Origin: a bacterium
GTDB lineage: Bacteria > Eisenbacteria > RBG-16-71-46 > CAIMUX01
Assembly (NCBI GenBank): GCA_030431975.1
Contig: JAUIHP010000037.1
Coordinates: 1 to 32,557 of the forward strand
Reading direction: 5' to 3'
Length of the DNA: 32,557 bases
This document shows, piece by piece, positions 1 through 32,557 of the stretch. The first letter of the stretch is position 1; every line of letters begins with the position of its first letter. Both the position numbers and the translations under genes were made by a program. The notes beneath the pieces are model-generated. The model did no database searches. It saw nothing but the letters and a program-made list of their open reading frames with translations, and was not told the origin of the DNA.

Positions 1-1067
1 TCGTGCTGAGTGCGGAGCCTCACGGCGTCGATTTCTTTCTGCTTTCGCGCAGCCCGCGCCGTGGCCGCTTCGACTCCTCCCGCATGACTGTTCCAGAGCG
101 GAATCGGCAACGAGAGGTGTACGCCCAGGTTCAGTTCGGTGCTCAGGCCTTCGGGTACATCCTCATCGCGGGAGAACCCAAAGCGGAAACCCGCTTCAAG
201 GTCGGCCAGACGCTCGGCACGTTCCAGTTCGATGTCCAGCTCCGCGGATTCCGCCTCGAGCCTTGCCAAGACCAACTCGGGACGCGCGTTCACTTCCATT
301 TCTTCTTTTTCGGGGATTTCTGGGACCGGCAACGCACCCAGTGCATTCAGATCCTCGAACGGCCCCAGGCCCAACAGTGGCTTGAGCCGGCCGGACGCAG
401 CCACCTCGCTTGCGTGGAGCTGGCCCACCTCATTGGAGAGCCGCGCTGCCTCCAGGCGAGCCTGGCCCGCGTCCAGAGAAGAGATCTCCCCACGTTGCGC
501 GGCGTCCGCGACGAAGTCGGCCAGTTGCGACGACACTTCCGCCTGTTGTGTTCGGAGTTCCGCCTGCTGTCGAAATGCAAGCAGGTCAACCAAGGCCGTC
601 CGAGCTTCCGCGACCAGAAGACGCTCCGCCTCTGCGATCTCTGCTTCAGCCTTGTCCACGTCCAACCCAGTGATCTCACGTTCCAGACGAAGACGACTCG
701 TGATCGGAAAGCTCTGGGTGAATCCGAACGTCGTCGCGCCTTCGTTGAACTCACTGTCGTTGCTTTGCAGATCGAGTTCCAGTCTCGGGTTTGGGCGTAG
801 CCCGGCATGGCGGGCCAGCTCTCGCGCCTCCTCGATGCGAAGGCGCGCCGCGGCGAGTTGTGGGTTCGCTTCTCGAACACGGGCCGGGATGTTCTCCAAA
901 GAGATCAGCTCGCTCGATGCTGACGCTGACGCCGGAACCACCATCCCGAAGTTCGTTCCGAGACCCGCGAACCAGAGTCCGACATGGACAATGACGGCAA
1001 GATCCAAAGCCCCGCGGCGATATCTGGCTACCCGGCTCGTAATGGATCTGAGTTTCTGTGATCTCAC
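1..1067 (-). CDS. CzcC/CusC-like outer-membrane efflux protein (TolC family), 3' end outside window
   Basis: This is the outer-membrane channel subunit of a probable heavy-metal RND efflux pump. About 355 residues are visible and the C-terminus runs off the window. The GTG start at 1067 is followed by a basic N-terminus and a hydrophobic segment (ALDLAVIVHVGLWFAGLG, about residues 20-37), which reads as a signal peptide. TolC-family character comes from the long amphipathic helices with heptad-like Ala/Leu/Glu content (ANPQLAAARLRIEEAREL; LVLARLEAESAELDIELERA), the repeated two-half layout and the segment RPNPRLELDLQSND, which is typical of CzcC/CusC. The next gene upstream on the same strand encodes a His/Cys-rich exported protein, which supports metal efflux rather than drug efflux. 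An in-frame TAG lies about 50 bases upstream of the GTG. No clear Shine-Dalgarno was found, so the exact start is uncertain. The family call is firm; the metal substrate is unknown. Confidence 0.85.
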   Translation of the reverse strand, partial: MRSQKLRSITSRVARYRRGALDLAVIVHVGLWFAGLGTNFGMVVPASASASSELISLENIPARVREANPQLAAARLRIEEARELARHAGLRPNPRLELDLQSNDSEFNEGATTFGFTQSFPITSRLRLEREITGLDVDKAEAEIAEAERLLVAEARTALVDLLAFRQQAELRTQQAEVSSQLADFVADAAQRGEISSLDAGQARLEAARLSNEVGQLHASEVAASGRLKPLLGLGPFEDLNALGALPVPEIPEKEEMEVNARPELVLARLEAESAELDIELERAERLADLEAGFRFGFSRDEDVPEGLSTELNLGVHLSLPIPLWNSHAGGVEAATARAARKQKEIDAVRLRTQH

Positions 1068-1366
1068 GCGAAGTCGACTCCCCTGCGTTTGAGTCTCCCG
1101 GGCGTTGTCGCCCTACGCATTTCCGTCCGCAGTAACGGCGCGGTCCGCACTCACGGTCGAGCGGGGAACCTCTCGCTGCTTCTGAACCGGACTGTGGTCT
1201 GGGGGAAAAGCGCCGCTCAGATCACACCGTTTCCAGGTGCGTCTCTCCATGCTGCATCTGCGCCGACTGCTTACGACTTGCCGCTAGAAGGCCTCCTACA
1301 GGCGATCTTGGCGCGTCTCGTCAGTTCTCACACGGTAGACACTATGGAAAGTGAACGGAGCCTTCG
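1068..1366. other. Intergenic gap between the two metal-related genes, no gene seen
   Basis: About 300 bases separate the His-rich protein from the TolC-family gene on the same strand. Only short shadow frames without ribosome binding sites were found. A small hairpin (GGGCG-TTGT-CGCCC, 1099-1112) lies about 30 bases upstream of the TolC-family start. Nothing else is recognisable. Confidence 0.4.
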
Positions 1367-1861
1367 TTAGGCGATGGGAGGACGGTCCAGAAGAAAGACA
1401 GGGGACTCCAGAGGAGGTTGCCAGAGGAAACCATGACGAATCGCTCTGCCGAGAGGCGGCTCGAGCAGAGATTCCTGATCGTCGATCAGCCAGGCTGCGG
1501 AGACGGACGGGCACACGCAACGATGATGGTGATGCGCCTCATGTTCGTGCTCATGATCCCCGGACGGACAGGGGGCTGCCTCGGCGGTGCTACAGTCGAC
1601 TGCCGATCGATCCTCACAGGGGCTGGGCAACGATTCCGTCTCGCCCGTTCTGTGGGAATCCCGACAGGTGACGAGAACCGAGCGGTTGCAGTGGGCGCGC
1701 GGGCCCGATTCCGCCACCGCCACCGGTTCGCCGATCTGGCAACGCGGATCCCTGACTTCGTCGCACGCGACATCCCAAGCCTCTGCCCCAGCGAAGCTTG
1801 AGCTCGAATTGGCCAATGTCGCCATTATCAGGAGGATTTTGACAAGAATATTCATCCGCAC
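1367..1861 (-). CDS. Exported His/Cys-rich small protein, probable periplasmic metal-binding accessory
   Basis: A 164-residue protein with an N-terminal signal peptide (MRMNILVKILLIMATLANSSSSFAGA). The mature part holds nine cysteines (about residues 33, 41, 58, 66, 82, 90, 98, 115, 117) and a dense histidine patch at 103-113 (HEHEHEAHHHH) followed directly by RCVCP. Small exported proteins with such tails often precede CzcCBA- or Cus-type efflux operons and are thought to buffer or sense periplasmic metal; the TolC-family gene downstream fits that. The GTG at 1861 has AGGG eight bases upstream; an in-frame ATG lies six bases further in. No catalytic domain is recognised and the family name is not known to me. 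The role is inferred from composition and context. Confidence 0.7.
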   Translation of the reverse strand: MRMNILVKILLIMATLANSSSSFAGAEAWDVACDEVRDPRCQIGEPVAVAESGPRAHCNRSVLVTCRDSHRTGETESLPSPCEDRSAVDCSTAEAAPCPSGDHEHEHEAHHHHRCVCPSVSAAWLIDDQESLLEPPLGRAIRHGFLWQPPLESPVFLLDRPPIA

Positions 1862-1924
1862 AGTTTTAACCCTGAAGTCTTAGATCGGTTTCGTCAAGAG
1901 AATCTGAAGCCCGAACCCACCAGG

Positions 1925-1960
1925 TTCCTACACCGGGGAAACTCGAAGAAAGTGTAGGAA
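1925..1960. promoter_or_regulatory. Perfect 9-bp dyad in the divergent intergenic region
   Basis: TTCCTACAC (1925-1933) and GTGTAGGAA (1952-1960) are perfect reverse complements 18 bases apart. A third similar half-site (TGTAGGAG) lies near 1998. The region is the only upstream sequence for both the minus-strand metal genes and the plus-strand DGPF gene, so it could be an operator or an mRNA hairpin. No regulator can be named. Confidence 0.4.
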
Positions 1961-2062
1961 GGGAGTCCTATCCGGCCGCTGCCGATCGTCATCGGGATGT
2001 AGGAGTGATCAACAACGTCCGCACCCCGTGCCGGGCACCCCACAACCGAAGGAGTTTCAGAC

Positions 2063-2407
2063 ATGAGAGAGTTTCTCTTCCTCTACAAAGGCGGCGACCC
2101 GGACTGGGCCAAGAATCGGACACCTGAGGAGATTCAGGTCGAGATGGCCAAGTGGGGCGAGTGGCTCGGCAAACTGCAGGCCAACGGAAACCTCGGAACG
2201 GGAGGCGATCCGCTCGAGTACACCGGCAAGACGGTGGCCTCCGGCGGCGTCGTCACGGACTTCTCCCTGGCGGAAGTGAAGGAGCTGGTCGGCGGCTACT
2301 CGATCATCAAGGCGGAGACCATCGAGCAGGCTGCGGAGTTTGCCAAGGGCTGCCCGGCTTTGCACGACGAAAGCACTGTCGAGATCCGGCCCATCATGAA
2401 AATGTAG
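2063..2407 (+). CDS. YCII-related / DGPF-domain protein
   Basis: A 114-residue dimeric alpha/beta-barrel-type protein of the YCII/DGPF family. The N-terminus MREFLFLYKGGDPDWAKNRTPEE, the central GGVVTDFSLAEVKELVGGYSIIKAE and the ending ALHDESTVEIRPIM match the DGPF pattern: a first strand, a YSII/GYSIIKA strand and a C-terminal VEIRPI strand. The ATG has an AAGGAG site (from about 2049) at good spacing. DGPF proteins are commonly encoded beside ECF42 sigma factors, and the convergent gene at 2593-3882 is such a sigma factor. The biochemical role of the family is poorly defined; it may be a target or partner of the sigma factor. Confidence 0.9.
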   Translation: MREFLFLYKGGDPDWAKNRTPEEIQVEMAKWGEWLGKLQANGNLGTGGDPLEYTGKTVASGGVVTDFSLAEVKELVGGYSIIKAETIEQAAEFAKGCPALHDESTVEIRPIMKM

Positions 2408-2433
2408 CCGACGCTTCCACACCACAAACGAAC

Positions 2434-2460
2434 GCGAGCCCGGCACTCTATCGGGCTCGC
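2434..2460. terminator. Hairpin between convergent genes, possible terminator
   Basis: GCGAGCCCG (2434-2442) pairs perfectly with CGGGCTCGC (2452-2460) around a nine-base loop, starting 27 bases after the DGPF stop codon. There is no T-tract, so it is a candidate terminator or 3' stabilising stem rather than a textbook intrinsic terminator. Confidence 0.5.
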
Positions 2461-2472
2461 ACCTCGCAGTCT

Positions 2473-2514
2473 CGGCTGCGGCTGCGGTTGCGGTTGCGGC
2501 TGCGGCTGCGGCTT
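2473..2514. repeat. Seven-copy hexanucleotide tandem repeat (CGGYTG)
   Basis: Seven units of CGGCTG or CGGTTG (the last is CGGCTT) lie in the intergenic stretch between the convergent DGPF and sigma-factor genes. No gene with a ribosome binding site reads through it. Related short tandem repeats occur elsewhere in the window. Confidence 0.85.
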
Positions 2515-2592
2515 CCTGCGGTCCTCGCATGACTCGGATACTGGCACTGTCAGGCGGCGACCCCCGGCAGGAGCGGCGACGATCGCCCGAAA

Positions 2593-3882
2593 CTACGGCG
2601 CCTCTTCCCGTGAGGTAGTTGGACTTCCCACCAGGTTCGTGATCTGCCGCCGCAACAGCGACCGCTCATGCTCCGTCCGGGCCCCGGCCAACGCCCGCTC
2701 CGCCACCTCCCACGCGCGTGACGTCTCACCCGCACGTGCATAGAGATGAGCCAACACCGCAAGGAACGAGTGCGCAGCCGCATGCGTTTCGTGCTCGCGA
2801 CACAACTCTTCCACCGCCGGAATGGCGGCGGCCGGACCGCGGTGATATCCAACGGCCACGCACTGATTGAGCCGCGCAATGGGTGAACCCGTGACGTCGA
2901 CCAGACGCGAGTAGAGCTGCGTGATCGTGGCCCAATCCGTCTTGTTGAAACTCTCGGCTGCGCAGTGTGTCCCGGCAATGGCGGCTTCGATCCCATACCG
3001 ACCGGACGCACCCGGCGGCGCGGTGGTGACCTGGCCCAACCACCGCCGACCGTCCTCGATCCGCTCCCGGTCCCAGAGGGTTCGGTCCTGCTCATCCAGA
3101 CCGATCGGGTTCCCGAAACCGTCCACGCGACTGCGGAAGCGCGCAAAGTGAAACCTCATGAGGGCTCCCAGCCCGAAGGTATCGGCATCTGCGACGCCTC
3201 CCTCTTCCAAGAGATCACACAGACGGAGAGCTTCGCGACAGAAGTCCTCTGAGATCGCCGCGTCCGTGCTGGAGTGATATCCCTCGTTGAAGAGCAGATA
3301 GATGACGTGATGCACCGTCTGTAGAGCAGGCGGCAAACGTTCCTCATCGGGAAACTCGAAAGACAGTCCGGCCATCCGCTGCCGGGTCCGGTAGAGGCGT
3401 TTGTTGATCGTACTTTCTTCCTGCAGCAACGCCTTGGCGATTGCCGGGATGGAGAGCCCGCAGAGCGTTCGCAGGATGATCGGCAGTCGGTTCTCTTCCG
3501 CGATCTCCGGAGCGCAGCACATGAAGATCATCCGCAGCTGATCGTCACGAATGTTTCCTTCCGTGAACTGTTCGTCCACGGTCGCGGTCATCGACCACTC
3601 GCTGTCGAGCAGCTTGGTCAGATCGTCGGAAAAGGTCTTCGCACGACGCTCCCGACGGATGACGTCGATGGCCCGGTTTCGCGCGGCTGTCAGCAACCAG
3701 GCGGAAGGGTTGTCGGGAATTCCGGACTCCTGCCACGACCGGAACGCCTTGGAAAACGCCTCCTGCACGACGTCTTCGGCCAACTCATGGTTGTGGGGAC
3801 CGAAGATTCGGGTCAGGACGGAGATCAGGCGGCCGGTCTCGGTCCGGTGCAGCTGGCTGAGCGTGTCTTCCAGTGAGTTCAT
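2593..3882 (-). CDS. ECF42-type RNA polymerase sigma factor with TPR-like C-terminal extension
   Basis: An alternative sigma factor of about 429 residues, roughly twice a normal ECF sigma. Region 2 spans about residues 10-80 (ELAEDVVQEAFSKAFRSW, PSAWLLTAARNRAIDVIRRERR). Region 4 is about 110-175 (LRTLCGLSIPAIAKALLQ, followed by STINKRLYRTRQRM). The segments DDQLRMIFMCCAPEI and VIYLLFNEGYHSS are characteristic of ECF42. The long C-terminal part (SRLVDVTGSPIARLNQCVAV, AAHSFLAVLAHLYARAG) is the helical TPR-like extension known in this group, thought to replace an anti-sigma factor in control. The ATG at 3882 is preferred; an in-frame GTG at 3894 would add four residues. The facing DGPF gene is the usual genomic partner, here convergent rather than co-directional. 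Confidence 0.9.
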   Translation of the reverse strand: MNSLEDTLSQLHRTETGRLISVLTRIFGPHNHELAEDVVQEAFSKAFRSWQESGIPDNPSAWLLTAARNRAIDVIRRERRAKTFSDDLTKLLDSEWSMTATVDEQFTEGNIRDDQLRMIFMCCAPEIAEENRLPIILRTLCGLSIPAIAKALLQEESTINKRLYRTRQRMAGLSFEFPDEERLPPALQTVHHVIYLLFNEGYHSSTDAAISEDFCREALRLCDLLEEGGVADADTFGLGALMRFHFARFRSRVDGFGNPIGLDEQDRTLWDRERIEDGRRWLGQVTTAPPGASGRYGIEAAIAGTHCAAESFNKTDWATITQLYSRLVDVTGSPIARLNQCVAVGYHRGPAAAIPAVEELCREHETHAAAHSFLAVLAHLYARAGETSRAWEVAERALAGARTEHERSLLRRQITNLVGSPTTSREEAP

Positions 3883-4150
3883 CGGTAGCCCCACACTAAC
3901 CCGAAGGCGGCGAAGAGTGTTTCCCGAATTCGTCCCTCATCCGATAGAGCTCCAACGCCAAGCAAATCGCAATGGAACGAAGAACCCGGTTCAAGAAAAG
4001 CGACAAGATCCCGCCGGACGAGCATCTTTTTGCGTCCTGCACGTGACATCCCGACTCCCGATTGCGCACTTACTGTTGCAAGGCAAACGACAACGAACGA
4101 CGGGCCGTGGCGATCGGCTCCCACCGCGCGCCCAAGGGAGGTCAGCACAC

Positions 4151-4468
4151 GTGCAACCCAACACGAAACCCATCTGCCGGCCGTCATTGGTCGCCCCGTT
4201 GCGGGCCGGCGTCGTCGCAGGTGACGCCTGCTTCGGTGCGGCTCTCGGCCCCGCGCTCGGCGCCGGTCTCCGTGCGGCGTTCACCTCCCTGGTTCCAGCG
4301 GTCGTAGTCGGAGCCTTGATCGGCGTAGTCCTCGCGCCTTCTGGATGGAGGTTCGACGCCTGGCTCAACTCGCGTCGATCGCATCTGGAACGGCGAGATG
4401 GGTCCACGCACGCTAACCGTGAAATTCTTGCCGCCCGCAGGAAGCCTCGATCTTTGTTCAGATCCTAA
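4151..4468 (+). CDS. Small Gly/Ala-rich hydrophobic protein, unknown
   Basis: A GTG at 4151 is preceded by GGGAGG at good spacing (about nine bases) and opens a 105-residue frame. Residues 19-62 form an almost continuous hydrophobic, glycine-spaced stretch (AGVVAGDACFGAALGPALGA, then LVPAVVVGALIGVVLAP) resembling two glycine-zipper membrane helices, followed by a basic tail rich in Arg. It sits just upstream of the truncated hemoglobin gene in the same direction (66 bases apart). The frame stays open much further upstream, but that part overlaps the sigma-factor gene antisense and is not believed. No family recognised; it could still be a chance frame. Confidence 0.45.
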   Translation: MQPNTKPICRPSLVAPLRAGVVAGDACFGAALGPALGAGLRAAFTSLVPAVVVGALIGVVLAPSGWRFDAWLNSRRSHLERRDGSTHANREILAARRKPRSLFRS

Positions 4469-4534
4469 AGGGTCTCCCACGGGCAGCCGATTGCCAGATG
4501 AACGTTGAACGACTTTGAGCAAGGGGGAATCGTC

Positions 4535-4894
4535 ATGTCTTCACTGTATGAACGTCTTGGTGGAGAAGCCGCTGTCGACGCCGCCGTCGATGTGTTCTAT
4601 CGCAAGGTGCTGGCCGACGACCGGATCAGTCAGTATTTCGATGACGTCGACATGGATGCGCAACGCGCGAAGCAGAAGGCTTTCCTGACCTACGCTTTCG
4701 GCGGTCCGGCCCAGTACGAAGGCCGCGACATGCGCGCGGCCCACAGCAAACTGCCGGGACTCAATGAGGGCCACTTCAATGCGGTCATGGAGAACCTCGG
4801 TGCCACCCTCGAAGAACTCGGCGTATCTGCAGAACTGATCGGTGAGGCCGCGGGAATTGCGTTGTCGGTCAAGGACGACGTCCTCAACCGATAG
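4535..4894 (+). CDS. Group I truncated hemoglobin (TrHbN-like)
   Basis: A 119-residue 2-on-2 globin that binds heme and, in this family, typically reacts with O2 and NO (NO dioxygenation). Visible markers are the N-terminal SLYERLGGEAAVDAAVDVFY, tyrosine B10 (Tyr22), Phe35 in the CD region (ISQYFDDVD), the K-Q-K-AFLTYAFGGP E-helix region and the proximal heme-ligand histidine at about residue 70 (MRAAHSKL). The ATG at 4535 follows AAGGGGG (4521-4527). The next co-directional gene is a [2Fe-2S]/flavin reductase that could recycle the ferric globin. Family call is firm; the physiological ligand is inferred. Confidence 0.95.
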   Translation: MSSLYERLGGEAAVDAAVDVFYRKVLADDRISQYFDDVDMDAQRAKQKAFLTYAFGGPAQYEGRDMRAAHSKLPGLNEGHFNAVMENLGATLEELGVSAELIGEAAGIALSVKDDVLNR

Positions 4895-4914
4895 AGCGCC
4901 GCTCACGAGGCAGG

Positions 4915-4984
4915 TCAGCCTGGAGTGATTCTGAGGCGGGCCAAACTTCAACGCCAATCAGCCTGGTGATTCTGAAGATGGCCA
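4915..4984. repeat. Imperfect direct repeat between hemoglobin and reductase genes
   Basis: TCAGCCTGGAGTGATTCTGA at 4915 and TCAGCCTGGTGATTCTGA at 4958 are near-identical, each followed after a few bases by GGCCA. They are 43 bases apart, about four helical turns. A palindrome ATTGGCCAAT lies just downstream (4991-5000). They could be paired protein-binding sites or remains of a local duplication. Confidence 0.55.
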
Positions 4985-5045
4985 GCCTCCATTGGCCAAT
5001 CAACGTGGAGTCCATCTGAGGCTTAGTCACCCTGGAGTTCATCCT

Positions 5046-6062
5046 TTGACGTCGATTCGCTTTGAAGGACACCGGTATGAACTCGCCTCCGGCGAGTCCG
5101 TGCTCGAATGCCTGGAGCGCAATGGTCGGGAAACGGCCTCGCGTTGCCGGACCGGTGTCTGCCAAAGCTGTCTTCTCAAGTGTCGCTCCGGCGACATTCC
5201 CACAAAGTCGCAGCATGGATTGAAGGCCTCCTGGCTACAAGCCGGCTACTTCCTCCCCTGCGTTTGCCGGCCGGACGCTTCCGCTGCGGGAACGCTGGAC
5301 CTTGTCCGACCGGATGATGTTGGTTTGGACGTCACGAGCCGCATCGTCGCTCGACGCACCCTGGTCGACGGGATCGTCGAGGTTCACGTGGCCAAGCCGG
5401 AAGGATTCGAGTTCCTACCCGGCCAGTTCGTCCACCTCATTCGGGAGGAAGACGAACTCAGTCGGCCCTACTCCATCGCGAACCAGCCCGACGAAGACTG
5501 TTTGCGGTTTCATGTCCGGATCGTTCCCACGGGCGCGATGAGCCCGTGGCTGGCATCGGCTCCGTTGGATTCTCCTCTCCGGCTTCGGGGACCGAGTGGT
5601 GACTGCTGCTATCAAAGCGGCACGAGTCAGGAAGAGCTGTTGCTCATCGCGACCGGAACCGGCCTCGCTCCGATCTTTGGCGTGCTGGAAGCCGCGCTTC
5701 ACGCAGGGCACCAAGGGCCAATCCAGCTCTACCACGGAGCCGCGCGGCGTGGAGACCTCTACCTGAAAGAGGAACTTCAACGGCTGGAGGAGAGTCACTC
5801 CAACCTCTCGATCCATCCGTGCGTACTTCCGGACGGCGGTCGAGGAGAGATGTCTCTGACACAGATGCTGTCCGACGCGGCGCTTTCCGGGCGCACGTCC
5901 TTGAAGGGCGTGCGCGTGTATCTTGCGGGGAATCCCGACACCGTTTCCCGTCTCAAGAAGCAGGCCTATCTGGCAGGAGCGGATCTTTCCTCCATCCACG
6001 CCGACCCCTTCCTCGGTTCCGGCTCCGCTGTCACCACGCCCGTCTCCGCCACCGCGCGATAG
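5046..6062 (+). CDS. [2Fe-2S] ferredoxin-flavin-NAD(P)H oxidoreductase
   Basis: An electron-transfer flavoprotein of about 338 residues. An N-terminal plant-type [2Fe-2S] domain (residues about 1-90) carries cysteines in CRTGVCQSC (Cys34, Cys39, Cys42), with the fourth ligand probably Cys72 (GYFLPCVCRP). It is followed by a ferredoxin-reductase-type FAD domain with the flavin motif RPYSIAN and an NAD(P)-binding domain with ATGTGLAPIFGVLEAAL. The domain order (2Fe-2S first) is that of phenol hydroxylase- and methane-monooxygenase-type reductases. TTG at 5046 is chosen because GGAG lies eight bases upstream and the protein then begins exactly at the first beta strand; an in-frame TTG at 4992 would add 18 unlike residues. 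No oxygenase component is near, so the truncated hemoglobin upstream is the most likely electron acceptor; this is inference. Confidence 0.9.
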   Translation: MTSIRFEGHRYELASGESVLECLERNGRETASRCRTGVCQSCLLKCRSGDIPTKSQHGLKASWLQAGYFLPCVCRPDASAAGTLDLVRPDDVGLDVTSRIVARRTLVDGIVEVHVAKPEGFEFLPGQFVHLIREEDELSRPYSIANQPDEDCLRFHVRIVPTGAMSPWLASAPLDSPLRLRGPSGDCCYQSGTSQEELLLIATGTGLAPIFGVLEAALHAGHQGPIQLYHGAARRGDLYLKEELQRLEESHSNLSIHPCVLPDGGRGEMSLTQMLSDAALSGRTSLKGVRVYLAGNPDTVSRLKKQAYLAGADLSSIHADPFLGSGSAVTTPVSATAR

Positions 6063-6071
6063 TCGTAGTTC

Positions 6072-6158
6072 CACTTCTGGAAGTGAGTGAAGACCGTTCG
6101 CTCTGCGGGCTGCTAGACTGAGCGCATTTCTCGTCGACGAACTCGGTCGCCGCCGAGT
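6072..6158. promoter_or_regulatory. Inverted repeats between reductase and next gene
   Basis: CACTTC-TG-GAAGTG (6072-6085) follows the reductase stop codon closely, and ACTCGG-TCGCCG-CCGAGT (6141-6158) forms a short stem further on. GAGACGTCTC, a perfect palindrome, abuts the next ATG (6183-6192). A TAGACT hexamer at 6114 could be a -10 element but has no matching -35. Functions are unknown. Confidence 0.3.
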
Positions 6159-6192
6159 CGACCAAGAACACGCCCATCCAGAGAGACGTCTC

Positions 6193-6801
6193 ATGAAGTG
6201 GAAAGAAATCGACTGGGATACCGCCGAGTCGGCCCAGAGAGAAGCGGCAACCACCCTGCTGGCAGAGCTCGTGGCGGACGAAGGTTCAGACGCCCCAATG
6301 CAACCCGAAGAGTTGGCGACCGAGTTGGCGCAGGGTGCGAAGGTTCGCTTGTGGTTTGGGAAGAATTCTGCGCGACCGGGCGAACCGGATTCGGGAACAG
6401 ATGGTGCTGTACTCGACGGATTCGCCGTGCTGCGCCAGGACGGCACCGTCCGGACCGTGCTTCGCCAGGAGCATCGCGAGATGAGCATCTTCCTTCCGAT
6501 GCTTCAGTGGGCGGACGCCACGTGGTCCGAACGGGTTGGCGGCCCGCAACTCAACGAAGGCACGGCGCAGATCTCCGTCCTCGCTCAGGACGACGACATC
6601 TGCGTCCCCTACCTGCTTCTGCGTCTCGAGTTTTCCGGTGAACCGCAGGGCGCGGTGGCCAAGGGCTCGATCGTGCCGCCGGCCAGCGCGCCGGAAGGCT
6701 CAGGCACGCCACCGACCGGAACGCCAGCCGAAGACTCAAGCTCGCCGCCTCCCGGCTGGACTCGATTCCGCGGGGGCCGTGTCGACTTCCCGGTCGAATA
6801 G
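6193..6801 (+). CDS. Hypothetical acidic protein with Pro/Ser/Gly-rich tail
   Basis: A 202-residue protein without a family I recognise. It begins MKWKEIDWDTAESAQREA, is acidic through the first 130 residues with alternating hydrophobic strands (CVPYLLLRLEFSG) and has a low-complexity tail (about 155-188) rich in Pro, Ser, Thr and Gly. There is no signal peptide or membrane segment. The ATG follows GAGAGACG. Its last 66 bases overlap the end of the convergent membrane-protein gene, so the tail may be only loosely constrained. Co-directional with the reductase but 130 bases away. Confidence 0.65.
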   Translation: MKWKEIDWDTAESAQREAATTLLAELVADEGSDAPMQPEELATELAQGAKVRLWFGKNSARPGEPDSGTDGAVLDGFAVLRQDGTVRTVLRQEHREMSIFLPMLQWADATWSERVGGPQLNEGTAQISVLAQDDDICVPYLLLRLEFSGEPQGAVAKGSIVPPASAPEGSGTPPTGTPAEDSSSPPPGWTRFRGGRVDFPVE

Positions 6802-7914
6802 GGCAAAGAGCAGGGCCGCCGCCAAACCGACCGGAACCATGAACGTCAGAAATCGCCATCCGCTCATGAGCGCGGCGGCCGTTACCCCGGCAACTCCTTT
6901 GTGAAAGAGCAGAAACGCTCCCTCGGCTCCGCCGGTCGCACCCGGTACCGGAACCACGGTCATGATCGTGAAGACAACGCACTGAAGAAGGAAGAGCCGA
7001 AGCGGATCGACGTCGAGCCCCAGACCGATGGCGACGAACGTGACCACGGAGTACCGCGCCGACCATTGCAGGAAGGCCAACGGCAGGGTCAGCAGAAACC
7101 TGGACCGGCGTGGCCACAAGGAGCGCCGGGCGTCATGAAACTGATCGCGTAGATCGCACAGGCGGTGGCCAAGGGTCGGGCCGAAACGTCGCACCAGCCA
7201 CACGAATGCCCAAACGGACAACCCAATGACGATCAGGAGAACGACTCCGACCAACACGGTCCCGATCGCTTCACTGCTACCTCCTTCGGCGGTACTGCCT
7301 GCGCCAGGATTCGAACTGACTGTGCCGGTGATCTCTCGCACTTTGGCCGCCGTCGCAGCAACGCCTCCGGAAAGGCCATCCATCACACTCGACAACAAAG
7401 GCGCGATATCGGATCCGGGCGAAAGCCAAACGGCGATCGGAACGGCCAGCACAAAGAAGATCGCGTCTTCGCAGGAACCGAGAAGTGTCAGAAGCGCGGC
7501 GTCACCCGGCCGGAATCCTTCCCGGTAGAGAAACGCGAACTTTGCCGGCGCTCCCCCGACCGCAGTCGGGGTCACTGCAGCCAAGACCTCCGAACTGGTC
7601 ACGACTCTCAGAGACGAGCGCACTCCCAGCGGACGGCCCAACGCTCTCGTCCAGATCATGATGCGAAGACTTCGCGTGACGAACGGGACGAGAGCCGCCG
7701 CCAGTCCCAGCAGCAACCATGTCGGGGACACGCGACGGAGGGCATCCCATCCTTCGGCTCCGGCGGTGACATGAAGGATGCAGAGGTTCAGGAACGCAGC
7801 GATGGCGATGAGAATCGGCACGCGGCGCAACAAGCGCCGAGGTCGGTCGGCAGTACGACGAGCTTCCTGATCTAAACTCGAATCCTTCGCGCCCGAGGGA
7901 TCGTCGGGGTTCAC
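6736..7914 (-). CDS. LPG-synthase/AglD-type flippase-like membrane protein (UPF0104-like)
   Basis: A polytopic inner-membrane protein of about 392 residues belonging to the lysylphosphatidylglycerol-synthase transmembrane-region family, which also includes AglD- and YbhN-type proteins and lacks the aminoacyl-transferase domain of MprF. Evidence is the series of hydrophobic helices (PILIAIAAFLNLCILHV, LLLGLAAALVPFVTRSLRI), the family-typical SSEVLAAVTPTAVGGAPAKFAFLYREG, and VVPVPGATGGAEGAFLLF near the C-terminus. GTG at 7914 is chosen because it overlaps the upstream stop codon as GTGA; TTG at 7941 is an alternative. As the last gene after two glycosyltransferases it probably handles or translocates a lipid-linked product. 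Confidence 0.85.
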   Translation of the reverse strand: MNPDDPSGAKDSSLDQEARRTADRPRRLLRRVPILIAIAAFLNLCILHVTAGAEGWDALRRVSPTWLLLGLAAALVPFVTRSLRIMIWTRALGRPLGVRSSLRVVTSSEVLAAVTPTAVGGAPAKFAFLYREGFRPGDAALLTLLGSCEDAIFFVLAVPIAVWLSPGSDIAPLLSSVMDGLSGGVAATAAKVREITGTVSSNPGAGSTAEGGSSEAIGTVLVGVVLLIVIGLSVWAFVWLVRRFGPTLGHRLCDLRDQFHDARRSLWPRRSRFLLTLPLAFLQWSARYSVVTFVAIGLGLDVDPLRLFLLQCVVFTIMTVVPVPGATGGAEGAFLLFHKGVAGVTAAALMSGWRFLTFMVPVGLAAALLFALFDREVDTAPAESSPAGRRRA

Positions 7915-9521
7915 CGGGCGCCGGACTCCGAAGGATTCCAATCCTGGCGCAAGTAGGGCGAACCTGCGTTCTCGTCACGATCGGTTTGACGATCGGTGTC
8001 ACGGTCGGAGGAGTCGACAGGAGCCGACGCGGCCGGACAGTCCGCAGAAGATCGATCATCGGTCGGAGTCAGTCCCGTCAGGGAGAGGAGGGTACGAAAG
8101 GTTCGATTCCACCCAAAGCTCGTAACCACATGTTCCCGCGCCCGCAGGCCCATGGACGCACGATCGCCTTCGAGTACCTCCTCGATACTCTCGGCGAGGC
8201 TGACCGAAGACTCGGGATCGGCCAGGCTGCCCAACTCGCGTGGAACCCGGTCCACAAGAGCGCCCGCTCGGACGCCGGTGACCGGAAGCCCGCAGGCTTG
8301 GGCTTCGAGAACGGAAAGAGCAAACGTTTCGTGCGCACCGGCGGTCACGTAGACGTCCGCGGAAGCGAGGTGCTCCGCCAACTGCAGCTTGTCGGACTGA
8401 TAAGGCAGAACCGTCAACCCTGGTACCTGATCGGCAAGCGCCTCCAGTTCGTCTCTTTGCGGTCCCTCTCCCATGAGAATGAGATGCACGTTTCGACCGG
8501 CGCTGCCGGCACCCGCAGCTCGAGATCGAAGACGCTCGAAAGCGTCCACGATCATGAGAGGACGTTTCTCGGAATCGAGTCGGCCGGCATACATCAACAG
8601 GACGTCATCCGCGGACTCCAGGCCCAGATTCTGCCGCAGGGCGACGCTCCGCCGCGACGGATGGAAGATGTCCAAGTCGACCCCGAGCGGTACGTGATAG
8701 ACGGAGTGCACTCCCAGCCGGGCCAGCTTCTCACAGAATCGGAGTGAGCTGGCCATGACGAGATCGCACGGACCGTAGACCCGACGCGCATAACGGTTCG
8801 CCCCGTCGACCAATCGGCCGGCGAACCTCGCGCGCTTTCCGTCAGGACGTGCTTGATGAAGTCGCAGGCCCCTGTGCGCTGCGGTCGCTACGTAGGCTTG
8901 TGGAAAGTCCGTGTGGTAGTGGCCGACGATGAACGGAATCGGAGGCAGATCCGCAGCTTCCCCGGCACTCAGGCCGTTTCGTATTGCGAGCTTGCGCGCC
9001 GAATCGAAATCGCGCTGGGGATCGCGCGTCGGATCGAGCTTGCGCTCCCGCTCGCGCTCGCACTCGGCGGACTCTGATCCTTGGGGGCTCCGCTCACTGT
9101 GATACAACTCCATCCCCGCGCCACTCATCCGACGCGGGGCTTCCCGCATGGAGAGGTTTCGTTCTTTGCGGGTCAGGCCGTACTTCTTGAGAACGCTGCG
9201 GCGGTAGTTGAATGCCGCCCAAGGCATCAGGTACGGACTGCCGAACTCGATGACATGCGGCGCTTCCTTGCGCAGGATGTCGTGCAACTTGTCCATGCGC
9301 GTCGCGAAGCGGTACCCACCGGTCTTGGGAATCGTACCCGCCTGGATCCAGTACGTCCGAAGCGGGCCGTCGACGTCCAGTCGATCCACTTCGCCGGGCA
9401 CGATCAGGACATGCTCGTGATCGGTTTCCTGGGCCAGAAAGGCACGCTTCGCGTCGATGTACGTGCGGATTCCTCCGCTCGTCGGGCCATACGCCTGAAC
9501 GATGTCGCAGTAGACGCTCAC
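7911..9521 (-). CDS. Family 4 glycosyltransferase (GT-B fold) with charged insertion
   Basis: A 536-residue GT4-type glycosyltransferase. The N-terminal acceptor domain begins with a glycine-rich loop (AYGPTSGGIRTYIDAKRAFL) typical of GT4 enzymes. The C-terminal donor domain has LLMYAGRLDSEKRPLMIVDA, a phosphate-binding EGPQRDELEAL and the conserved HETFALSVLEAQACGLPVTG with the EX7E glutamates. Between the halves, about residues 125-185, is a highly charged low-complexity insertion including ERERERKLDPTRDPQRDFD, and the last 35 residues are Asp/Arg-rich (DSSDRDTDRQTDRDE). GTG at 9521 overlaps the previous gene's stop as GTGA, so the two are translationally coupled. The sugar donor and acceptor are unknown. 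Confidence 0.92.
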   Translation of the reverse strand: MSVYCDIVQAYGPTSGGIRTYIDAKRAFLAQETDHEHVLIVPGEVDRLDVDGPLRTYWIQAGTIPKTGGYRFATRMDKLHDILRKEAPHVIEFGSPYLMPWAAFNYRRSVLKKYGLTRKERNLSMREAPRRMSGAGMELYHSERSPQGSESAECERERERKLDPTRDPQRDFDSARKLAIRNGLSAGEAADLPPIPFIVGHYHTDFPQAYVATAAHRGLRLHQARPDGKRARFAGRLVDGANRYARRVYGPCDLVMASSLRFCEKLARLGVHSVYHVPLGVDLDIFHPSRRSVALRQNLGLESADDVLLMYAGRLDSEKRPLMIVDAFERLRSRAAGAGSAGRNVHLILMGEGPQRDELEALADQVPGLTVLPYQSDKLQLAEHLASADVYVTAGAHETFALSVLEAQACGLPVTGVRAGALVDRVPRELGSLADPESSVSLAESIEEVLEGDRASMGLRAREHVVTSFGWNRTFRTLLSLTGLTPTDDRSSADCPAASAPVDSSDRDTDRQTDRDENAGSPYLRQDWNPSESGAR

Positions 9522-12052
9522 GGTGTTACCTCGCTGGGCGCTCCTTCATCGGGAGAGAGGGTCACTCCTTCGACATACTTTGCGAGAACCGTTTCCCAAT
9601 CATGGTCCTTGAGGACTCTCTCGCGCGCAGCCTCCCGAATCTCCATGAAGGAATTCGGATCCGCAGCCAACTGATCCAGGATTCGGTTCAACGCCTTCGC
9701 CCAAGGCTCCACTTCCTGTTGCCGGACGATCCACCCCGTCTTCTCGTCGATGACCAACTCCTTGGGGCCACCAACATCCGAAACCACGGCCGGCAGACCG
9801 CAAGCCTGCGCTTCGAGCACGGCCATTCCAAAGGTATCGGTCAGGCTCGGAAAAACAAAGAGATCACTTCCGCTGTAGATGTTGGGCAGGGCCCGCAGGT
9901 CCTGGCGCCCGATGAGGAAGACGCCGGGGTGGTCCCTCTCCTCGAGTTCCTGCAGGATCGGCCCTGAACCCGTCAGGATCAGACTGGCGTCCGGATGACG
10001 CTTCCGCACCCGCTGGAAGGCCTCGACCAGAAAGTCGAGACGCTTCTCACGCGAGATGCGCCCCACGTAGAGCAATCGCGGACCCTCCGGGATGCCGAAG
10101 CGGTGCGATAGGTACTGCCGTCCCCGCGAACGCGGTTTGAAGAGCTGCGCGTCGATGCCGCGCTGAAAGACACGCATCTTCGTCGTGTCGTATCCGCGGC
10201 TGGCCAGAATGTTGACGTACTCCGAAGTCGGAACTGCGACCTCGTCGAAGAGCGAGTAGAAGAGCTGGATGAAGTCTTCCAATGCATGAAGGACCGTATC
10301 GTGCGGCACGATGTCCGCTGCCTGCTGCAGGAAGTCGGTGTGATAGATGCCCACCGACCGAACCCGCAGGAGGTGAGCGGCGAGCAAACCGAGAAGCCCG
10401 ACCGGCCCCGGCGTGGAAACGTAGATCTCGTCCGGCTGAAAGTCGACCAGCCGCTCCAGCGAGCGCAGGATCGAAGGAATGCGCATCGTGTAGGCCGAGT
10501 AGTAGGGGAGAACGAACTCTCCGACCGTGGGAAGGTTGGTGAAACTCTCGGGAAGGTCTTCCGCCGGAACATCGGAGCCGAAGGCCCCGACGATCTCGAT
10601 GCGAAGTCCGCGTTCGTGGGAGAGCTTCCCGATCTGACGCAGCGTCACGGAGGGACCGTTCAGGTCTTCCAGCGTGTCGGAGAACCAGAGGATCTTCTTT
10701 CCTTTCGAATCTCCGCGCGGCTGCTTTGCGCCACCCGACCTGTCTTCGGAGCCGTCCTCCGCCGCACCGCCGGGCTCGCTCGAGAACGAGCTGCGCATCT
10801 CGCGCAACATGTCCTGATCGCGATAGAGATTTCTCAGCGCGCCGAACACCGGGAGCAGAAGCACCATGTTACTGAGTGGGGTTTGCGATTCTTTCAGATA
10901 CCGAAGAACCCGCCCCTTCTCGACCGCAGGGACCATACCGTCAAGAAAGGAACGGATAATCTCGTCGATCAGGTCGGACAAACGCTCGAACGCGATGTCG
11001 ATACGCTTCGTCACGTCCGCACCGTCGACCTTCGCGCATTCGGTAGCCAACTCGACCGCGATCTCCGCCGCACGGTCCGAACGCAACCGGCTGGTCGCTG
11101 CCAACGTTTGCAGCTTGATCTTGTCGAGTAACGAGAGTCCTTCCGACTCGAAGATCCACTTTCCCAGCTGCCTCACGACAAGCGCGGTTGGATCGGTCGC
11201 TCCCAACGGATTCGAACCCGAAAGAGAGGTCAGGCCACGGATCTGGTCATATGCAAGTTTGTACGCGGAGAACGTCGCCGACCGGAAGTCCGAGTCGCGT
11301 CCTTCCGGCTCGACGTTTCCAGATTGGATCGCTTGCAGAAAGCTGTCCACGTCGTCCGCGGCCGCGACAGTACAGGTCGTTCCACCCATCAGATTGGCGT
11401 AGTCGTTTGACCCACCGGTAAACGATTTCTTCCAAGGACGCTCCCCGATCGGCTCGATTCCGTGGCGATCGCTGTACTCCTCGATCTTGGCCGGTGAAAG
11501 TTCTTTCAAGCTACGAACCAACGTGCTGTTGTGTACCCGCGCCTGGGACCCGTTGATCCCTTCGAAGACCTTGAAGAGAAGAGCCAGCTTCTCGATGTGA
11601 GCGGATGTCAGCCGCCCGTTGACGGAGCGAGTCGGATGAGAAACCACATGCGGAATGCGTCGCTTCTGCATATAAAGCACGAGCTCGTAGATGTCATGAC
11701 GAGCCCGCCCGATCTTGTGGAACTGTTTCTCGGTGATCCCATAGATCAAGACGGAAACTTTGCAGCCATCCTCCGGAAACACCGCGTCCACTTCGAGACC
11801 GATGAAGGCTTCCCTGGGATAGAGCTCGACCAGCGCCAGGGAGCCGTCGATGGTATGACGGTCGGTAATCGTAACCAGGTCCATGCCGCGGCGTTTGGCC
11901 GTTTGGTAGATCTCCCGCGCGGACGCCTGGGACGTCGGAGTGAAGAAACGACCGATACCGAACGAACTCGTATGAGACGAGTGGAGGGAATGGACGTGGA
12001 GGTCGGCCCGGAGCTTTCGAGGCGATCGATCCGCCTCCCTGTTTTCGGCCAT
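9518..12052 (-). CDS. PHP-domain phosphoesterase fused to GT4 glycosyltransferase
   Basis: An 844-residue two-enzyme fusion. The N-terminal third is a PHP metallo-phosphoesterase domain: DLHVHS (Asp17, His19, His21), TITDRHTIDG (Asp64, His66) and VVSHPTRS supply metal ligands. A helical linker of about 200 residues follows, with an acidic Ser/Gly-rich hinge (SSEPGGAAEDGSEDRSGG). The C-terminal part from about residue 455 (KILWFSDTLEDLNGPSVTLR) is a GT4 glycosyltransferase with LLYVGRISREKRLDFLVEAF and DTFGMAVLEAQACGLPAVVS. ATG at 12052 has GGGGGAG immediately upstream. It heads the three-gene GTGA-coupled operon. Fused PHP and GT4 activities suggest removal of a phosphate paired with sugar transfer in one pathway; that is inference. 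Confidence 0.93.
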   Translation of the reverse strand: MAENREADRSPRKLRADLHVHSLHSSHTSSFGIGRFFTPTSQASAREIYQTAKRRGMDLVTITDRHTIDGSLALVELYPREAFIGLEVDAVFPEDGCKVSVLIYGITEKQFHKIGRARHDIYELVLYMQKRRIPHVVSHPTRSVNGRLTSAHIEKLALLFKVFEGINGSQARVHNSTLVRSLKELSPAKIEEYSDRHGIEPIGERPWKKSFTGGSNDYANLMGGTTCTVAAADDVDSFLQAIQSGNVEPEGRDSDFRSATFSAYKLAYDQIRGLTSLSGSNPLGATDPTALVVRQLGKWIFESEGLSLLDKIKLQTLAATSRLRSDRAAEIAVELATECAKVDGADVTKRIDIAFERLSDLIDEIIRSFLDGMVPAVEKGRVLRYLKESQTPLSNMVLLLPVFGALRNLYRDQDMLREMRSSFSSEPGGAAEDGSEDRSGGAKQPRGDSKGKKILWFSDTLEDLNGPSVTLRQIGKLSHERGLRIEIVGAFGSDVPAEDLPESFTNLPTVGEFVLPYYSAYTMRIPSILRSLERLVDFQPDEIYVSTPGPVGLLGLLAAHLLRVRSVGIYHTDFLQQAADIVPHDTVLHALEDFIQLFYSLFDEVAVPTSEYVNILASRGYDTTKMRVFQRGIDAQLFKPRSRGRQYLSHRFGIPEGPRLLYVGRISREKRLDFLVEAFQRVRKRHPDASLILTGSGPILQELEERDHPGVFLIGRQDLRALPNIYSGSDLFVFPSLTDTFGMAVLEAQACGLPAVVSDVGGPKELVIDEKTGWIVRQQEVEPWAKALNRILDQLAADPNSFMEIREAARERVLKDHDWETVLAKYVEGVTLSPDEGAPSEVTP

Positions 12053-12189
12053 GTTCTCCCCCGTGGGTTTGCCAACGTCACCAGTTGCGAACCACTGCCT
12101 GTAAGGTACATCTTATGCAGCCTTGAGGGTCCCATTCGTGAGCGGTTTGCTAGCCCAGATCAGGAAAAGATCCCCAAAATGGAGTCCCC

Positions 12190-12534
12190 ATGCCTCTGCG
12201 TTGGACACGCGAACTGAAACAGCTGCTGGCGGACTGCGAGGTAACGCCGTTCAAGGCCTCGGGTCCCGGCGGCCAGCACCGGAACAAGGCGGAAACGGCT
12301 GTTCGGGTTCGGCACATTCCGACCGGTCTCGTCCGTATCGGGACCGAAAGCCGGTCGCAGTCCGCAAACAAGTTGCGGGCTCTGGCCCGAATCGCCGAAG
12401 AGCTGGAACGACGGAACCGAAAGAAGAAGGTGCGTAAGGCAACAAAGCCCACGCGCGCTTCCAGGGAAAAGCGGCTAGAGTCCAAGCGGCGTCGTTCGGA
12501 CGTGAAGCGAAATCGACGGGTGGTGGACTCATAG
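12190..12534 (+). CDS. Release-factor-like GGQ protein (ArfB/RFH-like ribosome rescue)
   Basis: A 114-residue protein with the class I release-factor catalytic domain only. KASGPGGQHRNKAETAVRV carries the GGQ motif (residues 27-29) that triggers peptidyl-tRNA hydrolysis in the ribosome. No codon-recognition domain is present. The C-terminus (about 75-114) is strongly basic (RRNRKKKVRKATKPTRASRE), as in ArfB/YaeJ, where the tail occupies the empty mRNA channel of stalled ribosomes. The GGQHRNK context is closer to stand-alone RF-like proteins than to ArfB proper (GGQNVNK). GGAG lies five bases before the ATG. Divergent from the glycosyltransferase operon. Confidence 0.9.
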   Translation: MPLRWTRELKQLLADCEVTPFKASGPGGQHRNKAETAVRVRHIPTGLVRIGTESRSQSANKLRALARIAEELERRNRKKKVRKATKPTRASREKRLESKRRRSDVKRNRRVVDS

Positions 12535-12610
12535 CGCCACAACCCGGTGGCCAAAGCGTGACCGACGGGCGGCGGTGTCGTGACTGCAGCCCGAAACGTG
12601 GAGTAGAGTT

Positions 12611-14302
12611 CTGGGCATCGCGGCCGACATCTCCCTGATCGTCGTCTTCGGTCTGATCTTCGGGGCGATCGCGCACCGCCTCGGCCAACCCATGCTCCTG
12701 GGCTCGATCGCCGCCGGTATTCTTCTCGGCCCGCAAGTCGGACTCGTCACGATCAACGATCCGCACGAGATCGAACTCCTCGCCGAAATCGGCATCGCCC
12801 TTCTTCTGTTCTCGATCGGGATCGAATTCTCGCTGGAGTCCCTCCGACAGGTCCGCGCCGTGGCACTCGGCGGCACTGCCATTCAGCTCTTGGCTTCCAT
12901 TGCCTTCGGCTTCGGCCTCGGACAGGTGTTGGGTCTGTCGCAAAGCGAGTCACTCTGGCTGGGCGCGTTGATCTCGGTCTCGAGCACCATGGTCGTCTTG
13001 AAGACACTGGCCGGATCCGGCGTGATGGGAACCCTGTCCAGCCGGGTCATGCTCGGCATGCTCATCGCGCAGGACCTCGCAGTGATCCCGCTCATGATCC
13101 TCATGCCGCAAATCACCGGCCCTTCCATCGACCTCGGCGCACTAGCGATCGCCATGGGGCAGGCCGTGCTCGCCCTTCTCATTCTCGTCGTAGGCGGGCG
13201 CAAAGTGGTTCCACGGCTCATGCATCAAATCGTTCGGTGGGAGTCGCGCGAACTCTTCGTTCTTGCCGTCATCACACTCGGCCTGGGCATCGGCTACCTC
13301 GCCCATCTGATCGGTCTTTCCTACGCCCTCGGTGCGTTCATCGCCGGGATCGTTCTCAGTGAGAGCGAGTACGGACACCAGGCGTTGAGCGACGTCATCC
13401 CGCTTCGGGACCTGTTCGGTCTGCTCTTCTTCGCCTCGGTCGGCATGCTCTTCGACCCGCAGTTCCTCTTCGACCACGCACGTGAAGTCGGTCTCCTCGT
13501 CATCTCCGTCCTGTTGGCCAAGGGACTGCTCTTCGCGTTGATCACGCGAGCGTTCGGTTACCACAACATCGTCCCGATCGCGACCGCGCTGACCATGGGA
13601 CAGATTGGCGAGTTCTCCTTCCTTCTCGCGCAGGTCGGACGCAACGCGGGCGCTGTCGACAACGAGCTTTATGCCTTCATCGTCTCCACGGCGGTGGTCA
13701 CCATGATTCTTACTCCGTACCTGGCCCGCCTCTCTCTGCCGACTCTGCGTCTTTGGAGACGCTTCCGCGCTCCGGGCAAGACCTACGACGTCGGGAGCGC
13801 AGTGGGATCACCCGATCAGCCGGTGGTCATCGCTGGGGCGGGTCGAGTCGGTCGACGAATCGCCCGCATCCTTCGTGGACGCGGTGTCGACGTCGTTCTC
13901 ATCGACTTCGATCACGAGCGTGTTCGTCGGGCGCGTGAAGAAGGATGGCCGGTGGTCTTTGGAGACGCGGCACAAGAGCCCGTTCTTCGTGCTGCGAAGG
14001 TGGAGGATGCCCGGCTGGCTCTGGTCACGGTTCCCGCAGCCGTCGATGCCTGGGCGGTTTCGCATCGTATCCGGGAACTCGCACCCCAGGTTCCCTTGGT
14101 CGTGCGTTCGGATTCGCTCGACAAGATCGACGCGCTCCTCGACCTGGGCGCTTTGAGCGTCGTCCAACCGGAGTTCGAAGCGGCGCTCGAGATGGCTCGC
14201 GGCGCAATGGATGCATTGTCGATCGATCGGGACGAACGACGCGCGGCCCTGGATGAAGAACGCGCAGCGCGGTTGGGCAGGGACGCTCGGGCGGATGGCT
14301 AG
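12611..14302 (+). CDS. Kef/YbaL-type monovalent cation:proton antiporter with RCK (TrkA-N) domain
   Basis: A CPA2-family antiporter of about 563 residues for K+ or Na+ exchange against protons. The membrane part (about 1-390) has the family motifs LLAEIGIALLLFSIGIEFSL, ISVSSTMVVLKTL, GMLIAQDLAVIPLMI and SYALGAFIAGIVLSESEYGH. A cytosolic RCK/TrkA-N domain follows with the Rossmann motif VVIAGAGRVGRRIARILRGRG. No in-frame ATG, GTG or TTG exists before the ATG at 12692, but homologous sequence (SLIVVFGLIFGAIAHRLGQP) clearly continues upstream to the in-frame TGA at 12581. CTG at 12611, with GGAG seven bases before it, is therefore proposed as the start. It converges on the K+ channel gene with a nine-base gap. 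Confidence 0.9.
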   Translation: MGIAADISLIVVFGLIFGAIAHRLGQPMLLGSIAAGILLGPQVGLVTINDPHEIELLAEIGIALLLFSIGIEFSLESLRQVRAVALGGTAIQLLASIAFGFGLGQVLGLSQSESLWLGALISVSSTMVVLKTLAGSGVMGTLSSRVMLGMLIAQDLAVIPLMILMPQITGPSIDLGALAIAMGQAVLALLILVVGGRKVVPRLMHQIVRWESRELFVLAVITLGLGIGYLAHLIGLSYALGAFIAGIVLSESEYGHQALSDVIPLRDLFGLLFFASVGMLFDPQFLFDHAREVGLLVISVLLAKGLLFALITRAFGYHNIVPIATALTMGQIGEFSFLLAQVGRNAGAVDNELYAFIVSTAVVTMILTPYLARLSLPTLRLWRRFRAPGKTYDVGSAVGSPDQPVVIAGAGRVGRRIARILRGRGVDVVLIDFDHERVRRAREEGWPVVFGDAAQEPVLRAAKVEDARLALVTVPAAVDAWAVSHRIRELAPQVPLVVRSDSLDKIDALLDLGALSVVQPEFEAALEMARGAMDALSIDRDERRAALDEERAARLGRDARADG

Positions 14303-14311
14303 CGTTCGGGA

Positions 14312-15336
14312 CTACTTGGATTTCGCGCACTCGGACTCGAAGACATCGAGCTGCTGTTTCTGCCCGAAGTAGACCAGCATGTCACCCTCGCGAAGATCGT
14401 CATCCGGCCCCGGGTTGGCCACGACCTCCCCATCCTGACGCCGCACCATCAAGACGTTGATTCCGTACTGTGCACGCAGGCTGGACTCACCCAGCTTCTT
14501 GTTCGCGAACGTCGAATCCTTTGGAATCCGGAACTCGTGGACGTCGTAGTCACCCAAGCCTCGAACGTGATCATCCAGAAACTCGACGAGGTGAGGACGA
14601 TAGACGGAGGCAACGAGGCGCTCTCCCGCAAAGGCGTAGGGATTGACGGCAAGGTCCGCACCGGCGCGGGACAGTTTCTCTTCCGCATCCTCCCCTTCGG
14701 CGCGCGCAACGATGAGTAGGTCCTGCCGGAGAGAACGAGCGGAGAGAGTGATGTAGTCTTCTCTGCGTCGTCCGAAGCGCAGGAGATCAGGGCTCGCGCA
14801 TGAGCGATACCCGCCTCCTGCAGCACGTCGTTGTGATGCGCCGACCCGTGAATGACAGCGACTCCGGTTTCGAGAAGCTCTTCCGCGACCTGCTCGTTGT
14901 TCTCGATGACCACGAAAGGAATCTCACGGGCTTTGAGGTTGTCGATGACTCGGGACCCCGTGCGTCCAAACCCGCAGACGATGCAGTGATCTTTCAGGCC
15001 TTCGATCGCCTTGTGCAATCTGCGCCTCCTTACATAGCCGGTGAAGGTACCGTCGAGGAAGAACGCTCCCAGTACCGAAGCGCTGTAGGCCAGAAGTCCG
15101 ACACCCAACATGATGAGAATCGAAGTGAAGACCTGTCCGATCGGGCCCAGAGGATGGACCTCGCCGAACCCGACCGTCGTCAGTGTGATGACGGTCATGT
15201 AGAAGGACTCGTTCAGCGACCAGCCCTCGATGACGGTGTAGCCGATCGTCCCGAACGCGACGACGGCCCACGTGCTGGCGAGAATCTGCAGAAACCGCCG
15301 GAGTCCCCGGCGCTCCGTGTCCTCCAGTTGGGTCAA
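14312..15336 (-). pseudogene. Two-TM potassium channel with RCK domains, frameshifted
   Basis: The gene encodes an inner-membrane K+ channel: two helices flanking the selectivity filter TLTTVGFGEVHPLG, then a TrkA-N/RCK domain (CIVCGFGRTGSRVIDNLKAR) and a TrkA-C domain (RAQYGINVLMVRRQDGEVV). The frame breaks at about 14755: after SCASDDAEK the homologous continuation YITLSARSLRQDLLIVARAE is in another frame and runs on to the stop at 14312. Restoring one base gives about 341 residues, a normal length. As written, frame one runs out of family sequence and stops at 14449. It is either a real frameshift or a sequencing/assembly error. TTG at 15336 overlaps the upstream stop as TTGA, so it is coupled to the gene at 15333-15737. 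Confidence 0.85.
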
Positions 15337-15737
15337 CGATTCCCCTTCTGTCCCACGAACCAGTCCATGCGCTCCGAAAAGAGAACATTGAAGCTGGTGA
15401 ATGAACCGTAGATCTGGGTGATGTACTTCTGCATCTCCATTCGATCCCCGTCATCCAGTTTCGGATGGTTGTTGATCTTCTGCTCCAGAACCCGAAGTCG
15501 CTCACGCGCGAGGACGATCTTTCGACAGAAGCTTTCCATCGGGATGGCTTTCTCCTGTCCGCTTTCCGGCCGCATGACCAGCTCGCCTTCCGACCATCTT
15601 TCCGCCAGGTCGATAGAGTCGGACGGTCCGTATCCTATTTCGGCCAGGTCATGGCGTAGGCGTTGCGAAACTTCGTCGGCGACAGCGCGAGCGATCTCGC
15701 GGGCCGTTTCGGAGTCGACAGGTGTGGTCTCGGACAT
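15333..15737 (-). CDS. Unknown 134-residue helical protein coupled to the K+ channel
   Basis: No family recognised. The protein is soluble and mostly helical, with charged heptad-like stretches (AREIARAVADEVSQRLRHDL; RKIVLARERLRVLEQKINNH) and an aromatic C-terminal part (MQKYITQIYGSFTSFNVLFS). There is no signal peptide. AAGGAG lies seven bases before the ATG. Its stop codon overlaps the channel's start (TTGA), so synthesis of the two is likely linked, and it may regulate or bind the channel. A good promoter lies upstream at 15860-15888. Confidence 0.8.
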   Translation of the reverse strand: MSETTPVDSETAREIARAVADEVSQRLRHDLAEIGYGPSDSIDLAERWSEGELVMRPESGQEKAIPMESFCRKIVLARERLRVLEQKINNHPKLDDGDRMEMQKYITQIYGSFTSFNVLFSERMDWFVGQKGNR

Positions 15738-15859
15738 GGAAACTCCTTCGGTATCAGGATCCGGGCGCTGCTGCCGCAGGATCTCGGCGTGAGATTCACC
15801 AGAACGTGAGGCCGTGCAGGCGACGTTGTAGTGTGACGTCCTGCCTCGACTTCGGGTCG

Positions 15860-15888
15860 ATTAGATCGCTGGGACCGGGGAGCGTCAA
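15860..15888 (-). promoter_or_regulatory. Sigma-70-like promoter for the K+ channel operon
   Basis: On the minus strand TTGACG (15888-15883) is followed by a 17-base spacer and TCTAAT (15865-15860). This is the best -35/-10 pair seen in the window. It lies about 120 bases upstream of the ATG at 15737. Initiation at this site is predicted, not shown. Confidence 0.45.
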
Positions 15889-16023
15889 GTTCGGGAACCT
15901 GGTCCGGCACTCGTCTCTTCGCTATCGATGGAGTGGTTGGGGTCGGCTCGGAAGCCGCGGGCCGCATTTGTCGGAATGGAACCTCGGAACAGAGTCGTGG
16001 GCCAAGCGGTACAATAGGGACAG

Positions 16024-16950
16024 ATGACACAGGTCAAATCCAGAATCTGTCGGCTCCTGCGCGGCCGGACTTGCTCCGCCGGAGCGGTCCTTGCAGCCGC
16101 CTTGTTCCTCGGAGTCCCGGCCTCGGACGCCTTCGGTCAGTCGGCGCGTGCGGACGAACCTGAGGAGTCAGCAGGCGCCGATGCGGATGCGCCTTCGTTC
16201 CTGGACCTCGACCGCCCCACGATCGGCCTTCCCATCCGGCTTCCGTTCACCGAGGACGTTCAGGATCCCCTCTTCGCCATGCTCATCGGGCTCGTGGAGA
16301 ACGACATCTACGGAACCCTGAATCGATCCCGGCTGCAGGCGGAGCTCGACCGACGCGACGCGGGTACGAAACTTCCCTATGAGCGGCTCGTCGATGTGAC
16401 GAGACTCCCTGCGGATCGCGACCGGCCGACGAACACGATCGAGGTGCGCTTCGACGACGACGTCAAACTTCCGGTTCCCTACAGCATCCTCGGCTACAAC
16501 CCTGGGAGCCTTCGTGTTTCCCAGACCTGTCGCTTCCTGGAATGGAAACTCGGAAAGATCGAGGTTCCGTACATGGACGGAAAGGGCGATGACCGTCACC
16601 AGAAGATGGCCCGGCTCGAGGACGTTCACCTCTACTCCCTGGTCGAGGGTGAGCTGCTACTCGACATCGACGGCTGGATCGACGCCCTGATGGGCGGCGG
16701 ACTCGACGATACCGACATGGTCGCCCTCATGCTGTGTCGCTACGAAGGTGACTGGCACGGCTTTGCCATGGGGTACAACCACGACCGTAAGGGACGATCG
16801 GGCGCGATGAACTTCCGTGAAGACAAGATCGTCTTTCCTTCCCCGACCGAGGTAAAGACTTTGGGGCGGAAGATGCGGGCGCGGGCGGAGAGCTTGCGTG
16901 AGAACTCGACGGGAGTTCGGGGGACCGTACCGCAGAGTGGCCGACCGTAG
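16024..16950 (+). CDS. Exported protein of unknown function
   Basis: A 308-residue protein with a classical signal peptide: a basic N-terminus (MTQVKSRICRLLRGRT), a hydrophobic core (GAVLAAALFLGVPASDAFG) and a likely cleavage after AFGQSA. The mature part is acidic at first and then mixed alpha/beta (VPYSILGYNPGSLRVSQTCRF, DTDMVALMLCRYEGDWHGFA). No catalytic motif or family is recognised. A TACAAT hexamer at 16010-16015 sits only eight bases before the ATG, so if it is the -10 box the mRNA would be nearly leaderless. AGGG in between could serve as a weak ribosome site. The gene stands alone, divergent from the channel operon. Confidence 0.8.
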   Translation: MTQVKSRICRLLRGRTCSAGAVLAAALFLGVPASDAFGQSARADEPEESAGADADAPSFLDLDRPTIGLPIRLPFTEDVQDPLFAMLIGLVENDIYGTLNRSRLQAELDRRDAGTKLPYERLVDVTRLPADRDRPTNTIEVRFDDDVKLPVPYSILGYNPGSLRVSQTCRFLEWKLGKIEVPYMDGKGDDRHQKMARLEDVHLYSLVEGELLLDIDGWIDALMGGGLDDTDMVALMLCRYEGDWHGFAMGYNHDRKGRSGAMNFREDKIVFPSPTEVKTLGRKMRARAESLRENSTGVRGTVPQSGRP

Positions 16951-16957
16951 AGGCGAG

Positions 16958-16980
16958 CCAACGATCCAACGATCCAACGG
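16958..16980. repeat. Short octamer tandem repeat CCAACGAT
   Basis: Two perfect CCAACGAT copies and a third seven-base partial copy follow the stop codon of the exported protein gene by seven bases. The octamer period is shared with the repeat at 25523-25570, but the unit differs. Confidence 0.6.
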
Positions 16981-17011
16981 GGTCTGGAAAGTAGGCCCTA
17001 AGGGACTATTC

Positions 17012-17034
17012 CCGTAGCCTGGTAGAAGCTACGG
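17012..17034. terminator. Hairpin between convergent genes, possible terminator
   Basis: CCGTAGC (17012-17018) and GCTACGG (17028-17034) form a seven-base-pair stem with a nine-base loop between the plus-strand exported-protein gene and the minus-strand protease gene. No T-tract follows on either strand. Confidence 0.4.
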
Positions 17035-17088
17035 ACGCACGAAACACGGAGAGATCGTCCGCCCAACGGCACCGTGATGTGCAGCGGC

Positions 17089-18006
17089 CTACGGCGTCAG
17101 CCCGCCCGGAACCCCGCTCGGATACTTCTCTTCGATCGCGCTGTGAATCATGCCGACCCGATTCTCCGGACTCGGATGCGTGCTCATGAACTCCGGCGGA
17201 CGTTCTCCACCTGCCGCTCCCGCGAGAACTTCCATCACCCCGATCAAAGCACGAGGGTCGTAGCCGGCATCGGCCATGAAGTCGACACCCAACGCGTCGG
17301 ACTCGAGTTCGTCCTCACGCCCGTACTTCATTGAGATGAGACGACCCGCCATGTCGGCCGCTCCCGGATCGACGCCCGTTCCCAAGATCACGGCCATGGT
17401 CAGGCCGTTTCGAAGGTTCTCTTTCGCGATCCGCTGCGTGGAGTGACGAGCCACGACATGTCCGATCTCGTGGCCGAGAACGCCGGCCAGTTCGCCCTCC
17501 GTCCGCAGCTGCTCGAACAACGCGTAGGTGATGAAGACCTGGCCACCGGGAAGCGCGAACGCGTTGACCGTCTGCGGATCTCGCAACAAATGGAAGTCGT
17601 AGGCCCACTCGGTCTCGGCCGCCCGACTGGACTGCACGATCTTGTGACCGATGCGATCGACGACATCCTGGAGCTGAGGATCCGGATGAAGCCCACCGAA
17701 TTGTTGGATGAGCTGCGGAGCCGACTGCTTCCCCATCGCGATCTCCTGGTGCTTAGCCAGACCAATGTGCTGGCTTTCACCCGTGACCGGATTGAACTCT
17801 TTCGACCCCATGTAGGAGATGAACGAAAACGCCGCGATGGCCAGCGCGATCAGAAGTCGCGCTTTGCCCATGGATCTGGACTTGGGTCCAAACGCACGGC
17901 GCGTATTGGTCCGGCCGCCGAATGCGGCGGGGTTCAAACTTTGTCGGTTGGGGTGTTGTCGACTGAGAACGCGAACGCGGCGACGGCGGCGGGTTGGGTA
18001 GTTCAT
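17089..18006 (-). CDS. M48-family zinc metalloprotease
   Basis: A peptidase of about 305 residues. A single N-terminal membrane or signal segment (LLIALAIAAFSFISYMG, about 51-67) is followed by the M48 catalytic domain with the zinc motif HEIGH (179-183), the third-ligand region EDELESDALGVDFM and the NAFALPGGQVFITYALFE strand typical of BepA/YfgC- and Oma1-like M48 enzymes. THPSPENRVGMI near the C-terminus is also family-typical. It probably acts in the periplasm on misfolded or envelope proteins. ATG at 18006 overlaps the upstream stop as ATGA; the first 45 residues are unusually Arg-rich, and ATG at 17871 (MGKARLL) is an alternative start without a good ribosome site. Confidence 0.92.
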   Translation of the reverse strand: MNYPTRRRRRVRVLSRQHPNRQSLNPAAFGGRTNTRRAFGPKSRSMGKARLLIALAIAAFSFISYMGSKEFNPVTGESQHIGLAKHQEIAMGKQSAPQLIQQFGGLHPDPQLQDVVDRIGHKIVQSSRAAETEWAYDFHLLRDPQTVNAFALPGGQVFITYALFEQLRTEGELAGVLGHEIGHVVARHSTQRIAKENLRNGLTMAVILGTGVDPGAADMAGRLISMKYGREDELESDALGVDFMADAGYDPRALIGVMEVLAGAAGGERPPEFMSTHPSPENRVGMIHSAIEEKYPSGVPGGLTP

Positions 18007-18524
18007 GCGCTCAGAATCTCCCCGTCGTCATCGACCTCGAACTCGTCGGCTTCCAAGGCTTCGTAGATTCCTCCAGCCACGGCTCCGAAGAGGATGTGAC
18101 CGATCAGCATGTCGACGCCGCGCATGGCGTAGAACCACGGGAAGAAGTAGGACAAGGCCCAGAAGTTGATGACGTAGAGTGCCGCACCGGCCAACGCTCC
18201 ACCAAGAATTCCGATGACGAGTCCCCACCGATGAAAGATGAATGCAATCACGATCGAGAACGAAACGGAAAGCAGAAGCTGGGTGATGATCGCCGCCCCG
18301 AGCACCTTCGCGTCGAAGGTGGCGGGTGGCGCCAGGACTTCCTGTCCCAGCGGCACCGAAGCGATCAAACGAAGGTAGACCCACTCGTTGAAAAGGCCCA
18401 GCTGCGGAGCGACCACAGCGAGGAATCCGAGAAACGCCAACCCGGCCAGGATGCCCGCCCACACGGCGGCGCTCCAGTCCATGACTTGAGTCATCCTCGG
18501 CTCGATGTGCTGTGCTGCGTTCAT
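18003..18524 (-). CDS. Multi-pass membrane protein, unknown
   Basis: A 173-residue integral membrane protein with four or five predicted helices (AVWAGILAGLAFLGFLAVVA; LGAAIITQLLLSVSFSIVIA; GILGGALAGAALYVINFWAL; LIGHILFGAVAGGIYEAL) and an acidic tail (ADEFEVDDDGEILSA). ATG at 18524 has AAGGAGGAG upstream. Its stop overlaps the M48 protease start (ATGA), and the membrane-protein gene at 18559-18978 lies 34 bases upstream, so the three form a probable operon. Family not named with confidence. Confidence 0.85.
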   Translation of the reverse strand: MNAAQHIEPRMTQVMDWSAAVWAGILAGLAFLGFLAVVAPQLGLFNEWVYLRLIASVPLGQEVLAPPATFDAKVLGAAIITQLLLSVSFSIVIAFIFHRWGLVIGILGGALAGAALYVINFWALSYFFPWFYAMRGVDMLIGHILFGAVAGGIYEALEADEFEVDDDGEILSA

Positions 18525-18558
18525 GACTCCTCCTTGTAGAGGCGCTATTGAGACAAGC

Positions 18559-18978
18559 CTACTCGTCCAGGTCGTCGACGTCGGTCTGCCCGGAAAGCTT
18601 GCGACGGATGTGGGACCAGGACATTCCCACCGCCAGAACGGCCGCGGCTGTGATTTCCACGAGCCAGGTAATGGCCGTCCTGCTGTTCGCCGGAACGATA
18701 CCCACATCGATGATCAGCCAGACTAGGGCGCCGAAGAAGGCCGCGGCCAGAATGAAGCCGATCAGGCCCAGCGAGCGACGGGTCGCGCGGATGAATATCG
18801 TCCACCCGATGATGAGAACGATCGCCGCCAAGACGAAGACCGGACTCCACGAGTTGGTCTCCACCGTGGACATCAGCCAATGGACGAACGACTTCCCGGA
18901 TGGATTGTAGGTGGCGAGAACCAGAACCAGCGCTGCAATGAAGCGGGCCAGGATCCCTGTCGCGTTGAAACCTGCCAT
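18559..18978 (-). CDS. Four-TM membrane protein, DUF6524-like
   Basis: A protein of about 139 residues with four hydrophobic helices. The N-terminal MAGFNATGILARFIAALVLV followed by LATYNPSGKSFVHWL, and the middle LIIGWTIFIRATRRSLGLIG followed by AAAFFGALVWLIIDVGI, match what I remember of the DUF6524 family, whose function is unknown. The ATG at 18978 is preferred over GTG at 18990 because AGGGG lies about eleven bases upstream. It is the first gene of the operon with the next membrane protein and the M48 protease. Confidence 0.8.
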   Translation of the reverse strand: MAGFNATGILARFIAALVLVLATYNPSGKSFVHWLMSTVETNSWSPVFVLAAIVLIIGWTIFIRATRRSLGLIGFILAAAFFGALVWLIIDVGIVPANSRTAITWLVEITAAAVLAVGMSWSHIRRKLSGQTDVDDLDE

Positions 18979-19168
18979 GTATGTTTGCACCCCTCGTTTC
19001 TGTGGACACGTTTGGGCCGCCGGGAGTCACAGCGGACCGGCGCGGAGGAGAATCGCAGATTCGGGGCGGGAACGAAAGGACGACGCGTTAGGTTGAGCGC
19101 GGCGCGGGGACCGGAGGCTACAATCACAGGAAACTGTCCCTGTAGTGATCGAAAGGAGCGCCGAACCG

Positions 19169-19897
19169 TTGACCGAACTTCTGTACATGACCGACGCCTA
19201 CCTCAGGGAAGCCGACGCCCAGATCGTAGCCGTGACCGACGACGGCGTTGTCCTGGACCGGACTCCGTTCTATCCCACCGGCGGAGGCCAGCCGTCCGAC
19301 TTCGGCGTGTTGGCTCCAAAGGGGTCGTCCGGGGACGGAGTTCCCGTCTCGGGAGTAAAGCGTGTGGAAGGCAAGGTCGTCCATTTCGTCGAGCCGGAGA
19401 AGCTGAGCGCACTCGAGGTAGGGACTTCCGTCCGCGCTTCGATCGATTGGGAACGCCGGCACCAGCTCATGCGCACTCACACCTCGTTGCACATTCTCTG
19501 CGGTGTGATCTGGCGCGACTACTCCGCTCCCGTCACCGGCGGCAACATGGAACCGCTGAAAGGACGGCTCGACTTCGAACTCGACTCGATGAGCAAGGAG
19601 TTCAGCGAAGAAATCGAAGCCAAGGTCAACGCCGAGATCGCCGCCGATCGCGAGATCGTCGTGCGGATCCTTCCTCGCGAAGAAGCCTTTCAGATTCCGG
19701 ATCTGATTCGGACGAAGATCAATCTACTGCCTCCCGCGATCACGGAAGTGCGGACGGTCGACATTGTCGGGCTCGACTATCAAGCGGACGGAGGGACCCA
19801 CGTCGCGAGTACGAAGGAAGTCGGCTCCATCCGGGTGACCCAGGCTAAGAGCAAAGGGAAGGGGAACAAGCGGATCGCGATTGCGATCGAGGACTAA
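19169..19897 (+). CDS. AlaX-type alanyl-tRNA editing protein (trans-editing hydrolase)
   Basis: A stand-alone homologue of the alanyl-tRNA synthetase editing domain, which hydrolyses Ser- or Gly-mischarged tRNA-Ala. The N-terminal part has TPFYPTGGGQPSDFG, and the catalytic domain shows the metal motif RTHTSLHIL (His104, His108 counted from this start) and DGGTHVASTKEVG with a further His. The usual Cys of CGGTHV is Asp here. TTG at 19169 is chosen because AAGGAG lies ten bases upstream and the protein then begins LTELLYMTDAYLRE, like family members; GTG at 19145 would add eight residues. Length is 242 residues. TACAAT at 19119-19124 may be a -10 element. Confidence 0.92.
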   Translation: MTELLYMTDAYLREADAQIVAVTDDGVVLDRTPFYPTGGGQPSDFGVLAPKGSSGDGVPVSGVKRVEGKVVHFVEPEKLSALEVGTSVRASIDWERRHQLMRTHTSLHILCGVIWRDYSAPVTGGNMEPLKGRLDFELDSMSKEFSEEIEAKVNAEIAADREIVVRILPREEAFQIPDLIRTKINLLPPAITEVRTVDIVGLDYQADGGTHVASTKEVGSIRVTQAKSKGKGNKRIAIAIED

Positions 19898-19949
19898 CCC
19901 TGGCTAGTCAAGACTCATACGCGCCAGGTACCACGTTCGCCTACCTGAC

Positions 19950-19972
19950 GAGTGGGACGTAACGCCCCACTC
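19950..19972. terminator. Hairpin between convergent genes, possible terminator
   Basis: GAGTGGG (19950-19956) pairs with CCCACTC (19966-19972) around a nine-base loop. A weaker stem CAGGTA/TACCTG (19925-19947) precedes it. Both lie between the AlaX gene and the end of the convergent antiporter gene; a bidirectional role is plausible. Confidence 0.5.
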
Positions 19973-20022
19973 CCAGGTTCGGTCTCTTTATGAGCACCGC
20001 CCTTGTCGATGCGACCGTCCCG

Positions 20023-21828
20023 TTACCGGGTGAGCGCGAACAAGGCGAACATGATGATCGTCGGGATCGCGGAGCCCGCAAGAATCCCGAGGGGCGAAAC
20101 CGAGCCCCCAAAGTACTTCTTCAGCAACGCGATTCCAGCCGGGTTCGGTGCATTGGCGATGATGGTCAATCCACCACCGGTCACCGCACCGGCGACGACG
20201 GCGTACTTCAAGGTGTCACTGAAGCCCGGGACCAATGTCGCCAGATAGGTGATCGCTGCGTTGTCGTTGAATGCGGTCAGGATCGTGGCCATTGCCAACA
20301 ACGGAATCTCCGACAGACTCCCCAGAATCGGCGCGATCCACCAGCCCTGGACGCCTCCGTGGATGACAAGCCCGGCAAGGAAGAAGCCCACGAGCATGGC
20401 CGGCTTCAAGTCGATTCGGTTCTGGAACGGATTGGTGATGGTCGCAAATCCGAGGAAGAACAACATCCCGAGGATGAACAACGGCGCGTGGTGTGCCGTG
20501 ACGATCGTCCACACCATGAAGATCACATGGACCACCGTCACCCAAGCCGGAACCGGATCGTCCCGTGAGTCCCAATCCGGATCGATGAACTCACCGCGAT
20601 CCCGCCGCCGCAGAATTCCCGGAAAGAGCCGCCGAATCTCCCGACGTTCGATATCGCGGAAGCGCTGATCAAACGCCTCCTCGATCAGGTCATCGGAGAT
20701 GTCTTTCTCGCGGAGTTGCGGAAGGAAACGCTGCTCCAATTTCTCCCGAATACCTTCGGCGGCGTCGTGAATCGGAGCCTGGATCAACTCGTTCGTTCCG
20801 CGGTCCGTAGCAATCTCCTGCGCGAGTTTGTCGAACTCGGCGTCGACGTCACTCCGTTTCAAGTAGTTCCGTTGGATTTGCTCCTTGAGACGCAGCACCG
20901 CGTACTTGTCCTGAAAACTGATGATCTCTTTGCGGAAGGCAAGGAAGTAGAGAAGGTTCGATATCAGGATCCCCACCGCGGCCTTCCAACCGAAGTTCAT
21001 CATCATGTGACCGATGCCCCATTCCCAAGGGGCAGCAACCATGAGCACCGGAGGCGCGGCGAAATGGGTCAAGGTTCCGCCGACCGAGATGTTGACCAGA
21101 AGGAGGCCCAGCGTCGCGTACTTGAGCTTTGTGCTCGGTTCCAGCTCGTAAAACGTACGGCCCAGAAGTAGAGCCGAGATCGTCATGGCTGCCGGCTCCG
21201 TGATGAATGAACCAAGGAGCGGGCCGATCGTGAGAATCGTCAGCCAGAGCGCCGAGAGCGATCCGCCGAATAGTTGGGAGATACGATCGATGATGTTGGA
21301 GGCCAACTGGAGAATCGGGCGTGTTGCCGCCAGCGTCATGATGACGACGACGAATGCGGGCTCGGTGAAGTTGACCGTATGACCGATGTACTGAACCGCC
21401 GATCCCCAATCGTGATACGCGCAGATCGCACCGACCAGGGCAATCGCCCAGATTCCGAAGACGGCTTCGACCTCACCAAGAAAATGAAGGAGTTCGGCGC
21501 CGGTGTGAACCGAGTCGCGAGGCGCTTCGCCCCGGTAGATCTTCCGACGGTGCTCATGGGCCAGGTCGTGCGAGAGCTTCATGAACCTCGGGGTCAGAAA
21601 CGTGTGCACGATGGCGAGGAAGAAGATGATCGTCGCGGCGAGATTGAAAGGTTCCGCTTCGACACGGTTCTTCAGCGTGGCCCAGATGCCCTCGACCTCG
21701 TCGTAGGTCTCGAGTCCACGCGGAAAGTGCGCGGATCCCGACGACGAGCCTGCGGCAAAGCTCGAGCCCGCGGATAGTCCGGTGGCGGCGAGAACGAATA
21801 GAACGAAGACGGCCTTGGCAAGTTTCAC
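20023..21828 (-). CDS. Putative Na+/H+ antiporter (Na_H_antiport_3-like)
   Basis: An ion transporter of about 601 residues. A signal-like first segment (KLAKAVFVLFVLAATGLSAG, cleavable or TM1) precedes many helices: FNLAATIIFFLAIVHTF, PAFVVVIMTLAATRPIL, LTILTIGPLLGSFITEPAAM. Discontinuous motifs on two sides (EPAAMTISALLL; LTAFNDNAAITYLATLVPG) resemble the ion-transporter superfamily to which PF07399-type putative Na+/H+ antiporters belong. A hydrophilic loop of about 140 residues (KRSDVDAEFDKLAQEIATDR onward) splits the two membrane halves. GTG at 21828 has GGGAGG seven bases upstream; an upstream in-frame start at 21954 lacks this. Confidence 0.85.
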   Translation of the reverse strand: MKLAKAVFVLFVLAATGLSAGSSFAAGSSSGSAHFPRGLETYDEVEGIWATLKNRVEAEPFNLAATIIFFLAIVHTFLTPRFMKLSHDLAHEHRRKIYRGEAPRDSVHTGAELLHFLGEVEAVFGIWAIALVGAICAYHDWGSAVQYIGHTVNFTEPAFVVVIMTLAATRPILQLASNIIDRISQLFGGSLSALWLTILTIGPLLGSFITEPAAMTISALLLGRTFYELEPSTKLKYATLGLLLVNISVGGTLTHFAAPPVLMVAAPWEWGIGHMMMNFGWKAAVGILISNLLYFLAFRKEIISFQDKYAVLRLKEQIQRNYLKRSDVDAEFDKLAQEIATDRGTNELIQAPIHDAAEGIREKLEQRFLPQLREKDISDDLIEEAFDQRFRDIERREIRRLFPGILRRRDRGEFIDPDWDSRDDPVPAWVTVVHVIFMVWTIVTAHHAPLFILGMLFFLGFATITNPFQNRIDLKPAMLVGFFLAGLVIHGGVQGWWIAPILGSLSEIPLLAMATILTAFNDNAAITYLATLVPGFSDTLKYAVVAGAVTGGGLTIIANAPNPAGIALLKKYFGGSVSPLGILAGSAIPTIIMFALFALTR

Positions 21829-21979
21829 GTTCGGACCTCCCTGCAACCAACCGGAACCGCATCCTTGCTCGGTCCGGGCCAGCAATAGCGGGTGAGCGTA
21901 GCGAATGAGCCGGCGGCATGACAGGGCAGAGTCGGCTGTCACCACAGTGAACATAGCGACCCATAACCCTAGCTTCTGT

Positions 21980-21991
21980 AGGGATATCCCT
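21980..21991. promoter_or_regulatory. Perfect palindrome upstream of the antiporter
   Basis: AGGGATATCCCT is its own reverse complement. Its position in the leader region of the antiporter gene makes it a possible operator. No regulator can be named, and a 12-base palindrome can arise by chance. Confidence 0.25.
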
Positions 21992-22063
21992 TCGTCGATG
22001 GGAGGCGACGCCGGTCGAAAGCTCGGGCACCTGGCGAACCCGTCCGGCGAACAGTCACCTCAG

Positions 22064-22080
22064 TAGGCAGCATCTGCCTA
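22064..22080 (-). terminator. Hairpin downstream of the serine hydrolase gene
   Basis: TAGGCAG-CAT-CTGCCTA is a perfect seven-base-pair stem with a three-base loop, about 70 bases beyond the hydrolase stop codon. A third TAGGCA copy follows at about 22085. No T-tract is present, so termination is only suggested. Confidence 0.35.
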
Positions 22081-22147
22081 GCATTAGGCACCATTTGACA
22101 TCCCAGGCCCGTTCCCGGCTTGTTGTTCCCTGGCCGCGCTCCCGATA

Positions 22148-23695
22148 TCAGCCGCGCACCGCCAACGCCAGTCGACCCACTGCGATCAGGAGGCAGAGTG
22201 CCATCGCTGCAACAACCGTCGCCGTGAGGTCGGGAAAAAAGGACGCACCCGTGGAGAAACTGACCCCGACCAGCCTCTGGAAGCCGACGTAGGCGGCGTA
22301 CGCGCCGGCGGTCAGCCCGAGAGCCGCCAGGACATTGAGGACACGGTTCCGAAGGCGCATGGGCTGGTGGCCGGTTCGACGCAAGCTCTGTCCCGTCTTG
22401 AACAGCAACAATAGAAGTCCCAGCGGCGCCGCTACAGCTGACCAGATTGCCGCTTTCGCGCCGATGGGTGCCGCTGCAGGGACGGGCTCCCGACCCAACG
22501 CGGCATGGGTCACCGCTCGGGGAAGATCTCCGTGCGCCATTCCGGACATGTTGGTCAGTACCACCACGACAGCGTCTTCGGCAGGCACGATCGAAGCGAG
22601 TGCAAAGAATCCCGGAGTGAATCCCGAATGCTCGAACACCGGCATGTCACCGGAGCTGTTGGTGTACCAGCCCCATCCATAGCCCCAGTGTTCGAAGAAT
22701 GGGTTGAGCGCGAACAGCCTGTCCGCCCCTTCAGGCACGACGCGCGGATCGCGGGTGCGTACCGCCTCCAGGTATCGGGCCACGTCTTCGACGCTCGACG
22801 AGATACCACCCGCACCGATCAGACGCCGATCGGGTTCTTCACCGTCCGCGGGTCGCCAGGAAATCGGAATACCGAACCAGAGTCGGTATCCTGTGGCCAC
22901 TGTGATCGCATCGGATGGCGGAGTCTCGACGAAGCTGTTGCGCATACCGAGAGGCTCGAAGATGCGCGTTTCCAACACTCGTTCGAGCGGTCGACCGTCC
23001 AGCGCCTCGATCAGGTGCGACAGGATCACGTAGTTGGCGTTGGAGTACTGGAATGCGGATCCCGGCTCCGCGAACAGCTGGACGTCGACCAGATCGGCAA
23101 CGGCCGCCGCCGGATTCTTCCTCCCGGGCTCTCCCTTGCCGAAACGATTGCCCTCGAGAGTCGACAGCCCACTTCGATGGGTAACCAGATGGTCGATCGT
23201 GATGCGATCCGACATGGACTTGGACGCGGTACGAAAGTTCGGGAGATGTTTGACGGCCGGGTCATCCAGGCCCAACTTGTCCTCCGACGCCAGCTGCAGG
23301 ATGACCAGCGCGCAGAATGACTTCGTGATCGACCCGATCTGAAATGCCGTTTCGGGAGTGACAGGTTCTTCGTCCGGACCGGCAATGCCGAAGCCACCGG
23401 CGTACAGAGTCTGCCCATCGCGCAAAACAGCAACGGCCATACCGGGCGCACCCGCGTCTTCGCGCATTCGCGTCGCCGCCGCTTCGAATCCGGCCCGGTC
23501 GAAGCCCTCGCCACTTTGTTCCTGAAACGCGAGGGCGATTGCCGGCAGAAGCAGGAGCAAGCAGGCCGCCAATGCCTTTGGGGGCGGGGGCGGGGGCGGG
23601 GCCGCTGTTCTGGTTCTAGTCCTGGTTCTAGTCCTGGTTCTAGTCCTGGTCCTGGTCCTGGTCTTGGTCTCGGTCTCGGTCCTGGTATTGGTCAT
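22148..23695 (-). CDS. Serine hydrolase of the beta-lactamase / penicillin-binding class C family
   Basis: A hydrolase of about 515 residues. The catalytic SxxK motif is SITK (Ser122-Lys125), the second motif YSN is at 217-219 (FQYSNANYVILSHLIE) and the third, HSG, is in VFEHSGFTPGF. These define the class C beta-lactamase-like fold (esterases, DD-peptidases, peptide hydrolases). The C-terminal 110 residues add about three membrane helices (SAVAAPLGLLLLLFKTG; VLNVLAALGLTAGAYAAYVG; LTATVVAAMALCLLIAVG). The N-terminus is odd: Thr alternates with Arg, Glu or Lys over residues 2-30, then seven prolines and a hydrophobic signal core (ALAACLLLLLPAIALAF). ATG at 23695 is chosen because AGGA lies seven bases upstream. 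Substrate unknown. Confidence 0.9.
   Translation of the reverse strand: MTNTRTETETKTRTRTRTRTRTRTRTRTRTAAPPPPPPPKALAACLLLLLPAIALAFQEQSGEGFDRAGFEAAATRMREDAGAPGMAVAVLRDGQTLYAGGFGIAGPDEEPVTPETAFQIGSITKSFCALVILQLASEDKLGLDDPAVKHLPNFRTASKSMSDRITIDHLVTHRSGLSTLEGNRFGKGEPGRKNPAAAVADLVDVQLFAEPGSAFQYSNANYVILSHLIEALDGRPLERVLETRIFEPLGMRNSFVETPPSDAITVATGYRLWFGIPISWRPADGEEPDRRLIGAGGISSSVEDVARYLEAVRTRDPRVVPEGADRLFALNPFFEHWGYGWGWYTNSSGDMPVFEHSGFTPGFFALASIVPAEDAVVVVLTNMSGMAHGDLPRAVTHAALGREPVPAAAPIGAKAAIWSAVAAPLGLLLLLFKTGQSLRRTGHQPMRLRNRVLNVLAALGLTAGAYAAYVGFQRLVGVSFSTGASFFPDLTATVVAAMALCLLIAVGRLALAVRG
23611..23694. repeat. In-frame hexamer/dodecamer tandem repeat coding for Arg-Thr repeats
   Basis: Three copies of TGGTTCTAGTCC (23611-23646) are followed by eight TGGTCC-like hexamers up to 23694. 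On the minus strand these read as alternating Thr and Arg/Glu/Lys codons at the start of the serine hydrolase. A G-rich run encoding polyproline adjoins at 23578-23600. Because units are multiples of three, copy-number change would not shift the reading frame. Confidence 0.9.
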
Positions 23696-23817
23696 CGATG
23701 CATCCTGGAGGCACGTTCGCCGAAGCGAACCTGCCTCAGCGCATCGATAGTCTCTCACGGTTGGAGAGGGTCAGGGAGGGGGCTACTTTCCGAACCTCCG
23801 CTGCCGACCACGGGGTG

Positions 23818-25302
23818 TTACCTCACAAGAACGACTCGCGCGGTGGCCGTCTCGCCACCGGATCGACTGTTGATCCAGTAGGTACCCGCAGGAAGCGAAC
23901 GCCCACGGTCGTCCTGTCCGTCCCAACGGATGTCGAGTTGGCCGGACCCGGAACGGCGGCTTCCGAATCGGCGAACGACTCGTCCCATCGAATCAAAGAT
24001 CCGAGTGTGGGCGACACCTCCCGAAGGAAGGGAGAGTTCCGCGACCGTTTCGTACCGGAAGATCGTGGGTAGTGCCTTGAGTTCGAAGCTCGCTCTCGTC
24101 GCGCCGGCTTCCACGGAAGTCGAAGTATTGATCTCGAAGTTCTGCCTATAGCAGTCCTGCGGAAAGCCCTCTTCGTACCAGGCGACGGTCACGATGCCGT
24201 CCTGGTCGAGATCGACCGACGCACCTCGATGGCGACTGTCCCGGTCCGGATTTACGACGACCGGTGAACCTGTCGGACTCGTGTCCTGGAGGCTCTGAAT
24301 CCAGACGTCTCCATCCGACTCATCCGTTCGGTCCCAGGCGATGGCGCCGAGACCGGCCTCGTCGTGGGACATCGCAAGGCCGTAGACGTTCGTGACGGGA
24401 AGTTGAGCGATCGTGCTCTCACCGCCGAGCGGTGTTCCGGCAGCATCAAAGGCCCGGCAGAGAATCGTGCTCGTGCCATCCGAATTTCGCCGGCTCCATG
24501 CAAGATGGACGGCGCCCGTGGTTCCGGACGCCTCCGGTGCCTGATAGGAGTCCCCGATCGAATGGTTCGCCTGAAAGCCCGCGGAAAGCCACTGCCCGGT
24601 GTCGTCGACCATGCGGTATCCGACGTAAGGGCTGGAGGAGTTGTTCTTCCAGGTCACCACGCCGAAACCGTCCGGGCTCACTCCAATATCTACACTGGAA
24701 TCCATCCAATCTCCGGAGACGACCTGACGGCTGGTCAACGGGTTGCCGAATCGATCGAATGCCCTCATGAGTAGTTGGTCCGAGGTGGTGTTCTCCCAGA
24801 CGACGATGAAGTTGCCGCCTGGGAAGTGCGCGACCCGTGGTTGCTGGGCCTGCCCCAACCCCGCCTCGACCGAGAGCTCATTGGTGACCGGAGTTCCGTC
24901 CGGCTGGAAGATCCGGGCAAAGATCGAATCATCATCCGGGTCATCCCCGGCCCAAACGACGACCGTCCGCCCGGCCTGGGCCATGGAAACATCGGGGGAT
25001 CCCTGCCACCCCAGCGAGGTTTGGTTCACCTGGACCTCGGCGAGTGCCGTGCCGAAACGAGCAAAGACACCCGATCCGCTCCCGTCCTGGCCCCCTTGGC
25101 TTTCCCAGGCCGCCACGAAGAAATCTCCGTTGCCCGAATAGGCGAACTCACAGACCTGCTGCCGGTCGACGGTCGTGATGTTGATCTTGGTCTGCGCTCC
25201 GACCGGTACGAGCTGGGCTTCCGCCGGTGCTGCGATGACCACCGATCCGATGGCGAAAAGGGTACCGATCCAGATCTGGGTGACTCCCATCCACTTCAAC
25301 AT
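23818..25302 (-). CDS. Secreted repeat protein with FlgD-Ig-like C-terminal sorting domain
   Basis: A 494-residue exported protein. The signal peptide is MLKWMGVTQIWIGTLFAIGS followed by VVIAAPAEA. Residues about 40-390 contain repeated units of about 50-60 residues with a VVW or VAW strand (GNFIVVWENTTSD, FGVVTWKNNSSS, LGAIAWDRTDESDGDVWIQS) and FARFG/RAFDRFGNPL turns, suggesting a beta-propeller-like fold. The last 90 residues (VAHTRIFDSMGRVVRRFGSR, then WDGQDDRGRSLPAGTYWINS) form a FlgD-Ig-like domain of the kind used as a type-A C-terminal sorting signal in FCB bacteria. ATG at 25302 follows GGAGGAAG. No enzyme motif seen; a surface or secreted structural role is likely. Confidence 0.85.
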   Translation of the reverse strand: MLKWMGVTQIWIGTLFAIGSVVIAAPAEAQLVPVGAQTKINITTVDRQQVCEFAYSGNGDFFVAAWESQGGQDGSGSGVFARFGTALAEVQVNQTSLGWQGSPDVSMAQAGRTVVVWAGDDPDDDSIFARIFQPDGTPVTNELSVEAGLGQAQQPRVAHFPGGNFIVVWENTTSDQLLMRAFDRFGNPLTSRQVVSGDWMDSSVDIGVSPDGFGVVTWKNNSSSPYVGYRMVDDTGQWLSAGFQANHSIGDSYQAPEASGTTGAVHLAWSRRNSDGTSTILCRAFDAAGTPLGGESTIAQLPVTNVYGLAMSHDEAGLGAIAWDRTDESDGDVWIQSLQDTSPTGSPVVVNPDRDSRHRGASVDLDQDGIVTVAWYEEGFPQDCYRQNFEINTSTSVEAGATRASFELKALPTIFRYETVAELSLPSGGVAHTRIFDSMGRVVRRFGSRRSGSGQLDIRWDGQDDRGRSLPAGTYWINSRSGGETATARVVLVR

Positions 25303-25328
25303 TGGCGCTTCCTCCGTGGCGAAAACGG

Positions 25329-25345
25329 TCGCCGAGAATCGGCGA
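25329..25345 (-). promoter_or_regulatory. Leader hairpin upstream of the secreted protein
   Basis: TCGCCGA-GAA-TCGGCGA is a perfect seven-base-pair stem with a three-base loop, 27 bases before the ATG at 25302. It could stabilise the mRNA or affect ribosome access; no role can be assigned. Confidence 0.3.
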
Positions 25346-25522
25346 AGCTAGCTAGTACGCGAGATTCGGCGGGTTTCCGCGATCCACAGACATGGACAAC
25401 GTTTCCGCTTGGTCGTTCTGTTCCCAATGCGTGACCGTCGGGGAGTTGCGCCAAAAAAAGTGGATCCGGACCGAAGAAGTCGGGGCGGATAGGAGCGAAC
25501 GTTGAGCGGGGTGGCGGGGTGA

Positions 25523-25570
25523 CTCGGTGGCTCGGTGGCTCGGTGGCTCGGTGGCTCGGTGGTTCGGTGC
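25523..25570. repeat. Intergenic octamer tandem repeat (CTCGGTGG)
   Basis: Five perfect copies of CTCGGTGG (25523-25562) are followed by a degenerate sixth (25563-25570). The eight-base period is not a multiple of three, consistent with a non-coding location. Confidence 0.9.
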
Positions 25571-25598
25571 CTGGGTAGCTGAGTGACCGGAAGGGTAT

Positions 25599-25626
25599 GT
25601 GGCGCGGGCCCGGGTGGCCGCGCCAC
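25599..25626 (-). terminator. Strong GC hairpin right after the DinB gene
   Basis: GTGGCGCGG (25599-25607) and CCGCGCCAC (25618-25626) form a perfect nine-base-pair stem, two bases beyond the DinB stop codon on the minus strand. It probably ends the NmrA-DUF1772-DinB transcript, although no T-tract follows. Confidence 0.55.
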
Positions 25627-25628
25627 AG

Positions 25629-26117
25629 TCAGTATGTAGGTTTCGAGAGAAGCTTTCGGATCACCACCAACTGCCCCAGATGCATCATCCAATGCGTGAC
25701 ATCCCCGGCGAAAATGGAACCGACGGTGGGGCCAAGGAACTGGATCTCGTCGGGCGCGGCCTGTCCGAGCTGCTCGTCGTTGAGACTTCGTAGGATCTCG
25801 AGGGTCCCTTCGCGCTGAGCCTGCATGACCTTGAAGATCTCTTCCTTGGTTGGAAAGTGGGTCGCATCGTCGATCTTGGCGTTGTCGGTACTAAAGGTCT
25901 CTTCGAAACCATCCGGAAGCGCGGGCATGGGCTGGAGCCCCAGAGCGTTGATATGAAAGTTCTCGGAGATGACCAGATGGCCGAACTGCCACTTGAAGTG
26001 GTTCACGACGGGAATCGGCCGGACCATCAGGTCATCTTCGGACATGTCCTTGAGATAGTCCCGGACCATGAAGTCGGGGAGGCTGTAGCTCGCCTCGATG
26101 TGCTTTCCAATGAGCAT
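25629..26117 (-). CDS. DinB-family protein
   Basis: A 162-residue four-helix-bundle protein of the DinB/YfiT superfamily, whose members act as metal-dependent thiol transferases or hydrolases. Metal-ligand histidines are placed as expected: VVNHFKWQFGHLVISE (His near 47), then GDVTHWMMHLGQLVVIRKLL with two histidines near the C-terminus. ATG at 26117 is chosen because GGGGG lies just upstream; frames further upstream overlap the DUF1772-like gene and are not believed. It is the last gene of the three-gene operon; substrate unknown. Confidence 0.9.
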   Translation of the reverse strand: MLIGKHIEASYSLPDFMVRDYLKDMSEDDLMVRPIPVVNHFKWQFGHLVISENFHINALGLQPMPALPDGFEETFSTDNAKIDDATHFPTKEEIFKVMQAQREGTLEILRSLNDEQLGQAAPDEIQFLGPTVGSIFAGDVTHWMMHLGQLVVIRKLLSKPTY

Positions 26118-26158
26118 GATTCCCCCGGACAAAGTGCTTCGTTGTTTCCTCGAGGATA

Positions 26159-26653
26159 CTAGAGTCTCAGCAGCAACGTCAGGAGCAGGACGGACACAGC
26201 GCTTGCCAACACCGTCCGCGCTTGGTTCGAGGCGTTCCAACGCGCCTCGAACTCTCGCCGGGTGGTTGCCTGAGCCGTCGGGTCGAGGTCGGCAATCGCC
26301 GTCTCCTGCAGTTTGTTGTTCAACGGAATGTTGACGACCGCCGTCGGCAACTGAACCCCGAACAAGTAGACGACGACGGACGCGCCCAGGAGGACCCGCC
26401 CGACTCCGTCCAGCTGCCCGAAACCAAGAGCCGCCGACGCCACGAGTGTCAACACCGAGCCCACCCAGACCAGCACGAAGAGCGGCTGCCTCTCCTGAAT
26501 CACGCGGTCCATCACCTGGAAGGCCTGCAGGAAACCGCTGTCGTCCAGCCGACGGATGCCGGGCATCACCACCGCTGCGAATGCAAAGACGAAACCGGCC
26601 ACCAGAGTGCACAGAAGAGTGGCGACAACGAGAGTGACCTGAAAGATTTCCAT
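26159..26653 (-). CDS. DUF1772-like four-TM membrane protein
   Basis: A 164-residue membrane protein with four helices (VTLVVATLLCTLVAGFVFAF; LFVLVWVGSVLTLVASAALG; VLLGASVVVYLFGVQLPTAV; LASAVSVLLLTLLL). The pattern FAFAAVVMPGIRRL, followed by AFQVMDRVIQERQPLF and VNIPLNNKL, is typical of DUF1772, a family related to anthrone oxygenases. Here NIPLNN and an Arg/Trp-rich segment (REFEARWNASNQART) are conserved. ATG at 26653 begins three bases after the NmrA stop codon, with a weak ribosome site, so translation is probably coupled. Confidence 0.88.
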   Translation of the reverse strand: MEIFQVTLVVATLLCTLVAGFVFAFAAVVMPGIRRLDDSGFLQAFQVMDRVIQERQPLFVLVWVGSVLTLVASAALGFGQLDGVGRVLLGASVVVYLFGVQLPTAVVNIPLNNKLQETAIADLDPTAQATTRREFEARWNASNQARTVLASAVSVLLLTLLLRL

Positions 26654-26656
26654 GGG

Positions 26657-27520
26657 CTACACGTTCCAAACACCGGTCGCCGCAGCGTCCCTGGCGTACT
26701 CTCGAAAATCGCGGGGCGCCCGTCCCAGCGCACGCTGCACACCGTCGCAGAGATGGGAACTGCGGCCGTCGAGCACTTCGGTGAGAAGCTCCGCAAGGTG
26801 GGTGGCATCCCCTTCCGGCATTCCGTGCGAGCTCAGTTCGGCTCCGAACTCTTCGGCGCTCACCGGCACGTAACGTACCTCGCGGCCGATCGCATCACCC
26901 AGCTCTTCAGCAACCTCGCCAATGGTGAGCAACCGTGGGCCCGTCAATTCGTAGAGCTGCCCGATGTGACGGTCGTCCATGAGTGACGCGACGACCACAT
27001 CTGCGATGTCATTCGCATCCACAAACGGTTCCGCCGTGTCGCCTGCCGGCATCGCCAACACTCCGTGGCGAACGGAGTCCGCGAAGTTCTCGTCGAAATT
27101 CTGGTTGAAGAAGGCGCACCGGACCACGGTCCATGCGGCTCCGGACTCCTGCAGATAGCGCTCGGCCTTCTGAGCGCCGGCTTCTCCGCGGCCGGACAGC
27201 AAGATGAGCCGCTCCACGCCGCTCTTGACGGCGAGATGTGCGAGGGACTGAACCGTTTCCGCAGCGCCGGGAAGCGCCAAGTCGGGAAAGTAGGTGATGT
27301 AGGCGGCAGAGACTCCATCGAGCGCCGGCGCCCAGGTCGCCTCGGACTGCCAGTCGAACGACGGGTCGGTCGACCTCGAGACCGGACGCACCCGACGTCC
27401 CGAGGCGACCAGCCGATCGGTGACGCGGCGTCCTGTCTTACCGCTCGCTCCAATCACCAGCACAGTTCCTTCGCCGGCCGACGGCTTCGTGACATGCAAC
27501 GGTTTCTCAGCGTCTTTCAT
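26657..27520 (-). CDS. NmrA-family NAD(P)-binding protein
   Basis: A 287-residue Rossmann-fold protein of the NmrA/atypical SDR group. The dinucleotide motif is VLVIGASGKTGRRVTDRL (about 20-37). VERLILLSGRGEAGAQKAE, then WTVVRCAFFNQNF and AGDTAEPFVDANDIADVVVA, match NmrA-like quinone reductase and sensor proteins. There is no canonical YxxxK catalytic pair. AAAGGAG precedes ATG at 27520. First gene of the operon with DUF1772 and DinB; the AraC regulator starts 46 bases away on the other strand. Probable redox or quinone/xenobiotic sensing; inferred. Confidence 0.92.
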   Translation of the reverse strand: MKDAEKPLHVTKPSAGEGTVLVIGASGKTGRRVTDRLVASGRRVRPVSRSTDPSFDWQSEATWAPALDGVSAAYITYFPDLALPGAAETVQSLAHLAVKSGVERLILLSGRGEAGAQKAERYLQESGAAWTVVRCAFFNQNFDENFADSVRHGVLAMPAGDTAEPFVDANDIADVVVASLMDDRHIGQLYELTGPRLLTIGEVAEELGDAIGREVRYVPVSAEEFGAELSSHGMPEGDATHLAELLTEVLDGRSSHLCDGVQRALGRAPRDFREYARDAAATGVWNV

Positions 27521-27565
27521 GGTTCGCTCCTTTGGTCCGGTTGGGCTTGCACCCTTTGATTTCAG

Positions 27566-28591
27566 ATGACTACCCTACGTTCTCAGGAGAGTGCGTTTTC
27601 GGCCATGGCTGAGACGCTCAGTTCCATGTCCCGTCTTCCAAACGAGGAGCTTTTCGTGGACGACTTCGGCGGCCTGCTCGACGGACCGCGTGCGCGAGGC
27701 GCGTTCACCCTGCGCACGGTGATGACACCGCCGTGGTCCTTACGGATTCTCGCCGAGTCGCCGATCACCGTTTTGGCGATGGTGCGCGGACATGCCTGGG
27801 TCGTTCCTGACCATGGCGAGCCCGTGCGGCTCGAGGTCGGAGACGTGGCCGTGACTCGGGCACCGGAACACTACAACGTCGCCGACGAACCGACGACGGA
27901 GCCGGATGTCGTGGTCCACCCCGGGCAACGGTGCTGCAATCTCGACGGCGAATCGGTCGAGGAAGAGATGATGCACGGTCTCCGCACCTGGGGTAACGAC
28001 CCCGACGGTTCGACACTCATGCTCGTCGGAGCCTATGAGTCCACGAGCGACATCAGCGAGAGACTGCTTCGCGCCCTGCCCCCTGTCCTGTCGCTGTCTC
28101 ACAAGACGTGGCAGTCGCCGCTCGTCTCGTTGTTGTGTGACGAAGTCGCGAAGGACGCGCCAGGGCAGGCTGCAGTTCTCGACAGGCTCGTCGACCTCTT
28201 GCTCATCGCCGTCCTACGTGCCTGGTTCACGCGGCCGGAAGCGGAAGCACCGACGTGGTACCGCGCCCAAAGCGATCCCGTCGTCAGTCGCGCATTGCAG
28301 GCCATTCAAAAGGAGCCGGCCCAAGCTTGGACGTTGGACGAGCTCTCGACCGAGGTTGGGGTGTCGCGCGCTGCGCTCGCACGTCAGTTCCAGGATGTCG
28401 TCGGCGAATCGCCCATGAAGTTTGTGACCTCGTGGCGTTTGGCGCTCGCCGCCGACATGCTCTGCGAGCCGGAGGAAACCGTGGGCACGGTAGCCGACAG
28501 GCTCGGTTACAGCACGCCATTCGCCCTAAGCAAGGCGTTCAAGAGAGTGCGTGGCATCAGCCCGCAGGAGCACCGGGCCCGTCGCGGATAA
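27566..28591 (+). CDS. AraC-family transcriptional regulator with cupin-like N-domain
   Basis: A 341-residue regulator. The N-terminal half is a cupin_6-like sensor domain (GAFTLRTVMTPPWSLRILAE; VVPDHGEPVRLEVGDVAVTR). The C-terminal 100 residues form the AraC double helix-turn-helix: WTLDELSTEVGVSRAALARQ (first HTH) and TVADRLGYSTPFALSKAFKR with the signature GISPQEHRA. Start choice is uncertain: ATG 27566 lacks a clear ribosome site, and in-frame ATGs at 27605 and 27629 are alternatives. Divergent from the NmrA operon with only 45 bases between starts, so it most likely controls that operon. Confidence 0.92.
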   Translation: MTTLRSQESAFSAMAETLSSMSRLPNEELFVDDFGGLLDGPRARGAFTLRTVMTPPWSLRILAESPITVLAMVRGHAWVVPDHGEPVRLEVGDVAVTRAPEHYNVADEPTTEPDVVVHPGQRCCNLDGESVEEEMMHGLRTWGNDPDGSTLMLVGAYESTSDISERLLRALPPVLSLSHKTWQSPLVSLLCDEVAKDAPGQAAVLDRLVDLLLIAVLRAWFTRPEAEAPTWYRAQSDPVVSRALQAIQKEPAQAWTLDELSTEVGVSRAALARQFQDVVGESPMKFVTSWRLALAADMLCEPEETVGTVADRLGYSTPFALSKAFKRVRGISPQEHRARRG

Positions 28592-28648
28592 CAGCAGTAC
28601 CCGCGCGCAAGGCCCGAAACGCCGGATCAGATGTAAGGACCGTTCCGA

Positions 28649-31600
28649 TCAGGGGCCCGCCAGGATCGTAACCCTGGATGTCAACTCTCCCCCGACGGTG
28701 ATCACTCTACAGAAGTAGAGCCCACCCCGGACACGCACTCCTGAGTCATCACGCCCATCCCAACGCCACTCGAGCAGGCCCGGCTCCGCGACGGTCTCTC
28801 TACTCAGCGAGCGAATGCGTCGTCCCCGGACGTCGAAGATGGCTACGTCGATCGGTCCGGGTGTCGGGATCGCGAGTGCCACCCGCGTGTCGCCGTGGGA
28901 TGGATTGGGCCGAACCCCGAGCGTCCATGTCTCCGGAATCACGGACGTCTGATTGGCCGCGACCCTGGCCTCTTCTTTCGACAGAATTCGAGCGCGTCCG
29001 GATACGCCGGCACCGCAGCCTGAGATGGGTTCATTCCCCATCACTCCGCAGTCGTTGTTCTCGGCAAGACATGGCGAGGAAACGTCCAGGGAGTAGTCAC
29101 CGTTCCCCGCGTCGCAGAAGAGTGGATCCTCGGAGATGTTACCCGCCGTGCCCAGGAAGTCGGCGAGGCATTCGTGTTCCCAGTCTCCACCTTCGTTGCC
29201 GAAGATGTCCGTGCACTCAATGTTTGGCAGAAAGTGAGGATACAGGTACGAACTGCAGTCCAAACCGGCGCCACCGTTGCCGAACGCCAGGATGCACTGC
29301 TGCAGGTCCAACTGATACTCAGACCAGATGTGAGATCCGGCCGGCGAGGTGTTGTCGACGAACGTGCATGTCCGGACGACGCAGACGGCTTCGGTATCGA
29401 AGAGCGCCCCACCGCGGGCCGAAGCGGTATTGGATTGGAAGAGGGATGTCTCGATCGCGTTGGTCCCCCAGGACAAACCTCCGTGGTAGATCGCCCCGCC
29501 GTCCGTCGCTCCGTTTCCTACGAAAACGCACGCCTCTGCGCTGAAGCCGAAAGTGAGATCGTCGTAGACCGCCCCGCCGTCCGCATCAGACTGATTGCCG
29601 AGAAAGTGAGTGCGCCTCGCGGTTGCATCTCCATCCCCCTGCAGGTTGAGGGCACCGCCATTTGCCGTCGAATGGTTACCCTCGAACTCGCAGTCTTCGA
29701 CGAGAAGCAGATTCTCTCCCGATGCACGAACGGCGCCGTCCGGAGCGTTCTCACGAAATGCCGACTCATGGATCCGGGTGACGCCGTTGCCGAGATCCAA
29801 AGCTCTACGATTGTTTAGGAACTGGCAATCCCGGATCTCGAGGGATCCGGCCGAACGGGCGGAGGGAACACCGAAGTCGCCGCCGAACCATTGCCCTCCC
29901 AGGTCGTTCCCCTGGAAGCTGGACCCGAGAACCAAGTACTGGGCGTTCCACTCTCCGAACTGGAACCCCTGATCGTTGTCGATAAAGGAACAGTCCTCGA
30001 TCAGGCAGTCACCACGATCTGCAATGTTGTAGAGGCAAACTCCGGAGTTGTTCGTGAAGGTGGTTCGGAAGATGTGGAGTTCGTCGACGCCGCTATCTTC
30101 CGATTGACCGACCTCAGAGGTCTGAACGATCGTGTCTCCCGCGTTGTCCGTGATGATGCAATCACTCAGCGCGAACCGGCTCATCTGGTCCGCGTCGACA
30201 GCGACGCCCTCCGTCCCTTTGTTGTTCTCCAATCGAAGGCCACGAAGTGTCGGAGTCGCACCTCCCCGAATCCGGATCGCTCCCCCGTCACCGTTCGTCC
30301 AGCCGTTTCGAATGGTGATGTTTTGGACGACGGTGCTCTCGTCCTCTCCGCTAAGGAACCGCAGGCCCGACGCGGGCGCCGACTCCGAACCGTCGAGGTC
30401 GATCACGCAGGTGCTCGCGTCACCGGACTCCGACTGCAGGCGCACGGACTTACCTTGGAAATCGATGTCGCGGTTGCCCTCTCCGTGAAAGATTCCATCG
30501 CGGAGCAGGATCAGGCTTCCGTCGACGGCTGCATCGATCGCAGCCTGGATCGTCGCGTAGTCTTCGCCACTGTCCGGCGCAACGGTGATCGTTCGGGGGA
30601 CGGACGAGACGGGTGGTCCCTTGTACCAACCGGCCAACAGGAACGCCCGAGGTTCGGCAAACTGCGGTTCATAGCTGTACGCCGTGGCCCAGCCCTGCCG
30701 CTCCTGCCGCTGTGGATGGAACTCCACGTCCAGGTGGCTCGTGAACGGCTGACTCACGACGTCGAGCACACAGGAACGAACGAGACCCCAGGCTTCATCT
30801 TCAAGGCTCCACAACTCGAGCCGGCCAGAGTGTCGATCGAAAAGTCCGAGCGCCGCCTCGCCGGCGGAAGCGCCAAGCCCAACACGCGTGGACTCGAGCT
30901 GCAACGAAGTGACATCGTTCGTCCACGTTTGTCCGAAGTCGTCGCTCGTACGCACGAAGCCCGTCTCGTCATCGGAGTGGGCGATCCAAACAGACGGTGA
31001 ATACGGATCCGCCGCAATCGACAGCGACGAGAAGGGCTGATCATTGAGGAGTGTCGGCCCTCCGAAGGTGCCCGACGGGTCGGCCCGGTCCGGGATCTTT
31101 CTGTGAATCGTCAGCCGACGCCCAGACGCTCGGTCGTTGATGGACATGGCCAGATGCAGATAGTCGTCGTAGCCGAAGGCCAACGTCGGTGTGAAGAAGT
31201 CCGTCTCGCCGGGGACACTTTGGTCGACTGTGTAGGGCGATTCCCAACTGTTTCCCCGGTCGGTCGAGCGCGCGAAACGGAGGAAATCCGGGGAGCTGTG
31301 GCTCGTCGTCTTGATGTAGGAAAGGTACAGATAGAAGTTCCCGTGCAGTTCCGAGTCGGAGGCCAGATCGACCCAATCGATTCCGTAGCCGGAATCCAGG
31401 GTGTTCATGGTCCAGCCAGGAACGGCTCCGACCAGGTCCAATCTTGCAACCTTCAAGACATCTTCTGCGCTGCCCGACCCGGGCTCGACGTAGGCAACCA
31501 CAAGCCGGTCCCGGCCGGTTCTTGAGGCCAGGGCCGAGACGTAGCGTACGTACGGCTCGGTCGGGATCTCCGAGTGCTCTTCGAAACTCGCTCCACTGTC

Positions 31601-31798
31601 ATTCGAGACCGTGACGACGATCGCGGATGAACTCGGACAGAATCCGAAAATTCGGCCGTCACTTGCGATGGCGAATTCCGCGGGGGCGATGTCGTCGCCC
31701 GTACAGAGCATGTGAGTGGAGCCGGGTGTCGCAGATGCGGGCAGTGCAGACAGGGAGAGGCAGGCCGACAGGGCGAGGGCCACGAGCCAGGCAAACAT
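28649..31798 (-). CDS. Large secreted protein: BNR-like domain, right-handed beta-helix, FlgD-Ig tail
   Basis: A 1049-residue exported protein. The signal peptide is MFAWLVALALSACLSLSALP followed by ASATPG. Residues about 25-385 carry Asp-box-like repeats (SNDSGASFEE, STDRGNSWES, TSDDFGQTWT) as in sialidase/BNR propellers. From about 405 (APDSGEDYATIQAAIDAAVD) a parallel beta-helix begins, with repeats such as GGAIRIRGGATPTLRGLRLE and GGALFDTEAVCVVRTCTF. A cysteine-rich cap includes CTDIFGNEGGDWEHEC and DPLFCDAGNGDYSLDVSSPC. The end (RPNPSHGDTRVALAIPTPGP, then IAIFD-like DVAIFDVRGRRIRSLS and WRWDGRDDSGVRVRGGLYFC) is a FlgD-Ig sorting-type domain. ATG at 31798 follows AAGGA. Ligand or substrate unknown; a surface or secreted carbohydrate-binding or adhesive role is likely. 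Confidence 0.88.
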   Translation of the reverse strand: MFAWLVALALSACLSLSALPASATPGSTHMLCTGDDIAPAEFAIASDGRIFGFCPSSSAIVVTVSNDSGASFEEHSEIPTEPYVRYVSALASRTGRDRLVVAYVEPGSGSAEDVLKVARLDLVGAVPGWTMNTLDSGYGIDWVDLASDSELHGNFYLYLSYIKTTSHSSPDFLRFARSTDRGNSWESPYTVDQSVPGETDFFTPTLAFGYDDYLHLAMSINDRASGRRLTIHRKIPDRADPSGTFGGPTLLNDQPFSSLSIAADPYSPSVWIAHSDDETGFVRTSDDFGQTWTNDVTSLQLESTRVGLGASAGEAALGLFDRHSGRLELWSLEDEAWGLVRSCVLDVVSQPFTSHLDVEFHPQRQERQGWATAYSYEPQFAEPRAFLLAGWYKGPPVSSVPRTITVAPDSGEDYATIQAAIDAAVDGSLILLRDGIFHGEGNRDIDFQGKSVRLQSESGDASTCVIDLDGSESAPASGLRFLSGEDESTVVQNITIRNGWTNGDGGAIRIRGGATPTLRGLRLENNKGTEGVAVDADQMSRFALSDCIITDNAGDTIVQTSEVGQSEDSGVDELHIFRTTFTNNSGVCLYNIADRGDCLIEDCSFIDNDQGFQFGEWNAQYLVLGSSFQGNDLGGQWFGGDFGVPSARSAGSLEIRDCQFLNNRRALDLGNGVTRIHESAFRENAPDGAVRASGENLLLVEDCEFEGNHSTANGGALNLQGDGDATARRTHFLGNQSDADGGAVYDDLTFGFSAEACVFVGNGATDGGAIYHGGLSWGTNAIETSLFQSNTASARGGALFDTEAVCVVRTCTFVDNTSPAGSHIWSEYQLDLQQCILAFGNGGAGLDCSSYLYPHFLPNIECTDIFGNEGGDWEHECLADFLGTAGNISEDPLFCDAGNGDYSLDVSSPCLAENNDCGVMGNEPISGCGAGVSGRARILSKEEARVAANQTSVIPETWTLGVRPNPSHGDTRVALAIPTPGPIDVAIFDVRGRRIRSLSRETVAEPGLLEWRWDGRDDSGVRVRGGLYFCRVITVGGELTSRVTILAGP

Positions 31799-31916
31799 GA
31801 AGTCGTTCCTTACTGAGAGGGAGCTCAGGTGTGCTTGGAGTCTAGCATAGGTTCGGAAACCAATGCTTGGGTCGGACTGCGTCACCGTCCGGTTCCGCCG
31901 GTTCCCGAACTCTACG

Positions 31917-32441
31917 TCACTTCGGCGTCGGGCTATCGTTCAGAAGTCGCTTCAGATCACCCCAGGAAGCCCTGACAACCGGCGTGAGCGGGCACGGCAC
32001 ACCCTTGGCGCCGACGAGCCGGCACTGATTGTTGTTCTCGGGTAAACAGGGAGAGTCATCCGTCAGTTCGAACTGGTTGGCGTCGGGGTTGCAGAAGAGG
32101 GGGTCTGCGGAGAAGTTACCGTCGTTCAGGATGTCTTCGATGCAGCCCACGTAGTCACCACCGCTGTTCCCAAAAACATTGCAGCAGCCCATCCTGATTT
32201 GTGCGCCATCGCTGCAGGCAACCGTACTCTCAGTATCGTTGAACGCGACAATGGTGCGCTCGATACTGAGATTCCCGTCACGAGTTTGTACAGCGGAGCC
32301 ATCTGCGCCTTCGTTAAGAACGATCGTGCATTCGGACACCCGATCCTGCTTGCCCAGGGAGAGGACCCCACCCGCGTTCCTGGCGAAGACAGATCCGGTC
32401 ACGCTGCCTGAAAACGTCAAGATTGGGCCTCCTGACTTCAA
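31917..32441 (-). pseudogene. Beta-helix protein, 3' remnant cut by IS30-type element
   Basis: About 174 residues of a right-handed beta-helix protein lacking any signal peptide. The block CNVFGNSGGDYVGCIEDILN, then FSADPLFCNPDANQFELTDD and SPCLPENNNQC, closely parallels the cap of the neighbouring 1049-residue protein, so the two are paralogues. Instead of a FlgD-Ig domain it ends ASWGDLKRLLNDSPTPK, a short tail type seen in some FCB surface proteins. The frame is closed upstream by the transposase stop codon (32457). AGGAGG lies seven bases before a TTG at 32420, so a truncated product could still be made. Probably a disrupted gene. Confidence 0.75.
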
Positions 32442-32557
32442 GTCTGAAGTGCAACGTTAGTACCCCAGCAGAACTTCTCTCGGCGTTCGGTAACCGTGTC
32501 TCTTTCTCGGTCGATCGTTGAGCTTGTCGGCAATGGCGTTGCAGCCCTGCTGTGTCA
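32430..32557 (-). mobile_element. End of an IS30-family insertion sequence (partial)
   Basis: Downstream of the transposase stop comes GTTGCACTTCAGACTTGAAG, which resembles IS30-family terminal inverted repeats beginning near GTTGCACTT. The exact boundary cannot be set because the other end and the target duplication are outside the window; about 32430-32440 is an estimate. ACTTCA-AGTC-TGAAGT (32435-32450) is a perfect inverted repeat at this end. Confidence 0.65.
32457..32557 (-). CDS. IS30-family transposase, C-terminal fragment
   Basis: The last 32 full codons of a DDE transposase that enters from the right edge of the window. CNAIADKLNDRPRKRHGYRT followed by PREVLLGY and a TAA stop is the characteristic IS30 C-terminus (consensus LN.RPRK.LGY.TP.E). 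The rest of the gene is outside the window. Family call is firm for such a short piece. Confidence 0.85.
   Translation of the reverse strand, partial: TQQGCNAIADKLNDRPRKRHGYRTPREVLLGY

Follow-up and report, generated by a model that had tools for sequence, protein, structure and literature searches.

The window analysed here, the whole stretch of 32,557 nucleotides, contains a minus-strand operon of three genes, at 9518-12052, 7911-9521 and 6736-7914. Gene 1 (844 residues, ATG start) encodes a PHP-like N-terminus, a linker and a GT4 glycosyltransferase domain; gene 2 (536 residues) encodes a GpgS-like GT4; and gene 3 (392 residues) encodes a flippase-type membrane protein of the LPG_synthase_TM/TIGR00374 kind. 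Consecutive genes overlap by the four bases GTGA, at 9518-9521 between genes 1 and 2 and at 7911-7914 between genes 2 and 3 (both minus strand). A first-pass annotation had proposed these overlaps, together with start codons at 9521 and 7914, and both claims were borne out, as genes 2 and 3 start with GTG at these positions. The overlaps imply that the three genes may be translated together. Upstream, a divergent intergenic region of 137 bases (12053-12189) separates the start of the operon from a small ArfB-like RF-1-domain gene on the plus strand (12190-12534), while the 3' end of the operon is convergent with an ORF (6193-6801) that has no Pfam family. A promoter scan detected no sigma-70-like promoter, and Pho boxes were not enriched in the window (4 matches vs 10 expected). 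Elsewhere in the window, a large beta-helix protein (28649-31885) and a second protein (23818-25302, minus strand) both end in FlgD_ig/type IX-like sorting domains and are probably secreted or surface proteins; the gene at 22148-23758 (minus strand) encodes a serine hydrolase of the class C beta-lactamase/AmpH superfamily that scores far under any specific cut-off.

The N-terminal part of gene 1 (residues 1-260; 11273-12052, minus strand) scored 13.8 bits against the Pfam PHP model, under the cut-off of 26.4, and a search of PDB sequences with the PHP profile gave nothing real (best E 0.84). Profile-profile alignment (hhalign) matched it to a PF02811-positive protein of the same genome over 230 columns with a probability of 99.7 and an E-value of 4e-25, which confirms the predicted PHP fold. 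Eight PHP columns are conserved in the family (H19, H21, H65, E87, H100, H139, D216 and H218, in window numbering and with the family residue), and from the motifs of PHP proteins we take these to be the metal ligands; H27 was considered as a ninth ligand column and dropped because it varies across the PHP-GT4 family. All eight ligands are kept in most relatives and in the genome's own PHP protein. The window copy retains four of them (H19, H21, E87 and H139), the others being changed (H65 to R, H100 to S, D216 to N and H218 to Y). Ligand loss is seen to varying degrees in other members of the family: N216 is the sole change in L028, the locus that carries the nearest relative of the trio, H65 alone is missing in L040, L041 and L067, and in L043 most of the metal site has gone too. 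With four of the eight ligands gone, the PHP half encoded in the window is probably non-functional as a metal phosphoesterase. As it still shares 36-45% identity with most relatives, it may have been retained as a structural domain. The earlier description of a phosphoesterase domain fused to a glycosyltransferase therefore holds as far as the fusion and the PHP fold are concerned and probably fails for a working phosphoesterase; the phosphoesterase label is probably right for most relatives and wrong for the window copy.

The GT-B GT4 domain of gene 1 (9563-10690, minus strand; about residues 455-830) matched Pfam PF00534 at 120-123 bits, and its donor-site motifs, GRISREK and D-x7-E, are both intact. 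Full-length relatives of gene 1 occur in many bacterial families, mostly at 35-42% identity; a profile search found PHP-GT4 relatives in 23 of the 386 sampled genomes (about 6%), and in 2 of 47 genomes from the window's own phylum, i.e. the distribution is patchy. A plasmid search for PHP-GT4 gave no match, and a scan of genome contigs gave a weak GT4 match and nothing else. No paper describing the family was found in the literature searched, subscription papers lying outside the search. In a quickly built GT4 tree, with support given by SH-aLRT and without bootstraps, the glycosyltransferase domains of PHP-GT4 formed one clade (SH-aLRT 99) apart from the GpgS-like clade.

The glycosyltransferase half has also decayed in places. 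In L042, L093 and L094 the GT4 has no C-terminal donor domain, and in L077 the GR...K motif is gone; L093, L094 and L077 each have one or two complete GT4 genes close to the PHP gene. We rejected a classification of the L093 and L094 genes as standalone PHP genes, since they resemble PHP-GT4 without its C-terminal donor domain. Loss on the PHP side (the window and L043) and loss on the glycosyltransferase side (L042, L093, L094 and L077) indicate that the two halves are separately losable, which makes their roles testable by complementation. It is quite doubtful that PHP-GT4 is a family of one-protein lipid converters, in which the PHP half would strip the phosphate head group from a phospholipid or lipid phosphate and the GT4 half would put a sugar in its place, one or the other half having since been lost in lineages such as that of the window. 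At four loci (L030, L031, L033 and L079) a Cys-rich, radical SAM-like gene, identified by eye, lies just downstream of PHP-GT4, and in three of the four it overlaps PHP-GT4 by one base.

The second glycosyltransferase that had been proposed for the operon proved to be a GT4 protein: gene 2 matched PF00534 at 75 bits, and an E-x7-E donor-site motif can be read from its sequence. Its best NCBIfam match, by a wide margin, was NF053787 (N-acetylglucosaminyl phosphatidylglycerol synthase) at 258 bits, the next family scoring 80. We equated NF053787, NF053788 and NF053789, by their model names, with the products of the gpgSDF operon of Pseudomonas aeruginosa, in which GpgS puts GlcNAc on PG, the resulting lipid is deacetylated by GpgD, and GpgF is predicted to be a flippase (PMC12713373). 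Gene 2 fails the NF053787 equivalog cut-off of 480 bits, which was reached in none of 385 genomes; a GT4 that adjoins a GpgD-like gene in L044 scored 219 bits, i.e. less than gene 2. In the tree, gene 2 fell inside the GpgS clade (SH-aLRT 99), in a sub-clade (SH-aLRT 99) with L028, L092, L093, L094 and one Skermanella protein. This sub-clade is mostly linked to PHP-GT4, and no GpgD was seen near its members; among the GpgS-like loci outside it, L044, L046, L047, L090 and L091 have GpgD nearby and L095 does not. The Skermanella member lies on a plasmid, where its neighbours include trehalase and SurE genes but no annotated flippase or deacetylase, so membership of the clade does not by itself fix the substrate. 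Gene 2 also carries a polar insertion of about 88 residues (residues 110-197; 8931-9194, minus strand), charged and of low complexity; the L028 relative lacks it and has 4 residues in its place.

Gene 3 scored above the cut-offs of both PF03706 (LPG_synthase_TM; 102 bits, cut-off 33.4) and TIGR00374 (63.4 bits, cut-off 43.2) and has six hydrophobic segments, in agreement with its earlier description as a polytopic LPG-synthase-type protein. Its match to the GpgF model NF053789 (GlcN_PG_flip) was weak, at 65 bits vs a cut-off of 320. TIGR00374 proteins have roles in other envelope pathways too.

The GpgD deacetylase (COG3233) appears to have no counterpart. In the whole window genome (G000) there was no match to PF10096 at an E-value of 0.01 or to NF053788 at 1e-5; as this genome is 97% complete, the absence of GpgD is likely rather than certain. 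GpgD was also not found in G006, the genome that contains L028. Its absence from both genomes and from beside the sub-clade of gene 2 means that a changed sugar or acceptor is possible. PHP-GT4 as a simple substitute for GpgD was rejected, because PHP-GT4 sits with GpgS-like and GpgD-like genes in L044/L045 and because G190 and G327 have PHP-GT4 at one site and, at another, a full operon of GpgS, GNAT, GpgD and flippase genes.

A check for a conserved neighbourhood elsewhere recovered the same trio, in the same order and with 4-base overlaps (ATGA, then GTGA), in G006, which belongs to the same order and a different family. GpgS-like and PHP-family genes are also adjacent in G083, G229, G091 and G333, and in the first three they are accompanied by GpgD or a flippase. 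In G083 and G229 (L044/L045) the order is PHP-GT4, GpgS-like, GpgD-like and then PstB. The run in G091 (L093) consists of PAP2, GT4, PHP with half a glycosyltransferase, GpgS-like, flippase and an acyltransferase whose domains, PF19576 and PF13444, are those of OlsF; that in G333 (L094) consists of PAP2, GT4, PHP with half a glycosyltransferase and GpgS-like, and then reaches the contig end. G129 (L077) has PHP-GT4, PAP2 and two GT4 genes, the first pair joined by GTGA, and in L029 a flippase gene is followed by PHP-GT4. At L090 and L091 the GpgS-like gene is separated from the GpgD-like one by a GNAT acetyltransferase gene (6684-7352 in L090, where Pfam confirms it, and 6991-7683 in L091, where it is identified by sequence similarity), which suggests one more lipid modification.

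Lipid genes recur in the neighbourhoods of the PHP gene. In three lineages a PAP2 phosphatase gene belongs to the same run of genes; OlsB/OlsF-type PF13444 genes are present in 5 of 28 PHP-GT4 genomes, and in four of these five (two of three lineages) they are no more than about 4 kb away from the PHP gene; and PstB lies within 10 kb of PHP-GT4 in two lineages out of about 20, a weak association (p about 0.01). The PHP family occurs in 7 of the 9 genomes with a GpgS-like match (E 1e-55) vs 24 of 349 overall (hypergeometric 1e-7; 385 genomes were searched for GpgS and 349 for PHP, relatives being counted apart). Counted by lineage, from a rough family count, the co-occurrence is 5 of 7 (about 3e-5). 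In most genomes with PHP-GT4 no GpgS-like gene lies close to it, which indicates that PHP-GT4 has a role independent of gene 2.

Taken with the gene order and overlaps, the family and clade memberships, the ligand loss, the non-detection of GpgD and the conserved and co-occurring neighbours make it fairly probable that the operon serves to synthesise and export a membrane glyco(phospho)lipid by means of two GT4s and a flippase, as a variant of the gpgSDF and hexSDF systems. What we infer about the activities, the acceptor and the sugars, and about the sequence of steps and the direction of transport, is as follows. Gene 2, as a GpgS-type GT4, would glycosylate a membrane lipid at the inner leaflet; this acceptor may be phosphatidylglycerol, by analogy with GpgS, or a glycosyl-diacylglycerol, by analogy with HexS. 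In gene 1, the GT4 half would either add a further sugar or make the preceding glycolipid, and gene 3 would flip the finished lipid to the outer leaflet. As for the PHP half, it would descend from a metal-dependent phosphoesterase and here probably be non-catalytic, with a structural or regulatory part to play. Against this reading, genes 2 and 3 are under their equivalog cut-offs, a member of the sub-clade has other neighbours in Skermanella, PHP-GT4 mostly occurs without a GpgS-like gene close by, TIGR00374 proteins act in other pathways, and the flippase role of GpgF is itself a prediction (PMC12713373). The earlier idea of a glycolipid module thus gains support from the two GT4s, the flippase-type protein and the conserved neighbourhood; that the module is self-contained is unproven, as no lipid-phosphate phosphatase or deacetylase is linked to it here, though relatives carry them.

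A true GlcNAc-PG pathway, in which gene 2 would have GpgS activity, gene 1 would extend the product and gene 3 would flip it, is possible if somewhat unlikely. Because GpgD is absent, no deacetylation would take place. Such a pathway would explain why NF053787 stands so far ahead of the other families for gene 2, which outscores even the L044 protein beside a GpgD-like gene. It is harder to reconcile with a score below the equivalog cut-off, and with the lack of GpgD in G000 and G006 and beside the sub-clade when most GpgS-like genes outside it adjoin GpgD.

We regard phospholipid-to-glycolipid remodelling as an unlikely origin of the module. PHP-GT4 would then have been, ancestrally, PlcP and Agt in one protein, the PHP part hydrolysing a phospholipid or lipid phosphate and the GT4 part glycosylating diacylglycerol; further GT4s and the flippase would finish the product, and the PHP step would here have been lost or be supplied from elsewhere. 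We know of no PHP protein that acts as a phospholipase, which counts against this proposal. The intact PHP ligands of most relatives agree with it, as do the pst, PAP2 and OlsB/OlsF-type genes (the last close by in two lineages), and neighbourhoods of plcP with glycosyltransferase genes, established for phosphorus-starved bacteria, offer a precedent (PMC4796936). The PHP half in the window is however degraded, the pst link is weak and the window shows fewer Pho-box matches than expected. For our preferred reading, synthesis and export of a glyco(phospho)lipid, the PAP2, OlsF-like and pst neighbours are suggestive only, in that they hint at diacylglycerol and phosphorus-free lipids of the kind made by plcP-agt remodelling (PMC4796936).

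Finally, the two GT4s might build a glycan on undecaprenyl phosphate for gene 3 to flip, as part of exopolysaccharide synthesis or protein glycosylation. GT4s and AglD/TIGR00374 proteins do occur in lipid-linked oligosaccharide pathways too, yet the window ORFs searched include no gene for an initiating phosphoglycosyltransferase, for Wzx/Wzy or for a ligase, and in relatives the adjoining genes are lipid genes (PAP2, OlsF-like and GpgD), so that we consider this very improbable.

The genes for GlcN-PG were reported only in 2025, and the operon in the window points to a deacetylase-free branch of such a pathway, tied to a widespread and unnamed two-domain protein, PHP-GT4. The module could account for undescribed glycolipids of several little-studied lineages. 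The first-pass annotation knew of no described system with this exact set of genes. For the exact trio, with PHP-GT4 and without GpgD, this still stands in the literature searched (again with subscription papers outside the search), but two of its three parts have near relatives in gpgSDF (PMC12713373). In gene 3 the MprF-type membrane domain resembles that of the MprF/LPG_synthase_TM flippases, although gene 3 lacks their aminoacyl transferase domain. PlcP is a calcineurin-like phosphoesterase. The plcP-agt system of lipid remodelling (PMC4796936) likewise places a phosphoesterase next to a lipid glycosyltransferase, but as separate genes and with another type of phosphoesterase, whereas the PHP half in the window is probably inactive. 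The hexSDF operon of Clostridioides difficile serves aminohexosyl-hexosyldiradylglycerol, and its authors propose that HexS adds N-acetylhexose to a glycolipid made by a first glycosyltransferase (PMC10128005). Its likeness to the window operon, taken here at the level of operon logic, lies in a lipid glycosyltransferase with a flippase, and in a glycolipid provided by another glycosyltransferase; HexS is annotated as a monogalactosyldiacylglycerol synthase, the deacetylase hexD is present and the operon includes no PHP protein. The gpgSDF operon, whose products GlcNAc-PG and GlcN-PG were demonstrated with mutants and by expression in E. coli (PMC12713373), differs in that the window genome has no GpgD hit, that a PHP-GT4 gene leads the window operon and that both shared proteins (genes 2 and 3) are under equivalog cut-offs, while in both systems a single operon combines the gene for a GpgS-clade GT4 with that for an AglD2/YbhN-type flippase.
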